DNA of 64,000 nt from Rhizobium sp. JAB6 (GTDB lineage Bacteria > Pseudomonadota > Alphaproteobacteria > Rhizobiales > Rhizobiaceae). Shown piece by piece: positions 1 through 64,000 of the stretch. Each line of letters opens with the position of its first letter. The stretch's first letter is position 1. The position numbers and the translations under genes were made by a program. Under the pieces are notes generated by a model. That model saw nothing but the letters and a program-made list of their open reading frames with translations. It had not been told where the DNA came from and did no database searches. The stretch covers positions 591,001 to 655,000 of the forward strand of contig NZ_PYJQ01000001.1 in assembly GCF_003024605.1 (NCBI RefSeq), given 5' to 3'.

Positions 1-1
1 G

Positions 2-430
2 GAGGTGACCATCGCCAAGCCGAAAATGGCCGACCTGACGCGGCTGATGGCCGATATCGAAAATCTCAATGTCCAGACCGATACGCCGGCCAAGGTTGTC
101 ATCAACGAGCGTACGGGTACGATCGTCATCGGCGCCGACGTGCGCGTATCGCCGGTCGCCGTCAGCTACGGAACGCTGACCGTGCAGGTGAGCGAGAACC
201 CGCAGGTGATCCAGCCCGAGCCCTTCTCCGACGGCCAGACGGCGATCCAGGACCAGACGGATATCACCGCCACCAAGAGCGGCGGCCGTGTGGCGGTGCT
301 GGAAGGGCCTGACCTGAAGACGCTGGTCTCCGGCCTCAACAATATCGGCGTCAAGCCGGACGGCATCATCGCCATCCTGCAGGGCATCAAGTCGGCCGGC
401 GCCCTGCAAGCGGAGCTCGTGCTGCAATGA
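2..430 (+). CDS. flgI: Flagellar P-ring protein FlgI, C-terminal part (5' end outside window)
   Basis: This is the last 142 codons of FlgI, the periplasmic protein that forms the P-ring around the flagellar rod in the peptidoglycan layer. The reading frame is already open at base 2, so the visible GTG at base 5 is an internal codon and not a start. The fragment carries the family's C-terminal features: a VVINERTGTIVIG segment, the VSYGTLTV stretch and a conserved end with LVSGLNNIGVKPDGIIAILQ. The stop codon overlaps the start of motE by 4 bases (ATGA), so the two genes are probably translationally coupled. The upstream genes of this operon lie outside the window. Confidence 0.93.
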   Translation, partial: EVTIAKPKMADLTRLMADIENLNVQTDTPAKVVINERTGTIVIGADVRVSPVAVSYGTLTVQVSENPQVIQPEPFSDGQTAIQDQTDITATKSGGRVAVLEGPDLKTLVSGLNNIGVKPDGIIAILQGIKSAGALQAELVLQ

Positions 431-969
431 TCTCGAACGCGACTGCTAGAAATACGCTGATCGCCTGCAGCCTTGCAACGGGAGCTCTGCTCTGGTCGCT
501 CGGTGCGGCTCCGGCGCAGGAGGCGCCGAAGCCGGCCGCCGCCGATCCGGCGTCCAGCCAGGATGAGATCCGCCAGTTCTGCACCAATATTGCCGATCCG
601 GCCCGCGACCAGCGCTATCTGCTGCAGAAGCAGGAGCTGGAAAAACTTCAGGCCGATGTCGATCAGCGCATCGCCACCATGGATCAGCGCAAGGCCGAAT
701 ACGAGGACTGGCTGAAAAAGCGCGATGACTTCCTGAAGACGGCGGATGTCGGCCTGGTCGATATCTACAAGAACATGAAGCCGGACGCGGCGGCCGCCAG
801 CCTCAACGACGTGAAAACCGTGGTTGCCGCCGCCATCATCATGAAGCTTTCGGCGCGCCAGTCGAGCCTCATTCTCGCGGAAATGGATGCGAAGAAGGCG
901 GCGGTCATCACCAATATCATCGCCAGCGCATCCGACCCGAATACATCGAAGTCGAAGGACCCCTCATGA
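427..969 (+). CDS. motE: MotE, periplasmic chaperone for MotC
   Basis: The product has 180 residues. It starts with a Sec-type signal peptide (about residues 1-30, ending near AAPAQ), followed by a charged coiled-coil region (about 60-110) and a C-terminal segment with VDIYKNMKPDAAAASL, typical of the MgtE-intracellular/MotE-like fold. In rhizobia MotE is a periplasmic chaperone that stabilises the motor protein MotC, whose gene lies further along this cluster. The ATG overlaps the flgI stop by 4 bases and the TGA overlaps the flgH start by 4 bases, so the gene sits inside a tightly coupled operon. The order flgI-motE-flgH-fliL-fliP is the one known in Sinorhizobium. Confidence 0.88.
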   Translation: MISNATARNTLIACSLATGALLWSLGAAPAQEAPKPAAADPASSQDEIRQFCTNIADPARDQRYLLQKQELEKLQADVDQRIATMDQRKAEYEDWLKKRDDFLKTADVGLVDIYKNMKPDAAAASLNDVKTVVAAAIIMKLSARQSSLILAEMDAKKAAVITNIIASASDPNTSKSKDPS

Positions 970-1679
970 ACACGCGTCTTACGGCCGCCTGCGCAATCGT
1001 CGTCATTCTCGCCGGTTGCCAGTCGCAGGCTCTCAGAGAAATCGGCAGGGCGCCTGCCATGAGTCCGATCGGCAGCGGCCTGCAATATGCGCAGACGCCG
1101 CAGATGTCTCAATATCCGAAGCGGCCTCACCAGGTCGCGCAGGGCTATTCGCTCTGGAACGATTCGCAAGCCGCCTTGTTCAAGGATTCCCGCGCGCTCA
1201 ATGTCGGCGACATCCTGACCGTCACGATCAAGATCGACGACAAGGCGAACTGGGACAATGAGACCAACCGAAGCCGCGTGAACAAGAGCGATATGGGCTG
1301 GAACATCACCGCCAAGATCTTCGGCTGGCAGCCAAGCACGAATGCGAATGCGACGTCGGGCTCCGATACGAGCACGGACGGCAAGGGCAAGATGCAGCGC
1401 TCCGAACAGATCAACCTTCTGGTCGCTGCCGTCGTGACGGGCATTCTCGAAAACGGCAACCTGATGATCAGCGGCTCGCAGGAAGTGCGCATGAATCAGG
1501 AAATCCGCATTCTCAACGTCGCCGGCATCGTGCGGCCGCAGGACGTGACCTCCGACAACACCATTTCCTACGACAAGATTGCCGAGGCCCGCATCTCCTA
1601 TGGCGGCCGCGGCCGCCTGACGGAAGTACAGCAGCCGCCGAGAGGGCAGCAGGCGGTCGACCTGCTCTCGCCGCTCTGA
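966..1679 (+). CDS. flgH: Flagellar L-ring protein FlgH
   Basis: The product is a 237-residue lipoprotein that forms the outer-membrane L-ring of the flagellar basal body. A lipobox ILAGC is visible with the acylated Cys at residue 18. Downstream are the family segments SLWNDSQAALFKDSRALNVGDILTV and GILENGNLMISGSQEVRMNQE, followed by RPQDVTSDNTISYDKIAEARISYGG. Length is normal for the family. It overlaps motE by 4 bases and is followed by fliL after a 23-base gap, so it belongs to the same transcription unit. Confidence 0.95.
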   Translation: MNTRLTAACAIVVILAGCQSQALREIGRAPAMSPIGSGLQYAQTPQMSQYPKRPHQVAQGYSLWNDSQAALFKDSRALNVGDILTVTIKIDDKANWDNETNRSRVNKSDMGWNITAKIFGWQPSTNANATSGSDTSTDGKGKMQRSEQINLLVAAVVTGILENGNLMISGSQEVRMNQEIRILNVAGIVRPQDVTSDNTISYDKIAEARISYGGRGRLTEVQQPPRGQQAVDLLSPL

Positions 1680-1702
1680 TTTGACAGCGAACGGATAGGG
1701 AT

Positions 1703-2197
1703 ATGGCAGCAGTCGCAGACGAATCGGCAAAGGGCAAGGGATCGCCGCTGATCATGATGGTCGCCGGGCTGCTGGTGCTGACCGCGCTCGGCGGCGGCGG
1801 GGGCTGGGTACTGGGGACCATGGTGGCGCCGCGGATCAAGCAGGCCACCGCCGCGGTGCAGGCGACCGTAAAGGCCGGCGGCGATAGCAAGCAGGCTGCC
1901 GCCGCCGCGCAGGCAAACGGCATCGTCGCGCTGGATCCGATCACCGTCAACCTCGCTTATCCCTCGCAGAACTGGATCAGGCTGGAGCTTGCGCTCGTTT
2001 TCAAGGGGCCGCCGGACACCCAGCTTGCCCAGGCGATCCACCAGGACATCCTCGCCTATATCCGCACGGTCTCCCTGCAGCAGATCGAAGGCGCCCGTGG
2101 CCTGCAATATCTTCGGGATGACATTCAGGAGCGTGTTGACCTGCGCTCGGAAGGACGAGTATCGAAAGTTATGTTCAGAACTTTCGTGATCGAATGA
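1703..2197 (+). CDS. fliL: Flagellar basal body-associated protein FliL
   Basis: The product has 164 residues. A short cytoplasmic N-terminus leads into one transmembrane helix (about residues 16-40, Gly-rich), then an Ala-rich linker and the periplasmic FliL domain. FliL surrounds the stator units next to the MS-ring and supports torque or stator stability. The C-terminal pattern with RLELALVFKGP and the DLRSEGRVSKVMFRTFVIE end is typical. The gene overlaps fliP by 4 bases (ATGA), which implies translational coupling. Confidence 0.9.
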   Translation: MAAVADESAKGKGSPLIMMVAGLLVLTALGGGGGWVLGTMVAPRIKQATAAVQATVKAGGDSKQAAAAAQANGIVALDPITVNLAYPSQNWIRLELALVFKGPPDTQLAQAIHQDILAYIRTVSLQQIEGARGLQYLRDDIQERVDLRSEGRVSKVMFRTFVIE

Positions 2198-2952
2198 GTC
2201 GACCAGCACTCGCCCTATTTATATTCGTTATTGCTGTCTTATCGCCTGAACTGGCGGCGGCGCAGCAATTGTCGCAGCAGCTTCCCACCGATCTTCTGAA
2301 CGCGCCGGTCAACGGCTCGGTTGCCGCCTGGATCATCCGTACCTTCGGGCTCCTGACGATCCTGTCGATCGCGCCGGGTATCCTGATCATGGTGACAAGC
2401 TTTCCGCGCTTCATCATCGCATTTTCGATCCTGCGCACCGGCATGGGCCTTGCAACGACGCCGTCGAACATGATCCTATTGAGCCTTGCGCTTTTCATGA
2501 CCTTCTATGTCATGTCGCCGACCTTCGATCAGGCCTGGAAGGACGGCGTGCAGCCGCTGCTAGCCAACCAGATTTCGGAAGCCGACGCGGTGCAGCGCAT
2601 TGCCGAGCCTTTCCGCACCTTCATGTCCAATAACACGCGCGACAAGGATCTGAAGCTTTTCGTCGATCTGGCGAAGGAACGCGGCCAGTCGACGGTCGTC
2701 GACAACAAGATCGATTACCGCGTCCTGATCCCGGCCTTCATGATCTCGGAGATCCGCCGTGGCTTCGAAATCGGCTTCCTGGTGGTACTGCCGTTTCTCG
2801 TCATCGACCTGATCGTGTCGACCATCGTCATGGCGATGGGCATGATGATGCTGCCGCCGACTTCGATCTCTCTGCCGTTCAAGATTCTCTTTTTCGTGCT
2901 GATCGACGGCTGGAACCTTTTGGTCGGCAGCCTGGTCCGCTCTTTCCACTGA
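2194..2952 (+). CDS. fliP: Flagellar type III export gate protein FliP
   Basis: FliP is an integral membrane component of the flagellar export gate (FliPQR core). The 252-residue product has a cleavable N-terminal signal sequence (about 1-23), then hydrophobic helices. Family signatures visible are TSFPRFIIAFSILRTGMG, LIPAFMISEIRRGFEIGF and VMAMGMMMLPPTSISLPFK. It is the last gene of this forward operon. A strong hairpin 17 bases downstream separates it from the convergent glycosyltransferase gene. FliQ, FlhA and FliR, its partners, are encoded at about 24-27 kb of this window. Confidence 0.96.
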   Translation: MSRPALALFIFVIAVLSPELAAAQQLSQQLPTDLLNAPVNGSVAAWIIRTFGLLTILSIAPGILIMVTSFPRFIIAFSILRTGMGLATTPSNMILLSLALFMTFYVMSPTFDQAWKDGVQPLLANQISEADAVQRIAEPFRTFMSNNTRDKDLKLFVDLAKERGQSTVVDNKIDYRVLIPAFMISEIRRGFEIGFLVVLPFLVIDLIVSTIVMAMGMMMLPPTSISLPFKILFFVLIDGWNLLVGSLVRSFH

Positions 2953-2968
2953 TATGAAAAGCGCACGG

Positions 2969-2998
2969 CGATCATCGGAGCCGCCGCTCCGATGATCG
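2969..2998. terminator. Hairpin between convergent fliP and glycosyltransferase genes
   Basis: A perfect 13-bp inverted repeat (2969-2981 and 2986-2998) with a 4-base loop sits between the fliP stop and the stop of the reverse-strand gene. On the reverse strand it is followed shortly by a TTTT run; on the forward strand the T-run is poor. It probably acts as a bidirectional terminator. Confidence 0.65.
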
Positions 2999-3005
2999 GA
3001 GAGGT

Positions 3006-4949
3006 TTACTCGGCCGCGATCGCAGCCGGGTTCCGGTCATCTTGCATGAACGGTTCCGAGCGCGCCGGCAGGGCCGGCACGTCGATGTGATCGGGTGCCA
3101 GTCCCTGCCTGGCTCGTGCAGCCATCATTTCGAAAGCCGTCTCCAGGTGGTGCGTGAAACGTTCCGCATCAAAGAGCGGCTTGATGGAGCGATTGGCGGC
3201 GAGAATTTGCTTGAACTCAGCGATACGCTCCGGTTGCTCGGCGAACTGCACCGCCAAGTCCTCGTAGGCCTGTATATCTGCGGCCACCAGTTCGGGCAGG
3301 CCGATCGCATTCAGCAGGCTTTCGCTGACGCGTGAGGCGAAGTTGGTGCCCTTCACCGTGAGGACAGGAAGGCCGCCCCACAGCTGCTCCGAAGTCGTCG
3401 TATGGCCGTTGACCGGAAAGGTATCGAGGCCGAGATCGGCCAGCTGCTGACGGTCGATGTGATCCTCGTAGCCAATACGCGTGGTGAAGACGATACGCTT
3501 GCGGTTGATGCCGCGGGCCTCTAGGCGCGACAGGATATTGGCCTCCGCTCGAGGACTGCTGCACAGCAGCCAGAGCACGCTGTTCTTGCTGCGCTTGAGG
3601 ATATTGCACCAGACGTCGATCATCTGCGGCGTGATCTTGCGATTGCCGTTGAAGGACGCGAAAACGAACGCGTCCTCGGGCAGCCCATGCTGCGCGCGCG
3701 TGGTCGGCCGCGGCTTCGGGCGGTTGAGCGGATCGTTCGGCTGGTAGCACTCAGGCAGGCGGCAATATTTTTCGTAGAAATGCACCTTCGAGTCGTCCGG
3801 CAGCACGTAATGATCGCCGATGATGTAATCGAGGTCGATGTTGACGGTCGTGCCGGGAAAGCCCAGCCAGGCGACCTGGATCGGAGCCGGCATGTAATTG
3901 AGGATGTGGGCACGGCTTCCCTTGGTATGACCCTTGAGATCGACGAGAATATCGATCCGGTGCGCGCGGATCGCCTCTGCCGCGGCCTCGTTGGAGAGGC
4001 TGCGAATATCGACGGTTGTTCCCCATTTCTGGTGGTCGAACGGCTGGGCGTTTTGGGAAGCGAGATCGGAATGGTCAAAGAGGAAAATCTCGAACCGATC
4101 GCGGTCGTGCAGTTCCAGCACGCGTTGCATCAGCTTCATCGTTGCATGTTCCGGCCAGAAGTCGGCAGAGAGATAGCCGATCCGGATTTTGCCGCCCCAT
4201 GTGTGCGGGCGTTTGCGCCGGCTCTCGGCATGGCCGGCAGGCAGGGGTACCGTATCGTACATCGCTTGCTTGTTGATTGCCTCGTCGCCGCACCAATGGA
4301 GGTGGAAGAAGGGGTTGTCTGGGACGACGTATTCGAGGTTGCCCTGGGCCAACGCTTCCTTGATCGGAGCCATATGCTTTTCGACGGCCGCAAAGTCGGA
4401 TGCCTCTCGGGCAAAGATCAGATAGAGGATACGGAAGACGGCGTGGTCGGCATGATTTTTGAATAGCGTCGCGACGATATGGCGATTGCCTTCATCATAG
4501 AGATCATCGGTCAACAGCTTTGCGGCCAGCAACCGGTGCCGTAATTCGGGCCCTTCGACCAGCACGGACTTGAAGCCGGAAAGAAGTTCCTTTTGTTGGC
4601 GGCTCAGGAAAATGCAGGCGAGGGCGAAGGCAACGTCCGGATCCTTGAAAGCCACGGGCAGGATCAAGCTGCCAATCGCGAGCGCCTGATCGTCATTGCC
4701 GCATTCGCTGTGAAGCAACAGTGCCTCGCGAAGATAGTCGTCGCGGCGGGGCGGTTGCCGTCCGGCCAGCTCGTAGGCACTTGCCGCATCCGCCTTGAAG
4801 CCGAGCTTGAGCAATGTCTTGGCCAGCAGCGCATAGGTCTTGGCTGACTTGTCGACGTTAAGCAAGTCGTTCAGCGTCTCGAGCGCGCGCGTATATTGTC
4901 CCTTCTGATAGAAACCGGACGCTGTCGAAAAGGCATTTTTCGTATTCAC
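3006..4949 (-). CDS. TPR-containing GT41 (O-GlcNAc transferase-like) glycosyltransferase
   Basis: From the GTG at 4949 the product has about 647 residues. A GGAG Shine-Dalgarno sits 9 bases upstream, whereas an in-frame TTG at 4964 has no good ribosome site. The first 110 or so residues look like TPR helices (YQKGQYTRALETLNDLL). The rest matches the Spindly/OGT catalytic region: LVDLKGHTKGSRAHIL with the conserved His, MPAPIQVAWLGFPGTT, DYIIGD, FNGNRKITPQMIDVW and LWGGLPVLTVKGTNFASRVSESLL. Such enzymes transfer a sugar from a nucleotide donor to Ser/Thr of proteins. The gene converges on fliP and diverges from flagellin 1, so flagellin is an obvious candidate acceptor. That substrate is inferred from position only. 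Confidence 0.82.
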   Translation of the reverse strand: MNTKNAFSTASGFYQKGQYTRALETLNDLLNVDKSAKTYALLAKTLLKLGFKADAASAYELAGRQPPRRDDYLREALLLHSECGNDDQALAIGSLILPVAFKDPDVAFALACIFLSRQQKELLSGFKSVLVEGPELRHRLLAAKLLTDDLYDEGNRHIVATLFKNHADHAVFRILYLIFAREASDFAAVEKHMAPIKEALAQGNLEYVVPDNPFFHLHWCGDEAINKQAMYDTVPLPAGHAESRRKRPHTWGGKIRIGYLSADFWPEHATMKLMQRVLELHDRDRFEIFLFDHSDLASQNAQPFDHQKWGTTVDIRSLSNEAAAEAIRAHRIDILVDLKGHTKGSRAHILNYMPAPIQVAWLGFPGTTVNIDLDYIIGDHYVLPDDSKVHFYEKYCRLPECYQPNDPLNRPKPRPTTRAQHGLPEDAFVFASFNGNRKITPQMIDVWCNILKRSKNSVLWLLCSSPRAEANILSRLEARGINRKRIVFTTRIGYEDHIDRQQLADLGLDTFPVNGHTTTSEQLWGGLPVLTVKGTNFASRVSESLLNAIGLPELVAADIQAYEDLAVQFAEQPERIAEFKQILAANRSIKPLFDAERFTHHLETAFEMMAARARQGLAPDHIDVPALPARSEPFMQDDRNPAAIAAE

Positions 4950-5201
4950 GAGCGAGAACTCCAAGCGGAATGTTGAACTGGCTCTCGCCTGGGGCGGAGT
5001 GCCGGAATCATGGATTCCGCCTGATCATCGCGCACGTAGCTTGCCTGAAACCGAAGCAGCGGCCGAAAATGCCTTTACGCATTTTTAGCTACGTTCCGGA
5101 GAGCCGCTTACCGGCGGATCGAATTTAAGAAATTGGCAAGCAATGAATGCGACTTTCCTTGCGACATGACGGGTTTGGTCCTCTAGGAAAATGGATCGAG
5201 G

Positions 5202-5249
5202 GGCATGAAGCTGCTCCGTCATCGCCGGTATCTCCAGTCCGGTATGTCC
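5202..5249 (+). promoter_or_regulatory. Conserved flagellin leader element, copy 1
   Basis: GGCATGA at 5202, CCGG at 5225-5228, CCGG at 5239-5242, then TATGTCC, ending 33 bases before the flaA start codon. The same order of blocks at similar distance precedes the other three flagellin genes. The two CCGG blocks can pair as a 4-bp stem. It may be an mRNA leader element or part of the promoter. Confidence 0.6.
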
Positions 5250-5282
5250 TCCTTTAGTATCCAGTTTCCAGGGGACACTTCT

Positions 5283-6203
5283 ATGACCAGCATTATTACC
5301 AACAATTCCGCAATGGCCGCTCTCCAGACGCTGCGCGGCATCAGCAGCAACCTGCAGGACACCCAGGCTGCCGTTTCTTCGGGCCTGCGCATCTCCAAGG
5401 CTTCCGACAACGCCGCCTACTGGTCGATCGCCACCAGCATGAAGTCCGACAACGGCGCCATCGGCGCAGTTTCCGACGCTCTCGGCCTCGGCGCCGCTAA
5501 GGTCGATACCGCATCGACGGCTGTCACCAGCTCGATCGACATCGTCGGCCAGATCAAGGACAAGCTTGCAACCGCCATGGAAGGTTCGGTTGACAAGAAG
5601 TCGGTTCAGGAAGAAATCGGCCAGCTGCAGCAGCAGCTGCAGAGCGTTGCCCAGTCGGCTTCGTTCAACGGCGAAAACTGGGTCATGGCTCAGAACAACG
5701 GCTCGGCTGCCGTCGTTTCCTCCTTCATCCGCGGCACCAACGGCACCGTTTCGGTCAGCACGACCGCCTACAAGTTTGATACCGGCGCAACCGGCAACGT
5801 TCTGTTCGGCGCGAATGCCAACGGCACGATCAAGACGGATGCGGGTATTCTCGGCACGAAGCAGACGATCGGCTCCAATCAGTACTCCGTCTTCAGCCTG
5901 GACATCAGCAAGATGACCTCCGGCGAAATCTCCAGCGCGCTGAACATGGTTCAGACCGCTCTGAATTCCATGACCAGCATGGGTTCGAAGCTCGGCTCGA
6001 TTTCGTCGCGCATCGACCTGCAGACGAGCTTTGCTTCCTCGCTCTCCGACTCGATTCAGTCGGGCGTGGGCAAGCTGGTTGACGCCAACATGGAACAGGA
6101 ATCGAGCAAGCTGTCCGCTCTGCAGACGCAGCAGCAGTTGGCCATTCAGTCGCTCTCGATCGCCAATTCCTCGAACCAGCAGATCCTGTCGCTCTTCCGC
6201 TAA
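5283..6203 (+). CDS. flaA: Flagellin 1
   Basis: The product is a 306-residue rhizobial flagellin, the filament subunit exported by the flagellar type III system. The start is placed at 5283 (MTSIITNNSAMAALQTLR), because all rhizobial flagellins begin this way and AGGGGA lies 8 bases upstream; the in-frame ATG at 5205 falls inside the conserved leader element. The N-terminal D0/D1 domain (to about residue 140) and C-terminal D1/D0 domain (SKLSALQTQQQLAIQSLSIA) are intact, with a short variable centre. The product differs from flagellin 2 at about 18 of 306 positions. The gene is followed by a hairpin and then a rho-independent terminator, so it is probably monocistronic. Confidence 0.95.
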   Translation: MTSIITNNSAMAALQTLRGISSNLQDTQAAVSSGLRISKASDNAAYWSIATSMKSDNGAIGAVSDALGLGAAKVDTASTAVTSSIDIVGQIKDKLATAMEGSVDKKSVQEEIGQLQQQLQSVAQSASFNGENWVMAQNNGSAAVVSSFIRGTNGTVSVSTTAYKFDTGATGNVLFGANANGTIKTDAGILGTKQTIGSNQYSVFSLDISKMTSGEISSALNMVQTALNSMTSMGSKLGSISSRIDLQTSFASSLSDSIQSGVGKLVDANMEQESSKLSALQTQQQLAIQSLSIANSSNQQILSLFR

Positions 6204-6211
6204 TAGGAAGC

Positions 6212-6230
6212 ATCAACGCCGCGCGTTGAT
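6212..6230 (+). other. 3' UTR hairpin of flagellin 1
   Basis: An 8-bp inverted repeat (6212-6219 with 6223-6230, loop CGC) starts 8 bases after the flagellin 1 stop codon and precedes the true terminator. Flagellin 2 has an equivalent hairpin after the same TAATAGGAAG sequence, with two compensatory base-pair changes. Confidence 0.55.
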
Positions 6231-6252
6231 CGTAAATCCTAAACAACAAGTT

Positions 6253-6283
6253 AACCGCGCCTACCTAAGGCGCGGTTTTTTTT
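6253..6283 (+). terminator. Rho-independent terminator of flagellin 1
   Basis: A 9-bp stem AACCGCGCC/GGCGCGGTT (6253-6261, 6269-6277) with a 7-base loop runs directly into eight T residues. This is a textbook intrinsic terminator. Confidence 0.9.
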
Positions 6284-6309
6284 ATATTTTTCACGCAAAC
6301 GCGGTTCAG

Positions 6310-6331
6310 CTTTTCTTAACTATATTGCTGT
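6310..6331 (+). promoter_or_regulatory. Shared upstream (promoter) block of flagellin 2
   Basis: The block reads CTTTTnTTAACTnTATTGCT followed by GT. It is identical to the block upstream of flagellin 3 at 20 of 22 positions, and both lie 72-74 bases before the conserved leader element. Flagellin 4 has a looser copy. It is a candidate flagellin promoter. No sigma-70 -35/-10 pair is clear in it. Confidence 0.5.
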
Positions 6332-6355
6332 TTCTTAGGACCATCGAAGCGGCGA

Positions 6356-6380
6356 GTTAACCTTAACGAATTTGGTTAAC
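6356..6380 (+). promoter_or_regulatory. Inverted repeat GTTAACC-N11-GGTTAAC upstream of flagellin 2
   Basis: GTTAACC (6356-6362) and GGTTAAC (6374-6380) form a perfect 7-bp dyad immediately before the conserved leader element. Flagellin 3 has the same dyad in the same place. It could be an operator or a hairpin in the mRNA leader. Confidence 0.5.
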
Positions 6381-6381
6381 A

Positions 6382-6426
6382 GGCATGATGCTGAATGCCG
6401 TTACCGGTTTTAGGTCCGGAATGTCC
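6382..6426 (+). promoter_or_regulatory. Conserved flagellin leader element, copy 2
   Basis: GGCATGATGCTGA at 6382, CCGTTA before CCGG (6404-6407), CCGG (6416-6419), then AATGTCC, ending 34 bases before the flagellin 2 start. It matches copy 3 closely and copies 1 and 4 in block order. Confidence 0.62.
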
Positions 6427-6460
6427 CTTATTCAACCACTGCCAAAAGGGGCAAAATATC

Positions 6461-7381
6461 ATGACGAGCATTCTTACCAATAACGCCGCAATGGCCGCCC
6501 TCCAGACGTTGCGCTCTATCGGTGCGAACCTGCAGGAAACACAGGGCGCCGTTTCTTCCGGCCTGCGTATCTCCAAGGCTTCCGACAACGCCGCCTACTG
6601 GTCGATCGCCACCAGCATGAAGTCCGACAACGGCGCCATCGGCGCAGTTTCCGACGCTCTCGGCCTCGGCGCCGCTAAGGTCGATACGGCGACCACTGCC
6701 GTCACCAGCGCGATCGACATCGTCGGCCAGATCAAGAACAAGCTTGCAACCGCCATGGAAGCCTCGGTCGACAAGAAGTCGGTTCAGGAAGAAATCGGTC
6801 AGCTGCAGCAGCAGCTGCAGAGCGTTGCCCAGTCGGCTTCGTTCAACGGCGAAAACTGGGTCGTGGCTCAGAACAACGGCTCGGCTGCCGTCGTTTCCTC
6901 CTTCATCCGCGGCACCAACGGCACCGTTTCGATCAGCACGACCGCCTACAAGTTCGATACCGGCGCAACCGGCAACGTTCTGTTCGGCGCGAGCGCCAAC
7001 GGCACGATCCAGACGGATTCGGGTATTCTCGGCACGAAGCAGACGATCGGCTCCAATCAGTACTCCGTCTTCAGCCTGGACATCAGCAAGATGACCTCCG
7101 GCGAAATCTCCAGCGCGCTGAACATGGTTCAGACCGCTCTGAATTCCATGACCAGCATGGGTTCGAAGCTCGGCTCGATTTCGTCGCGCATCGACCTGCA
7201 GACGAGCTTTGCTTCCTCGCTCTCCGACTCGATTCAGTCGGGCGTGGGCAAGCTGGTTGACGCCAACATGGAACAGGAATCGAGCAAGCTGTCCGCTCTG
7301 CAGACGCAGCAGCAGCTGGCCGTCCAGTCGCTCTCGATCGCCAACTCCTCGAGCCAGCAGATCCTGTCGCTCTTCCGTTAA
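6461..7381 (+). CDS. flaB: Flagellin 2
   Basis: The product has 306 residues and is a near-duplicate of flagellin 1. The start is set at 6461 (MTSILTNNAAMAALQTLR), with AAGGGG about 10 bases upstream. Both conserved terminal domains are complete, so this is a functional filament subunit. Bases 7021-7315 are identical to 5843-6137 of flagellin 1, including silent sites, which points to recent gene conversion or duplication. The leader carries the shared upstream block, the GTTAACC dyad and the GCATGA/CCGG element. The 3' side has a hairpin and a terminator arranged as in flagellin 1. Confidence 0.95.
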   Translation: MTSILTNNAAMAALQTLRSIGANLQETQGAVSSGLRISKASDNAAYWSIATSMKSDNGAIGAVSDALGLGAAKVDTATTAVTSAIDIVGQIKNKLATAMEASVDKKSVQEEIGQLQQQLQSVAQSASFNGENWVVAQNNGSAAVVSSFIRGTNGTVSISTTAYKFDTGATGNVLFGASANGTIQTDSGILGTKQTIGSNQYSVFSLDISKMTSGEISSALNMVQTALNSMTSMGSKLGSISSRIDLQTSFASSLSDSIQSGVGKLVDANMEQESSKLSALQTQQQLAVQSLSIANSSSQQILSLFR

Positions 7382-7389
7382 TAGGAAGT

Positions 7390-7409
7390 GCCAACGCTCA
7401 AGCGTTGGC
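7390..7409 (+). other. 3' UTR hairpin of flagellin 2
   Basis: GCCAACGC (7390-7397) pairs with GCGTTGGC (7402-7409) across a TCAA loop. Compared with the hairpin after flagellin 1, two A/T pairs have become G/C pairs on both arms, which supports an RNA structure. Confidence 0.55.
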
Positions 7410-7432
7410 TCGCCACATGGGAAAAGACCTTG

Positions 7433-7460
7433 CCGCGCCTTCCTTGGAGGGCGCGGTTTT
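7433..7460 (+). terminator. Rho-independent terminator of flagellin 2
   Basis: A 7-bp GC-rich stem CCGCGCC/GGCGCGG (7433-7439, 7450-7456) with a 10-base loop is followed by TTTTCGTTT. It resembles the flagellin 1 terminator stem. Confidence 0.75.
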
Positions 7461-7534
7461 CGTTTCGCCCCGTCGCCGTCTTTCCGCCGCACGCCTGGAA
7501 GGGAAAACCGCTGTGCCCTTTGCTTGGAATTGCT

Positions 7535-8785
7535 CTAAAATGCACGGCTCGCCCGTCGCCTGACTGCATCGATGAAGCCATCGAAGAGCTTGCGCATGGC
7601 AACCTGCTTGTAAGGGTAGACGATGGGATCATCCATGTTGTGGACCACCATTGCCACGTCCACCTCGAAGACCAGCAGGCGGCCGTCGGGAAGTTCTGCG
7701 CAATCGATGCCGAAATAGTCGAGGTCGATATGCCGGCAGAGCGCTGCAAAGCTCTCTGCATGGCGGATGGCGAAATCTCGATCGAAATCCTCCATCCAGG
7801 CTTGCTCGACGGCGCGTTTTGCTGCGTTCCGGTCCATGCCGGCGCTCAGATAATGCACGATCCAGTGGTCAGAGAGCGCCATGTGGCTGGCGAAAGCCTT
7901 GCCATCGATGAAGACCACGCGCTGCTTGTTATAATAGCCGTCGGCTCCGCGGAAATCGACGAAGGGCGCCACATAGAGCTCGGATGCCGGCTGGGTGGCC
8001 AGAAAGGCTGACAGTTCGGCGGGGTCGGCTATGCGCTCCATTCCGTTGCCCGCATGCGTACTGATCGGGCGCACCACCAGCGGAAATGCCAGGCCTTTGG
8101 CGCTGTCTCTCAGCTGCCGGGCGCCGGCTGCGACGGCAGAAAGATCGCCGCGCGGGATGCGATGGGTCGTGGGCGAGAGGAGCGACGGTTCGCTTGCCAG
8201 CATTGCGCTCACCCCGTCGCGCGTCAGACCGGCGATCAGCTTCGGGTTGCGGTTCATCACCGGACCGTCGTACCCGGCAAGCAGCCCATGCATATGGGCA
8301 AGCAGGGGGCCGTTTTCCGTCGACTCTCCGATCGCCATGAAGGCGGTGTCATGATCCGGCAGATCGGTGAGCGCGGTGGTTCGCAGATCGACATAGTGCA
8401 GCAACAGCACGCAATCGCTGTCCGCAAGCAGGAAGTCCAGCGGCGTATTGGCCATGAAATCGCCCTCGGTAACGAAGGCCAGCAGCCGCGGCCCGGCTCC
8501 GCTGCCGTGGACCACACAGAAGTTGCGGCTGAGTTGCACGGCATTCTTCAGGATTTGGCGAGCTTCCTCGGTGCGGCCAAGCGTTTGCAGGATGATCGCC
8601 AAGTCCATAAGCGCGGCGGCATCGTTCGGATCGGCGGTTACGCGTTGCATGAGCCCGTTCCATAACGGCGTCACATCGCCGCCGACATAGACGAGCGACA
8701 CGATCTTCTGCATGCCGAAAATTCGCGGTGCTTTCGATGGGCCGGACGAAGCCGGATCGATGATGGGAGCTTTGGTCATCAGCAT
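7535..8785 (-). CDS. TPR / ATP-grasp domain protein of unknown substrate
   Basis: The product has 416 residues. Residues about 40-90 look like a TPR pair (DPNDAAALMDLAIILQTLGRTEEARQIL). The C-terminal half resembles an ATP-grasp ligase: FPLVVRPISTHAGNGM as the nucleotide-binding part, a LYVAPFVDFRG segment, and an acidic end LPDGRLLVFEVDVAMVVHN that fits the Mg-binding strand. ATP-grasp enzymes join a carboxylate to an amine or thiol through an acyl phosphate. The start codon overlaps the stop of the upstream decarboxylase gene by 7 bases (an ATG at 8779 would make TGATG), so the two form a coupled pair. An amine made by the decarboxylase could be its substrate; that is inference. No specific family name is assigned. 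Confidence 0.7.
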   Translation of the reverse strand: MLMTKAPIIDPASSGPSKAPRIFGMQKIVSLVYVGGDVTPLWNGLMQRVTADPNDAAALMDLAIILQTLGRTEEARQILKNAVQLSRNFCVVHGSGAGPRLLAFVTEGDFMANTPLDFLLADSDCVLLLHYVDLRTTALTDLPDHDTAFMAIGESTENGPLLAHMHGLLAGYDGPVMNRNPKLIAGLTRDGVSAMLASEPSLLSPTTHRIPRGDLSAVAAGARQLRDSAKGLAFPLVVRPISTHAGNGMERIADPAELSAFLATQPASELYVAPFVDFRGADGYYNKQRVVFIDGKAFASHMALSDHWIVHYLSAGMDRNAAKRAVEQAWMEDFDRDFAIRHAESFAALCRHIDLDYFGIDCAELPDGRLLVFEVDVAMVVHNMDDPIVYPYKQVAMRKLFDGFIDAVRRRASRAF

Positions 8786-10266
8786 TGGGGGAGATCCTGT
8801 CGAGAACCGATTGTCAAAACGCTAAGAACGAGCTGGTCGATATCCGCCTCTCGCGTGCGATGGTTTACGATCGCGGCGCGGATTGCCGGCTGCCCGTTCA
8901 GATGTGTCAGGGATGGAGCGACGCGGCCTTCGGCATGCAGCCGCTCGACGATATGCGCGTTGATGGACGCAGGTATCGACCCGTCCATGCCGACATAGGC
9001 GAAGCAGACGATGTTGAGCGCGACCGGCGCAAGCAGTTTCAGGGCAGATTCCTGTTCGATGCGCTCTGCCAGCCGGCGGGCCAGCCTGCAGTTGGCGCTC
9101 ATTGCCTCCCCCAATGCTTTGACGCCATAGGTTTTCAGCGTGAACCAGGTCTTCAGCGCCCTGAAGCCGCGCGACAGATCCGGGCCGTAGTCGCAGGGCC
9201 ACCAGTCTCCGCCTGCAAGTCCGGTGGCTGCCCGGCTGAGATAGGCGGCATCCGATGCAAAGGTTTGCCGCTGCCACTCGCTGTCCCGCACGAGGAGGAA
9301 GCCGGCATCGTAAGGCACTTGGCCCCATTTGTGGAAATCGAAGGCGAGCGAATCGCAGCTGTCGATCCCCGCGAACAGATGCGCAAGGCCGGGACTGAGG
9401 ACACCGAGGGCGCCCAGCGCGCCGTCGATGTGAAAATGGAGATCGTAGCTGTGGGCGATGTGCCGCAAACCGGCGAGATCGTCGACGGCGCCGGTATTGA
9501 CCGTTCCCGCACTGCCAATGACGAGGAACGGCACGAGGCCTTCCTGCCTGTCGCGAAGGATCGCCCGTTCCAGCGCATCGACATCGATCTGGCCGAATTC
9601 GTTGACGGCAACGCGCCGGAGCTGGTTGCTGCCGATGCCCGCCATTTCGAAGGCGCGAGGGATGCAGCCATGCACTTCGCTCGAGGCGTACGCGACGAGC
9701 CGGGTTTCATCGGACAGGCCGGTTGCACGAACGTCGCGGCCGAGCTTGCGGCATCTGGCGATCTGCACTGCGACGAAATTGGCCTGCGATGCACCCGTCA
9801 GGAATATGCCGCCTGCCGTTTCCGGAAAGGAGAAGATCTCGCGCGTCCAGCGGATGATCTGGCGCTCGACCTCGATCGGCATATGATCGCGGCCGCCGAG
9901 ATTGGCATTCAGCCCGCCGGCGAGCATTTCGGCGAGCATGCCGGTAACGGTGCTGCCGCCCTGGACCCAGCCCATGAAACCCGGGTGAATGTTGCCGCTG
10001 CCGTAGGGGAGGATGTTGTCCCGAAAAATGGCGTGGACGTCAGCCAGATCGCTGCCTTCGACGGGCAGCGGCATATCGAATTCGGCACGAACGGAGGAGG
10101 GGGCGGGCTGCCAGACCGGCTTCGTTGCGAGCGCCTGGAGATGATCGAACATGTCATCGAGCATGCGATGGCCTTGATTACGCAGGGCCTGCCAGTCGTC
10201 GGGGTCGAGACTTGTTCGCTCGTGACGATCGACCGCCGCTCCTCCGGCCTCTTGCAAACTGAACAT
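8779..10266 (-). CDS. Pyridoxal phosphate-dependent group II amino acid decarboxylase
   Basis: The product has 495 residues from the ATG at 10266 (MFSLQEAGGAAVD). The open frame extends 87 codons further upstream, but that part lacks family similarity and lies in the flagellin 3 promoter region. The fold is that of aromatic-L-amino-acid/glutamate decarboxylases: SGNIHPGFMGWVQGG near the N-terminus, FLTGASQANFVAV, the pyridine-binding Asp in HFHIDGALGALG, and the PLP lysine in FDFHKWGQVPYDAG. The substrate cannot be read from the sequence. It is the first gene of a two-gene reverse unit with the ATP-grasp gene and is transcribed away from flagellin 3. It interrupts what would otherwise be a run of flagellin genes. 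Confidence 0.87.
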   Translation of the reverse strand: MFSLQEAGGAAVDRHERTSLDPDDWQALRNQGHRMLDDMFDHLQALATKPVWQPAPSSVRAEFDMPLPVEGSDLADVHAIFRDNILPYGSGNIHPGFMGWVQGGSTVTGMLAEMLAGGLNANLGGRDHMPIEVERQIIRWTREIFSFPETAGGIFLTGASQANFVAVQIARCRKLGRDVRATGLSDETRLVAYASSEVHGCIPRAFEMAGIGSNQLRRVAVNEFGQIDVDALERAILRDRQEGLVPFLVIGSAGTVNTGAVDDLAGLRHIAHSYDLHFHIDGALGALGVLSPGLAHLFAGIDSCDSLAFDFHKWGQVPYDAGFLLVRDSEWQRQTFASDAAYLSRAATGLAGGDWWPCDYGPDLSRGFRALKTWFTLKTYGVKALGEAMSANCRLARRLAERIEQESALKLLAPVALNIVCFAYVGMDGSIPASINAHIVERLHAEGRVAPSLTHLNGQPAIRAAIVNHRTREADIDQLVLSVLTIGSRQDLPQC

Positions 10267-10531
10267 ATGAACCTCGCGTGTGGCCGTCGCTGCTGGCACC
10301 GTCGCCGGAACGTTACCAATAAAATGCCGCCCTCGTTGCCCGGCACGAGGCGGATAATGCCTATCTACGACGCCGAAGGTGGCGCGAGGCTGACGTGCGG
10401 CTTGCTGCCCTGCCCAGGCGGCCAGGCGGATCGACAATGACATGCCGACACATGCTGGACGGGTCAGCCCCTTTCCTGTTCCAAGAGAGATAGAACAGCC
10501 GCTTCCGTTAACTTTTGCGGGCGGCATTAAC

Positions 10532-10553
10532 CTTTTATTAACTCTATTGCTGT
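10532..10553 (+). promoter_or_regulatory. Shared upstream (promoter) block of flagellin 3
   Basis: This matches the flagellin 2 block at 20 of 22 positions (CTTTTATTAACTCTATTGCT, then GT). It lies in the 415-base gap between the divergent decarboxylase start and flagellin 3. Confidence 0.5.
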
Positions 10554-10576
10554 CAGTTGCGGCTAACGCAACGGTT

Positions 10577-10604
10577 GGTTAACCTCTCCTAAGAGGCGGT
10601 TAAC
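10577..10604 (+). promoter_or_regulatory. Inverted repeat GTTAACC-N13-GGTTAAC upstream of flagellin 3
   Basis: GGTTAACC (10577-10584) and GGTTAAC (10598-10604) frame a short inner pairing UCU/AGA. The position relative to the leader element is the same as in flagellin 2. Confidence 0.5.
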
Positions 10605-10605
10605 A

Positions 10606-10649
10606 AGCATGAGGCTGATTGCCGTTCCCGGCCGCAGACCGGAATGTCC
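10606..10649 (+). promoter_or_regulatory. Conserved flagellin leader element, copy 3
   Basis: AGCATGAGGCTGATTGCCG at 10606, CCGG at 10628-10631 and 10639-10642, then AATGTCC, ending 32 bases before the flagellin 3 start. It is the closest match to copy 2. Confidence 0.62.
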
Positions 10650-10681
10650 CTTCCAAAGTCAGCCATAAGGGGCACTTTTCG

Positions 10682-11602
10682 ATGACCAGCATCCTCACCA
10701 ACGACGCGGCGATGTCCGCTCTTCAGACCCTGCGCGGCATCAACTCGAATCTGCAGGATACCCAGAGCCGCGTTTCCTCGGGCTACAAGGTTGCGAAGGC
10801 AGCCGACAATGCCGCTTATTGGTCGATCGCAACAACCATGCGTTCCGACAATGGCGCGCTTTCCGCCGTTTCGGACGCATTGGGCCTGGGCGCGGCCAAG
10901 GTCGATACGGCCTATGCCGCAATGGACAATGCCATCACGGTCGTCCAGCAGATCAAGGACAAGCTCGTCGCCGCAACTGAAAGCAGCGTTTCGAAGGCTG
11001 ATATCCAGGAGGAAGTCACCCAGCTTCAGCAGCAGCTGGAAAGCATTGCGCAGTCAGCATCCTTCTCCGGACAAAACTGGATGTATGCGGCGAATGGCGC
11101 GTCGGCTTCCGTCGTTTCCTCCTTCGTGCGCAATAATAACGGTACGGTTTCCGTCAACAGCACCAGCTACGCCTTCGATACCAGCTCGCAGGGTAACGTC
11201 CTGTTCGGCGCGGCGAGCAACGGGGCGATCGATACGAATTCGGGCATTCTCGGCAGCAAGCAGACCATCAGCGGAACCCCCTATTCCGTTTTCAGCCTCG
11301 ATATCACCAACATGACCAGCGGCGATATCGGCAAGGCGATGAACCTCGTGCAGGGTGCCCTCAATGCCATGAACAGCACGGCTTCGCAGCTCGGCTCCCT
11401 CACGACCCGCATCGATCTGCAGACGAGCTTCGTTTCCACGTTGCATGATACGATCGATTCCGGTGTCGGCAAGCTCGTCGATGCGAACATGGAAGAGGAG
11501 TCGAGCAAGCTGTCCGCGCTGCAGACCCAGCAGCAACTGGCAATCCAATCGCTGCAGATTGCCAATTCGAGCGCGCAGAATGTTCTCGCTCTCTTCAAGT
11601 GA
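10682..11602 (+). CDS. Flagellin 3
   Basis: This is another 306-residue flagellin (MTSILTNDAAMSALQTLRG), with AAGGGGC about 11 bases upstream of the chosen start. It keeps the conserved N-terminal domain (SRVSSGYKVAKAADNAAYW) and C-terminal domain (LVDANMEEESSKLSALQTQQQLAIQSL), but is clearly more diverged from flagellins 1 and 2 than these are from each other. It probably contributes a minor or secondary subunit, as complex rhizobial filaments contain several flagellins. No clear terminator hairpin was found after it, unlike flagellins 1 and 2. The symbols flaC and flaD are used differently between species, so none is given. Confidence 0.93.
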   Translation: MTSILTNDAAMSALQTLRGINSNLQDTQSRVSSGYKVAKAADNAAYWSIATTMRSDNGALSAVSDALGLGAAKVDTAYAAMDNAITVVQQIKDKLVAATESSVSKADIQEEVTQLQQQLESIAQSASFSGQNWMYAANGASASVVSSFVRNNNGTVSVNSTSYAFDTSSQGNVLFGAASNGAIDTNSGILGSKQTISGTPYSVFSLDITNMTSGDIGKAMNLVQGALNAMNSTASQLGSLTTRIDLQTSFVSTLHDTIDSGVGKLVDANMEEESSKLSALQTQQQLAIQSLQIANSSAQNVLALFK

Positions 11603-11665
11603 GCCTTGACTGGAGCTTGCGTTGAGATCGCGCGGCGGCATTTCCCTCTTGTCGTCGCGTATAAG

Positions 11666-11687
11666 CTTTTGTTAACGTTGCCGCTAA
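11666..11687 (+). promoter_or_regulatory. Possible upstream block of flagellin 4
   Basis: CTTTTGTTAACGTTGCCGCT is a looser match to the blocks before flagellins 2 and 3. Its distance to the leader element (about 124 bases) is longer than in those two genes, so this call is weaker. Confidence 0.35.
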
Positions 11688-11789
11688 TTGATTTGCAGTC
11701 TATGCGCAGGTCCGGCTTTCGTTCTCCTTCCAAGCGGTTGCCGGACTGCGCTTTAGCGACGGGCCGTGCTGGGATCTTTCCCGCTGGTG

Positions 11790-11831
11790 GGCATGAGGCC
11801 AATCGTTGCTGCCGGATCGGTCCGGCTTGCC
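11790..11831 (+). promoter_or_regulatory. Conserved flagellin leader element, copy 4
   Basis: GGCATGAGGCCAATCG at 11790, CCGG at 11812-11815 and 11822-11825, then CTTGCC, ending 27 bases before the flagellin 4 start. The block order is kept although the flagellin itself is divergent. The outer base pair next to the CCGG stem is G-C here. Confidence 0.55.
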
Positions 11832-11858
11832 AGTTCCAATGGAATTACGGATTTTCAG

Positions 11859-12839
11859 ATGAGCAATGTGACGACGAATCCTACCACGTCGGCGGCGCTG
11901 ACCGTGTTGCGCGGTATCAACAAAGATCTCGATGTCGTACAGCAGCAGGTTTCGTCCGGTTACCGCATTCAGACGGCGAGCGACGATCCCACCTATTGGT
12001 CGATGGCGACCACCATGCGCTCGGACCGGAGCAGCCTTTCCACGATCACGGATGCGCTTGGTCTCGGCGCCTCGAAGGTCGATACCGCATCCACCGCCAT
12101 GGATACGGTCGTCAGCCTGCTGACCCAGATCCAGTCCAAACTGGTTTCCGCAAAGGAATCGGGCACAAACAAGAATGCGATCAATGCCGATATTCAGCAG
12201 CTCAAGGACCAGCTGCAATCCGTTACCCAATCGGCATCCTTCTCCGGCGAGAACTGGCTTTACAACACCGATCAGCAAGCCACTACGCAGCAATCGGTGA
12301 TCAGCAACTTCACGCGGGGCACAGGCGGCGAGATTAACTTTACGACGATCGATTACGACAGTTCCCAAACCCTGATGATCGATACCGCCCAACCGCAGCG
12401 GGGCTTGCTGACGAAGAATGTCGACGCAAGCACGCTCGGCGCTCCGGGAACCAGCGGCGGGACGGCCCGCAACTACTACCTCCTTGCCGCCAGCGGCGGT
12501 TCGACACCATCAGGTGGAACGGAGATCGCGATCTCCAGCAGCACGACGGACGACGAATTGACGGACATGATCAATGTCACCAATTCGCTGCTGAAATCGG
12601 CCACATCAGCCGATTCGACCCTGGGTCTGATGTCGTCCAACATCAGCGACCAGTCGGATTATATTTCCAAGCTGGGCGACGCTATCAAGAGCAGTGTCGG
12701 CGACCTGGTCGACACCAACATGGAAGAGGCCTCGGCGCGGCAGAGCGCCCTGCAGACGGCGCAGCAGATGGGTGTCCAGGCATTGTCGATCGCCAATAGC
12801 ATGGCGAGCAAGGTTCTGATCATCCTTCAATCGAAATGA
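11859..12839 (+). CDS. Flagellin 4 (divergent)
   Basis: The product has 326 residues from MSNVTTNPTTSAALTVLRG at 11859. It is longer than the other three and more divergent, with an enlarged central region (about residues 150-240, rich in Ser, Thr and Gly: SGGSTPSGGTEIAISSS). The terminal filament-forming domains are conserved (VSSGYRIQTASDDPTYWSMATTMRSD and LVDTNMEEASARQSALQTAQQMGVQALSIA). No strong Shine-Dalgarno is visible (GGAATTACGG upstream), so translation may be weak. An in-frame ATG at 11792 lies in the leader element and would add 22 residues not seen in flagellins; it was rejected as the start. Confidence 0.9.
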   Translation: MSNVTTNPTTSAALTVLRGINKDLDVVQQQVSSGYRIQTASDDPTYWSMATTMRSDRSSLSTITDALGLGASKVDTASTAMDTVVSLLTQIQSKLVSAKESGTNKNAINADIQQLKDQLQSVTQSASFSGENWLYNTDQQATTQQSVISNFTRGTGGEINFTTIDYDSSQTLMIDTAQPQRGLLTKNVDASTLGAPGTSGGTARNYYLLAASGGSTPSGGTEIAISSSTTDDELTDMINVTNSLLKSATSADSTLGLMSSNISDQSDYISKLGDAIKSSVGDLVDTNMEEASARQSALQTAQQMGVQALSIANSMASKVLIILQSK

Positions 12840-13077
12840 CCGTCGGGCGGCACTCGGATCGGCCATGCCGCATCGCATTCATCCTCGCACAAGTTTGACT
12901 GCCTACGGTCCTTTGCAGTGGCTTGGCTGCAAAAAGTGCCGGTGACATCGGTCCCGGAAGCTGCCTGAGGACGGAAATCGGAAGCGTGATGATCGACGTT
13001 TTGAGAATGGGAATGGATCGGCCGGCTGCCAGCATCGACTTGCAGCGTCTCTGCGACGCAAATGGGGAGATGCGCGC

Positions 13078-13710
13078 GTGAGCTTGACGCTGTCCCGATA
13101 TCTCAAGGATTTCGGCGCCGAACAGGTTCCTCCACCGCATGTCGAGGATATGGTCTTTGCGGAGCCGATGGAGTTTGCCGAAATTCCCGGCGAGCCGCCC
13201 GTCGATGTGGAGGCCGAGCGTCGTGCAGCCTATGCCGAAGGGCATGAGGCGGCGACACAGGAATTGACGCAGAAGCATCAGGCCGAACTCGATGCCATGG
13301 CCGAGTCGTTCCGCGCCGAAACGGATGCGCTGCGGGTGCATTACGAAGAGCAGGCGGCGGAGAAGATCGCGGCGGATATGAACCGCATTGCGGCGATGCT
13401 CGGGCAGGCGATCAGCACGGAAGCCGCCGCCATCCTTGCGCCGATCATGACCGAGACGCTGACGACCAGGGCGGTCGGCGATCTTGCCGAGCTGGTCAAA
13501 ACTTCGATCCTCGACGGCAGCGTCGGGCCGATCTCGGTCAGCGGTCCGCGCCATCTATTCGAGGTTCTCCATAGCCGCCTCGGCGATGATGGCGCGCTGT
13601 TGCGCCATGTCGAGGCAGAGGATGTCGATCTCACCGTCACCATCGGCGAGAGCGTTCTCGTGACCCGTATGTCCGCCTGGGCCGCCAGTCTGAAAGAGAT
13701 CCTGAAATGA
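13078..13710 (+). CDS. FliH-like flagellar protein (candidate export ATPase stator)
   Basis: The product has 210 residues from a GTG at 13078; GGGGAG lies 8 bases upstream. A variable N-terminus (1-50) is followed by a long charged helix (about 55-125, AERRAAYAEGHEAATQEL...) and a compact C-terminal part ending VEAEDVDLTVTIGESVLVTRMSAWAASLKEIL. Size, helix-then-globule layout and the last strand-strand-helix pattern resemble FliH/YscL stators that bind the FliI ATPase. The TGA overlaps the motB start by 4 bases. FliH homologues are hard to recognise in rhizobia, so the assignment is an inference from architecture. The 238-base gap upstream holds only a weak TTTGCAG/CTGCAAA dyad at 12912-12933. 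Confidence 0.6.
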   Translation: MSLTLSRYLKDFGAEQVPPPHVEDMVFAEPMEFAEIPGEPPVDVEAERRAAYAEGHEAATQELTQKHQAELDAMAESFRAETDALRVHYEEQAAEKIAADMNRIAAMLGQAISTEAAAILAPIMTETLTTRAVGDLAELVKTSILDGSVGPISVSGPRHLFEVLHSRLGDDGALLRHVEAEDVDLTVTIGESVLVTRMSAWAASLKEILK

Positions 13711-15134
13711 GCGACGGCGATCAAAATCACGGCAAGCACGAGATCATCATCGTCAAGCGCCGCGGCGGCGATCACGAAGGCGGCCATGGCGGCGCGTGGA
13801 AGATCGCCTATGCCGACTTCATGACCGCGATGATGGCCTTCTTCCTTGTCATGTGGCTGGTGAACGCCGCCAATGAGGAGACGAAGGCCTCGGTCGCCTC
13901 TTATTTCAATCCCATCAAGCTTGCGGACGAAAAGCCGACGGAAAAAGGCCTCAAGAAGCCGGTCGACCAGGCCCAGGGCGAAAAGAATCAGCAGAAGTCC
14001 GACAAGCCGCAGGAAAAACCGAATGACGGCAAATCGGCCAAGACCGGCGAGGATCTGACCTCGACATCCGGCGACCAGACGAATTATTCCGAAGCCGATT
14101 TCTTCGAAAATCCCTATTCCGTCCTGGCGGAGATCGCACAGGAAGTCGGTCAGCAGGCCAATGTCAGCGCCAAGGGCGAGGGCGGTGCCGCGCAATCGGG
14201 TCCGGCGACGGGGGCGGATGGCGGCCAGGCTTATCGCGATCCGTTCGATCCGGATTTCTGGACGAAGCAGGTTCAGGTTTCCAGCGCGTCGAAAAAGGCA
14301 AACGAGGAACAGTCCGCCAAGTCGGATCAATCCCCCAGGGGTGAAGTCATCGCTCTGTCGAAGGCAACGGCCGCCGATACGGGCCAGCCGGCCGATCAGC
14401 CGCAAACGCCCGAACAGCAGCCGACGGTGAGCCCGCAGCAGGCGCCCGGCAAAGCGCAGGAGAAGCAGGCGCAGGCTCAGCAGGTTGCCAAAGCCACCAT
14501 GCAGAACGACGCATCCCCGCCTGAAGACAACGCCGCTTTGCCGGAGAATAAGGATGTTCAGCCGACAAAGGCGCAGCAGCAGGAGGCCAAGGATCTTCAG
14601 CAGGCAATTCAGGCCGAGATCAAGGGCGTTGCCGGACAGCTGGCCGAAGGACTGCAGGTGACAGCGGCCGAAGGCGGTGTACTGGTCACGATTTCCGACC
14701 AGACCAACGATCCGATGTTCAATATCGGTTCGGCGGTCCCCCGGCGGGAGATGGTGCTGGCGATGGAGAAGATCGGCAAGCTTCTCGCGGAACGCAATGG
14801 ATCGATCCTGATCCGCGGCCACACCGACGGGCGGCCTTATCTGGTCGGCGGGCGCAACGACAATTGGCGCCTGTCGCTCGATCGCGCCCAGAGCGCCTAT
14901 TACATGCTGACCAGCGGCGGGCTGGATGAGAAACGGGTCGTTCAGGTCTCCGGCTTCGCGGACCGGCGTCTGAAGCTGCCCAACGATCCCTTCAACGACG
15001 CGAACCGCCGTATCGAGATCCTGATCGCGAGCCCGTCCGCTCAGGCGGCGACGGACCCGGCGGCTTCGGGCACGCAAGCCCCCGTCAAGCCGGCTTCAGG
15101 CAAGGGCAAGTCCGGTCAAGGCAAGCAAGGATAG
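13707..15134 (+). CDS. motB: Flagellar motor stator protein MotB
   Basis: The product has 475 residues. The N-terminal cytoplasmic segment is rich in Gly/His. One transmembrane helix (about 33-53, YADFMTAMMAFFLVMWLV) carries the proton-accepting Asp37. A very long charged, Pro/Gln/Ala-rich periplasmic linker (about 70-310) leads to the OmpA-like peptidoglycan-binding domain (ILIRGHTDGRPYLVGG...NDNWRLSLDRAQSAYYML). In rhizobia the linker interacts with MotC. MotB is longer than enterobacterial MotB (about 308) because of this linker. MotA is not in the window. The gene overlaps the FliH-like gene and is 3 bases from motC. Confidence 0.95.
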   Translation: MSDGDQNHGKHEIIIVKRRGGDHEGGHGGAWKIAYADFMTAMMAFFLVMWLVNAANEETKASVASYFNPIKLADEKPTEKGLKKPVDQAQGEKNQQKSDKPQEKPNDGKSAKTGEDLTSTSGDQTNYSEADFFENPYSVLAEIAQEVGQQANVSAKGEGGAAQSGPATGADGGQAYRDPFDPDFWTKQVQVSSASKKANEEQSAKSDQSPRGEVIALSKATAADTGQPADQPQTPEQQPTVSPQQAPGKAQEKQAQAQQVAKATMQNDASPPEDNAALPENKDVQPTKAQQQEAKDLQQAIQAEIKGVAGQLAEGLQVTAAEGGVLVTISDQTNDPMFNIGSAVPRREMVLAMEKIGKLLAERNGSILIRGHTDGRPYLVGGRNDNWRLSLDRAQSAYYMLTSGGLDEKRVVQVSGFADRRLKLPNDPFNDANRRIEILIASPSAQAATDPAASGTQAPVKPASGKGKSGQGKQG

Positions 15135-15137
15135 TTC

Positions 15138-16442
15138 ATGGCGCGCAAACAGCATCGTCATCGCCTTGCGCTCACGCTTACCCTCGGCATGTTGATGCCG
15201 GGGGTTGCAGGCGCCGAGGGACAGGACGGCCTGCCGCTCTACAAGATGCTGCGCTCGCTCGAATTCGTGCAGGATTCCGTTGTCGCGGGCGACAGTTCTG
15301 CCGCGGAAATGCAGCGGTTCCTGCTCGGAACTATAGACGAGCGCCTGCGCAGCGCCGACAAATCCGTCTTCGAGGACAACCGCAACGTCGATGCGGCACT
15401 GATCTATGCCATGAGCGGCGGCAACCCCGAAACGCTCGAATATCTGATGTCGCGCGACGTCAACGGCAATTTCGACAATCGCGTTGCGGATGTCCTGAGG
15501 AAATATCTGAACGGCAAGGGTCTGCTCGTGGTCAACACGCTTGCCGACATCGCCAAGGAGTATCGCGGCAAGCCGATCGGCCCCTACCTCTCGCTGGTTG
15601 CAGGTAATGTCATGTCGGGCAAGAATGCCAAGGCGGCCTTGCAGCTCTACGACTGGGCGCGTTTGATGGCACCCGGCACGATCGTCGAGGAATCGGCATT
15701 GCGCCGCTCGCTGGCGCTGTGCGCCGATGCGGGCATGGTGCCGCAGGGGCTCGATTATGCAAGGCGCTACACGCGGCGCTTTCTGCATTCGCCCTATGCC
15801 AGCCAGTTTGCCGATCTTTCCGTGCAGCTGGTGGTGGATCACGATTCCGACGTCAAGCAGCAGGATATCGTCGATATCCTGTCCTTCATGGATCCGCCGA
15901 GACAGCGGGAAATCTATTTGCGCATGGCGCGCCGGGCCGCGATCGCGGGCAAGGCCGATCTCGCCGCGCTGGCGGCCGACCGCGCCCAGGCGATCTCCAA
16001 TGACGGCGGCGATGCCTTTGGCGCGCTGGCGAACTTCTATGGCGGCGTGGCGGGCATATCCACGCCAGAATTGAAGGCGGCGATCAACGATGTGAACCAG
16101 ATGCCGGCGGGCGAGCTGAATGCGCGCGACCGCGCTTTGCGCGACGCCGCAAAGGCGGTGGCGGCGGAGATATTACGGACACCCGATGCTGCAAGCCTCG
16201 GGCAAGGCAGCGTTCCTAACCTGCCCAACCAACGCAAGACTGAACACGATGCTGCTGTGACGAATCAAGCGGGAGGCCAATCTCCCGGCACGGCGGGTGT
16301 TGAGCAGGGGGCCCCGGCAAACGCGGCTCCCGCCCCGGAGGGAGGGCGGCAGGAGGCCGACTCTTCGTTCAACGCATTCGTCACGACGAGCCGCTCGAAG
16401 CTGGAAGCCATCGACGGCCTGTTGAAGCAGGAAAGTCATTGA
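15138..16442 (+). CDS. motC: Chemotaxis/motility protein MotC
   Basis: The product has 434 residues and is a periplasmic motor protein found in rhizobia, where it binds MotB and is needed to open or control the stator. The first 26 or so residues form a signal peptide (LALTLTLGMLMPGVAGAEG). The central region (about 60-300) is helical and repeat-like (YNGKGLLVVNTLADIAKEYRG and similar). It sits between motB and fliK with 3-base and 1-base gaps, so the unit is clearly one operon. Its chaperone MotE is encoded at the start of the window. Confidence 0.93.
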   Translation: MARKQHRHRLALTLTLGMLMPGVAGAEGQDGLPLYKMLRSLEFVQDSVVAGDSSAAEMQRFLLGTIDERLRSADKSVFEDNRNVDAALIYAMSGGNPETLEYLMSRDVNGNFDNRVADVLRKYLNGKGLLVVNTLADIAKEYRGKPIGPYLSLVAGNVMSGKNAKAALQLYDWARLMAPGTIVEESALRRSLALCADAGMVPQGLDYARRYTRRFLHSPYASQFADLSVQLVVDHDSDVKQQDIVDILSFMDPPRQREIYLRMARRAAIAGKADLAALAADRAQAISNDGGDAFGALANFYGGVAGISTPELKAAINDVNQMPAGELNARDRALRDAAKAVAAEILRTPDAASLGQGSVPNLPNQRKTEHDAAVTNQAGGQSPGTAGVEQGAPANAAPAPEGGRQEADSSFNAFVTTSRSKLEAIDGLLKQESH

Positions 16443-16443
16443 T

Positions 16444-18054
16444 ATGAACGACATCGGTGTGTCCGGCGCCTCATCGGGGGCGGATATTCGTGCTGTTGCC
16501 CAAGGCAGCCGCTCGACGAAGCAGGATGACAGCACGAGTTTTATCGATGCGCTGACGAGCTCGCTCGGCAATGGTGGCAAATCTTCAAGCTCCAATGCCG
16601 GTGCCGATACCTCGGCCAATGCGGACCCGACCGTCGATATCGACAAGGATACGGGCGCGGCAAAGACCGTCGCGGGGAATTCCTCTGCGGCAGCTCTCTC
16701 CCTCGATGACAATACCAAGGCCGGAATTGGGATGATCGATACTTCCGGAGCCAACCTCCCCAATCTCCCCGCCCTGGCCAAGAGCGCGAAAGCTGCGCAG
16801 GCCGCAGGCCCCGCTTCGCTCTCGAAATCGCTGATCGAGCTGCAGAATGCAGTCTCTGCCGCGGGTGAGGCCAGCGCAACATCCGCCGGATCCGAACAGC
16901 CTGCGGCAGCCCCAGACCCGGCGATGCCCGTGGCGGCCGATACGAGCAAAGCGCCGGTGCAGTCTGCCGCACTCGATCAGCTTGCCGAGATCGCGCAGCA
17001 ATTGGCCGACGTCGCACCTACGGGGGGGCAGACGGCACCGGTCAAGAGCGACGGCAAGACCTCCGTCGCAAAGGATGGAAAGGATGCCCAGGTCGCGGAT
17101 GACGGTAAGCCTGCATCGACGCAAGGCAGCCAGCCGATCAATACGATTTCCGATGCCTTGTCGCTGTTGAACGTTGCGCAGCCGATCGTCGCCACGCAGG
17201 TTAGCACAGCACAGGCAGGCAAGACGGCAGACGATGCCAAGGTCCAGGCATTGCCATCAGGCAAGGCGGTACTTGCGAATGATGCCTCGGACACGGCCTT
17301 GACGTTGCCGGATGATGGCAAGGGAGCAAATGCCGTGCAAACATTCCGCCTGAGCCGGGCGGACGGCCGTGGCGGCGCGCTCGATCTGTCGATCAGCAAG
17401 GGCGGCGAGGATGTTGCCGATGTCAAAGTCGGCGCTGCTGCAGGTGGCGATGCGGTGGCAGTCACCGTGCTGGATTCGCGCCGCTATCTCGGCCTTGCCG
17501 CCAATTCCAACGCGGCGTTGGTCGCTGGAAGCCTGGCCGGCGACCGCGAATGGTCGGCCGCGATGCAGCCTGGATCGGCGCTTTACAACGCCGCGAACCT
17601 GACGAGCACCGGCAAGGTCGTCAACACGCTGAAGATCCAGCTGCGTCCGGACAATCTCGGTGAGGTTACGGCAACCATGCGGCTTTCAGGAGATCAATTG
17701 AGCGTCGATCTGAAGGTTCAGACGGGCGAAGCCTACAGGCAGCTGCATGCCGATCAGAGCCGGATGGTCGATGCGCTGCGCGCGCAAGGCTATCAGGTCG
17801 ACAATATCACCGTCACCCTCACGTCCAATGCCGAACAGCAGTCGGATGGCGGCCGCAATTCCGGATCGAACCAGCCACAGCAGCAGTCCCTGTTGAACCA
17901 GGGGCAGGGGGGCGACGCGCGCTCCAGGGGCCAGAACTATTCAGGGCAGCAGGCAAATGCAAACGAAGGCAATCGCAGTTCGGGTGAGCGCAGCGTTGAG
18001 GATGGTGCTGGTGGTGGCCTGCAGCGTTCTCGCTCTGGTGCGGTTTACCTCTGA
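16444..18054 (+). CDS. fliK: Flagellar hook-length control protein FliK (MotD)
   Basis: The product has 536 residues. Most of it is low-complexity, rich in Ser, Ala, Asp and Gly, as expected for the FliK molecular ruler. The C-terminal domain with LKIQLRPDNLGEVTATMRL and RMVDALRAQGYQVDNITVTL is the FliK substrate-specificity switch domain. In S. meliloti this gene was first called motD and later recognised as fliK. AGGAAAG lies about 10 bases upstream. The 3' end overlaps the following transglycosylase gene in another frame. Confidence 0.92.
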   Translation: MNDIGVSGASSGADIRAVAQGSRSTKQDDSTSFIDALTSSLGNGGKSSSSNAGADTSANADPTVDIDKDTGAAKTVAGNSSAAALSLDDNTKAGIGMIDTSGANLPNLPALAKSAKAAQAAGPASLSKSLIELQNAVSAAGEASATSAGSEQPAAAPDPAMPVAADTSKAPVQSAALDQLAEIAQQLADVAPTGGQTAPVKSDGKTSVAKDGKDAQVADDGKPASTQGSQPINTISDALSLLNVAQPIVATQVSTAQAGKTADDAKVQALPSGKAVLANDASDTALTLPDDGKGANAVQTFRLSRADGRGGALDLSISKGGEDVADVKVGAAAGGDAVAVTVLDSRRYLGLAANSNAALVAGSLAGDREWSAAMQPGSALYNAANLTSTGKVVNTLKIQLRPDNLGEVTATMRLSGDQLSVDLKVQTGEAYRQLHADQSRMVDALRAQGYQVDNITVTLTSNAEQQSDGGRNSGSNQPQQQSLLNQGQGGDARSRGQNYSGQQANANEGNRSSGERSVEDGAGGGLQRSRSGAVYL

Positions 18055-18589
18055 GGCGCACGCATCGGGCAATCCGGCGCCGCCGGACAATGGTGCCGCA
18101 GGACTTTGCGAACGCGAAATCCAGTCTGCCGCCGCGAAATACGGGATACCGGAAGGAATCCTTTATTCAGTCGGCCTGACGGAGACCGGGCGCAAGGGAT
18201 CGCTTTACCCCTATGCTCTCAATGTCGAGGGGCGGCCGATCTTCCCGCCATCGGAGGGCGCCGCCCTGCAGATATTTGCCGCAGCCCGGCAGAGCGGGGC
18301 AAAGCTCATCGACGTCGGGTGCATGCAGATCAATCAGTATTTTCATGGTGAAAACTTTGCCTCCGTCGCCGCCATGTTCGATCCGCGCAGCAATGTCGAA
18401 TATGCCGCAAAGTTTCTCCGCAATCTGCATGACAGGCACGAGACCTGGACGATGGCGGTAGCAAGATACCATGCCGGACCGAACAACGACCCCGCCCAGA
18501 AGGTCTATGTCTGCCGCGTGATCGCCAATCTGGTCGCTACCGGTTATGGAAAATGGACGCCAAACGCGGCCACGTTCTGCCGGGAATAA
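17957..18589 (+). CDS. Lytic transglycosylase, SLT-like
   Basis: The product has 210 residues. A signal peptide (about 15-37, MVLVVACSVLALVRF...EAHA) is followed by a lysozyme-like domain with GILYSVGLTETGRKG (the Glu is the likely catalytic acid) and the family-type GCMQINQYFH. It probably cuts peptidoglycan to let the flagellar rod or motor through. The ATG at 17957 has AGGG 9 bases upstream, but it overlaps fliK by 98 bases. An alternative ATG at 18002 would overlap by 53 and give a tighter signal peptide. Relatives have the same gene between fliK and rem. Confidence 0.82.
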   Translation: MQTKAIAVRVSAALRMVLVVACSVLALVRFTSEAHASGNPAPPDNGAAGLCEREIQSAAAKYGIPEGILYSVGLTETGRKGSLYPYALNVEGRPIFPPSEGAALQIFAAARQSGAKLIDVGCMQINQYFHGENFASVAAMFDPRSNVEYAAKFLRNLHDRHETWTMAVARYHAGPNNDPAQKVYVCRVIANLVATGYGKWTPNAATFCRE

Positions 18590-18615
18590 GCACCCGCAGG
18601 TTGCATATGGGATCC

Positions 18616-18633
18616 GGTTAGCCCACGCTAACC
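18616..18633. other. Inverted repeat in the rem upstream region
   Basis: GGTTAGC (18616-18622) and GCTAACC (18627-18633) form a perfect 7-bp dyad with a CCAC loop, in the 279-base gap between the transglycosylase and rem. The rest of that gap is AT-rich (18670-18800) and presumably holds the rem promoter. No motif could be named with confidence. Confidence 0.35.
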
Positions 18634-18868
18634 CAACCGAAGCAGTTGACTGCCGTGGTTTTGCCCAAAATGCTAGTCTTAATTATACGTCTGCTAACAA
18701 GTTTTTTATCGGTGTGGAACGCCGATCACCTACTATATCTAGTGCAAATCGCACCCCTATGGTTAATCAATTATTAATTTCCGTCACTCATTTCCGACAG
18801 TTGTTCGTGATTCGCCCGATTCGTACCCATAGGTCATCGAAACACCACACTGATTCGGAGGCGGACGA

Positions 18869-19540
18869 ATGATCGTAGTGGTTGATGAGCGAGAGCTCGT
18901 TAAAGACGGATACACATCACTCTTTGGACGCGAGGGCATTCCTTCGACGGGATTTGATCCGCGTGAATTCAGCGAATGGGTCTCGACCGCGGCAGAGGGC
19001 GACATCGCTGCGGTCGAAGCCTTCCTGATCGGACAGGGGCAGCAGGTGCTCGAGCTGCCGAGGGCGATCCGCGACAGGACGGCGGCACCTGTCATCGCGG
19101 TCAGCGACCAGCCCTCGCTGGAAGCCACGCTTGCCCTTTTTGATTGCGGCGTGGACGATGTCGTGCGCAAGCCGGTCCATCCCCGGGAAATCCTGGCTCG
19201 GGCCGCGGCGATCCGCCGCCGGCTGAAGGCGATCAGCAACTATACCGATATCGGCCCCATTCGCGTCTTCGCGGACGGCCGCGATCCGGAAATCAACGGT
19301 TCCGTATTCGCCTTGCCGCGCCGCGAGCGCCGCATCCTCGAATATTTGATCGCCAATCGCGGCCGTCGCGTGACGAAGACCCAGATCTTCAACGCCATCT
19401 ACGGCATCTTCGACGAGGAAGTCGAAGAGAACGTCGTCGAAAGCCATATTTCCAAGCTGCGCAAGAAACTGCGCAAGAAGCTCGGTTTCGACCCGGTCGA
19501 TTCCAAGCGCTTCCTCGGCTATTGCATCGACTGGAGCTGA
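18869..19540 (+). CDS. rem: Rem, OmpR-type regulator of swimming motility
   Basis: The product has 223 residues with an N-terminal receiver-like domain (1-120) and a C-terminal winged helix (about 130-223, [24 protein letters not shown]...[19 protein letters not shown]). In S. meliloti Rem is made under VisNR control and activates the later flagellar operons and rem itself. The receiver lacks a normal phosphorylation site: where LLDL-type Asp is expected it reads AAVEAFLIG, although the Lys of VRKP is kept. So it probably acts without phosphorylation. GGAGGCGGA lies just upstream of the ATG. A strong terminator follows. Confidence 0.92.
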
Positions 19541-19580
19541 TGCCGCCGGTCGCGCATTCCAGATATCAAAAATTGCTTAG

Positions 19581-19616
19581 AGGCCCGGAAATCCCTTGAT
19601 TTCCGGGCCTACTCTT
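19581..19616 (+). terminator. Rho-independent terminator after rem
   Basis: A perfect 13-bp stem AGGCCCGGAAATC/GATTTCCGGGCCT (19581-19593, 19598-19610) with a CCTT loop is followed by ACTCTTTT. It separates rem from the flgK operon, which must therefore have its own promoter. Confidence 0.9.
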
Positions 19617-20053
19617 TTGCGCCGCATGGGACGGTCATCGCGCAGATGGTGCGTTCTCTCTTACCGTTCCGCGTCGTAATAGCGAACGGCAACGTCCGGA
19701 CTTCGACCTTGCTTCGAAGCTTTTCGCGATGATCGCTTTTTCGTTCTCTCAGACAGCTTCACGCAAGGCCCGCCACCTACTCTCAGTCGTATGAAGGATA
19801 ACGAGGATTCCAGATGAGGAATTTCGGCAGCAGAGAGACTGCGTTTGCGGAAGTGAGTGCAGAGGCAGCCCGCTTCAGCGCCGCTTTTGGCGGCGGCCTT
19901 AATGTGACACGGGTTTCCTGCGGGAATCGTCCGTCCGTTGCCGATGACGATCTGGTCTATTTCGCCGGCCTTGCTCCGACAGGCTATTCCGACACTTGCA
20001 GTGCGTCTTCGGCTGATCTGTCGCGCTAAAACGAATAGGGTATCGAGTCAGTC
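19617..20053 (+). other. Intergenic region upstream of flgK where flgE is expected
   Basis: About 440 bases lie between the rem terminator and flgK. Relatives carry the hook gene flgE at this place. No frame here shows FlgE signatures such as the NIAN/GYK motif near the start. The stretch holds a perfect GCTTCGAAGC palindrome at 19711-19720 and a small open frame (19814-20029). It probably includes the promoter of the flgK operon, but no promoter boxes could be named. Confidence 0.5.
19814..20029 (+). CDS. Small hypothetical protein upstream of flgK
   Basis: This is a 71-codon frame with a good Shine-Dalgarno (GAGG, 7 bases before the ATG). The product (MRNFGSRETAFAEVSAEAARFSA...) has no motif I recognise, no signal peptide and no membrane helix. 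It carries two cysteines. It could be a real small gene, or what is left where flgE used to start, since the GAGG-ATG pair is placed as expected for the first gene of the hook operon. It is not similar to FlgE. Confidence 0.3.
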   Translation: MRNFGSRETAFAEVSAEAARFSAAFGGGLNVTRVSCGNRPSVADDDLVYFAGLAPTGYSDTCSASSADLSR

Positions 20054-21544
20054 ATGTCGCTTACAACAGCTCTCAACAACGCGCAGGCAATATTCAACAA
20101 TACCGGCACGCAGAGCAGCGTCGTGTCGAACAATATCGCCAACGCCAACAATACGAACTATTCACGGCGCCAGGCAATGTTGACCACCGACATGGCCGGC
20201 GCTCAGGTGGTGCAGATCTCGCGCAGCAGCGAACCTGCGCTTCAGAAGGCCTATCTCAGTTCGACGTCGTCGGATTCGGCGCAGCAGCTGCTGCTGAACG
20301 CCTACAGCAATCTTCAGTCGGCAACGATCGGCGGCAACGACAACGAAATTGCGCCGGCGACCTATCTGTCCGCATTTCAGGATGCGATGCAGAATTACGC
20401 CGGGTCGCCATCGAATGCCACGGCGGCCCAATCCGCGATCAATGCGGCTCAGAGCCTGGCTACATCTCTCAACAATGCCACGACGGCTGTACAGGGCGCC
20501 CGCGCCGATGCCGACAAGCAGATCAGCTCCGACGTCGACACGCTGAATAGCCTTCTGAAGCAGTTCCAGACGGCCAACGAGGCGGTAAAATCGGCCACGG
20601 CGGCCGCCAATCCCACGTCTAGTGCCCTTGCCGACGCGATGGACCAGCGCGATTCGATCCTGAACCAGATCTCAAAGATCGTCGGCGTCACGACGGTGAC
20701 GCGCGGCAACAATGACATGGCGCTCTATACCACCAGCGGAACGACCCTGTTCGAGACTATTCCGCGCACGGTGACGTTTCAGCCGACCCCGACGTATACG
20801 GCCACCACTCCCGTCCCCGGCAACAGCGTCTATATCGACGGCGTTGCGCTGACCCCCGGCCAGGGTGCGAATACGACGGCGCAGGGCACTCTTCAGGCGG
20901 CGCTTCAGATCCGCGATGATGTCGCGCCGACCTACCAGAAGCAGCTCGACGAAATCGCCCGAGGATTGGTGAGCGTCTTTGCGGAAACAAACAGCGATCC
21001 TTCGAAGCCGACATTACCTGGCCTTTTTACCTGGAGCGGCGGCAGTGTTCCTGCCAGTGGTACCGCGGTCACCGGCTTGGCCGGTTCGATCGCCGTTAAT
21101 TCGAAATTAATCACATCCCAAGGTGGCGATCCGTCGTTGCTGCGAGACGGTGGTATCAACAATGCCGGGACTGAGACCGGCTATACGAAGAATACCAGCG
21201 GCGGCAGCGGCTATTCCACACAGCTCGATGCTTTCATTACGGCAATGAACGCAAAGATGGCGTTCGATCCTACCGCAGGCTCCAGCACCAATGCCAGCCT
21301 CATGGATTATTCAGCCAGCTCCATTGGCTGGTTGGAAGGCCAGCGCAGCGCGGCGACGACCGCGGCGGAAAATACGTCCGCCGCTCTCTCGCGCTCCTCG
21401 GGCGCCTATTCGAATGCGACCGGCGTCAGCCTCGATGAAGAGCTGACGCTGATGATGGATATCGAGCAGTCCTACAAGGCTGGGACGAAGATACTGAACA
21501 CCGTCAACCAGATGCTTCAAGCTGTCCTGGATCTTGCGAGCTAA
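20054..21544 (+). CDS. flgK: Flagellar hook-associated protein 1 FlgK
   Basis: The product has 496 residues and forms the first hook-filament junction zone. The N-terminus (ALNNAQAIFNNTGTQSSVVSNNIANANNTNYSRRQ) has the axial-protein motif NNIANANN and the FlgK-type YSRR. The C-terminus (VSLDEELTLMMDIEQSYKAGTKILNTVNQML) has the matching conserved helix. The central region is Thr/Ser-rich. It heads the flgK-flgL-flaF-flbT-flgD-fliQ group, with flgL 3 bases downstream. It differs from FlgE, which has a GYK-type N-terminus. Confidence 0.94.
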   Translation: MSLTTALNNAQAIFNNTGTQSSVVSNNIANANNTNYSRRQAMLTTDMAGAQVVQISRSSEPALQKAYLSSTSSDSAQQLLLNAYSNLQSATIGGNDNEIAPATYLSAFQDAMQNYAGSPSNATAAQSAINAAQSLATSLNNATTAVQGARADADKQISSDVDTLNSLLKQFQTANEAVKSATAAANPTSSALADAMDQRDSILNQISKIVGVTTVTRGNNDMALYTTSGTTLFETIPRTVTFQPTPTYTATTPVPGNSVYIDGVALTPGQGANTTAQGTLQAALQIRDDVAPTYQKQLDEIARGLVSVFAETNSDPSKPTLPGLFTWSGGSVPASGTAVTGLAGSIAVNSKLITSQGGDPSLLRDGGINNAGTETGYTKNTSGGSGYSTQLDAFITAMNAKMAFDPTAGSSTNASLMDYSASSIGWLEGQRSAATTAAENTSAALSRSSGAYSNATGVSLDEELTLMMDIEQSYKAGTKILNTVNQMLQAVLDLAS

Positions 21545-21547
21545 ACC

Positions 21548-22591
21548 ATGAAACTCTCTTTCATTTCGAGCACAGCCATTCAGAATGCCATGCGCCAGAC
21601 GATCCGTCAGGCACAGAATGAGATGACGAGCGCCTCCACGGAGGCGACCACCGGCGTTTACGCCGATATCGGTGTTTCGCTCGGCGGCAGCACGTCGCTC
21701 AATGTAAACCTGACGCGGGAGGTGTCGCGTATCGACTCCATCCTCAGCAGCAATTCCATTGCCAACCAGAGGATGACGACCTCGCAGACCGCCCTGACCG
21801 GCATGGGCACGCAGGCGCAGAAGCTGATGGACCAGCTGGTGGCACTGAGCGGCAACACCGACGGCAGCAGCGTCGCCTTGGCGCAGCAGGCGGCCTCATC
21901 GACCCTGTCGAACGTTATCGCTTCCGCCAACACCATGGTCAATGGCGAGTACCTTTTTGCCGGGACGAATACCGATGTCCAGCCGATGACCGATCAGTCC
22001 GCGACAACGAACGGGAACATTCAGTCGGCGCTGACGACCTACATGTCCACGAAAGGGGTAACCGCATCGACCATATCGGCAGACCAGATAACGGATTTCA
22101 TCAAGACCCAGGTCGAGCCGATGTTCACGTCCGACGCCAGCTGGTCGAGCTGGTCGAGTGCATCCGATCAGAATATGACCAGCCGCATCAGCAATTCGGA
22201 AGTCATCGAAACCTCGACGAATGCGAACTCGTCCGGCATCCGGTATCTGGCATTGGCGACCAGCGTGACCAATGCGCTCATGGGCACGCCTCCCGGCCTC
22301 AATCAAAGCGCCGTGAATGCCGTCACGAAGCAGGCCATCAGCTATACGCGTCAGTCTGTTGACGGGTTGAACAGCCAGGCAAGCCAGCTCGGCCTGTCGC
22401 AGTCGCGCCTGTCGGACGCGAATACGACGCTCAATGCCCAGAAGACCATTCTCAACACCAGCATTGGTGACCTGACCGGAGTCGATCCCTATGAGGCGTC
22501 GACCAAGGTCAACAGTCTCCAGACGCAGCTCCAAACGGCTTATACTATTGTTTCCAAGATCCAGCAGCTAAGCCTTGTAAATTACCTTTGA
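21548..22591 (+). CDS. flgL: Flagellar hook-associated protein 3 FlgL
   Basis: The product has 347 residues and forms the second junction layer between hook and filament. The N-terminal helix (FISSTAIQNAMRQTIRQAQNEM) and C-terminal end (NSLQTQLQTAYTIVSKIQQLSLVNYL) are typical, with a flagellin-like D1 pattern between them. It starts 3 bases after flgK, so the two are cotranscribed. Confidence 0.93.
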   Translation: MKLSFISSTAIQNAMRQTIRQAQNEMTSASTEATTGVYADIGVSLGGSTSLNVNLTREVSRIDSILSSNSIANQRMTTSQTALTGMGTQAQKLMDQLVALSGNTDGSSVALAQQAASSTLSNVIASANTMVNGEYLFAGTNTDVQPMTDQSATTNGNIQSALTTYMSTKGVTASTISADQITDFIKTQVEPMFTSDASWSSWSSASDQNMTSRISNSEVIETSTNANSSGIRYLALATSVTNALMGTPPGLNQSAVNAVTKQAISYTRQSVDGLNSQASQLGLSQSRLSDANTTLNAQKTILNTSIGDLTGVDPYEASTKVNSLQTQLQTAYTIVSKIQQLSLVNYL

Positions 22592-22607
22592 TGATCAAAG
22601 GGATGTA

Positions 22608-22628
22608 ATGACCAGGAAGGATGCATGA
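22608..22628 (+). other. Six-codon open frame abutting flaF
   Basis: ATG ACC AGG AAG GAT GCA TGA reads as a complete 6-codon frame, and its stop codon touches the flaF ATG at 22629. The flaF Shine-Dalgarno (AGGAAGG, 22614-22620) lies inside it. It may be chance, or a leader that couples translation. Confidence 0.25.
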
Positions 22629-22976
22629 ATGTATCAGTTCTCATATGCGGAAGTCATGCAGGATGCTGTGGCCGACGCCAAGGAACGAGAACGCCAAGTT
22701 CTGGACCGGTCGATAGCTCTTCTCTCCGCGGCCCGTGATGCGGAAAAATACGGTCGTGAGGCGATCGAGGCACTCTTCTATACGCGCCGCGTATGGGTGA
22801 GCTTCGTCGACGACCTGAAAAGCCCGGAGAACCAGCTCAATGTCGAACTGCGGGCCAACCTTATCTCGATCGCCATTTGGATTTTGAAGGAATGCGATCG
22901 AATTCGGCTGCGCCAGTCGGAAAATTATCAAGGCATCATAGATGTCACCACCATCATCAGGGATGGACTTAAATGA
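22629..22976 (+). CDS. flaF: Flagellar biosynthesis regulator FlaF
   Basis: The product is a 115-residue alphaproteobacterial protein that promotes flagellin synthesis or secretion and acts opposite to FlbT in Caulobacter. The sequence starts [22 protein letters not shown] and has the conserved [11 protein letters not shown] and [13 protein letters not shown] segments. AGGAAGG lies 8 bases before the ATG. The gene overlaps flbT by 4 bases (ATGA). Confidence 0.92.
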
Positions 22977-23425
22977 AAAGTACGCTTCGCATATCGCTCA
23001 AAGCCGGGGAAAAGATCTTTATCAATGGGGCCGTCCTGCGTGTCGATCGCAAGGTTGCCCTGGAATTCCTGAATGATGTGACGTTCCTGCTCGAAAACCA
23101 CGTGCTTCAGCCCGAGGACGCGACGACGCCTCTGCGTCAGCTCTATTTCATCGCGCAGATGATCCTTATCAATCCGGAGGGCAAGGAGCAGTCGACGGCT
23201 ATGTTCCGCAAGTCGATCGTCATGCTACTGTCGTGCTTCCACAATGAGGAAGTGCTTGCCGAGCTCAAGCGCATCGACGGCCTTGTCTCCACCGGCCGCG
23301 CCTTTGACGCGCTGAAGGCGATCCGCAGCTTGTACCCGATCGAGGACCATATTCTGAACAGCCAGGAAATGCCGGCGGCAACGATCGAGCACATCCGCCG
23401 GGAGATCGCTCCATGGCAGCGGTAG
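22973..23425 (+). CDS. flbT: Flagellin mRNA regulator FlbT
   Basis: The product has 150 residues and matches FlbT ([47 protein letters not shown]). In Caulobacter, FlbT binds the 5' untranslated region of flagellin mRNA and destabilises it when assembly is blocked. Here four flagellin genes share a conserved leader element, which makes a similar role plausible. The gene overlaps flaF by 4 bases and flgD by 13 bases. Confidence 0.92.
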
Positions 23426-23919
23426 ACAGCGTCGGCAGCAGCACCGGCACGAACTCTTCGAGCACCGCCAACAATGCTGCCGCCGCATCCGCAAAGGCTA
23501 CGTTGAACTATAACGATTTCCTGCAGCTCCTCATCGCGCAGATGAAGAACCAGGATCCGACCAGTCCGATGGATGCCACCCAGCAGATTTCCCAGCTGGC
23601 GAGCTTCTCCCAGGTCGAGCAGCAGATCCAGACGAACTCGCATCTGGAAACCGTGCTGCAGAACCAGTGGATCTCGCAGGCCTCCGATTATATCGGCAAG
23701 CAGATCATGAGCGCCGACGGCAAGACCACCGGCACGATCAAGCAGGTAAGCGTCTATACGGACGGTATCATTGCCGAAACCAATGCCGGCGACAAGATTC
23801 TGATTCAGGCCGGCGTGACGATCGCTCCGGCGGGCACGACCATTGATACCTCGCCCACGTCGAGCGATAGTAGCAGCAGTGATTCGTCATCGAATACGAA
23901 TCAGACCAGCGGCACATGA
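23413..23919 (+). CDS. flgD: Flagellar hook cap / assembly protein FlgD
   Basis: The product has 168 residues with the hook-capping N-terminal signature [21 protein letters not shown] and [14 protein letters not shown]. FlgD caps the growing hook. The protein is shorter than enteric FlgD (about 230), as usual for rhizobia, and ends in a Ser/Thr-rich tail ([17 protein letters not shown]). GGGAG lies 9 bases before the ATG. Its start overlaps flbT by 13 bases. Its presence shows that a hook is built, although flgE itself is not in this stretch. Confidence 0.92.
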
Positions 23920-23948
23920 CGTGCCGCTGAACCGGGAGTGGACAGGTC

Positions 23949-24215
23949 ATGAATGAAGCCGATGCATTGGATATTTTCCAGGCTGCGATCTGGACCGTGC
24001 TTGTGGCTTCCGGTCCGGCTGTCGCCGCCGCTATGGTCGTCGGTCTGGTCATCGCTCTGATCCAGGCGCTGACGCAGGTGCAGGAGGCTACCTTGACCTT
24101 CGTGCCGAAGATCGTCGCCGTCATGGTCACGATCGGCATTTCGGCGCCATTCGTCGGCGCACAGATTTCGATCTTCACCAATCTCGTCTTCTCGCGCATT
24201 CAATCGGGTTTCTGA
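23949..24215 (+). CDS. fliQ: Flagellar export gate protein FliQ
   Basis: The product has 88 residues with two hydrophobic helices (about 15-40 and 55-80), the canonical FliQ layout. The LIQALTQVQEATLTFVPKI loop is the family signature. FliQ joins FliP and FliR in the export gate core. It follows flgD after 29 bases. Confidence 0.94.
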   Translation: MNEADALDIFQAAIWTVLVASGPAVAAAMVVGLVIALIQALTQVQEATLTFVPKIVAVMVTIGISAPFVGAQISIFTNLVFSRIQSGF

Positions 24216-24310
24216 CATAGATCCGCAGGCGGCTACGGCCTCGGGATCGCGGGAATCCATGGCAACGGCCATGCTCGCGCAAGCTTCGGCCTTTAGAGAT
24301 CGGTTCCACC

Positions 24311-24412
24311 AGAGCATTTCCAGGAAAAGTGCGTAGCGGTTTTCCGTCCGGAATGCGTAGGGAACAAGAAGACAGAGCGTTTTCGCGATTCGAAGAAAAA
24401 CGGAAATGCTCT
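24311..24412. repeat. Rhizobial intergenic palindromic repeat (RIME/REP-like)
   Basis: A 102-base element in the 250-base fliQ-flhA gap has terminal inverted repeats AGAGCATTTCC and GGAAATGCTCT. It also contains internal dyads (GCGGTTTTCCGTCCGGAA, and CGTTTTCGCGATTCGAAG near the right end). This kind of extragenic mosaic repeat is widespread in rhizobial genomes. It could form a hairpin in the mRNA between fliQ and flhA, but the two genes are probably still cotranscribed. Confidence 0.75.
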
Positions 24413-24465
24413 AGGGCAGGCGGTGCAGCCGTCTGCCTCCTCTCATGAAGAGACGGAACCGGTCG

Positions 24466-26553
24466 ATGGCACAACCACCCGCAATAGCCCTTCCCAAAGC
24501 CAATCCCAGCATTCGCGATATCGGGTTCGCCCTTGGTATCATGGTCATCCTGTGCGTGCTGTTCCTGCCGATCCCACCGTTTCTGATCGACCTTGGACTG
24601 GCCTTCTCGATCGCCCTTTCCGTCCTGATCCTCATGGTGGCGCTCTGGATTAAGAAGCCGCTGGAATTTTCGTCGTTCCCGACGATCCTGCTGATCGCCA
24701 CGATGACGCGTCTGGCGCTGAACATCGCCACCACCCGCGTCATCCTTTCGCATGGTTATGAAGGGCACGATGCCGCCGGCGGCGTCATCGCCGGTTTTTC
24801 CAGCCTCGTCATGTCGGGCGATTTCGTCATCGGCCTGATCGTCTTCCTGATCCTCATCACCATCAACTTCATCGTCATCACCAAGGGCGCGACGCGTATC
24901 GCCGAAGTCGGCGCCCGCTTTACGTTGGACGCCATCCCCGGCAAGCAGATGGCGATCGACGCCGACCTTTCAGCCGGCCTGATAGACGAGAAGGAGGCGC
25001 AGCGCCGCCGCCGCGAACTGGAAGAGGAAAGCTCCTTCTTCGGCGCGATGGACGGTGCCTCGAAATTCGTGCGCGGCGATGCGGTCGCCGGCCTTCTGAT
25101 CACCTGCATCAATGTCTTCGGCGGCATCATTATCGGCTATTTCCGTCACGGCATGCCGATCGGCCAGGCTGCGGACGTTTTCGTGAAGCTCTCCGTCGGC
25201 GACGGTCTGGTGTCGCAGATGCCGGCCCTCATCGTCTCTCTTGCTGCCGGCCTCCTCGTTTCGCGTGGCGGCACGTCCGGTTCCACCGATCAGGCCGTGG
25301 TCAATCAGCTGAGCGGCTATCCGCGTGCGCTCGCCGTCTCGGCAGTCCTCATGGGCATCCTGGCGATCATGCCCGGCATGCCCTTCCTCCCCTTCGTTTT
25401 CCTAGGGGGCCTGATGGCGGCCGGCGCCTGGTTCATTCCGCGCCAGATCGAAGCCGAAAACAAGCTTCGCCGCGATGCCGAAGAGCAGAAGGTGATGCAG
25501 ACGAAGGAAATGGAAAAGGATTCGGTCAAGTCGGTTCTGAAGACTGCGGAGATCGAACTGGCGCTCGGCAAGATCGTCTCGACCCGCCTGCTCGGCGCCC
25601 ACCAGGAACTGGCTTTCCGCGTCGGCAAAATGCGCAAGAAGTTCGCGACGCAATACGGCTTCGTCGTGCCGGAGATCAAGGTGATCGACGATATGGCGAT
25701 TGCCGACAAGTCGTATCAGATCCGAATCCACGGCACGACGATCGCCTCCAACATGCTGCGCGTCGGTGAAGTGCTCGTGGTCACCGGTTCCGGCCGCAAG
25801 CCGACCGTGCCGGGCGACGAGATCCGCGAACCCGCTTTCGGCATGCCGGCCTTCTCTGTCCTCGAAGCCTTCGCCGAGGATCTGAAGCGCGAGGGCTTCC
25901 AGCCGATCGACAATGTCTCCGTCGTGCTCACCCATATGAGCGAGGTTATCCGCAACAACCTGCCGGCGCTGCTGTCCTATAAGGACGTGAAGGTCCTGAT
26001 CGAGCGCCTCGATCCGGAATACAAGAAGCTCGCCGACGAAATCTGCTCGTCGCATATGTCCTATTCCGGTTTGCAGGCGGTACTGAAGCTGCTGCTTGCC
26101 GAGCGTGTCTCGATTCGCAACCTGCACCTCATCCTCGAAGCCGTTGCGGAGCTGGCGCCGCATGTGCGCAAGACCGAGCAGATCGTCGAGCATGTGCGCG
26201 TGCGTATGGCGCAGCAGCTCTGCGGTGATCTCGCCGACAACGGCGTGCTGCGCGTCCTGCGCCTCGGCAGCAAATGGGACCTCATCTTCCATCAGGCGCT
26301 GAAGCGTGACCAGAAGGGCGAAGTCGTCGAATTCGACATCGACCCCCGCAGCCTGGAAGAGTTCAGCGAGCAGGCGGGCAAAGTTATCCGTGAATACATG
26401 GACCGGGGCATGCCCTTCGTTCTTGTCACGTCGCCGGAAACGCGCTCCTATGTGCGCATGATCATCGAACGTCTGTTCGCGACGCTTCCCGTCCTGTCGC
26501 ATGTGGAACTGGCCAAGGGGATCGAGATCAAGATTCTAGGTTCGATTTCATGA
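24466..26553 (+). CDS. flhA: Flagellar export gate protein FlhA
   Basis: The product has 695 residues from the ATG at 24466 ([20 protein letters not shown]). A second ATG at 24445 adds only seven residues. The N-terminal half has about eight membrane helices and the signature [14 protein letters not shown], and [24 protein letters not shown] forms the FHIPEP-type motif. The C-terminal half (about 340-695) is the cytoplasmic ring that docks chaperones and export substrates. Length fits rhizobial FlhA. The stop overlaps the fliR start by 4 bases. Confidence 0.95.
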
Positions 26554-27302
26554 TATCAGATCCCCAGGGGACCATTCTGGCGCTGTTCGTCGCCTTCTGC
26601 CGCATCGGCGGCTGCATGATGGTCCTTCCGGGATTTTCTTCGGGCCGTGTTCCCCCGCAGATCAGGCTGCTGCTTTCCGCGGCTCTGACGATGGCGATCC
26701 TGCCGTTGCTCTGGAATACGATCTATCCGCAGGTGTCGAAAGGCAATGCGAGCTATATCGGCCTCATCTTCACCGAAGCCGTCATCGGATTGATGTATGG
26801 GATGATGGCCCGCATCTATACGCTGGGCCTGCAGTTTACCGGCACGGTCATATCGATGCTGATCGGCTTCAACGCGCCAGGCGGCGCCGATATCATCGAG
26901 GAATCGAGCGAGACGTCGCTCACCAGCCTCATCAGCTTTTGCGGGCTGATGATCCTCTTTATTCTGGATTTTCATCACTATGTTCTGCAGGCGCTGGTCG
27001 ATTCCTATACGGTCATTCCCTTCGGGGGGCATATCGAGCCGCGTGCCGCGCTGATCTCCATCACCGACACGCTGGCAACGACCTTCTTCATCATGCTGCG
27101 ATTGGCAAGCCCTTTCCTGCTTTACGGCCTGATGTTCCAGATATCGATCGGTTTCATCAACAAGCTGGCTCCGCAGATCCCGATCTATTTCATTTCCACG
27201 CCCTATCTGCTGATGGGAGGGCTGTTCATGCTCTATCTCAGCATTGCGGCGTTGGTCAGTCAGTTTTCTAATGCGTTCCTAACCGTCTTCAATGGGCATT
27301 AG
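26550..27302 (+). CDS. fliR: Flagellar export gate protein FliR
   Basis: The product has 250 residues with about six membrane helices. The [29 protein letters not shown]-terminus and [22 protein letters not shown] motif are typical of FliR/SpaR proteins. FliR completes the FliPQR core of the export gate. Its ATG overlaps the flhA stop, so it is translationally coupled. Confidence 0.93.
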
Positions 27303-27372
27303 CCGTATACGGGACAAGGGCGGACAATGATTCGAGCGCAGCCGGCACAAGGTAACCGGCGGGCAGGGAGCG

Positions 27373-27792
27373 ATGGCGGAGAAAAACCGGTCTGAAAAAC
27401 TGAAACGCCTGGTCGCCGTGCAGCGCCATCTGGAACGGATGGCGGAAAACGAACTGGCCGACACCACCCGCCAGCGCTCCGAAGTCACCGAATCGATGGA
27501 GCGGGTCATGGTTGCGATCGGCTCGGACGATCCCGTTCACATGGCATTCTCGATCCATTATGCCGAGCGCTACGGCCGCCTGATGATACGGGACCAGCAG
27601 CTGGAAAGCATCCAGACACTCATTCAGATGAAGGTCCAGCAGGAGCGCACCAAGGCCGACAGGCTGGAAGAGCACATGAAGGATGCCCGCGAGCTGGAGG
27701 CGCGTGAGGCGGACGACAATGCCGTCTACGACGTCATCGATCAGCGCTTCGCCGGCGCAACGCCAGCCTCCAGCAAGGTTCAAAAACCATAA
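27373..27792 (+). CDS. Small coiled-coil flagellar protein, FliJ-like candidate
   Basis: The product has 139 residues and is almost wholly helical, with heptad-like charged sequence throughout (EKLKRLVAVQRHLERMAENELADTTRQRSEVTESMERV...). No membrane segment or signal peptide is present. Length and coiled-coil nature match FliJ, the stalk of the export ATPase complex, but sequence motifs are too weak to prove it. GGGAG lies just upstream of the ATG. It follows fliR by 70 bases and precedes a rod-binding protein gene, so a flagellar role is likely. Confidence 0.6.
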   Translation: MAEKNRSEKLKRLVAVQRHLERMAENELADTTRQRSEVTESMERVMVAIGSDDPVHMAFSIHYAERYGRLMIRDQQLESIQTLIQMKVQQERTKADRLEEHMKDARELEAREADDNAVYDVIDQRFAGATPASSKVQKP

Positions 27793-27923
27793 TCCACACG
27801 ATCATGGAGCAGGATTCGCGGCGTTGGTTTGCCAATCCGTTCCGACAGTTTGATTCGACATGCCCTGGCACGAGCGCCGAGCCGCTCGTTTTCAGCGTAT
27901 GCGAGAGCAGAAGGAGACGTGAC

Positions 27924-28520
27924 ATGGCTATTTCGCCTCCGAGTGATTTGGTCCTTGATGTCGTCAAGGCCGCCAATCCCGCCGATGTCGAGGCCGCGCA
28001 GGCCAAGCTTGCCGCCAACCGCGCCGCTTTTGCCGCCACCAGCCTCGCCGAAAATGGCAACGGCTTCGGCGCGACGGTGGATGCGATGAACAGCGCCGCC
28101 ACCCAGGCAGGCCTTGGCAATGCCAATACGCATATGGCCGGGACCAAGGTCCCGCAGGCCTATCGCAACTTCGAGTCCATGGTGCTGCAGAACTTCGTGA
28201 AGAACATGTTGCCGAGCAGCGAGACGCTCTACGGCAAAGGCTCTGCGGGCGAGATCTGGAAGGGCATGATGGCCGAGCAGCTGGGCGACACCATCTCTAA
28301 GAACGGTGGCGTGGGCATCGCCGAAAAAATGTACAAGGAACAGGTCGATAAGATGCGCAATACCGGCGCCATCCACACAGCGACCGACGAGAACGACAAG
28401 AAATTGGCGCTCAGCGCGATTACCGATTTTCAGCGCAAGACGCTGGCCGCTGCCAATGCCGACAACGACGGCAACACCAGCATCACCAACCAGAATTCGT
28501 TGACGTCCCAGAAAGCATGA
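27924..28520 (+). CDS. Flagellar rod-binding protein (FlgJ N-terminal domain type)
   Basis: The product has 198 residues from the ATG at 27924, which has AAGGAGA 6 bases upstream. An in-frame ATG at 27804 gives 40 extra residues with no family likeness. The central motif PQAYRNFESMVLQNFVKNMLPSS and the GSAGEIWKGMMAEQLGDTISKNGGVGIAEKMY block are those of the Rod-binding domain. It has no muramidase domain, so it would serve only as rod cap or scaffold. The separate lytic transglycosylase at about 18 kb may supply the wall-cutting activity. Confidence 0.82.
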   Translation: MAISPPSDLVLDVVKAANPADVEAAQAKLAANRAAFAATSLAENGNGFGATVDAMNSAATQAGLGNANTHMAGTKVPQAYRNFESMVLQNFVKNMLPSSETLYGKGSAGEIWKGMMAEQLGDTISKNGGVGIAEKMYKEQVDKMRNTGAIHTATDENDKKLALSAITDFQRKTLAAANADNDGNTSITNQNSLTSQKA

Positions 28521-28534
28521 GCGAGGTAACAAAC

Positions 28535-28903
28535 ATGGAAATGATGTCGCAGGACTATCGGATCAAGTCTGTCCTTGGCCGCCTGGAGATGATTATCGAC
28601 AATGAGAACAACCGAATCGGCACCGACCCGGAATTCGATCTCAAGGTATCGAACGCACATAAGAGCCGCTGCCTCTACGAGTTGTCCATGCTCTTTCGCG
28701 ATACCGATCCGGCCGATCTCGCAGCCGCCCATGTCGAGCAGCTGCATGATCTGAAGAAGAAGCTGGTTCTGAACGCCCGCCGTGTCGAGGCGCATCTGGA
28801 GGCCGTGCGTGCCGTCGCCGACATTTTGAAGAATGCCGTGCAGAATGCCGATGGGGACGGCACCTATTCGCAGGAGCAATTCCGCGTCCGTGAGGCTGGA
28901 TGA
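28535..28903 (+). CDS. Small helical flagellar protein, FlgN-like chaperone candidate
   Basis: The product has 122 residues from the ATG at 28535, with GAGG 8-9 bases upstream. An ATG at 28517 overlapping the upstream stop is possible and adds six residues. The sequence is helical (YRIKSVLGRLEMIIDNENNRI; LKKKLVLNARRVEAHLEAVRAVADILKNAVQ), like FlgN, the chaperone for FlgK and FlgL. Its position after a rod-binding gene and near flgK/flgL supports this, but the match is only architectural. It overlaps the next gene by 4 bases. Confidence 0.55.
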   Translation: MEMMSQDYRIKSVLGRLEMIIDNENNRIGTDPEFDLKVSNAHKSRCLYELSMLFRDTDPADLAAAHVEQLHDLKKKLVLNARRVEAHLEAVRAVADILKNAVQNADGDGTYSQEQFRVREAG

Positions 28904-29427
28904 TCAAGCTCGTTATCACCGGCCTGTGGGTCTGCGCCGTGACATTGGCCTCGGTCTATTTTTCGGTGCAGGTGGCGACGGCGCCCGCGATCAGCCCTGA
29001 CGATGCCAAGAAGGCGCAGCAGGAGCTCGTCAAGGGCGAGTCGATCAATGTACCCGTTATCGCCAACGGTCAGGTGACCGGCTATTTCCTGACGCGCATC
29101 TCCTTCATGGTGGAGAAGGGCAAGGCGAATGCTCTGCAGATCCCGCTGCCGGAATTGACGACCGACGAACTCTTTTCCTTGCTGATCGGCAACAAGGCGA
29201 TCGATATCGCTCATGCGCAGAATTTCGATATCGCCGCCTTCCGCAGCGATCTGAAAAAACGGATGAACGAGCGGCTTGGCGGTGATTACGTCGCCGACGT
29301 GCTGATCGAACAGCTCGACTATCTTTCCAAGGAAGAGACCCACGGCGGGGAAAGCGTGGGCAAGAGAACGGTCAAGCCCATCAAGATCGTGCAGGACGCG
29401 GCAAAGGACAAAGTGCCGGTCGAGTAA
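28900..29427 (+). CDS. Membrane-anchored flagellar-cluster protein of unknown function
   Basis: The product has 175 residues. One N-terminal hydrophobic segment (about 4-22, LVITGLWVCAVTLASVYFSV) is probably a membrane anchor or uncleaved signal. The rest is soluble and probably periplasmic (ISFMVEKGKANALQIPLPELTTDELFSLLIG...). I do not recognise the family. It overlaps the previous gene by 4 bases, so it is the last gene of the operon. The layout (single anchor, small periplasmic domain) resembles FliL only in general shape. Confidence 0.7.
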   Translation: MIKLVITGLWVCAVTLASVYFSVQVATAPAISPDDAKKAQQELVKGESINVPVIANGQVTGYFLTRISFMVEKGKANALQIPLPELTTDELFSLLIGNKAIDIAHAQNFDIAAFRSDLKKRMNERLGGDYVADVLIEQLDYLSKEETHGGESVGKRTVKPIKIVQDAAKDKVPVE

Positions 29428-29461
29428 TATGTCCTGGCCGCAAGTGGGTCGATCGCGATTG

Positions 29462-29480
29462 ACGTAAGTATTTCTTACGT
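29462..29480. promoter_or_regulatory. Perfect dyad ACGTAAG-N5-CTTACGT
   Basis: A 7-bp inverted repeat with a TATTT spacer lies 34 bases after the last motility gene, in an AT-rich gap of about 250 bases before the WecG-like gene. It may be an operator or a weak terminator. No T-run follows. Confidence 0.4.
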
Positions 29481-29677
29481 TTGAGAACATGCCTAATAAA
29501 TTCCTGATGGATTCCAGCAAATCCGTCCTTCCTTCCTAACGGAAAGTTGGATTTGTCTTGCTATAAATATTTCCAAGCCATGCCTTCCAGTCGCCGCACC
29601 CATGAATGGTGCGGGGCATGAGCCCTATATGTCCCGGCATCATGCGCTTTGACGATGCCGGGCAGGAGGTTGTTGGA

Positions 29678-30517
29678 TTGAACCAGGTAGCCGACTTTGC
29701 CGTCGTCGCGTCACGCCGCATGATTTTCGATCTGCCGGTGTGCGATCTCGATTGGGATGACGCGCTGACCTTCGTCAACGAACTCGCTTGCCTGCCGGTC
29801 GGACAGACGTCGATCTCCTTCGTCAACGCTCACAACATGCTCGTGATGCTGCGCGATGTAACCTACCGCCATGTTCTCGAGCGCAATCTGGTGCTTCCCG
29901 ATGGCGTCGGCCTCGACATCGCCTCGCGCGTTGCGCATGGCGAACCCTTCCCCGCCAATCTGAACGGTACGGATTTCGTCCCCGCGCTGCTGACATTCAT
30001 GGAGCGGCCGAAACGGATCGGCCTCCTGGGGGGCAAGCGCTCCGTCGTCGAAAAGGCAGCTGAGAAATTTCGCCAGCATGCTCCGTGGCACCAGTTCGTG
30101 ATCGTATCGGATGGCTTCTTCGACCCGGCCCGCAGCAGCGCCGTGACTGCCGAAATCAGCCGCCAGAAGATCGATGTGCTGATCGTCGGCATGGGCACGC
30201 CGCTGCAGGAAAAATGGGTCGCCGAACATATCGGCCCACAGCACGCCCGTCTTGTCCTGACTGTTGGCGCTTTGTTCGATTTCGTTTCGGAGACGGTGCC
30301 GCGGGCGCCGAGGCTCGTGCGCGCGATGCGCGGCGAATGGCTCTTCCGCCTGGTGTTGGAGCCCGGCAGACTCTGGCGGCGCTACATGCTGGGCATACCG
30401 TTGTTCCTCTACCAGGTTGTGAGGCATCAGTTCGGCCGCAAGGAGCGCGTCCTTCGTGCAGAGCCGCTTCCGCTGCCGCAGCGGCGCATCGTCTCGCCGG
30501 ACAAACTGGCAAGTTAG
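29678..30517 (+). CDS. WecG/TagA/CpsF-family glycosyltransferase
   Basis: The TTG at 29678 has AGGAGG 8 bases upstream and gives 279 residues; in-frame ATGs at 29606 and 29642 lack good ribosome sites. The family motifs are clear: ISFVNAHNMLVMLRD, LPDGVGLDIASRV, VGMGTPLQEKWVAEH and GALFDFVSETVPRAPRLVR. These enzymes add an N-acetylhexosamine-type sugar to a lipid-linked intermediate during surface-polysaccharide synthesis. A hydrophobic C-terminal helix suggests membrane association. No flippase or polymerase genes surround it, apart from the co-polymerase gene at about 32 kb. Confidence 0.87.
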   Translation: MNQVADFAVVASRRMIFDLPVCDLDWDDALTFVNELACLPVGQTSISFVNAHNMLVMLRDVTYRHVLERNLVLPDGVGLDIASRVAHGEPFPANLNGTDFVPALLTFMERPKRIGLLGGKRSVVEKAAEKFRQHAPWHQFVIVSDGFFDPARSSAVTAEISRQKIDVLIVGMGTPLQEKWVAEHIGPQHARLVLTVGALFDFVSETVPRAPRLVRAMRGEWLFRLVLEPGRLWRRYMLGIPLFLYQVVRHQFGRKERVLRAEPLPLPQRRIVSPDKLAS

Positions 30518-30551
30518 GGTCGGACTACCTCCTCGACGATCCGGCTCAGTA

Positions 30552-30571
30552 GCGACCGGCTTCCCGGTCGC
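30552..30571 (+). terminator. Hairpin after the WecG-like gene
   Basis: GCGACCGG (30552-30559) pairs with CCGGTCGC (30564-30571) around a CTTC tetraloop, 35 bases after the stop. No T-run follows, so terminator function is uncertain. Confidence 0.4.
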
Positions 30572-30768
30572 AAACGGCGAAGTCGAAGGCCTTATCCGCT
30601 CTGCCGCTATTAGTCGCGACCCGCAGCATCCGGATCAACGTCGTAAGCCCGAGAAGTTGGGAAGCTCCAAGAGGCCGAGACGAGTTATTTTTTGCCCAGA
30701 TGTAGGCTTGACCGACCCTCATTCGTCATGAAGGTGTGACCTCAATCGATCGGTCACGGAGAACGCAA

Positions 30769-31344
30769 ATGACCAAGGTCGCTTTCAATATCAGCATGTC
30801 ACTCGATGGTTTCATTACAGCAGGAAACCAGACCAGGGAGGAACCACTCGGCAAGAACGGCGAATTTCTTCACGAATGGTTCTTCAACAGCGGTGCAGAG
30901 GGCGATGCATATGTACAGCGCCTCATCGGCAATATTGGCAGCGTGATCTGCGGGCGGAAATGCTATGACGACTCGATTCCATACTGGGACGAGAACGGGC
31001 CGACGGGGTCGTTAAAGCTGCCGCTTTTTGTCGTCACCCACCGACCATTACTCGCCTCGCACAGCACTGGGATCTATCACGCGGCTGGGACAATTGCCGA
31101 CGCAGTGAAGCAGGCGAAGTCGGCGGCCAGAGGCAAGGATGTGAGCCTCATGGGCGGAGCTGACGTCTTTCGCCAAGCACTGGCCGGCGGGCTTGTCGAC
31201 GAGATCGAGTTGCATATCGTGCCGGTGCTCTTTGGGGCTGGGACTCGCCTGTTCGACACGCTGCCCAATCAGATCAAGCTTGAGCCCACCAGCATGCTCG
31301 ACACGCCGCTCGCTCGGCATATCGCTTACCGCATCGTGAAGTAA
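30769..31344 (+). CDS. RibD C-terminal/dihydrofolate reductase-like protein
   Basis: The product has 191 residues from the ATG at 30769, which has GGAGA about 7 bases upstream. It has the reductase fold markers VAFNISMSLDGFIT near the start, GSVICGRKCYDD, LMGGADVFRQALAGGLVDEIELHIVPVLFGAGTRLFD in the C-terminal half. Proteins of this type bind NADPH, but many have no known substrate. It stands alone, between a glycosyltransferase gene and a polysaccharide co-polymerase gene with which it has no evident link, and it uses more A/T-ending codons than its neighbours, so it may have been inserted. Confidence 0.8.
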   Translation: MTKVAFNISMSLDGFITAGNQTREEPLGKNGEFLHEWFFNSGAEGDAYVQRLIGNIGSVICGRKCYDDSIPYWDENGPTGSLKLPLFVVTHRPLLASHSTGIYHAAGTIADAVKQAKSAARGKDVSLMGGADVFRQALAGGLVDEIELHIVPVLFGAGTRLFDTLPNQIKLEPTSMLDTPLARHIAYRIVK

Positions 31345-31767
31345 GCGAACGCAACCAGCCCTGTCTGATCGGGACGTAGGCCAACGGACGCTCCCGCGGC
31401 GGACTGACGATCAGAATCCATGCCCTGACCGAGGCCCTCTGCCGGCTGATTACATTCCTGTTGACGGGCAGCCAAGTCGCTGATCGTACTGGCCGCTTTG
31501 GATCTGCTCGAAAGTCTGCCGAGGTGTTGGATCCTGTACACCGCCGAAGGCTACGACACCGACCCCATTCGCCGCATCCCGACACGCTAAGGCGGTCGCG
31601 CAGCCACGTTTCTCGCCGCCGTCCAAATCGCGGCGACGTCGTCTAATGGTTATGAGTCCGGAACCAGGTATTTGCGGGTTTGGCGTTAACTCTTTCTTTG
31701 GCATGAAATTTTAGAGTGGGTTAACCATTTGCATTGGTCTCGGACCATGCGCGCGAGATAGCCCGCT
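31345..31767. other. Gap without a convincing gene
   Basis: About 420 bases separate the reductase gene from the co-polymerase gene. Short frames exist on both strands, but none has a ribosome site or family motif. The last 120 bases are AT-rich (31660-31740) and probably hold the co-polymerase promoter. Confidence 0.5.
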
Positions 31768-33684
31768 ATGTTTGAAAGCAAAGCCAGGACCGGATTTCAT
31801 CCTAACGATGCGCAAACCCCTGAGGTTTCGCGGCGCGCCGGCACACGTGCCTCTCCCTATGGCGACGACGACGGTTTTGGTAGTGCAGCCGATCTGCGCG
31901 CCGCCAATGCCGACGATCCGCGTGATGTGGCATTACGTGCCATCTTGCGCAGACGGTTGAATGGCGACCCCTATCCGGTGTCCGGCCGCGAAAGATCGCA
32001 GGAGAGTGGGCCAGCGGCCGCACAGGCTGAAAATATCTCGCATGTCCACCATGCGGAACGCCGCCGGCTGCTGGAGCAAGCATCGGAGCCTACACCCGAT
32101 TTGCTGGATTTCGTGCCCGATCTGCTTGAAGGCATGCCGGAGCTTCCACCACGGACCGCCTCCACTCCGGTAGCCGTTGAACATATATTTCGGGGCGGAC
32201 GCTGGTCCCTCAGTCTCCGTGCGCTCTGCTTCGTTGCCGCCACAGCGCTGATGGGTGCGGCCATTCCCATCCTGCTTGCGCCGCCGCCGCGCTATGTCTC
32301 GCAGGCGGTGCTCCACGCGGAAGGCGAGGGCCGCGGGCGTCAGGCTCTGTTGGATGTTGCGGCGAAGCGTGTCGTCGCTCCGTCCGTATTGTCCGACGTC
32401 GTCGCCAGGATGAAGCTTGACCGCGATCCGGAATTTACCGGCAGCCGGGCAGGTGCCCTCGGCGTGGCCGTCGAGCTGCTTTCCGGCAGCGGCAACGCGT
32501 CCGACGCGCCGTCGCGTGCGCAGACAACGCTGCGCAAAGACGTGGCCGTCGATATCGATAATCAGACGGGTCTGCTGCGCCTGGCCGTCACGTCGGGCGA
32601 TCCAGCCAGATCGGCCGATATCGCCAACCGGCTTGTGATTGCAACCCTCTATGATCCGGCTGTTGCGAAGGCGGCCGGTACGTCGCTCGGAGGCGAAACG
32701 GCGGACGACCGCAGCCGCAAGGAACTCGATCGCGCCTCCGCCGCCCTTGCCGAATTCAAGGCGCGTTATGGCGAAGACAGGATCGCTGCGACGGAAGCGT
32801 TGCGGCGGCAGCGTCAGCAGTTGGATGTGCAGATAAAGGCAGCCGATCTGGCGGTACGCAACGCCAGGGCCCGTCTCGCAGCTGTCAAATTGGCAACGCC
32901 GGCATCGGTGCTTAGCGGCGCATTGTCGGGTGATCTTTCGTCGCCGGCACTTGATGACGTGCGCAGCCGCTACAACGCCGCCAAGTCACAATTGACGCAG
33001 CTTTCGGTGCAGCTTGGCCCGCGTCATCCCCGCCTGCTGGCGCAACAGGCAACGGTCGATGATCTTGCGGCCAACATGCGCAGCCAGCTGCAGCGGCTGG
33101 CGGTCAGCAGCGAGGCGGACGTGAAAGCGGCTCTGGAAAAGCAGACCGCTCTGTCGGCACAAATGACGGCCGCAAGTCAGACGGCGAGCGATGTCGACCT
33201 CGCTCGCCTTGGGCAGCTGCAGGATGCCGTAACGGCGGCGCAGGCTCGCTACGAGGCCGATCAGCAGAATGCTGGCATGGCGATTTCCGAAGTCAGGCCG
33301 CCGCTAACGGTATTGTCTCAGGCCGTCGCGGCCGCCGCACCGTTGGACAACCGGCTCGTGAGCAATCAGGTTGTCGGTTTTCTCGCAGGCCTCGGCCTGG
33401 CACTTTGCGTCGTATTCCTGCGCAAATGGCTGACGGGTGCCGCGCCGGCGGAAGAACAGGCAGACGACCAAAGCATCGGGCCGGCAGCCCAAGTTTTAGG
33501 CCGTGAGGACGATCCGGAGCCTCCGTTATTGCCCGTGATCGCGCCTGAACCATCGGCTGCTCTCATCGATGATGCGGACCGGCTCGATATCGCCGACGAG
33601 TGGGGCCGCATCCGGCAGGAGCTCGCATCGCTGCGTGCCAAAGTCGAAACCTACGCAGTGCGCAGGCATCCGGACCGCGCCTGA
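31768..33684 (+). CDS. Wzz/GumC-type polysaccharide co-polymerase without kinase domain
   Basis: The product has 638 residues. A long hydrophilic N-terminus (1-145) precedes a first membrane helix (about 150-172, LRALCFVAATALMGAAIPILL). A periplasmic region with Wzz-like start (RYVSQAVLHAEG) and long coiled coils (about 320-510) follows, then a second helix (about 530-550, NQVVGFLAGLGLALCVVFL) and a short acidic tail. Such proteins set polysaccharide chain length. Unlike ExoP/Wzc it has no C-terminal tyrosine kinase domain. No polymerase or flippase genes are adjacent. Confidence 0.8.
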   Translation: MFESKARTGFHPNDAQTPEVSRRAGTRASPYGDDDGFGSAADLRAANADDPRDVALRAILRRRLNGDPYPVSGRERSQESGPAAAQAENISHVHHAERRRLLEQASEPTPDLLDFVPDLLEGMPELPPRTASTPVAVEHIFRGGRWSLSLRALCFVAATALMGAAIPILLAPPPRYVSQAVLHAEGEGRGRQALLDVAAKRVVAPSVLSDVVARMKLDRDPEFTGSRAGALGVAVELLSGSGNASDAPSRAQTTLRKDVAVDIDNQTGLLRLAVTSGDPARSADIANRLVIATLYDPAVAKAAGTSLGGETADDRSRKELDRASAALAEFKARYGEDRIAATEALRRQRQQLDVQIKAADLAVRNARARLAAVKLATPASVLSGALSGDLSSPALDDVRSRYNAAKSQLTQLSVQLGPRHPRLLAQQATVDDLAANMRSQLQRLAVSSEADVKAALEKQTALSAQMTAASQTASDVDLARLGQLQDAVTAAQARYEADQQNAGMAISEVRPPLTVLSQAVAAAAPLDNRLVSNQVVGFLAGLGLALCVVFLRKWLTGAAPAEEQADDQSIGPAAQVLGREDDPEPPLLPVIAPEPSAALIDDADRLDIADEWGRIRQELASLRAKVETYAVRRHPDRA

Positions 33685-33801
33685 TCGTCTCATCCTTTTC
33701 TCTTGCAATTACCGCTTTCAGACACCATAGGGCGTTTGCAGGCAATTCCATCGGAGAGATGGCCTGTAGATTGCCAGCGAATTCATGATCGGGAGACGAG
33801 C

Positions 33802-34701
33802 GTGACGACAGTGATCGACGGGAAACAAGCGGCGGCTTCGGTGATCGAGGCCGTGAAGGCTGCGGCGGCGGGACTTGAGAAAGAGGCCGGTGTGAAGACC
33901 GGGCTTGCGGTCGTCATCGTCGGTGACGATCCGGCCAGCCACACCTATGTCGGCGCCAAGGGCCGCATGGCCAAGGAATGTGGCTTCAACTCCATCCAGC
34001 ACACGCTGCCGGCAGAGACGACTCAAGAAGAGCTGGCCAAGCTCGTGGCTTCGCTGAACGAAGACCCGTCCATCCATGGCATCCTCGTACAGCTGCCGCT
34101 GCCGAAACATCTCAATTCCGATGCGATCATCCAGTCGATCAAGCCGGAGAAGGATGTCGATGGCCTCCATGTCGTCAATGCCGGCAAGCTGGCGACCGGC
34201 GATCTCGAAACCGGCCTGATTTCCTGCACGCCGGCCGGCGCCATGCTGCTGGTACGCCGGGTGCATGGCGAGGACCTGTCGGGTCTGAATGCCGTCGTCA
34301 TCGGCCGCTCCAACCTGTTCGGCAAGCCGATGGCGCAATTGCTGCTTTCGGCCAATGCGACCGTCACGACAGCCCATTCGCGGACGAAGGATCTCGCCTC
34401 GGTAGCGCGCGGCGCCGATATTCTGGTAGCGGCCGTCGGCCGTCCGGAGATGGTCAAGGCCAACTGGATCAAGCCCGGAGCGACCGTTATCGATGTCGGC
34501 ATCAACCGCATCGATGCCCCGGAGCGGGGCGAAGGCAAGAGCCGGCTGGTTGGCGATGTCGCCTATGCTGAAGCCTCTGAAGTTGCCGCAGCGATCACTC
34601 CGGTCCCGGGTGGTGTCGGTCCGATGACGATCGCCATGCTGATGGCCAATACCGTCATCGCGGCCCATCGCGCCGCGGGTCAGAAGCCGCCGAAATTCTA
34701 A
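33802..34701 (+). CDS. folD: Bifunctional methylenetetrahydrofolate dehydrogenase/cyclohydrolase FolD
   Basis: The product has 299 residues from a GTG at 33802, which has GGGAGA about 5 bases upstream. The enzyme interconverts 5,10-methylene- and 10-formyl-tetrahydrofolate with NADP. Motifs seen are [16 protein letters not shown] (Tyr and catalytic Lys), [22 protein letters not shown], the dinucleotide-site [14 protein letters not shown] and [14 protein letters not shown]. The open frame extends upstream to 33703, but that part is not FolD-like. It converges on aglR with only 7 bases between stops. Confidence 0.96.
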
Positions 34702-34708
34702 ACCGATA

Positions 34709-35740
34709 TCAGTCGGCCGGCGCAACGCCGGTCGATGCGCGCACGATCAATTCGGCCTTCCACAATTCCTGCGCAGGAAATGTTTCCATTTGCTTGATTT
34801 CGCCGATCAGCCGCTCGGCGATGCGCACGCCGGCTGCGCGCAGCGATGAGCGCGTGGTCGTCAGCGGCACGGTGAAGTTTTCCGGCTTGAGCAAGGTCAG
34901 CACGTCGTCGTGGGCGATCATCGAGATGTCCTCGCCAAGCCTGAGCTTTGCCTGATTGATGGCGCGAACGGCGCCGAGCGCCAGCACGGTACTGGAGCAG
35001 AGCACTGCGGTCGGGCGCTTGTCCTTCTCCATTTGCAGGATGCGCTCCATGGCCAATAAGCCTTGTTCATCCGTCATCGGCGTATGGCTGACACAGGCTT
35101 CGTCAAGCGCCAGGCCACGCTCGGCTAGGGCCGCATCCATGCCGTTCTTCCGGCGAATGGCGAAATCGAAATAGATCGGGCCGTTCAAGAGGGCGAAGCG
35201 CCGGTGTCCGAGTTGCAGCAGCAGCTTCGTGGCGTCGTAGAAGGCGGCTTCATTGTCGATGTCGAGGAAGGGGTAGTCGGGTTCGGAGCCTATGGAGCGT
35301 CCATGCACGAGGAAGGGCATGGATAGCGACTTCAGCATCTCCAGGCGCGGATCGTGGCCGCGCATGTAATTGACGAAGAGGGCATCGACATTGCCGCTGG
35401 CCGCCAATCGTCTGAGGGCGCCCACTTCATCATTCGGATCCGCGGGCGTCAGGACGAAATGGAAATCGTGCCGCAAGGCCTCTTCTCCCAGTCCTGTCAG
35501 GAACTCGCTGAAATGCACGTCCGAGGAATTGCCGGGCGAGGTCGGCATCACCAGCCCGATCGAGCCGGCCTTGCCCGTCGCAAGTCTTTGGGCTGCCTTG
35601 TTGGGTCGATAGCCGGTTTCCCGAACCGCTTTGAGAACGCGCTCGCGAGTTTCGCGATTGACCTCCGGATATCCGTTCAATGCCCGGCTGACTGTCGTCT
35701 GCGACAGCCCGAGCATTTGCGATAGCTGTTTCAGATTCAC
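34709..35740 (-). CDS. aglR: LacI-family repressor of the alpha-glucoside operon
   Basis: The product has 343 residues from a GTG at 35740, preceded by GGAGGAG. The N-terminal helix-turn-helix is LKQLSQMLGLSQTTVSRALNG, followed by the hinge (YRPNKAAQRLATGKAGSIGLVMP) and a periplasmic-binding-protein-like sugar domain. It is divergent from aglE, as aglR is in S. meliloti. Two CAAAGCGCTTT-type operators lie between the two genes and should be its binding sites, so it probably represses the operon and itself until an alpha-glucoside binds. Confidence 0.9.
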   Translation of the reverse strand: MNLKQLSQMLGLSQTTVSRALNGYPEVNRETRERVLKAVRETGYRPNKAAQRLATGKAGSIGLVMPTSPGNSSDVHFSEFLTGLGEEALRHDFHFVLTPADPNDEVGALRRLAASGNVDALFVNYMRGHDPRLEMLKSLSMPFLVHGRSIGSEPDYPFLDIDNEAAFYDATKLLLQLGHRRFALLNGPIYFDFAIRRKNGMDAALAERGLALDEACVSHTPMTDEQGLLAMERILQMEKDKRPTAVLCSSTVLALGAVRAINQAKLRLGEDISMIAHDDVLTLLKPENFTVPLTTTRSSLRAAGVRIAERLIGEIKQMETFPAQELWKAELIVRASTGVAPAD

Positions 35741-35809
35741 GGTATTCCAGCTCCTCCCACTGCATGCCGCCAAGATGCCGAGACAACCTCCCGAAAAGCC
35801 CCGGGCTTT

Positions 35810-35821
35810 CAAAGCGCTTTC
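35810..35821. promoter_or_regulatory. LacI-type operator proximal to aglR
   Basis: CAAAGCGCTTTC has the perfect core palindrome AAAGCGCTTT (35811-35820), the usual shape of a LacI-family operator. It lies 70 bases upstream of the aglR start. Confidence 0.65.
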
Positions 35822-35971
35822 AATTATGTAACAGGAGAAATGCGTGAGACAAGATAATTAGGAAAAAATCGACACCTATTCTGTGCTGCAGCGCGAGAAT
35901 TACCATGTATATCGGCCGCAAACTGAAAATCGCTTGACTTTAACCCGCGCTCAATGGATGAGAGAGATAGC

Positions 35972-35983
35972 CAAAGCGCTTTG
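35972..35983. promoter_or_regulatory. LacI-type operator proximal to aglE
   Basis: CAAAGCGCTTTG is a perfect 12-base palindrome, about 68 bases before the aglE start. It shares its core with the operator near aglR, 161 bases away, so one repressor tetramer could bridge both. Confidence 0.7.
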
Positions 35984-36050
35984 AGGAATGGGGCGCATAG
36001 CACGAGATCGTGTTTGGGCTCATGGGTTTCGTTATTTGGGAGGACAACGC

Positions 36051-37412
36051 ATGAAAAAGATGTTTTTGATGACCGTTGCTGCCGCTGCTCTGGTGGCTGG
36101 TACCGCAATGGCGGCGGATCTGAAGTTCCAGCCCGGCCAGGACTCCAAGTTCAACTGGAAGAGCTATGACGACTTCAAGGCGGCGCATGCCGACCTGAAG
36201 GGCGAGACGCTGACCATCTTCGGTCCCTGGCGCGGCGAAGACGAAGCGCTCTTTACCAGTGTCCTGAACTACTTCACCGAAGCGACCGGCGTGAACGCCA
36301 AATATTCGTCCTCGGAAAATTACGAGCAGCAGATCGTCATCGACACGCAGGCGGGCTCGCCTCCGAACGTCGCCATTCTCCCGCAGCCGGGCCTGCTTGC
36401 GAACCTTGCCAGCAAGGGCTACCTGACGCCGCTTGGCGACGATCTCGCAAGCTGGGTCAAGACCAATTACGGTGCCGGCGACAGCTGGGTCGGCTACGGC
36501 ACCTATAAGGGCAAGGACGGCAAGGATGCCTTCTATGCCTTTCCCTACAAGGCCGACCTGAAATCGCTGGTCTGGTACGTGCCCGAGAATTTCGAGGAAG
36601 CGGGCTACAAGGTTCCGACGACCATGGAGGACCTGATCAAGCTCTCCGACCAGATCGTCAAGGACGGCGGCACCCCCTGGTGCATCGGCCTTGGTTCTGG
36701 CGGCGCGACCGGCTGGCCTGCAACCGACTGGGTCGAAGATCTGATGCTGCGTCTGAACACGCCGGAGGATTACGATCACTGGGTCGATAACTCGCTGAAG
36801 TTCAACGATCTGAAGGTCGTTGCCGCGATCGAGGAATTCGGCAAGTTCGCAAAGAACCCGAAATATGTTGCCGGCGGCGTTGCGGCCGTTGCCTCGACCG
36901 ACTTCCGCGACAGCCCGAAGGGTCTCTTTACGGTTCCGCCGAAATGCTACCTGCACAAGCAGGCATCCTTCATCCCATCCTTCTTCCCGGAAGGCACGAA
37001 GCTTGGCCAGGATGCGGACTTCTTCTACTTCCCGCCCTTTGCTTCGCATCCTGAGCTCGGCAAGCCGGTCGAAGGCGCTGGCACCCTCGCGGCCATCACT
37101 AAGGATTCGAAGGCTGCCCGTGCCTTCGTCCAGTTCCTGCAGACACCGATCGCCCAGGAAATTTGGATGGCTCAGTCCGGTTTCCTGACTCCGTACAAGG
37201 GTGTCAATACCGCAGCCTACGCCAATGACACTCTGCGCAAGGAAGGCGAAATCCTGACCACGGCCACGACCTTCCGCTTCGACGGGTCCGACCTGATGCC
37301 GGGTAAGATCGGTGCAGGCTCGTTCTGGACGGGTATGGTGGATTTCGTCGGCGGCAAGTCTGCTCAGGATGTAGCCGACGGTATCCAGAAGTCCTGGGAC
37401 GCCATCAAGTAA
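36051..37412 (+). CDS. aglE: Alpha-glucoside ABC transporter, periplasmic binding protein AglE
   Basis: The product has 453 residues with a signal peptide (MKKMFLMTVAAAALVAGTAMA, cleavage near 21). GGGAGGA lies 7 bases upstream of the ATG. The mature protein is a family 1 solute-binding protein (ETLTIFGPWRGEDEALFTSVLNYF, INVDKAP-free core, and a C-terminal GSFWTGMVDFVGGKSAQDVADGIQKSWD). It binds sucrose, maltose or trehalose-like sugars in the S. meliloti system. It heads the aglEFGAK operon. A stable hairpin lies between it and aglF, probably to favour aglE mRNA. Confidence 0.93.
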   Translation: MKKMFLMTVAAAALVAGTAMAADLKFQPGQDSKFNWKSYDDFKAAHADLKGETLTIFGPWRGEDEALFTSVLNYFTEATGVNAKYSSSENYEQQIVIDTQAGSPPNVAILPQPGLLANLASKGYLTPLGDDLASWVKTNYGAGDSWVGYGTYKGKDGKDAFYAFPYKADLKSLVWYVPENFEEAGYKVPTTMEDLIKLSDQIVKDGGTPWCIGLGSGGATGWPATDWVEDLMLRLNTPEDYDHWVDNSLKFNDLKVVAAIEEFGKFAKNPKYVAGGVAAVASTDFRDSPKGLFTVPPKCYLHKQASFIPSFFPEGTKLGQDADFFYFPPFASHPELGKPVEGAGTLAAITKDSKAARAFVQFLQTPIAQEIWMAQSGFLTPYKGVNTAAYANDTLRKEGEILTTATTFRFDGSDLMPGKIGAGSFWTGMVDFVGGKSAQDVADGIQKSWDAIK

Positions 37413-37427
37413 GACATCATAGCCCCA

Positions 37428-37453
37428 GCGCCGCCGGTCAAACCCGGCGGCGC
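37428..37453 (+). other. Intercistronic hairpin between aglE and aglF
   Basis: A perfect 10-bp GC-rich stem GCGCCGCCGG/CCGGCGGCGC (37428-37437, 37444-37453) with a TCAAAC loop lies 15 bases after aglE. It has no T-run. Hairpins here usually protect the binding-protein part of the transcript. Confidence 0.65.
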
Positions 37454-37536
37454 CATACTGCATTATAACGACGCGCCCTTCAGTGCGGCCGATGCCCGAC
37501 TGATGGATAAAAGCAGAGAATTCGGGGAGGGAAGGG

Positions 37537-38553
37537 ATGTTTTCGCAGATCGTGTCGGCAATTGGCGCCATGATATTCGGCGTTGCCATTTGCGCCGCTT
37601 ATTTCTGGTTCTCCAACAGGTTTCTGGACTTGATTTTCCCGGCGCGGGAGGGTGACGACGTCCATCGGGCGGCCGTCAATCTTCGCCGCCGTGGTCTCAT
37701 CCGCCCCTGGCTGTTCCTCGGGCCGGCACTGTTGCTGCTTGTCGTCTATCTAGTCTATCCCGTCGTCGCGACCTTCATCCTGTCCTTCTACGGGCCTGAT
37801 GGCGGCAAGTTCGTCGGCGGCGCCAATTATCTCTGGGCCCTCAACGACACCGAATTCCGCCAGTCGATCTTCAACAACATTCTTTGGCTCGCCGTCGTGC
37901 CGGCGGCCTGCACCTTCTTCGGCCTTGTCATCGCCGTCATGACCGACCGCATCTGGTGGGGCAACATCGCCAAGGCGGTCATCTTCATGCCGATGGCGAT
38001 CTCCTTCGTCGGCGCTTCCGTCATCTGGAAGTTCATCTATGAATATCGAGGCGGCACGGATACACAGATCGGCCTCCTGAACGCGATCGTCCAGCTGTTC
38101 GGCGGCACGCCGGAGGTCTGGATCACCATTCCGTTCTGGAACAATTTCTTCCTGATGGTGATGCTGATCTGGATCCAGACCGGCTTTGCCATGGTTATCC
38201 TCTCGGCTGCTCTGCGCGGCATTCCGGAAGAAACCATCGAGGCCGCCGTCATCGACGGCGCCAATGGCTGGCAGATCTTCTGGAAGATCATGGTGCCACA
38301 GGTCTGGGGCACGATCGCCACGGTGTGGACCACCATCACCATCCTCGTCCTCAAGGTGTTCGACATCGTTCTCACCATGACCAATGGCCAATGGAACACG
38401 ATGGTGCTCGCCAACCTCATGTTCAACTGGATGTTCCGTGGCGGCGGCGACAGCGGCCGGAGCGCCGTCATCGCGCTCGTCATCATGGTCGCGGTCACGC
38501 CGATCATGATCTGGAACATCCGCCGCGCAAATGCTGAGACGAAGGGGCGCTGA
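37537..38553 (+). CDS. aglF: Alpha-glucoside ABC transporter permease AglF
   Basis: The product has 338 residues, MalF-type. About seven membrane helices are present. The cytoplasmic EAA loop reads RGIPEETIEAAVIDGANGWQIFWKIMVP and contacts the ATPase. The first helix (about 1-24) is followed by a cytoplasmic loop (FPAREGDDVHRAAVNLRRRG). It pairs with AglG in the membrane. Confidence 0.93.
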   Translation: MFSQIVSAIGAMIFGVAICAAYFWFSNRFLDLIFPAREGDDVHRAAVNLRRRGLIRPWLFLGPALLLLVVYLVYPVVATFILSFYGPDGGKFVGGANYLWALNDTEFRQSIFNNILWLAVVPAACTFFGLVIAVMTDRIWWGNIAKAVIFMPMAISFVGASVIWKFIYEYRGGTDTQIGLLNAIVQLFGGTPEVWITIPFWNNFFLMVMLIWIQTGFAMVILSAALRGIPEETIEAAVIDGANGWQIFWKIMVPQVWGTIATVWTTITILVLKVFDIVLTMTNGQWNTMVLANLMFNWMFRGGGDSGRSAVIALVIMVAVTPIMIWNIRRANAETKGR

Positions 38554-38554
38554 C

Positions 38555-39709
38555 ATGATTGGAAATCTCGGCCGTATCGGCCCCGCCCGCATTTTCGTGC
38601 ACGCAGCGGTGCTGCTCATCGTCATTCTCTGGCTGTTGCCGACGCTCGGCATCTTCGTCACTGCCCTGCGCGAGCGGGACCAGATCGTCGCCTCCGGCTG
38701 GTGGACGGCCTTTGCGGGTTCCTCGCGAACGACGGCCGCCCGTCTCGATGGCCCGGACAAGGCAAAGCAGGATGGTGCGAATTTTGTCATTGCAGGTACG
38801 CTCAATGTGGAAGGCGGCGGCAAGATCCAGTCTTTCGGTCTGCGCGTGCAGGAGCCCGCAGCCTATAAGGCAGGCTCGCCAGCGGACCTGGAGAATGGCG
38901 AGACGCTGACGATCAATTCCGATGGCAGCTACCGCTACCAGAAGAACGGCCCGTTTGGGGCGGATGCGCGGGCCAAGCGCGTCTATTTGACCGTCGCCAC
39001 GCCGCCGCAGTTTACGCTCGCGAACTATCGCAACGTGTTGGGCGGCGAAGGTATCGGCCAGTCCTTCATCAATTCGCTGACGGTAACGATCCCCGCAACC
39101 GTCATTCCGATCCTGATCGCCGCCTTTGCGGCCTATGCGCTGGCCTGGATGGAATTTCCCGGGCGGGCGATCCTGATCGCGCTCGTCGTTGGCCTGATCG
39201 TCGTGCCGTTGCAGATGTCGCTGATCCCGCTTCTGCGCATCTACAACGAGATCGGTCAGATGTTCGGCGTGCCGTCGAAGACCTATCCCGGTATCTGGCT
39301 GGCGCACACGGCCTTCGGCCTGCCGCTCGCCATCTATCTCCTCCGTAACTACATTGCCGGCCTGCCCAAGGAAATCATCGAATCCGCCCGGGTCGACGGC
39401 GCCAGCGATTTCGATATCTTCGTCAAGATCATCCTGCCGCTGTCTTTCCCGGCGCTGGCCTCCTTCGCGATCTTCCAGTTCCTCTGGGTGTGGAACGACC
39501 TTCTGATCGCCATGGTCTTCCTCGGCACCGACAAGGATCACCTCGTGCTCACGGCCGCCCTGAACGCGCTGCTCGGTTCGCGCGGCGGCAATTGGGAAAT
39601 CCTGACCGCATCGGCCTTCGTCACCATCCTTATTCCGCTCCTCGTCTTCTTCGGTCTGCAGCGCTATCTCGTGCGCGGTCTGCTCGCCGGGTCGGTGAAG
39701 GGGGGCTGA
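38555..39709 (+). CDS. aglG: Alpha-glucoside ABC transporter permease AglG
   Basis: The product has 384 residues from the ATG at 38555; an in-frame ATG at 38531 overlaps aglF and adds eight residues. MalG-type: the EAA loop is AGLPKEIIESARVDGASDFDIFVKIILP. Between the first membrane helix (about 15-37) and the second lies an unusual soluble insert (about 48-152) rich in beta-type sequence, with GETLTINSDGSYRYQKNG like a VCBS-type repeat. The insert should be periplasmic and might contact AglE. GAAGGGG lies about 8 bases upstream. Confidence 0.92.
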   Translation: MIGNLGRIGPARIFVHAAVLLIVILWLLPTLGIFVTALRERDQIVASGWWTAFAGSSRTTAARLDGPDKAKQDGANFVIAGTLNVEGGGKIQSFGLRVQEPAAYKAGSPADLENGETLTINSDGSYRYQKNGPFGADARAKRVYLTVATPPQFTLANYRNVLGGEGIGQSFINSLTVTIPATVIPILIAAFAAYALAWMEFPGRAILIALVVGLIVVPLQMSLIPLLRIYNEIGQMFGVPSKTYPGIWLAHTAFGLPLAIYLLRNYIAGLPKEIIESARVDGASDFDIFVKIILPLSFPALASFAIFQFLWVWNDLLIAMVFLGTDKDHLVLTAALNALLGSRGGNWEILTASAFVTILIPLLVFFGLQRYLVRGLLAGSVKGG

Positions 39710-39745
39710 TCCAAAATCATATTATCCAGACAGGACCCATTCAGC

Positions 39746-41398
39746 ATGAGCTTTGCCTCTCAATCGGCTTTGGAAGTTGACAAGGACTGGTGGCGTGGCG
39801 CGGTGATCTATCAGATCTATCCGCGTTCCTATCAGGACTCCAACGGTGACGGCATCGGCGACCTCAAGGGCATCGCCGTCCGTCTGCCGCATGTCGCAGC
39901 GCTCGGCGTCGATGCGATCTGGATTTCGCCCTTCTTTACCTCGCCAATGCGCGATTTCGGCTACGACGTCTCCAATTACGAGGACGTCGACCCGATCTTC
40001 GGCTCGCTCGCCGATTTCGATGCCATGGTGACGGAAGCCCACCGCCTTGGCATCAAGGTGATGATCGACCTGGTGCTGTCGCACAGCTCCGATCGCCATC
40101 CCTGGTTCGTCGAAAGCCGTTCGAGCAGGGATAACCCGAAAGCCGATTGGTATGTCTGGGCTGACGCCAAACCCGACGGTACGCCGCCCAACAACTGGCT
40201 GTCGATCTTTGGCGGCTCCGCCTGGGCGTGGGATCCGACGCGCATGCAATATTACCTGCACAACTTCCTGACCTCGCAGCCGGATATGAACCTGCATAAT
40301 CCGGAGGTGCAGGACCGCTTGCTTGACGTCGTACGCTTCTGGCTCGACCGCGGCGTCGACGGCTTCCGTCTCGACACCATCAACTTCTATTTCCACGACA
40401 AGCAATTGCGCGACAACCCGGCGCTGGAGCCTTCGCGCCGCAACGCGTCTACGGCACCGGCCGTCAATCCCTATAACTTTCAGGAGCATCTCTACGACAA
40501 GAACCGGCCGGAAAACCTCGAGTTCCTGAAGCGTTTCCGTGCCGTGCTCGACGAATATCCGGCGATTGCCGCCGTCGGCGAAGTCGGCGACAGCCAGCGC
40601 GGCCTCGAAATCGTCGGCGAATACACCTCCGGCGGCGACAAGATGCACATGTGCTATGCCTTCGAATTTCTCGCGCCGGACGCCCTGTCGCCGGAGCGCA
40701 TCGAAGAGGTCATGAACGATTTTGATGCAGCAGCTCCGGAAGGCTGGGCCTGCTGGGCCTTCTCCAATCATGACGTCGTGCGCCATGTCAGCCGCTGGGG
40801 TAATCTCGTTGCCGACCGCGATGCTTTTGCCAAGCTTTACGCGGCGCTGCTGCTGACCCTGCGCGGTTCCGTCTGCCTCTATCAGGGCGAGGAACTGGCA
40901 CTCACCGAAGCCGATCTTGCCTATCAGGATTTGCAGGATCCCTACGGCATCCAGTTCTGGCCGGAATTCAAGGGCCGCGACGGTTGCCGCACCCCGATGG
41001 TCTGGGACAGCCAGGTGGCGCAGGGCGGTTTTTCCACCGTCAAGCCCTGGCTGCCGGTGCCGGTCGAACACATCCTGCGCGCCGTCAGCGTCCAGCAAGG
41101 CGACGAGCATTCGGTGCTGGAGCAATATCGCCGCTTCCTCGCCTTCCGAAAGCAGCATCCGGCCTTCGCCAAGGGCGAAATCGCCTTTTCGGAGCCGCAG
41201 GGCGACGTGCTGATCTATACTCGCACCTATGCTGGCGAGACCATTCTCTGCGTCTTCAACATGAGCCCGGTCGAAACGCTGGCGACCCTGCCTGGCGGCA
41301 ATTGGCAGGCGTTGACGGGACACGGCTTTACCAGCAACAACTACGGCAGCAAGATCGATATTCCGGCCTGGGGCGCCTACTTCGCGCGTCTTGCCTGA
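39746..41398 (+). CDS. aglA: Alpha-glucosidase AglA (GH13)
   Basis: The product has 550 residues, without a signal peptide, so it is cytoplasmic. The GH13 regions are all visible: DLVLSHSSDRHPWF (I), GFRLDTINFYFHD with the nucleophile Asp (II), AVGEVGD with the acid/base Glu (III) and FSNHDVVRH (IV). It hydrolyses imported alpha-glucosides such as sucrose, maltose or trehalose to feed hexoses into metabolism. It lies between the permease and ATPase genes of the same operon. Confidence 0.95.
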   Translation: MSFASQSALEVDKDWWRGAVIYQIYPRSYQDSNGDGIGDLKGIAVRLPHVAALGVDAIWISPFFTSPMRDFGYDVSNYEDVDPIFGSLADFDAMVTEAHRLGIKVMIDLVLSHSSDRHPWFVESRSSRDNPKADWYVWADAKPDGTPPNNWLSIFGGSAWAWDPTRMQYYLHNFLTSQPDMNLHNPEVQDRLLDVVRFWLDRGVDGFRLDTINFYFHDKQLRDNPALEPSRRNASTAPAVNPYNFQEHLYDKNRPENLEFLKRFRAVLDEYPAIAAVGEVGDSQRGLEIVGEYTSGGDKMHMCYAFEFLAPDALSPERIEEVMNDFDAAAPEGWACWAFSNHDVVRHVSRWGNLVADRDAFAKLYAALLLTLRGSVCLYQGEELALTEADLAYQDLQDPYGIQFWPEFKGRDGCRTPMVWDSQVAQGGFSTVKPWLPVPVEHILRAVSVQQGDEHSVLEQYRRFLAFRKQHPAFAKGEIAFSEPQGDVLIYTRTYAGETILCVFNMSPVETLATLPGGNWQALTGHGFTSNNYGSKIDIPAWGAYFARLA

Positions 41399-41420
41399 GC
41401 CTTTGGGAGGAGGAAGCATA

Positions 41421-42509
41421 ATGACGGGACTTGTTCTGAAGGATATCAAGAAATCCTACGGCAGCGTGCACGTGCTGCACGGGATCGATCTGGAGATCAA
41501 CGAAGGCGAGTTCATCGTCTTCGTCGGCCCTTCCGGCTGCGGCAAGTCCACTCTACTCAGGATGATTGCCGGGCTGGAGAGCATCACGGCCGGGGATATG
41601 ATGATCGCCGGCCAGAAGGTGAACGAGGTGCCGCCGTCGCGGCGCGGCATCGCCATGGTCTTCCAGTCCTATGCGCTCTATCCGCATATGACCGTCTACG
41701 ACAACATGGCTTTCGGCATGCGCATCGCCGGCGAAAGCAAGCAGGAAATCGACCGTCGTGTGCGTGCGGCGGCCGCGAGCCTCCAGCTGACCCAATATCT
41801 GGAGCGCCTGCCGAAGGCGCTTTCGGGCGGTCAGCGCCAGCGCGTCGCCATCGGCCGCGCCATCTGCCGAAACCCGAAGGTCTTCCTGTTCGACGAACCG
41901 CTCTCCAACCTCGATGCCGCCCTGCGCGTCGCGACCCGCATCGAGATCGCCAAGCTCAACGATGCCATGCCCGAAACGACGATGATCTACGTCACCCACG
42001 ATCAGGTGGAAGCCATGACGCTGGCCGACCGTATCGTGGTGCTGTCGGCGGGCCGCGTCGAGCAGGTCGGCGCTCCGCTCGAACTCTACGAGCGCCCGGC
42101 CAATCTGTTCGTCGCCAAGTTCATCGGCTCGCCGGCCATGAACATCATTCCGGCAACGGTAACCGAAACCGGCGCTACGACCACCGTGACGCTGGCGGGC
42201 GGCAAGGCGGTAACCCTCGACGTGCCGACGGAGGCTTCCGAGAAGGGCAAGACCGCGAGCTTCGGCGTGCGTCCGGAAGATCTGCGTCTCGCGACCGGCG
42301 ACGACTATCTCTTCGAAGGCGAAGTCTCGATCGTCGAGGCGCTGGGTGAGGTGACGCAGCTCTATATCGAAGGCCTGGTCGATGGCGAGCCGATCATCGT
42401 CAAGATCCCCGGCATCGCCGATATCCACCGCGGCCAGAAGATGCGCTTCGCGGCCGACAGGCAGAAGCTGCATCTCTTTGACGCCGCTGGTCATTCCTAT
42501 CGAAAGTAG
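41421..42509 (+). CDS. aglK: Alpha-glucoside ABC transporter ATPase AglK
   Basis: The product has 362 residues from the ATG at 41421, with GGGAGGAGG about 7 bases upstream. It has Walker A GPSGCGKST, signature LSGGQRQRVAIGRA, Walker B VFLFDEPLSNLD and the switch His VTHDQVEAM. The C-terminal TOBE part (about 235-362) is of the MalK/UgpC type. It is the last gene of the operon. Confidence 0.95.
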   Translation: MTGLVLKDIKKSYGSVHVLHGIDLEINEGEFIVFVGPSGCGKSTLLRMIAGLESITAGDMMIAGQKVNEVPPSRRGIAMVFQSYALYPHMTVYDNMAFGMRIAGESKQEIDRRVRAAAASLQLTQYLERLPKALSGGQRQRVAIGRAICRNPKVFLFDEPLSNLDAALRVATRIEIAKLNDAMPETTMIYVTHDQVEAMTLADRIVVLSAGRVEQVGAPLELYERPANLFVAKFIGSPAMNIIPATVTETGATTTVTLAGGKAVTLDVPTEASEKGKTASFGVRPEDLRLATGDDYLFEGEVSIVEALGEVTQLYIEGLVDGEPIIVKIPGIADIHRGQKMRFAADRQKLHLFDAAGHSYRK

Positions 42510-42640
42510 CGCCTTAGAAGATCGCGCCGATTCAAGCAAAGGTGAATGACAAAATTCCTCTTGGACCGGCGCGCTCAAACCTTCTGTTAAAGACCGGCTG
42601 ATAGTCTCACCATCCTAATATACCTCAGGGATCTACGAAG

Positions 42641-43054
42641 ATGGCCCCGTTCGGCAGAACCAATTCAGGTCAGCATTTCCTCAATAAGGAAGAATCCTTC
42701 ATGTATGACCGCGAAGCGCGGTTTCGCATGGAAGACACGATGAACGCGGCACGCCTCGAATACACCGAAAAGGGCGTGATGAATCTTGCGTCCCGTCGTT
42801 GCGATATTATCCGTATATCGCAGAGCAGCGCGGTTCTCGCGATCCTCACCCAGTATAATCTGCCGAAGCAATTCTACCTGGATATCCCCGACGCGCGCAT
42901 CAGCAAGATCGGCTGCGTGCTGATGAAAGTCTTCTCCAACAACACAGTCGAAGTTCGCTTCCTGCGTCTTCTCACGGAGAAGGAGATGAACAAGATCTTC
43001 GTCTACAGCACGCATCCGGCTCACAAGAACCGCGTGCTCGATATCCGCGCCTGA
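42641..43054 (+). CDS. Small PilZ-like protein (degenerate)
   Basis: The product has 137 residues from 42641, or 117 from the ATG at 42701, which has AAGGA about 10 bases upstream. The region ASRRCDIIRISQSSAVLAI resembles the PilZ strand that carries RxxxR and (D/N)xSxxG, but the Asp and Gly are replaced (RISQSSA), so c-di-GMP binding is doubtful. Similar small proteins are common in Rhizobiales. It stands alone between aglK and the convergent edd gene. Confidence 0.6.
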   Translation: MAPFGRTNSGQHFLNKEESFMYDREARFRMEDTMNAARLEYTEKGVMNLASRRCDIIRISQSSAVLAILTQYNLPKQFYLDIPDARISKIGCVLMKVFSNNTVEVRFLRLLTEKEMNKIFVYSTHPAHKNRVLDIRA

Positions 43055-43189
43055 TTGGCCGGCATACAAACGGGTATAGCGATCCACGCGGCGGACGGTT
43101 CAGATTTCCGTCCGCCATTTTTCGAGCGCATGCTCAAGATACTTGACCAGCGGCAGCGATGCCGCCTTGCCGAAATCCCGCGGGTTCTC

Positions 43190-45013
<1,824 letters not shown>

Positions 45014-45181
45014 GGTCGATCTGCCTCCGTCTGTTCTGCGCAATGCCCTTGATATCCGTTCGCTAGGGGCGCGGCGCGAGGTCCAAAAGTCAATGCTTTG
45101 CCGCTGCGCCCGCAGCGGGCACATGGCGCAGCACAGGTTGCTGTGTCTGTCAGGGTTCGATGACGAGGCCTTACGGCCGTG

Positions 45182-45880
45182 TCAGGGAGCCCAGTAAATC
45201 TCGACCGGGGAAGCCGCCCGGCGCAGCATGGCGCGGATCGGCATCTCGGTTTCTTCGCCCGGCGCTTCGGCCTCGGCCAAAACGTCCTTCTTTCCTTCTC
45301 CCTCGATATGGAGCACCAGCAATCGGGCATCCTGAAGGCTGGAGAAAGTGAACGTCAGCCGCGGCTCGCCGGCACCCTCCGCTTCCATCGTGATGATGCC
45401 GCGCGGAGTGTTCGCATCGAGTGCGGTCTTGAGGTTGCTGCCGCCCGGAAAGAAGGAAGCCGTGTGGCCGTCATTGCCCATGCCGAGGATTACGACATCG
45501 AAGGGATGGCCAACAGCCTTGGTTTCTTTCGTGGCGATGACTGCGGCTTCCTCGACGGAAGCCGCAGCCTGATAGAGCGGCAGGAACATGGCGGCAGCCG
45601 CCCTGTCCTTCAGCAGGTTTTCCCGGACAAGCAGGTGGTTCGAGCGTGGATTGTCTGGTGGTACGAACCGTTCGTCGACGAGGGTGATCGTCACCTTGGG
45701 CCAGTCGATCGAACGCGACGACAGCGCCTGGAAGAAGGCCTTCGGCGTCGAACCGCCGGAAACCGCCATGCTTGCGGAGCCGCGTGCGGCGATCGCACCA
45801 GAAAGCGTTTCGGCCACCTTGTCCGCGAGCTTGCCGGCGAGTTCGGCACCATTGGCAAAAGCATGCATGTTGGCTGTCAT
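45182..45880 (-). CDS. pgl: 6-phosphogluconolactonase Pgl
   Basis: The product has 232 residues, DevB/SOL type. Motifs are AVSGGSTPKAFFQAL, LVDERFVPPDNPRSNHLLVRENLL and VILGMGNDGHTASFFPG. It hydrolyses the product of Zwf. It starts 15 bases after the zwf stop, so the two are cotranscribed. A 168-base gap leads to edd. Confidence 0.94.
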   Translation of the reverse strand: MTANMHAFANGAELAGKLADKVAETLSGAIAARGSASMAVSGGSTPKAFFQALSSRSIDWPKVTITLVDERFVPPDNPRSNHLLVRENLLKDRAAAAMFLPLYQAAASVEEAAVIATKETKAVGHPFDVVILGMGNDGHTASFFPGGSNLKTALDANTPRGIITMEAEGAGEPRLTFTFSSLQDARLLVLHIEGEGKKDVLAEAEAPGEETEMPIRAMLRRAASPVEIYWAP

Positions 45881-45894
45881 CGTTCTCGTCCCGG

Positions 45895-47370
45895 TTAGAT
45901 ATCGTCATGCCAGGTGCGGCCGTCACGCTCGATGAGCGCGATGGCCTGGCTCGGACCCCAGGTGCCGGCCGTATAGCCCTGTACCTGTTGACCGGCCTCT
46001 TCCCAACCCTTGAGGATCGGGTCCACCCACTTCCATGCGGCTTCCACTTCGTCACGGCGCATGAACAGCGTCTGGTTGGAGCGGATGACGTCCATCAGCA
46101 GGCGTTCGTAGGCATCCGGATTGCGGACGTTGAAGGCAGACGCGAAGCTCATGTCGAGCGAGACGTTGCGCAGACGCATGCCGCCGGGACCCGGATCCTT
46201 GATCATCAGCGACTGCTTGACCCCTTCGTCCGGCTGCAGGCGAATGATCAGCTGGTTGGCGACGATGCGGCCGGCGGCCTGATCGAAAATCGTGTGCGGA
46301 ATGTGCTTGAAGGTGATGACGATCTCCGACACGCGGCCGGCAAGGCGCTTGCCTGTGCGGATGTAGAAGGGAACGCCGGCCCAGCGCCAGTTGCCGATCT
46401 CGGCCTTGATGGCAACGAAGGTTTCGGTGTTGGAAACGCCGCCTTCCAGCTCGTCGAGGTAGCCCTTGACCGGGCCGCCTGCCGAAGCGCCGGCACGGTA
46501 CTGGCCGCGAACCGTCGCCTGCTCGACATTGGAAGCGTCGATCGGCTTCAGCGCGCGCAGAACCTTGAGCTTCTCGTCGCGAACAGCTTCCGAATCCATC
46601 GAGGAGGGGATTTCCATCGCGGTCAGGCAAAGCAGCTGCAGGATGTGATTCTGCACCATGTCGCGCAGTGCGCCGGCCGTGTCGTAGTAGCCGGCGCGGC
46701 CTTCGAGACCGACCGATTCCGCCACCGTGATCTGCACATGGTCGATATGGTTGGCGTTCCACAGCGGCTCGTAGAGAGCGTTGGCAAAGCGCAGCGCCAT
46801 CAAGTTCTGCACGGTTTCCTTGCCGAGATAGTGGTCGATACGGAAGATCTGCTCTTCCTTGAAGACCTTGCCGATGGTGTCGTTGAGCTGCAGGGCTGAG
46901 GCGAGATCGCGGCCGATCGGCTTTTCGACGACGATGCGGGTCTGCTTGGTGATCAGCTTGTGATCGTGGATCTTCTGCGAGATGTCGCCGAAGATCCCTG
47001 GAGCGACGGCGAGATAGAAGGCGCGCACGCGCTCCTTGCCTTCGTCCAGAAGCTTCTTTAGCTGATCCCAGCCGGCGTCGCTGCGCGCATCGACCGGGAC
47101 GTAGAACAGGCGAGCCAGAAACTTCTTGACTTCGGCGTCGTCATATTCGCCCTTCTTCAGGTGTTCCTTGAGAGCGGCATCGGCGAACTTGCGGTATTCT
47201 TCGTTGGAAAGCGCGCTGCGCGAAGCGCCGATAATGCGGGTCGGCTCGGAAAACTGACCTTCGACCTGACGATGATAAAGAGCGGGCAGGAGCTTGCGTT
47301 CGGCAAGGTCGCCGCTGCCGCCGAAAACGACATAATCAAATGGTTCAACAGGAATGATCTGGCTGCTCAT
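45895..47370 (-). CDS. zwf: Glucose-6-phosphate 1-dehydrogenase Zwf
   Basis: The product has 491 residues. The NADP-binding N-terminus reads VVFGGSGDLAERKLLPALYHR and the active-site motif is RIDHYLGKETVQN. It is the first enzyme of the pentose-phosphate and Entner-Doudoroff routes. GAGAGA lies upstream of the ATG. The AT-rich stretch before it (47399-47432) probably contains its promoter. Confidence 0.97.
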   Translation of the reverse strand: MSSQIIPVEPFDYVVFGGSGDLAERKLLPALYHRQVEGQFSEPTRIIGASRSALSNEEYRKFADAALKEHLKKGEYDDAEVKKFLARLFYVPVDARSDAGWDQLKKLLDEGKERVRAFYLAVAPGIFGDISQKIHDHKLITKQTRIVVEKPIGRDLASALQLNDTIGKVFKEEQIFRIDHYLGKETVQNLMALRFANALYEPLWNANHIDHVQITVAESVGLEGRAGYYDTAGALRDMVQNHILQLLCLTAMEIPSSMDSEAVRDEKLKVLRALKPIDASNVEQATVRGQYRAGASAGGPVKGYLDELEGGVSNTETFVAIKAEIGNWRWAGVPFYIRTGKRLAGRVSEIVITFKHIPHTIFDQAAGRIVANQLIIRLQPDEGVKQSLMIKDPGPGGMRLRNVSLDMSFASAFNVRNPDAYERLLMDVIRSNQTLFMRRDEVEAAWKWVDPILKGWEEAGQQVQGYTAGTWGPSQAIALIERDGRTWHDDI

Positions 47371-47398
47371 GAGCTATCTCTCAATCGGTCTTGGTTGA

Positions 47399-47432
47399 GG
47401 CCCCTTTTAATCTAATCGATTTAAAAAGGCCA
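47399..47432 (-). promoter_or_regulatory. AT-rich imperfect dyad upstream of zwf
   Basis: CCTTTTAA (47403-47410) and TTTAAAAAGG (47421-47430) are near-inverted repeats around TCTAATCGA, just upstream of zwf in a GC-rich context. It may be a promoter or operator. It does not match any operator I could name. Confidence 0.3.
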
Positions 47433-47502
47433 GTGTGCATCGCAAAATTCAGATGCGGCTTTTTAGAACGGATTGCCGGCGGAAGAAATCGACTTCCGGT
47501 TT

Positions 47503-48801
47503 TCAAAACCTGTCGCGCAACGCAAACCACGAGAGCGCCAGGAACAGCAGAGGCGCCCGCATGCGGGCACCGCCGGGGAAGGGTGGCACGTTCAGCTCCT
47601 TGAAGAGACGAAGCTCGTCCGCATTCCCGAGAACCGTTTTCGCATAGAGTTTACCGCAATAATTTGACAGCATCACCCCATGGCCGGAATAGCCGCCGAT
47701 GGAAGTGACGCCCGGCATGACCTCGCGCACGAAGGGCTGCCGCGGCATGGTGATGCCGACCGAACCGCCCCAGGCATAATCGATGCTGATATCGCTGAGA
47801 GCCGGATAAATTTCGGTAATCTGCCGGCGGATGTGCTGCGTTATGTCGCGCGGATTATCGGCCGTATAGGCCTCGCGGCCGCCGAACAGCAGCCGTCCAT
47901 CCCGCGATTTGCGGAAGTAACGCACCACGAAGCGCGAATCGGCGACGGCTTCGTTGCCAGGCAGCACGGCTGGAAAGCGATCGAGCGGTTCGGTCGCGCC
48001 GATGAAGGAGCGGATCGGCATGACATGGCCGGCCGTCACCGGCTCCAGATTGCCGATATAGCCGTTGCAGGCGATAAGCACCCGATCGGCGGTGATCTCG
48101 CCGCCATCCGTTTCGATGACCGTCTTGCCGCCGGATTGCCGGAAGCCCTTTGCTTTCGTCATCTCGAAAAGAGAAGCACCGGCTTCGGCCGCGACACGGG
48201 CAAGGCCGATGAGCAGTTTCAGGGGATGGATATGACCCGTGCCCATATCGCGTACGCCATAGAGATAGAACGTCGATCCCAGCCGTTCCTGAGTTTCGGT
48301 CTGATCCATGAATGTCATATGCGGATAGCCGTAGCGGGTCGCTGCGATCTCCGCATTGTCCATGTAGTCGCGCTTGTAGCTGCGCTTGTGCGTGACATTC
48401 ATCTGGCCGGGGAGGAAATCCATGTCGATGCCATGCTCGGATGCGAAATCGAGCAGATGCCGCTTGGCGTCTTCGGCCAGGTCGAAGAGGGCCTTCGACC
48501 GCTCATAGCCGATCTTCTCTTCCATCTCTTCCGGCCACCAGCGCTGGCCGGTGCCGAGCTGTCCGCCATTGCGGCCGGAGGCGCCGTCGCCGAAGCGGTT
48601 GGCGTCGATCAGAACGACGTCGACACCGCCCTTGGCGAGATTATAGGCCGCCTGAAGACCTGTATAGCCGCCGCCGATGATCGCAACGTCGGCCCGGCGC
48701 GAGCCGTCGAGCTTCGGATAGGCCGCGCGCGGGCCGACGGTCGCCTGATAGAAGGAAAGGCCGGGCGCGATCGGGCTCTGCCATGTTTCCTGCAGCGTCA
48801 T
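47503..48801 (-). CDS. FAD-dependent amine oxidoreductase, PuuB-like
   Basis: The product has 432 residues of the DAO family. The N-terminal FAD motif is DVAIIGGGYTGLQAAYNLAKGG, and the C-terminal part (YAWGGSVGITMPRQPFVREVMPGVTSIGGYSGHGVMLSNYCGKLYAK) matches gamma-glutamylputrescine oxidases. With the glutamine synthetase-like gene upstream it fits the first steps of putrescine breakdown. The stop is 132 bases from zwf's start, on the same strand. The last residues (FALRDRF) are basic and unremarkable. Confidence 0.85.
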   Translation of the reverse strand: MTLQETWQSPIAPGLSFYQATVGPRAAYPKLDGSRRADVAIIGGGYTGLQAAYNLAKGGVDVVLIDANRFGDGASGRNGGQLGTGQRWWPEEMEEKIGYERSKALFDLAEDAKRHLLDFASEHGIDMDFLPGQMNVTHKRSYKRDYMDNAEIAATRYGYPHMTFMDQTETQERLGSTFYLYGVRDMGTGHIHPLKLLIGLARVAAEAGASLFEMTKAKGFRQSGGKTVIETDGGEITADRVLIACNGYIGNLEPVTAGHVMPIRSFIGATEPLDRFPAVLPGNEAVADSRFVVRYFRKSRDGRLLFGGREAYTADNPRDITQHIRRQITEIYPALSDISIDYAWGGSVGITMPRQPFVREVMPGVTSIGGYSGHGVMLSNYCGKLYAKTVLGNADELRLFKELNVPPFPGGARMRAPLLFLALSWFALRDRF

Positions 48802-48813
48802 GGGCAGCTCCTG

Positions 48814-50250
48814 TCACACGTTGAGCAGAAGGAATTCCCGCTCCCACGGACTGATCACTTCCATGAAGGTTTCGAATTCCCCTCGCTTCACGCCGGCATA
48901 AATGCCGATGAAATCCTTGCCGAAGACTTCTTCGAAGGCCGGCTCGTCTTCCATCAGCGCGATGGCTTCGAGCAGGCCGCGCGGAAGGTCGATGGAGCCT
49001 TCGTTGGCGGAATCCTCGGTCGGTGCCGTCGGCTCCACCTGCTTCATGATGCCGAGCAGGCCCGATGCGAGCGAAGCGGCAAGCGCCAGATAGGGATTGG
49101 CATCCGAGCTCGGCAGCCGGTTTTCCACGCGCCGCGCCTGCGGATCGGAGACGGGAACGCGGAAGGCGGTGGTGCGGTTGTCGTAGCCCCAGGCATTGTT
49201 GACCGGGCAGGACATGTTCGGCGCCAGCCGGCGATAGGAGTTCACATAGGGTGCCAGCATGGCGAGCGCGTTCGGCACGAAGCGCTGCATGCCGCCGATG
49301 AAATGGAAGAATTCGGGCGAGGGGCTGCCGTCCAGATTGGTGAAGACGTTCTTCCCGGTCTCGATGTTCACCACCGACTGGTGGATATGCATCGCCGATC
49401 CCGGCTGGCCCTGTATCGGTTTGGCCATGAAGGTCGCATAGATGCCGTGTTTCAGCGCCGCCTCGCGGATGGTGCGCTTGAACATGAACACCTGGTCGGC
49501 AAGCTCGATCGGATCGCCGTGACGCAGGTTGATTTCCAGCTGCGCCGGCCCTTCCTCATGGATGAGCGTGTCGATCTCGAGACCCTGCTTTTCCGAGAAG
49601 TGATAGATGTCGTCGATCAGCTCGTCGAATTCGTTGATGCCGGCGATCGAATAGCCCTGCCCCCCGAGGATCGAGCGCCCCGAGCGGCCCTTCGGCGGGT
49701 GCAGCGGATAGTCGGGGTCGTCGTTCTTCGCGACGAGATAGAATTCGATCTCGGGGGCTACCACCGGCTTCCAGCCGCGGTCGCGGTAGAGCGCCATGAT
49801 GCGCTTCAACACGTTGCGCGGCGTGTAGGAGACTTCTTCGCCATCGGAATTGACGATGTCGCAGATCACCTGCGCCGTCGGATCGCTCTCCCAGGGTACA
49901 ACGGACAGGGTCGAAAGATCGGGCACCAGCTTCAGGTCGCTGTCGCGGGGCTCGTAACGGAAGCTTTCGGTCTCCTCCGGATATTCGCCTGAAATCGTGT
50001 GGCGATAGATCGCCGAGGGCAGTGCCAGCGATGTGTTGGAGGTGAATTTCGAGGTCGGCATCATCTTGCCGCGGGGCACACCGGCAAGATCCGGCGTGAT
50101 GCATTCTATGTCTTCGATCCCCCGTGCCCGCAGCCATTGCGCCGCTTCCTTCCAATTTGCCACGCCGCGTGCCGATCTCAGAGAAGGAGGTACCGTAGGG
50201 GCTTTCGAGACGGGTATGGAAGCTTTCAGCGGGGTCTTTCTCGCAGGCAT
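48814..50250 (-). CDS. Glutamine synthetase-like gamma-glutamylputrescine synthetase (PuuA type)
   Basis: The product has 478 residues. The synthetase fold is clear: EIEFYLV, GSAMHIHQSVVNIETGKNVF, NSYRRLAPNMSCPVNNAWGYDNRTTAFRVP and ENRLPSSDANPYLALAASLASGL. It is not GlnA: the N-terminus and the active-site loop are of the PuuA/GlnT-like branch. It probably joins glutamate to a polyamine such as putrescine. It forms a two-gene unit with the PuuB-like oxidoreductase gene, 12 bases downstream. Confidence 0.87.
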   Translation of the reverse strand: MPARKTPLKASIPVSKAPTVPPSLRSARGVANWKEAAQWLRARGIEDIECITPDLAGVPRGKMMPTSKFTSNTSLALPSAIYRHTISGEYPEETESFRYEPRDSDLKLVPDLSTLSVVPWESDPTAQVICDIVNSDGEEVSYTPRNVLKRIMALYRDRGWKPVVAPEIEFYLVAKNDDPDYPLHPPKGRSGRSILGGQGYSIAGINEFDELIDDIYHFSEKQGLEIDTLIHEEGPAQLEINLRHGDPIELADQVFMFKRTIREAALKHGIYATFMAKPIQGQPGSAMHIHQSVVNIETGKNVFTNLDGSPSPEFFHFIGGMQRFVPNALAMLAPYVNSYRRLAPNMSCPVNNAWGYDNRTTAFRVPVSDPQARRVENRLPSSDANPYLALAASLASGLLGIMKQVEPTAPTEDSANEGSIDLPRGLLEAIALMEDEPAFEEVFGKDFIGIYAGVKRGEFETFMEVISPWEREFLLLNV

Positions 50251-50296
50251 AAAACACCGTATTTGGGTTGATCGGTGATCGCATCATAACTGCAGT

Positions 50297-50310
50297 TCGC
50301 CAATTGGCGA
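50297..50310. promoter_or_regulatory. Perfect palindrome TCGCCAATTGGCGA
   Basis: This 14-base palindrome is in the 136-base gap between the divergent glutamine synthetase-like and HI0933-like genes, and is a good candidate operator for one or both. The regulator is unknown. Confidence 0.5.
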
Positions 50311-50386
50311 GGGGGAAACCGCTCGGACTTTCGCCGTATGATGGAAAAATGACGAGAGCGCGCGGCGAAGAATAAAGGGCTGAATT

Positions 50387-51568
50387 GTGGCTGGCAGATA
50401 TGATGTGATCGTCCTCGGTGCGGGTGCGGCCGGCATGATGTGTGCCATCCGCGCCGGCCGGCGCGGTCGGTCCATCCTCGTGCTCGATCACGCTGCGGCG
50501 CCGGGCGAAAAGATCCGCATTTCCGGCGGCGGCCGCTGCAATTTCACCAACATCCATGCCGGGCCGAAGAACTTTCTCTCCGCCAATCCGCACTTCGCCA
50601 AATCGGCGCTCGCCCGTTTCACACCGCAGGATTTCATCGCCATGGTCGAGCGCCATGGCATTGCGTGGCATGAGAAGACGCTCGGCCAGCTCTTCTGCGA
50701 CAACAGCGCCAAGGACATCATCCGGATGCTGACCGACGAGATGCGCGACGCGGACGTGCAACTGCGATTGCGGACGGAAATCGGCGATATCGTGCAAACC
50801 GCCGGCGGCTATCGCGTCAGCACATCGGAAGGCACTTTCGAAGCATCCTCGCTGGTCGTCGCCACCGGCGGCAAGTCCATTCCCAAGATGGGCGCCACCG
50901 GTTTTGCCTATCGCATCGCCGAACAGTTCGGCCTGCCTTTGGTCGAAACCAGGCCGGGCCTCGTGCCCCTGACGCTCGATCCGCAGCTGCTTCAGCGCCT
51001 GGGCCCGCTTTCCGGTATTGCTGCGCCCGCCGAGATCCGTCACGGGAAAACATCCTTCCCCGAAGCTCTGCTCTTTACCCATCGCGGTCTCAGCGGCCCA
51101 GCCATCCTGCAGATCTCCTCCTATTGGCGGGAAGGCGAGGAGATCACGGTCGTGATCGAGCCCGATATCGATCTCTTCGCGTTTCTCAAGAATGCCAAGC
51201 AGGTGAATGGCCGACAATCCGCGCAGACCGCCCTTGCGGAAATCCTGCCGAAGCGGCTGGCCCAGTATGTCGTCGAGAGCGAAGGTATCTCCGGCAACAT
51301 GGCCGATCAATCCGACAAGCGTCTGCAGCAGCTGGTGGCAGCCATCCAGTCGTGGAGCGTCAAGCCCTCGGGCTCGGAAGGCTATCGCACCGCCGAGGTG
51401 ACGCTCGGCGGTATCGATACCGCTTGTCTCGATTCGAAGACGATGCAGGCAAAGACCATACCCGGCCTGTTCTTCATCGGCGAATGTGTCGACGTGACCG
51501 GTTGGCTCGGCGGCTACAATTTTCAATGGGCCTGGGCCTCGGGCCATGTAGCGGGCGAAGCTGCCTGA
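50387..51568 (+). CDS. HI0933/YhiN-family flavoprotein
   Basis: The product has 393 residues from a GTG at 50387. The N-terminal Rossmann motif is VIVLGAGAAGMMCAIRAGRRG, and the family mark GGGRCNFTN is present, with the C-terminal FFIGECVDVTGWLGGYNFQWAWASG. It binds FAD; the physiological substrate of this family is not settled. It is divergent from the PuuA-like gene. Confidence 0.87.
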   Translation: MAGRYDVIVLGAGAAGMMCAIRAGRRGRSILVLDHAAAPGEKIRISGGGRCNFTNIHAGPKNFLSANPHFAKSALARFTPQDFIAMVERHGIAWHEKTLGQLFCDNSAKDIIRMLTDEMRDADVQLRLRTEIGDIVQTAGGYRVSTSEGTFEASSLVVATGGKSIPKMGATGFAYRIAEQFGLPLVETRPGLVPLTLDPQLLQRLGPLSGIAAPAEIRHGKTSFPEALLFTHRGLSGPAILQISSYWREGEEITVVIEPDIDLFAFLKNAKQVNGRQSAQTALAEILPKRLAQYVVESEGISGNMADQSDKRLQQLVAAIQSWSVKPSGSEGYRTAEVTLGGIDTACLDSKTMQAKTIPGLFFIGECVDVTGWLGGYNFQWAWASGHVAGEAA

Positions 51569-51721
51569 GGCGCCATTTCAGCCGCTTGCCGGCCCTCGCG
51601 AAAATGGAACCCGCCTCTGTTTCTCGCGTTTTCCTTTCCTACATTATTAGTGAATACATTGGCAGTTGCCGAATGCACCATTTGCCGGTTATCGTGTCAG
51701 TGCGAAAATGGGAATATACTC

Positions 51722-51865
51722 ATGAACAGAACACAGCGTCGCGCCCGCGCCATTGCAATCGCTCAAACCCGTGACAATGCCAAGCTCCTGGCGACAAGAC
51801 TGTTGATGTTGGCGACCGGCGTGACAGCCGCTTGCATCGCTTATCTCGCCGTACGCGGTTTCTGA
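51722..51865 (+). CDS. Small single-helix membrane protein (47 aa)
   Basis: The frame from the ATG at 51722 codes for MNRTQRRARAIAIAQTRDN, then a hydrophobic segment (about 23-45, LATRLLMLATGVTAACIAYLAV). The basic N-terminus followed by one helix fits a small membrane protein. The ribosome site is weak (GGGAAT). A longer frame starts at 51650 without support. Confidence 0.4.
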   Translation: MNRTQRRARAIAIAQTRDNAKLLATRLLMLATGVTAACIAYLAVRGF

Positions 51866-52186
51866 CTACAGCCGCCCCATTGTTCTGGGCCGTCGCCGAG
51901 CGGCGGTTCTGCTCGCGCATACAGATAGGCTTCATCGTCCGCTTTTCAGCGTTTGATTGTATGCCGCAGGCCCGAATTACATCCTTATCTGAAAATTAAT
52001 TAATCACACCCACAATCCCAGTCGATTTCTTGGGGCGCGCTCCTCTGCAAGCTGGAGCCGAAGCAATGATTGCTTCTCGACTTATACTCGGGAACCCCGC
52101 CTGCGGATATTTCAAGAACGATGATTGTACATCCGGTCAGCGCCGAGGCGGCGTCGACGGGGGAGCGGTGTGAGGTCTGGGCCAAA
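51866..52186 (+). other. Intergenic region upstream of the chemoreceptor gene
   Basis: About 320 bases without a convincing gene. The stretch 51978-52020 is AT-rich and may contain the chemoreceptor promoter. In-frame ATGs at 52070 and 52121 precede the chosen start but lack good ribosome sites. Confidence 0.45.
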
Positions 52187-54727
52187 ATGTTCATTGACAA
52201 GATACTGTCGCGTTTCAACATCAGGACGAAGGTTCTGATATTCGTCCTGCCGTTCGTCATCAGCATTTCTGCCGTGGGGCTTACGGGGCTTTATGCGTCG
52301 GGCCTGCTTCAGGGGCGCATGGAGATTTCCAACAGCGTCCTGCAGTCCCTGACCGGGTTCAAGAACCTTTACGGTTCCATGGACGATTTCCTGCGCATCA
52401 CCAACGTTCGCCAGCGCGACAAGCTCTATGAGGACATCAAGTCGCAGCAGAGCGTGCTCAATTCGACGCTCAGTCAGCTTGGCCCGGAGGCGGAGGGCCG
52501 CGACAACCTGACCGAGGCGACGACGAAGACTGCCGACTTGTCCAACCTCGTCGGCAGGCTGTGGTCGCTGCACGAACAGGAACTATCGCTGCGCAAGACG
52601 ATCGACGATGCCCAGCGCGCCCTGATCAGCGCCCGCTTCAACGTCAATTTCAACAGCCAGCAGCTTGAAGACCAGATGCGCAAGGATCAGGCGGATGCGA
52701 CCTCGACTTTGCGCTCTGCCGATCGCTTGCTGAAGGGCGGGGACATGCTCGTCTCCGTGGCCGAAGATTTCAACAAGGCGGCGACCCCAGCCGACAAGGT
52801 CAAGCTTCTGAAGGATCGTCTGCCGGATCTGAACAAGGCGCAGCGGTCGATCGACCTGGCCTTGCCGCAGAACCAGAAGAGCGTCGTCCAGTCGCTGGTA
52901 GGCACGATCAAGGATCTCGCCGCCTTTACCGAAAGCACGGATGCTCCGACCGACGACACGATCACCAATATCGGCCGGCTGCTCTCGCGCTTCCGCCAGA
53001 CCTCGACCTATACGCAGCTGACGGCGACGCAGATGATGCGTCAGGCGACCACGACCTTCGTGTCCCTCGACGCCCGCGTCGCACAGACCAATTCGGTCCT
53101 GCAGGATACGCGCCGTCTGCAGGATTCCATCTATTCGCTGCAGCTGGTCCTGGCGGATTTCGACGCCAATACCAACAAGGACAATCTCGTCCGCCTGCGC
53201 CAGGAAGTCTCCAAGCTCGGCGGCGATATCGATACGCTGAACCAGAGCGCCAAGAGCATGGATTTTGCCGGCGATATCGACTCGGCCATTCGTCCGGCGA
53301 TCAAATCCATGGATGACGCCGGCGGCAAACTGGTCGAAACCATCGACCAGCGGATCGCCGAATATGCCGGCGCCCGACAGCAGCTCGATCAGGTCTGGGG
53401 TCAGCTCACCGCTTTCGCTGAGACGCAGAAGCAGAGCGCCGGCAGCGAGCGCAACCAGGCAAATTCCATATCCATCCTCGCAACCGCGCTTGGCATCATC
53501 CTTTCGGTTGCCGGCGGCATCGCGCTCGTCCTGACGCTGCAGCGCCCGATCGGCCAGATCACCGCCGCCATGCGCCGCATCGCCGACGGCATGCTGGAGA
53601 CTTCGATCTCCGGTGAGCAGCGCCGCGACGAAATCGGCGATATGGCCCGCGCCCTCGGCATCTTCAAGGAAAACGCCATCTCGAAAATTCGTATCGAGGA
53701 ACAGAGCGACGAGGAGCGTGCGGCCGCAGAGCACGAACGTCAGCGCAACGACGCCGAAAAGCGGGAACTGGACCGTCAGATCGACTATGCCGTCAGCGAG
53801 CTTGCCGCCGGTCTCGAGCGGCTTGCCCAGGGCGATATTTCGGCAACGATCGACAAGCCATTCATCGGCCGCCTCGAGCAGCTCCGTCAGGATTTCAACA
53901 GTTCGCTGTCCCGGCTGCAGCAGACGCTGAGCCAGGTTCGCAGCAATGTCGAGATGATCCAGAGCAATGGCGCTCAGATGGCGGCTTCCGCCGAGGCTCT
54001 GTCGAAGCGCACCGAGCAGCAGGCTTCTTCGCTGGAGCAGACCGCCGCCGCCGTTGACCAGATCACCACGACGGTTCGTTCGTCTGCCGAACGCGCCAAG
54101 GATGCGGATGCGATCGTGCGCGAAGCCAAGCGCAGCGCCGACGACAGCTCCGTCGTCGTCGGCAATGCCATCGATGCGATGTCGCGCATCGAGGACGCCT
54201 CCCGCCGGATCGAGCAGATCATCGGCGTCATCGACGAGATCGCCTTTCAGACCAACCTTCTGGCGCTCAATGCAGGCATCGAAGCCGCCCGTGCCGGCGA
54301 TGCCGGCAAGGGGTTTGCAGTCGTTGCCATGGAGGTACGCGAACTTGCACAGCGTTCGGCCGCTGCCGCCAAGGAGATCAAGGGACTTATCAACAAGTCG
54401 ACCGAGGAGGTCAATTCCGGCTCGCAGTTCGTGCAGGAGGCCGGTTCGGTACTGGCGCAGATCAGCAGTCAGATCGTGACGATCAGCCACCATGTGGAAA
54501 TGATCGCCCGCGCCAGCCACGACCAGGCAGGCGCCCTGCAGGAGGTCAACTCGTCGGTCAATCACATGGACCAGATGACGCAGCAGAATGCCGGCATGGT
54601 TGAGGAAACCACGGCTGCCAGCCGCGAACTTGCCGCGGAGGCCGATGCCTTGCTGCACCTCATCCAACAGTTCAAGATCGAGGCTGGCTACAGCACGAAT
54701 TACATGCGCGAGCAGGCGGCGGCCTGA
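52187..54727 (+). CDS. Methyl-accepting chemotaxis protein with large helical sensor domain
   Basis: The product has 846 residues from the ATG at 52187 (GAGG about 11 bases upstream). A membrane helix (about 15-38) is followed by an unusually long periplasmic region (about 40-425, helical bundle type), a second helix (about 427-449), a HAMP domain and the signalling domain. The hairpin tip IDEIAFQTNLLALNAGIEAARAGDAGKGFAVVAMEVRELAQRS is canonical. The end (YMREQAAA) lacks the CheR-tethering pentapeptide. The ligand is unknown; the polyamine genes on both sides make polyamines or related amines worth testing. A strong terminator follows. Confidence 0.9.
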   Translation: MFIDKILSRFNIRTKVLIFVLPFVISISAVGLTGLYASGLLQGRMEISNSVLQSLTGFKNLYGSMDDFLRITNVRQRDKLYEDIKSQQSVLNSTLSQLGPEAEGRDNLTEATTKTADLSNLVGRLWSLHEQELSLRKTIDDAQRALISARFNVNFNSQQLEDQMRKDQADATSTLRSADRLLKGGDMLVSVAEDFNKAATPADKVKLLKDRLPDLNKAQRSIDLALPQNQKSVVQSLVGTIKDLAAFTESTDAPTDDTITNIGRLLSRFRQTSTYTQLTATQMMRQATTTFVSLDARVAQTNSVLQDTRRLQDSIYSLQLVLADFDANTNKDNLVRLRQEVSKLGGDIDTLNQSAKSMDFAGDIDSAIRPAIKSMDDAGGKLVETIDQRIAEYAGARQQLDQVWGQLTAFAETQKQSAGSERNQANSISILATALGIILSVAGGIALVLTLQRPIGQITAAMRRIADGMLETSISGEQRRDEIGDMARALGIFKENAISKIRIEEQSDEERAAAEHERQRNDAEKRELDRQIDYAVSELAAGLERLAQGDISATIDKPFIGRLEQLRQDFNSSLSRLQQTLSQVRSNVEMIQSNGAQMAASAEALSKRTEQQASSLEQTAAAVDQITTTVRSSAERAKDADAIVREAKRSADDSSVVVGNAIDAMSRIEDASRRIEQIIGVIDEIAFQTNLLALNAGIEAARAGDAGKGFAVVAMEVRELAQRSAAAAKEIKGLINKSTEEVNSGSQFVQEAGSVLAQISSQIVTISHHVEMIARASHDQAGALQEVNSSVNHMDQMTQQNAGMVEETTAASRELAAEADALLHLIQQFKIEAGYSTNYMREQAAA

Positions 54728-54960
54728 CCGCAGCTATCGTTGCCATTGCAGGCGGATCGGCCGGTTTCCGGCCGGTCCGCCTTTTTCATTGCCTTGCGGC
54801 GGGTGTTCAAGACCGCAAATATCCGTCCAATCCATATGAAGAGGCGTGGCGGCTCGAACCCATAATCGAGGTAGAATAGATCCTCGTTGCGGCGCCATTG
54901 CTCTTCGCGCGCCAGGCTTTGTAGTTCTATGGCCTTCGCCAGAGCCATGCTGTCCATCAT
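54700..54960 (-). CDS. Small hypothetical protein overlapping the chemoreceptor 3' end
   Basis: The product has 86 residues from the ATG at 54960, with AAGGAGA 9 bases upstream. The first 60 or so residues are coherent (MALAKAIELQSLAREEQWRRNEDLFYLDYGFEPPRLFIWIGRIFAVLNTRRK). The last 28 are Cys/Ala/Gly-rich and are encoded opposite the chemoreceptor terminator and 3' end (28-base overlap). The tail may be a read-through past an old stop. The gene diverges from the LysR gene. Confidence 0.5.
   Translation of the reverse strand: MMDSMALAKAIELQSLAREEQWRRNEDLFYLDYGFEPPRLFIWIGRIFAVLNTRRKAMKKADRPETGRSACNGNDSCGQAAACSRM
54751..54786 (+). terminator. Rho-independent terminator of the chemoreceptor gene
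   Basis: A 14-bp stem (54751-54764, 54768-54781; one T-G wobble) with a TTT loop runs into five T residues. It lies within the coding frame of the convergent small gene. Confidence 0.88.
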
Positions 54961-55051
54961 CACGAGATGTCTCCTTCCTGTGAGGCATCTCTTCAAATAC
55001 ACATCGGAATTTGCTTTATAAACAGCTATGATCGGCTTATGTTTTTCAATT

Positions 55052-55924
55052 ATGAAAAACACGACGTGGGATTCCTACCAGCTCTTTCTCGATGTAGCCC
55101 GTGGTGGTGGCCTCACGGGGGCCGCCGCTTCGAGCGGCCTCAGCCCGGCGACGATCGGCCGGCGGATGCTGGAGCTGGAAGCGCAGATCGGCCGCCCCCT
55201 CTTTGAGCGCAGCCAGGCCGGCTACACGCTGACCGGTGATGGTCAGGCACTGTTCGATCAGCTGCTGGAGATGGAGGCGGCTGCCCGCAAGGTCGACAGC
55301 TGGCAGCGCGACGGCCAGGGCATGTCCGTCGTCCGCATCGCTGCCGGCACCTGGGTCGGCTGGCTGCTCAGCCAGAACATGCCGACCATCTGCTCGGAGC
55401 GGGACGGCTTCCGCATCGACCTGCATCTCGGCGAGCGTCGCGCCAGCCTTGCCCATCGCGAGAGCGATATCGGCATCCGCGCCTTCGAGCCGGAAGAGAC
55501 CAATCTCGCCGCCATCAAGATCGGCGATGTCGCCTATGCCGCCTATCAGGCCCGCAATATGCGCTTTGTCGGCCCGCAGCGCTGGATTGCCGTGGCGGAG
55601 GAGGAGGCGATCTCGGCCTATCTGCGCTGGCCGCATCAGAACAAGCGCGAGGAAATGGCCTTCACGGTCAGCCGCCCGCGCTCGCTGCACGATCTGGTGC
55701 TTGCCGGATCCGGCGTTGCCGTTCTGCCCTGTTTCGTCGGAGATCAGGAGCCGCGACTGGAGCGAGTGGGGGAGGAAATCGCGGAGCTGCGCCACCGGCA
55801 ATGGATCGTCATGAACAATGCCGACCGCCATCGCCGCGAAATCCGCACCGTGGTCGACCGCATGACCAAGCTGCTGAAAAGTCATGCCGAACTTTTTGCC
55901 GGCAAGCGCCCGACATATGCGTAA
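55052..55924 (+). CDS. LysR-family transcriptional regulator
   Basis: The product has 290 residues from the ATG at 55052. The N-terminal helix-turn-helix is WDSYQLFLDVARGGGLTGAAASSGLSPATIGRRMLELEAQIGRPLFER, and the rest is a LysR effector domain, somewhat shorter than usual. It is divergent from the small reverse gene and 185 bases upstream of the polyamine transporter, so it may control either. The target is not shown by the sequence. Confidence 0.85.
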   Translation: MKNTTWDSYQLFLDVARGGGLTGAAASSGLSPATIGRRMLELEAQIGRPLFERSQAGYTLTGDGQALFDQLLEMEAAARKVDSWQRDGQGMSVVRIAAGTWVGWLLSQNMPTICSERDGFRIDLHLGERRASLAHRESDIGIRAFEPEETNLAAIKIGDVAYAAYQARNMRFVGPQRWIAVAEEEAISAYLRWPHQNKREEMAFTVSRPRSLHDLVLAGSGVAVLPCFVGDQEPRLERVGEEIAELRHRQWIVMNNADRHRREIRTVVDRMTKLLKSHAELFAGKRPTYA

Positions 55925-55992
55925 TCTATCGCCTCCACGCCCGCTTTCCAAGGCACGAGTGTGTCTTGGAGACGAGGGACCGCAAAGACTTG

Positions 55993-56016
55993 AAAGCGTG
56001 TGAGCCGACGCTTTTT
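55993..56016 (+). terminator. Terminator after the LysR gene
   Basis: AAAGCGT (55993-55999) pairs with ACGCTTT (56008-56014) around an 8-base loop, followed by TTCCC. It separates the LysR gene from potF. Confidence 0.6.
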
Positions 56017-56108
56017 CCCTTGTCGCCTTCCGATTTCCTTTCTAGTCTAACGGGAAAAACAGAGGGTTGGGCATCGCCTGGATGTCCTTGAACAAAACAG
56101 GAGAGACT

Positions 56109-57206
56109 ATGAAGTCCATGTTCGCACGGCTTGCAGCAACGGCGTTCGCTGTCGTTTCGCTGGCAACGGTCGCTCAGGCAGAAGACAAGGTTGTCAACAT
56201 CTATAACTGGTCGGATTATATCGACAATTCGATCCTGGCGGATTTCACCAAGGAAACCGGCATCAAGGTCGTCTACGACACCTTCGACCAGAACGAGACG
56301 CTTGAAACGAAGCTGCTGGCCGGCAAGACCGGCTATGACGTCGTCGTGCCGACGGCTTACTTCCTGCAGCGCCAGATCAAGGCCGGTGTCTTCCAGAAGC
56401 TCGACAAGTCCAAGCTGCCGAACATCTCCAACATGTGGGATACGGTGCAGCAGCGCATCGCCACCTACGACCCGGGCAATCAGTACGCCATCGACTACAT
56501 GTGGGGCACCAGCGGCGTCGGCTATAATGTCGACAAGGTGAAGCAGATCCTCGGCACCGATGCGGCACCCGATATCAACGTGATCTTCGATCCCGCGCTG
56601 GCTGCCAAGTTCACGGATTGCGGCATCTATGTGCTGGATTCGCCGACGGACGTCATTCCGGCCGCCCTGCGCTATCTGGGTCTCGATCCGAATTCGACCA
56701 AGCAGGAAGACTTCAAGAAGGCCGAGGATCTCCTGACCGCGATCCGTCCCTTCGTCCGCAAATTCCACTCCTCGGAATATATCAATGCGCTTGCCAATGG
56801 CGACATCTGCCTGGCGTTTGGCTATTCCGGCGACGTGCTGCAGGCCCGCAACCGCGCCGCCGAAGCCAAGAACGGCGTCAACATCGCCTATTCGATCCCG
56901 ACGAAGGGCGCGCAGATGTGGTTCGACGTCATGGCGATCCCCGCCGATGCGCCGCATGTCGAAGAGGCGCATATCTTCCTCAACTACATCATGAAGCCGG
57001 AAGTCATCGCCAAGGCGAGCAACTTCACCTCCTATGCCAACGGCAACAAGGCATCGCAGCAGTTCGTGAGCAAGGACGTGCTGGACGACCCGTCCGTCTA
57101 TCCGACAGATGCGGTCCGCGAGAAGCTGTTCACGCTGACCCCATGGGACGCGAAAACGCAGCGCGTGGCGACGCGCCTGTGGACAAAGGTCACGACAGGC
57201 CAATAA
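56109..57206 (+). CDS. potF: Polyamine ABC transporter, periplasmic binding protein (PotF type)
   Basis: The product has 365 residues from the ATG at 56109, with AGGAGAG upstream. A signal peptide (about 1-24, ending VAQA) is followed by the PotD/PotF domain: VVNIYNWSDYIDNSILADFTKETGIKVVYD and AIDYMWGTSGVGYN. This points to putrescine or spermidine binding. A stable hairpin between it and the ATPase gene probably raises its expression over the membrane parts. Confidence 0.92.
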   Translation: MKSMFARLAATAFAVVSLATVAQAEDKVVNIYNWSDYIDNSILADFTKETGIKVVYDTFDQNETLETKLLAGKTGYDVVVPTAYFLQRQIKAGVFQKLDKSKLPNISNMWDTVQQRIATYDPGNQYAIDYMWGTSGVGYNVDKVKQILGTDAAPDINVIFDPALAAKFTDCGIYVLDSPTDVIPAALRYLGLDPNSTKQEDFKKAEDLLTAIRPFVRKFHSSEYINALANGDICLAFGYSGDVLQARNRAAEAKNGVNIAYSIPTKGAQMWFDVMAIPADAPHVEEAHIFLNYIMKPEVIAKASNFTSYANGNKASQQFVSKDVLDDPSVYPTDAVREKLFTLTPWDAKTQRVATRLWTKVTTGQ

Positions 57207-57214
57207 ATCGAAGC

Positions 57215-57244
57215 GGCCCGGACGGCAACGTCCGGGCCTTTCCT
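57215..57244 (+). terminator. Intercistronic hairpin/attenuator between potF and potG
   Basis: A perfect 10-bp stem GGCCCGGACG/CGTCCGGGCC (57215-57224, 57229-57238) with a GCAA tetraloop is followed by TTTCCTT. It may end part of the transcription after potF. Confidence 0.75.
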
Positions 57245-57336
57245 TATGAGGATAAAGTCAGGAATCACGAGCGTGCCGGGATGGGGAAGAGCCGGCGCGA
57301 CGCGCGCCCATCCGGGCATCCATTTGGGGATAGATA

Positions 57337-58479
57337 ATGAAGTCACTCGGTAATATCCGGCGTTCCTTTGCTCCTTGGGCCGATCCTTCGGCCAAGCCTT
57401 ACATTTCCTTCAAGAACGTGACGAAGAAGTTCGGTGATTTCACTGCCGTCGATAACCTCTCCCTGAATATCTACAATCGTGAATTCTTCGCTCTTCTCGG
57501 CGCATCGGGCTGCGGCAAGTCCACGCTTCTGCGCATGCTGGCGGGCTTCGAGCAGCCGACCACGGGCGAGATCGTGCTCGATAGCCAGGACCTTGCCGGT
57601 ACGCCGCCCTATCGCCGTCCCGTCAACATGATGTTCCAGTCCTACGCGCTGTTTCCGCACATGTCGGTGGAAAAGAACATCGCCTTCGGCCTGCGCCAGG
57701 ACGGCATGCCGAAGGCCGAGATCGACGACCGCGTCGGGCAGATGCTGAAGCTCGTCAAGCTCGAGCAGTTCGCCAAGCGCAAACCCAACCAGCTTTCCGG
57801 CGGCCAGCGTCAGCGCGTGGCTTTGGCGCGCTCGCTAGCGAAACGTCCGAAGGTGCTGCTGCTCGACGAGCCGCTCGGCGCGCTCGACAAGAAACTGCGT
57901 GAGGAAACGCAGTTCGAGCTCATGGATCTGCAGCAGAGCCTGGGGCTGACCTTTGTCGTGGTCACCCATGACCAGGAAGAGGCGATGACGATGGCCGACC
58001 GTATCGCGGTCATGAGCCACGGCAAGGTGGTACAGGTGGCAACGCCGGCCGAGATCTACGAGGCGCCCAATTGCCGCTTCGTCGCCGACTTCATTGGTGA
58101 CGTGAATATCCTCGACGGCAACGTCACCTCGGCGCAAGCGGGCGTCGTCGAGATCGCGGTCGATTCGGGATTCGCGGTGCGCACCGCTTCTGGCGATATG
58201 CCGTCGGCAGGAACTCGCGCAAGCCTTGCCATCCGTCCGGAAAAGCTTCGGGTTTCGCCGCGCCCGCCGGCCAATGCATCCCTCAATGCCGCCGAAGGCG
58301 AGATCTGGGACATCGCCTATCTCGGCGACATGACCGTTTTCCACGTCAAGCTGAAGAGCGGCCAAGTGGTCAAGGCTTCCTCGCTGAATGCCGTGCGCGC
58401 TGTGGAAGAGCCCTTCACCTACGATCAGAACGTCTGGGTCTCCTTCGACGAAAATGCCGGCGTCTTGCTGAAGGATTGA
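57337..58479 (+). CDS. potG: Polyamine ABC transporter ATPase (PotG type)
   Basis: The product has 380 residues: Walker A GASGCGKST, signature LSGGQRQRVALARSL, Walker B VLLLDEPLGALD and switch VTHDQEEAM. The C-terminal TOBE domain is present. GGGGATA lies before the ATG. It belongs to the potFGHI operon. Confidence 0.93.
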   Translation: MKSLGNIRRSFAPWADPSAKPYISFKNVTKKFGDFTAVDNLSLNIYNREFFALLGASGCGKSTLLRMLAGFEQPTTGEIVLDSQDLAGTPPYRRPVNMMFQSYALFPHMSVEKNIAFGLRQDGMPKAEIDDRVGQMLKLVKLEQFAKRKPNQLSGGQRQRVALARSLAKRPKVLLLDEPLGALDKKLREETQFELMDLQQSLGLTFVVVTHDQEEAMTMADRIAVMSHGKVVQVATPAEIYEAPNCRFVADFIGDVNILDGNVTSAQAGVVEIAVDSGFAVRTASGDMPSAGTRASLAIRPEKLRVSPRPPANASLNAAEGEIWDIAYLGDMTVFHVKLKSGQVVKASSLNAVRAVEEPFTYDQNVWVSFDENAGVLLKD

Positions 58480-58481
58480 TC

Positions 58482-59393
58482 ATGAAAGCGCTCGGTTCCC
58501 TAATCTATCAGCGCCTCGTGATCGTCGTTCCCTATGCCTGGTTGCTGCTCTTCTTTCTTGCGCCCTTCCTTATCGTCTTCCGCATCTCGCTGTCGACGAA
58601 GGCTTTGTCGGTGCCGCCCTATGATCCGTCCTTCGCCTGGAGCGACAGCTTCAGTGACTGGTGGGACAAGCTGCAGACCATGTCGTTCGATAACTACACA
58701 TGGCTTACCGGCGATCCTCTCTACATGAACGCCTATATCGAGAGCCTGCAGATCGCCGGCATCTCGACGCTATTGACGCTCATGATTGCCTATCCGATCG
58801 CCTACGGCATGGCACAGGCGCCGCGCACGATCCGGCCGACCTTGCTGATGCTGGTCATCCTGCCCTTCTGGACGAGCTTTCTGATCCGCGTCTATTCCTG
58901 GATGTCCATTCTCAGCACGACGGGCCTCTTGAACCAGCTGCTGATGGCGCTCGGGATCATCCACGAGCCGCTTGTCATCCTTAATACCAATACCGCCGTC
59001 TATATCGGCATGGTGTATTCCTACCTGCCCTTCATGGTGCTGCCGCTCTATTCTGCACTCGAGAAGATGGACGGCACGCTGATCGAGGCAGCACAGGATC
59101 TCGGCTGCACGCCGATCGGCGCCTTCTGGCGCGTCACCTTTCCGCTCTCCATTCCCGGCATCGTCGCCGGCTGCATGCTGGTCTTCATCCCGGCCGTCGG
59201 CGAGTTTGTCATCCCCGACCTGCTCGGCGGCTCGCAGACGCTGATGATCGGCAAGGTGCTCTGGACGGAGTTCTACAGCAATACCGACTGGCCGCTCGCA
59301 TCGGCGGTGGCGACCATTCTGCTTCTGATGCTGGTGGTGCCCATCGTCTTCTTCCAGCATTTCCAGGCCAAGGCCGACGAGAAGGGGAGATAA
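58482..59393 (+). CDS. potH: Polyamine ABC transporter permease (PotH type)
   Basis: The product has 303 residues from the ATG at 58482, with AAGGA 6 bases upstream. Six membrane helices; the EAA loop reads KMDGTLIEAAQDLGCTPIGAFWRVTFPLSIPG. Its start is 2 bases after the potG stop. Confidence 0.92.
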   Translation: MKALGSLIYQRLVIVVPYAWLLLFFLAPFLIVFRISLSTKALSVPPYDPSFAWSDSFSDWWDKLQTMSFDNYTWLTGDPLYMNAYIESLQIAGISTLLTLMIAYPIAYGMAQAPRTIRPTLLMLVILPFWTSFLIRVYSWMSILSTTGLLNQLLMALGIIHEPLVILNTNTAVYIGMVYSYLPFMVLPLYSALEKMDGTLIEAAQDLGCTPIGAFWRVTFPLSIPGIVAGCMLVFIPAVGEFVIPDLLGGSQTLMIGKVLWTEFYSNTDWPLASAVATILLLMLVVPIVFFQHFQAKADEKGR

Positions 59394-59396
59394 TTT

Positions 59397-60212
59397 ATGA
59401 TCCGCTGGTCCCGCTTCAATATCGTCTCGGTCACGCTCGGTCTGGCCTTCCTCTACCTGCCGATCCTGCTGCTGGTCATCTATTCCTTCAACAGCTCGCG
59501 TCTCGTCACCGTCTGGGGCGGTTTCTCGACGCAATGGTACGTGCATCTTTTCAGCAATGATACGATGCTGAATGCCGCATGGCTGACGGTCCGCATCGCT
59601 CTGCTTTCAGCGACGATTGCAACGGTGCTCGGCACGCTTGCGGCCATTACCCTTGTACGCTGCACGCGTTTTCGCGGCCGCATCCTGTTTTCAGGCATGA
59701 TCTATGCGCCGCTGGTCATGCCAGACGTCATCACCGGCCTGTCGCTGCTGCTGCTCTTCGTGACGTCGGGCGTCGATCGCGGCTTCTGGACAATCGTCAT
59801 GGCGCATACGACGCTGACCATGTGTTTCGTCGCCGTCGTCGTGCAGTCCCGTCTGCTGACCTTCGATCGTTCCATCGAGGAGGCGGCGATGGATCTCGGT
59901 GCGCCGCCGGTGCGCACCTTTTTCGAGGTGACGCTGCCGATCATCGCCCCGGCCGTCTTCTCCGGCTGGGTGCTGGCGCTCACCTTGTCGCTCGACGATC
60001 TGGTGATTGCGACCTTTGCTTCCGGTGCGGGCGCCAAGACCCTGCCGATGCTGATCTATAGTCAGGTGAAGCTTGGCGTGACGCCGGAAATCAACGCGAT
60101 CTGCACCATCCTGATCGGTGTCGTGACTATCGGCGTCATTTGTACGTCCATCGTGACGAAGCGTCGCGAAGTGCAGCGGCAAAGAGACGAGCAGGCCGCC
60201 GCCGCTGCCTGA
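59397..60212 (+). CDS. potI: Polyamine ABC transporter permease (PotI type)
   Basis: The product has 271 residues with about six membrane helices and the EAA loop RSIEEAAMDLGAPPVRTFFEVTLPIIAP. It ends the potFGHI operon, 15 bases from the convergent AsmA-family gene. No terminator hairpin is visible between them. Confidence 0.92.
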   Translation: MIRWSRFNIVSVTLGLAFLYLPILLLVIYSFNSSRLVTVWGGFSTQWYVHLFSNDTMLNAAWLTVRIALLSATIATVLGTLAAITLVRCTRFRGRILFSGMIYAPLVMPDVITGLSLLLLFVTSGVDRGFWTIVMAHTTLTMCFVAVVVQSRLLTFDRSIEEAAMDLGAPPVRTFFEVTLPIIAPAVFSGWVLALTLSLDDLVIATFASGAGAKTLPMLIYSQVKLGVTPEINAICTILIGVVTIGVICTSIVTKRREVQRQRDEQAAAAA

Positions 60213-60227
60213 AGCAGATGTCAGCGG

Positions 60228-62129
60228 CTATTGTTGCTGCTGCTGTATGGGTTTTTGCAGAAGCGTTGCGACCGGCGAAATCACCGGGTTCGGCCAGCTG
60301 CCGCCAATGAAGAAGGGCAGCATCGGCAGTTCGTCGGCGTCGGAGGGGGAGGTCGCCTCGATCGCGCCGGAAAGTGCCAGTCCGTTGGTGCGGAACGGAA
60401 CGACACCGTTGAAGCTGATCGTTTCATTGCGGCCCGTAATGGCTGCGTTCTGTACTTCGGCGGAGCCTTTCGCAAAGCTTGCGTCCGCGTTGATGCTGTC
60501 GAAGTCGAACGACGAGTCGGCGATGTCGCTCATCCGGAAGAATGCCTTCTGGGCGGCGAGCGTCCGGAAGGTCGCGAGATCGAATTGGCGGAACGACCCT
60601 GCCGACGAGGAGAAGTGCAGGGTACCGGCAACGTCGCTGAGCGTGGCAACCCAGATCGGCTTCGAGGTACTGAGCGACAGATCCAATGATGCCGATGAAG
60701 GCATGGGCAGGGGACCGATCAGCTTCAGGCGCGTGAAGAGGCCGCCGAAATCGGCATTTCGAATCGATATCTGCAATTTGCCGCCGCCGTCGAAGTCGCC
60801 TGGTGCGACCTCAAGATGCGCGGTCAGCGAACCGTTTTCGAAACCGCTGTCGCCTATGTCGAATTTCGCCTTGCCGCCTGCCACCAGCAGACTGGCGCCG
60901 ATATTATCGAACTGGAATGGGCCGAGAGCCGCCTTGCTCGACGAGAGCCGCAGGTCGAGGTCGAGCCGCTGCAGCGGGTTGCCGTTCAGTAGGGCATCGA
61001 TGGCGGTTTGGGCGGCCAGACGCATGGAGAAGGCGGCAAGGAAAGGATTGAGGTTCATCTGATCGAAAGCAAGCGTGCCGGAAATCTTCGGTTTGCCCGC
61101 TTTCGTATAGTTCAGGTCCATGATGCCGGAGGCAGCGGAATCGTTGACCTTGAAGCTCAGATTGTTGAAGCGCAGGCCATTGTCGATCGCTGCGATATTG
61201 GCGCTGAGCGAGATATTCTTGAGGGCGTCGGCAGCCGGCAGGCGCTGACCGCTCCAGGCGATGAAGGAGGGAACGTTCGGCACGCTCAGATCCAGATTAC
61301 CCGAGAGCGCCGAAAAGTCCGATATGCTCGTGATACCCGTATAGGTCCAGCTGATCATCGGCGAAACGAACTTGGTCGTGGTGTTTACATTCTTGCCGGC
61401 GAAGAAGAGCAGGGGCTGCGCTGAATCGAAATTCAGCTTGATGTCCTGACCGTTGAAGCGGGCAAGAATGACCGCGCTCAGCGACTGGGAAAGCCGTGGC
61501 CATGCGATGTCGGCATTGACTGCGCTAAGCTTATAAATATTGCCGCTGCGCTCGTCGGCCATCTCGATGCTGCCGTCCTCGATTGTCAGCATGCCGATGG
61601 CTGCATCCTGTTCCTTGCTCATCCGCATGCCGTCGCCGGAGGAGGCCTCGGCCTGCTCAATCGCCTTGGAAAGGCGGCCTTCGTTCGTCCAGTCGATCAG
61701 GCCATTCTCGTCGCGGCGGACGTAGAGGATCGGACGCACGAAATGGAATTCGTGAAAATGCGCTTTCCCGCGGATCGCCGCCCACAGCGAGAAATCCGCA
61801 GAGAGGCTATCGACATGGCCGAGGACCTTGCCGTTCTTCGACGGTTCACGGATGGTGACCTGATTGAGTGTGACGCGCGGCGTCGGCCAGAAATCGAGCG
61901 TCGGATCGCCTTCGATCTGGGCGCGATATCCCGTCCAATCCGACAATGCCTTCTCGATGCCGGAGCGCACCAGGCCGCTTGAAATCAGAAAAGGTGCGGT
62001 CGCTCTGAAGACAGCGAACACGATGAGGATCGTGAGAAGAATGATGCCGGTCGTGCGAGCGAAGGCAGGCAGCCAGCGCGAGGCCGAACGCATCGTCAAC
62101 CGCCACTTGTTATTTTTCGAAGCTCTCAT
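60228..62129 (-). CDS. AsmA-family protein
   Basis: The product has about 633 residues from the ATG at 62129; in-frame ATGs at 62207 and 62093 are alternatives. It has a short cytoplasmic N-terminus, one membrane helix (about 25-45, TGIILLTILIVFAVF) and a long periplasmic beta-rich region (ALSDWTGYRAQIEGDPTLDFWPTPRVTLNQVTI). The C-terminal AsmA_2-like part ends in PIQQQQQ. Proteins of this family affect outer-membrane lipid transport or assembly. It is transcribed alone. Confidence 0.8.
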   Translation of the reverse strand: MRASKNNKWRLTMRSASRWLPAFARTTGIILLTILIVFAVFRATAPFLISSGLVRSGIEKALSDWTGYRAQIEGDPTLDFWPTPRVTLNQVTIREPSKNGKVLGHVDSLSADFSLWAAIRGKAHFHEFHFVRPILYVRRDENGLIDWTNEGRLSKAIEQAEASSGDGMRMSKEQDAAIGMLTIEDGSIEMADERSGNIYKLSAVNADIAWPRLSQSLSAVILARFNGQDIKLNFDSAQPLLFFAGKNVNTTTKFVSPMISWTYTGITSISDFSALSGNLDLSVPNVPSFIAWSGQRLPAADALKNISLSANIAAIDNGLRFNNLSFKVNDSAASGIMDLNYTKAGKPKISGTLAFDQMNLNPFLAAFSMRLAAQTAIDALLNGNPLQRLDLDLRLSSSKAALGPFQFDNIGASLLVAGGKAKFDIGDSGFENGSLTAHLEVAPGDFDGGGKLQISIRNADFGGLFTRLKLIGPLPMPSSASLDLSLSTSKPIWVATLSDVAGTLHFSSSAGSFRQFDLATFRTLAAQKAFFRMSDIADSSFDFDSINADASFAKGSAEVQNAAITGRNETISFNGVVPFRTNGLALSGAIEATSPSDADELPMLPFFIGGSWPNPVISPVATLLQKPIQQQQQ

Positions 62130-62293
62130 GATCCCGAGGAGACTCTTGAACTGATGGGGATAATCTGCCTGAGTTTGCCGGATATAGGAAATGTTTGCCG
62201 GATGCAAACATCACGCACTGGCAATGCCCATGACACCGTGTTTTATAATGCGCTGCAACATCGCTAGATAGAGCGAAAAGCGGGGAGAGAAAT

Positions 62294-64000
<1,707 letters not shown>

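Follow-up and report, generated by a model that had tools for sequence, protein, structure and literature searches.

In Bacillus and Campylobacter, the CsrA-FliW system couples flagellin translation to assembly through an mRNA leader. Leaders that sequester the Shine-Dalgarno (SD) sequence include, more generally, those of ribosomal-protein mRNAs and RNA thermometers. The window analysed here, 64 kb of Rhizobium sp. JAB6 (contig NZ_PYJQ01000001.1; all coordinates are window positions), contains four flagellin genes as well as both flaF and flbT (22629-23425). According to reviews, FlbT binds flagellin leaders in Caulobacter and acts as a repressor there and as an activator in Brucella (PMC4347634), translational control has been proposed for the leaders of Caulobacter crescentus and Brucella melitensis (PMC4347634, PMC3930126, PMC8781033), and a system analogous to CsrA-FliW, with FlbT and FlaF, has been suggested (PMC4894983). 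From the same order, the flg-Rhizobiales RNA motif (Rfam RF01736) has been described as a flagellar-gene motif (Weinberg 2010, PMC2864571). The element described here (Table 1) probably represents a translation switch of rhizobial bacteria, at the level of the order, that has not been described before.

Table 1. Parts of the flagellin leaders and associated genes in the window
Feature	Positions	Strand	Remarks
Pattern matches	5203-5242, 6383-6419, 10607-10642, 11791-11825		one per flagellin
CtrA-type box (TTAA-N7-..), flagellin 1	5125..5142	+	motif site -78 from GCAT; second half-site imperfect
H0 hairpin, flagellin 1	5174..5200	+	arms 5174-5181 / 5193-5200
H1 hairpin GGC-AUGAA-GCU, flagellin 1	5202..5212	+	
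H2 hairpin GCCGG...CCGGU, flagellin 1	5224..5243	+	
H3, flagellin 1	5245..5277	+	UGUCC 5245-5249 with GGACA 5273-5277
Flagellin 1 gene	5283..6203	+	Pfam Flagellin_N/C
CtrA-type box, flagellin 2	6305..6322	+	first half-site imperfect
H0 hairpin GTTAACC/GGTTAAC, flagellin 2	6356..6380	+	
H1, flagellin 2	6382..6392	+	
H2 CCGG/CCGG, flagellin 2	6404..6419	+	
H3, flagellin 2	6422..6453	+	UGUCCCUU 6422-6429 with AAGGGGCA 6446-6453 (SD)
Flagellin 2 gene	6461..7381	+	94% identity to flagellin 1
CtrA-type box TTAA-N7-TTAAC, flagellin 3	10527..10544	+	
H0 hairpin GTTAACC/GGTTAAC, flagellin 3	10578..10604	+	
H1 AGC-AUGAG-GCU, flagellin 3	10606..10616	+	outer pair A-U
H2, flagellin 3	10628..10642	+	absent from best single-sequence fold
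H3, flagellin 3	10645..10674	+	UGUCCCUU 10645-10652 with AAGGGGCA 10667-10674 (SD)
Flagellin 3 gene	10682..11602	+	
H1 GGC-AUGAG-GCC, flagellin 4	11790..11800	+	29.1 bits, whole match
H2 GCCGGA-UCGG-UCCGGC, flagellin 4	11811..11826	+	followed by no H3
Flagellin 4 gene	11859..12839	+	Pfam
flaF	22629..22976	+	Pfam FlaF 5e-34
flbT, proposed leader reader	22973..23425	+	Pfam FlbT 2e-42; NCBIfam NF001995

The element GCATGA-N-GC...CCGG-loop-CCGG precedes all four flagellin genes and is found nowhere else in the window. Searched on both strands of the 64 kb, the pattern GCATGANGC-N8-20-CCGG-N3-14-CCGG has exactly four matches, each before a flagellin, whereas shuffled sequence gives a mean of 0.05 and none of 100 shuffles reaches four. 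The four-copy element reported in the initial annotation is thus real, and its coordinates are correct to within one or two bases; the copies end 33, 34, 32 and 27 bases before the ATGs at 5283, 6461, 10682 and 11859, in agreement with the 27-34 bases given there. Its statement on the AUG of GCATGA holds too: in copies 1 and 4 this AUG lies 78 and 66 bases before the start codon and shares the flagellin frame, while at 76 and 73 bases in copies 2 and 3 it does not. Copies 1 and 4 are also open in frame, which would suit a leader peptide or an upstream reading frame beginning with this AUG, but in-frame, +1 and +2 positions number 73/76/51 in the first set of relatives and 35/42/33 in the wider sets, and a stop precedes the gene in 41 of the 73 and 29 of the 35 in-frame cases. 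Since the frames of these 310 leaders are spread over all three, there is no conserved peptide, and we regard this explanation as extremely improbable. The spread of frames and the covariation described below both back the earlier view that the element acts as nucleic acid.

A conserved structured leader was found upstream of flagellin genes well beyond this genome. The element is not absent from relatives, an outcome named beforehand as refuting: it precedes 209 of 217 distinct flagellin leaders in the first set, and the distance from GCATGA to CCGG is 15-17 in 303 of 314 leaders, the search patterns behind first-set presence, frames and spacing themselves restricting spacing and loop length. 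In the wider sets it was found before 69 of 95 and 53 of 80 flagellins, the canonical pattern being missing from the other 26 and 27 upstream regions; among the 80, L279 and L280 were cut at the wrong codon and the match in L284 lies at an odd distance. A count of 37 of 38 is no frequency, because those 38 genomes were chosen as known carriers of such flagellins. Outside the order Hyphomicrobiales, none of 29 flagellin loci matches the model at E <= 0.05 (best <=15.1 bits), so that kinship with other leaders of the class is invisible at this level. We rely on these loci because a class-wide model search of 289 genomes, in which 15 candidates were scored per genome, carries little weight on absence. 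The tie to flagellins alone, as first annotated, does not hold: outside the window, copies of the H1-H2 core also precede chemoreceptor genes, mostly without H3.

In the window, the element sits inside a larger fold, comprising a variable upstream hairpin H0, H1 (GGC-AUGAN-GCC), H2 (CCGG/CCGG) and, in three of the four genes, H3; neither H0 nor the UGUCC(C)-SD pairing of copies 1-3 figures in the initial annotation. From sequences alone, RNAalifold returns exactly the 15 pairs drawn by hand (18 leaders, most chosen for having H2 in register, since alignment A3 was taken from A2 largely on that basis). A covariance-model search of relatives' leaders, the check proposed at the outset, finds the fold conserved, with 12 of the 15 base pairs changing on both sides while staying paired (134 matches, 130 distinct, order Hyphomicrobiales). 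Cells with two-sided changes number 79 against 20.3 +/- 3.8 after shuffling (0 of 500 shuffles as high), and 93.4% of cells in the same 134 model matches are paired versus at most 51.3% after sliding; alignments A4 and A9, having been fitted to the model, lean in its favour. The outer pair of H1 is GC in 93, GU in 13 and AU in 7 of 130 matches. A plain MAFFT alignment also shows two-sided changes in H1 and H3 (4 of 9 pairs), and H2 is not predicted on plain alignment A2. Folded one at a time, the four window leaders show no unusual stability (z -0.8, -1.9, 0.1 and -0.1). H0 differs strongly in sequence between leaders, yet pairs better than shuffles preserving single-base content only (0 of 100 sets; 131 leaders).

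Such changes bear on whether the element could instead be a core promoter block or a site at which a class III activator binds DNA. Its near-fixed GCATGA-CCGG spacing would also be shown by a DNA-binding site, CCGG is a DNA palindrome, and the genes it precedes, encoding flagellins and chemoreceptors, are both class III in S. meliloti (PMC6180460). However, the two-sided changes and G-U pairs, a loop length varying from 2 to 14 bases, the SD pairing and the presence of a CtrA-type box some 80 bases ahead of the element all speak for RNA, as the initial annotation preferred, and make a DNA site quite unlikely. A CtrA-type motif was found de novo, in a search run without a shuffled control, in 115 of 142 upstream regions, and 99 of the 115 lie 60-90 bases before GCAT. 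The TTAA-N7-TTAA box, in the consensus of PMC6180460, is full in flagellin 3, imperfect in flagellins 1 and 2 and out of place in flagellin 4. In S. meliloti, flaA, flaB and flaC are under direct CtrA control (PMC4433202), and where CtrA activates, its sites are found close to -35 (PMC6180460); the text of an agrobacterial start-site paper gives no flagellin starts (PMC10469942). With the box in most cases some 80 bases ahead of it, the element is probably a transcribed leader, with an inferred transcription start, and not a promoter.

H3 is formed by (A)UGUCC(C) paired with the SD, and its stem in copies 1-3 measures 5-8 bp; in flagellin 1 it covers part of the SD (AGGGGA, 5270-5275). Across 56 representatives, cognate SD/anti-SD duplexes average -8.9, compared with -5.5 for shuffled anti-SD and -8.2 for non-cognate pairs, and 23 of 10,000 permutations are as low as the cognate mean. 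Moreover, in 85 of 113 cases the native leader leaves the SD less accessible than shuffled leaders do. In flagellin 2, the best fold of a longer leader lacks H3 and exposes the SD more than shuffles do (0.45 vs 0.34). Overall, the folded leader seems to mask the site of ribosome binding in most flagellin genes. The H3 stem of copies 1-3 would also suit an RNA thermometer or self-contained SD hairpin, in which H3 alone acts by melting or folding kinetics without a protein; this is very unlikely, given the good conservation of H1 and H2, which are kept where H3 is absent, and that no Rfam thermometer family was found at the leaders scanned. Letters of the inner five H3 pairs are missing in 9 to 13 of 16 chemoreceptor leaders. 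As flagellin 4 lacks H3 and most chemoreceptor leaders lack its inner part, hiding the SD cannot be the whole function.

We therefore favour, with some reservation, a structured leader of late motility mRNAs that serves as a translational switch and is most likely read by FlbT. H1, the linker and H2 would form the core of this 5' leader, and CtrA-type promoters would drive the late (class III) motility mRNAs that carry it. In most flagellin leaders, H3 would follow H2, its UGUCC(C) pairing with the SD and keeping translation low. A protein recognising H1-linker-H2, most likely FlbT, would set whether H3 remains closed, assisted by FlaF and the level of unexported flagellin, so that flagellin would be synthesised when the hook-basal body can export it. 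The data support the element with its base pairs and its distribution, the SD pairing and the tie to one FlbT lineage, whereas we infer that translation is affected, that FlbT is the reader and in which direction it acts.

Of 150 genomes from the order, 100 encode FlbT (PF07378). The FlbT tree has two lineages of 20 and 20 sequences with support 100/100 (alignments A5 and A6 comprise 38 of these 40, without L358 and L365), and all 20 sampled genes of lineage A come from genomes with the leader. Four genomes have both lineages, and there the lineage A gene lies within ~13 kb of the leader flagellins. A match between leader and lineage is also expected under joint inheritance of the whole flagellar cluster. 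Given the lineage match and the reviews on Caulobacter, binding of FlbT to the leader is plausible. The same leader might have a different reader, such as a small RNA, an RNase or flagellin itself: the structural evidence is neutral as to the reader, and PMC4347634, where FlbT activates in Brucella and represses in Caulobacter, calls the mechanism unclear. We consider this a lesser though real possibility, since the leader tracks one FlbT lineage even within the four genomes with both, and FlbT is the flagellin-leader protein reported for the class in reviews.

Predicted models of FlbT reached pLDDT 91.8 (whole) and 89.4 (N-terminal 54 residues). With its helical domain, VIA-align places FliS chains at ranks 1, 2, 4, 6 and 8 (best match Z 9.4, rmsd 2.2, 79 residues), within the range under about Z 13 in which helical bundles may be merely alike; Foldseek gives this domain no match below E 0.4. 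A CsrA-like FlbT, a resemblance noted by eye, is unsupported (8% and 2% probability in profile comparison), and CsrA is absent among the matches listed. Tentatively, H0-H1-H2, joined by H3 in most flagellin leaders, may be an undescribed RNA family that spans the order and unites the mRNAs of flagellins and chemoreceptors in a single translational regulon. A dedicated FlbT lineage would read it, and since the predicted helical half of this FlbT is FliS-like, the leader-binding protein could itself sense unexported flagellin.

A defined element with named base pairs opens the class III switch-on of S. meliloti (PMC6180460) to point mutation and binding experiments and makes the action of FlbT on flagellin mRNA (PMC4347634) amenable to the same work, and the covariance model lists further regulon members, chemoreceptors among them. 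No Rfam family was found at the leaders scanned, other Rfam matches being weak and away from them. RF01736 was rejected as the identity of the leader, as no covariance-model match exceeded the cut-off in 21 relatives or at the leaders scanned; by eye, its printed matches lie instead at the start of flgF-like genes. The H3-SD pairing resembles SD-sequestering leaders in general, from which the element differs by the two-hairpin core ahead of it, mostly without H3 before chemoreceptors. CsrA-FliW is alike in idea to the proposed switch but needs CsrA, whose gene was found in none of 13 genomes searched and recovered in 3 control genomes. The FlbT-bound flagellin 5' UTR of Caulobacter crescentus and Brucella melitensis shares the gene class, the presence of flbT and flaF, and a leader before the flagellins.

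The element GCATGA-N-GC...CCGG-loop-CCGG, placed by the initial annotation before all four flagellin genes, indeed precedes each of them: the pattern has four matches in the 64 kb of the window, against 0.05 expected, and flagellins are its only sites. Likewise, in a search with R1, a covariance model of the leader, the four window leaders were the top four matches (60.1, 50.5, 47.6 and 29.1 bits; next 14.9). The first flagellin places the window in the Rhizobium tropici/lusitanum group, with R. lusitanum, R. tropici, R. dioscoreae and R. freirei as best named relatives. Judging from match positions, the gap between flagellins 2 and 3 is similar in some relatives and absent in others.

Positions of the leader-associated genes and of related features
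Feature	Position	Strand	Remark
Flagellin 1–4 start codons	5283, 6461, 10682, 11859 (window)		
Weak-TPR gene and pyridoxal-dependent decarboxylase gene	7535-10269 (window)	minus	between flagellins 2 and 3
FlbT	22973-23425 (window)		
Extra leader copy, window's genome	C1:566927-567004		upstream of protoglobin chemoreceptor (MCPsignal 2e-45, Protoglobin 3e-32)
Fifth flagellin-like gene (L005), window's genome	G000:C11:339094-340074	minus	outside the window
Leader match at locus L188	684-757	minus	57.4 bits

Read from the sequences, the leader comprises hairpin H1, (G)GC-AUGAN-GC(C), a linker and hairpin H2, in which CCGG pairs with CCGG; in H3, UGUCC(C) pairs with the Shine-Dalgarno (SD) sequence. 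The distance of H2 from GCATGA is 15–17 bases in 303 of 314 leaders, and H2 loops measure 2–14 bases, the pattern applied being itself limited to spacings of 8–36 and loops of 2–14 bases. RNAalifold, run uninformed on 18 aligned leaders, most of them chosen for H2 in register, returned exactly the 15 drawn pairs of H1–H3. The initial annotation had proposed aligning leaders of relatives and searching with a covariance model, and doing so revealed a conserved paired structure. In the model-fitted alignment, which has 130 distinct rows among 134 matches taken from 100 selected sources, 93.4% of cells are paired and 12 of the 15 pairs change on both sides; two-sided changes occupy 79 cells versus 20.3 +/- 3.8 after shuffling (0/500 shuffles as high), and slid controls reach at most 51.3% paired cells and 25 two-sided cells, in at most 7 pairs. 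A plain MAFFT alignment (41 rows) recovered H1 and H3, 4/9 pairs having changed on both sides. It missed H2; in that alignment the left arm of this hairpin is out of register.

Absence of the element before flagellins of relatives, which the initial annotation held would speak against its reading, was not the rule. The first set was drawn from 60 genomes of the genus (the window's own included; 30 loci used) and 80 named loci; 240 of its 245 flagellin starts were usable, and GCATnA...CCGG...CCGG is present in 209 of the 217 distinct 120-base upstream regions. Two of the eight misses have CGGG/CCCG instead and one merely has a longer loop. Wider draws gave 69/95 (a few genes being listed twice) and 53/80, and among the misses of the former, arms that have changed still pair by eye: GTCGG/CCGAC (L163), GCCGA/TCGGC (L144) and CCTG/CAGG (L148). 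R1 found nothing above 15.1 bits in 29 flagellin loci outside the order Hyphomicrobiales, and nothing above 11.6 bits in 20 loci within it, the majority of them surrounding the other FlbT type and a different kind of flagellin (N-terminus like M-S-D-I-T-L-S). The strong match in L188 is followed by a reading frame other than a plain flagellin, in which an AAYWSI-like stretch can be made out by eye.

Of 13 Rhizobium genomes, 12 contain one further R1 copy, either on a different contig from the flagellins or some 29 kb away from them; the 13th is 82% complete. The window's genome has one additional weak match (23.2 bits). Five extra copies were inspected. Twelve further regions in other genomes were selected by position. 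One of them (L384) is a flagellin; 10 of the remaining 11 were scanned and proved without exception to be chemoreceptors, seven of them with Protoglobin. In 16 chemoreceptor leaders, 100% of H1 and 96.9% of H2 cells are paired and H3 is mostly missing. Because these leaders keep H1 and H2, mostly without H3, the core of the element is H1–linker–H2, and H3 is a flagellin addition.

For H3, duplexes between the 12 bases that follow H2 and the 22 bases immediately preceding the start codon were evaluated in 56 first-set representatives. Mean energy was -8.9 kcal/mol for cognate pairs, -5.5 for shuffled anti-SD and -8.2 for non-cognate partners, the cognate mean being reached by 23/10,000 permutations (kinship ignored). 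Pairing solutions differ: UGUCCUCC/GGGGACA in flagellin 1, UGUCCCUU/AAGGGGCA in flagellins 2 and 3, and UGUCCC/GGGACA in leaders elsewhere. The SD is unpaired at 0.29 versus 0.38 with a shuffled leader, and lower in 85/113 leaders. Within the window the values are 0.00/0.28 for flagellin 1, 0.23/0.38 for flagellin 3 and 0.30/0.44 for flagellin 4; in flagellin 2 the SD is not less open than shuffled (0.45 vs 0.34). Flagellin 4 has a weak SD, and duplexes of its five nearest representatives reach just -5.3 to -7.6 kcal/mol.

Directly 5' of H1 lies H0, a further hairpin with a stem of very variable sequence (GTTAACC/GGTTAAC, TTGGGCG/CGCCCAA, GACT/AGTC), which scores 16.0 versus 11.7 shuffled (0/100 sets as high; 131 representatives), 37% being singly below 0.05. 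Further upstream, an unsupervised search from 125 to 40 bases before GCAT, run without a shuffled control, found the full CtrA site, TTAA-N7-TTAACC, in 115/142 regions, in 99 of them 60–90 bases before GCAT. In S. meliloti, CtrA is described as binding and activating the flaA promoter, with flaA, flaB and flaC counted among its direct targets (PMC4433202), and CtrA motifs are reported before flaA, flaC, flaD and mcpE (PMC3616915). Given the motif position and the description of activating CtrA sites near -35 (PMC6180460), transcription is predicted to start 30–50 bases upstream of GCATGA, which would give a leader of about 110–130 bases.

As for its reader, flaF and flbT are both encoded within the window, and CsrA was not found in 13 genomes searched. 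FlbT is described as a flagellin 5' UTR binder in Caulobacter, and as a repressor there and an activator in Brucella, by a mechanism called unclear (PMC4347634, PMC3930126, PMC8781033). Forty FlbT sequences of the order form two lineages of 20 (support 100/100), for which NCBIfam has separate models (three proteins tested). Leaders were found in the source genomes of all 20 lineage A proteins, and in none of the lineage B neighbourhoods scanned. In the four genomes that carry one FlbT of each lineage (G093, G177, G279, G285), leader flagellins are always present no more than about 13 kb from the lineage A gene. This match fits FlbT as putative reader; however, common inheritance of the cluster would produce the same match. 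The predicted FlbT model has a five-stranded N-terminal domain and a helical domain; FliS, a chaperone of flagellin, is among the best structural matches of the latter (Z 9.4, below the safe level for helical bundles).

GTG/TTG starts occur in 12/32 flagellins with neither H1 motif nor hairpin, in 4/27 with the H1 motif only and in 3/316 with a canonical leader (neither-motif versus canonical, Fisher 2e-11, kinship ignored). Leaderless flagellins, often with such starts, include L153, L157, L173-175, L236, L243, L246, L248, L255, L259 and L287. The fifth flagellin-like gene has an apparent GTG start; upstream of it GCGCATGAGCGC is present and the CCGG hairpin absent. Caulobacter FlbT is described as working with flagellin FljJ until FljJ export (PMC7591256). 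The leaderless GTG/TTG genes could represent an early, FljJ-like flagellin escaping control. Flagellins of the other type beside lineage B FlbT (L317-L336) share, by eye, another leader, in which one hairpin resembles GCTCAGAA-GAGC and the SD is paired in a CCTAGAAAGG-like manner; this leader may serve lineage B FlbT as the equivalent element.

Scanning of leaders against Rfam 15 gave no family match, and a literature search, with subscription papers mostly outside its scope and earlier notice of parts possible, found no description of the element. We file it as a putative translational leader of flagellin mRNA, of a known kind but with its own conserved architecture. RF01736 (flg-Rhizobiales) exceeded its cut-off in 2/121 genomes, with matches (L124-L133) at the start of flgF-like genes, adjoined by fliL-like genes (by eye).
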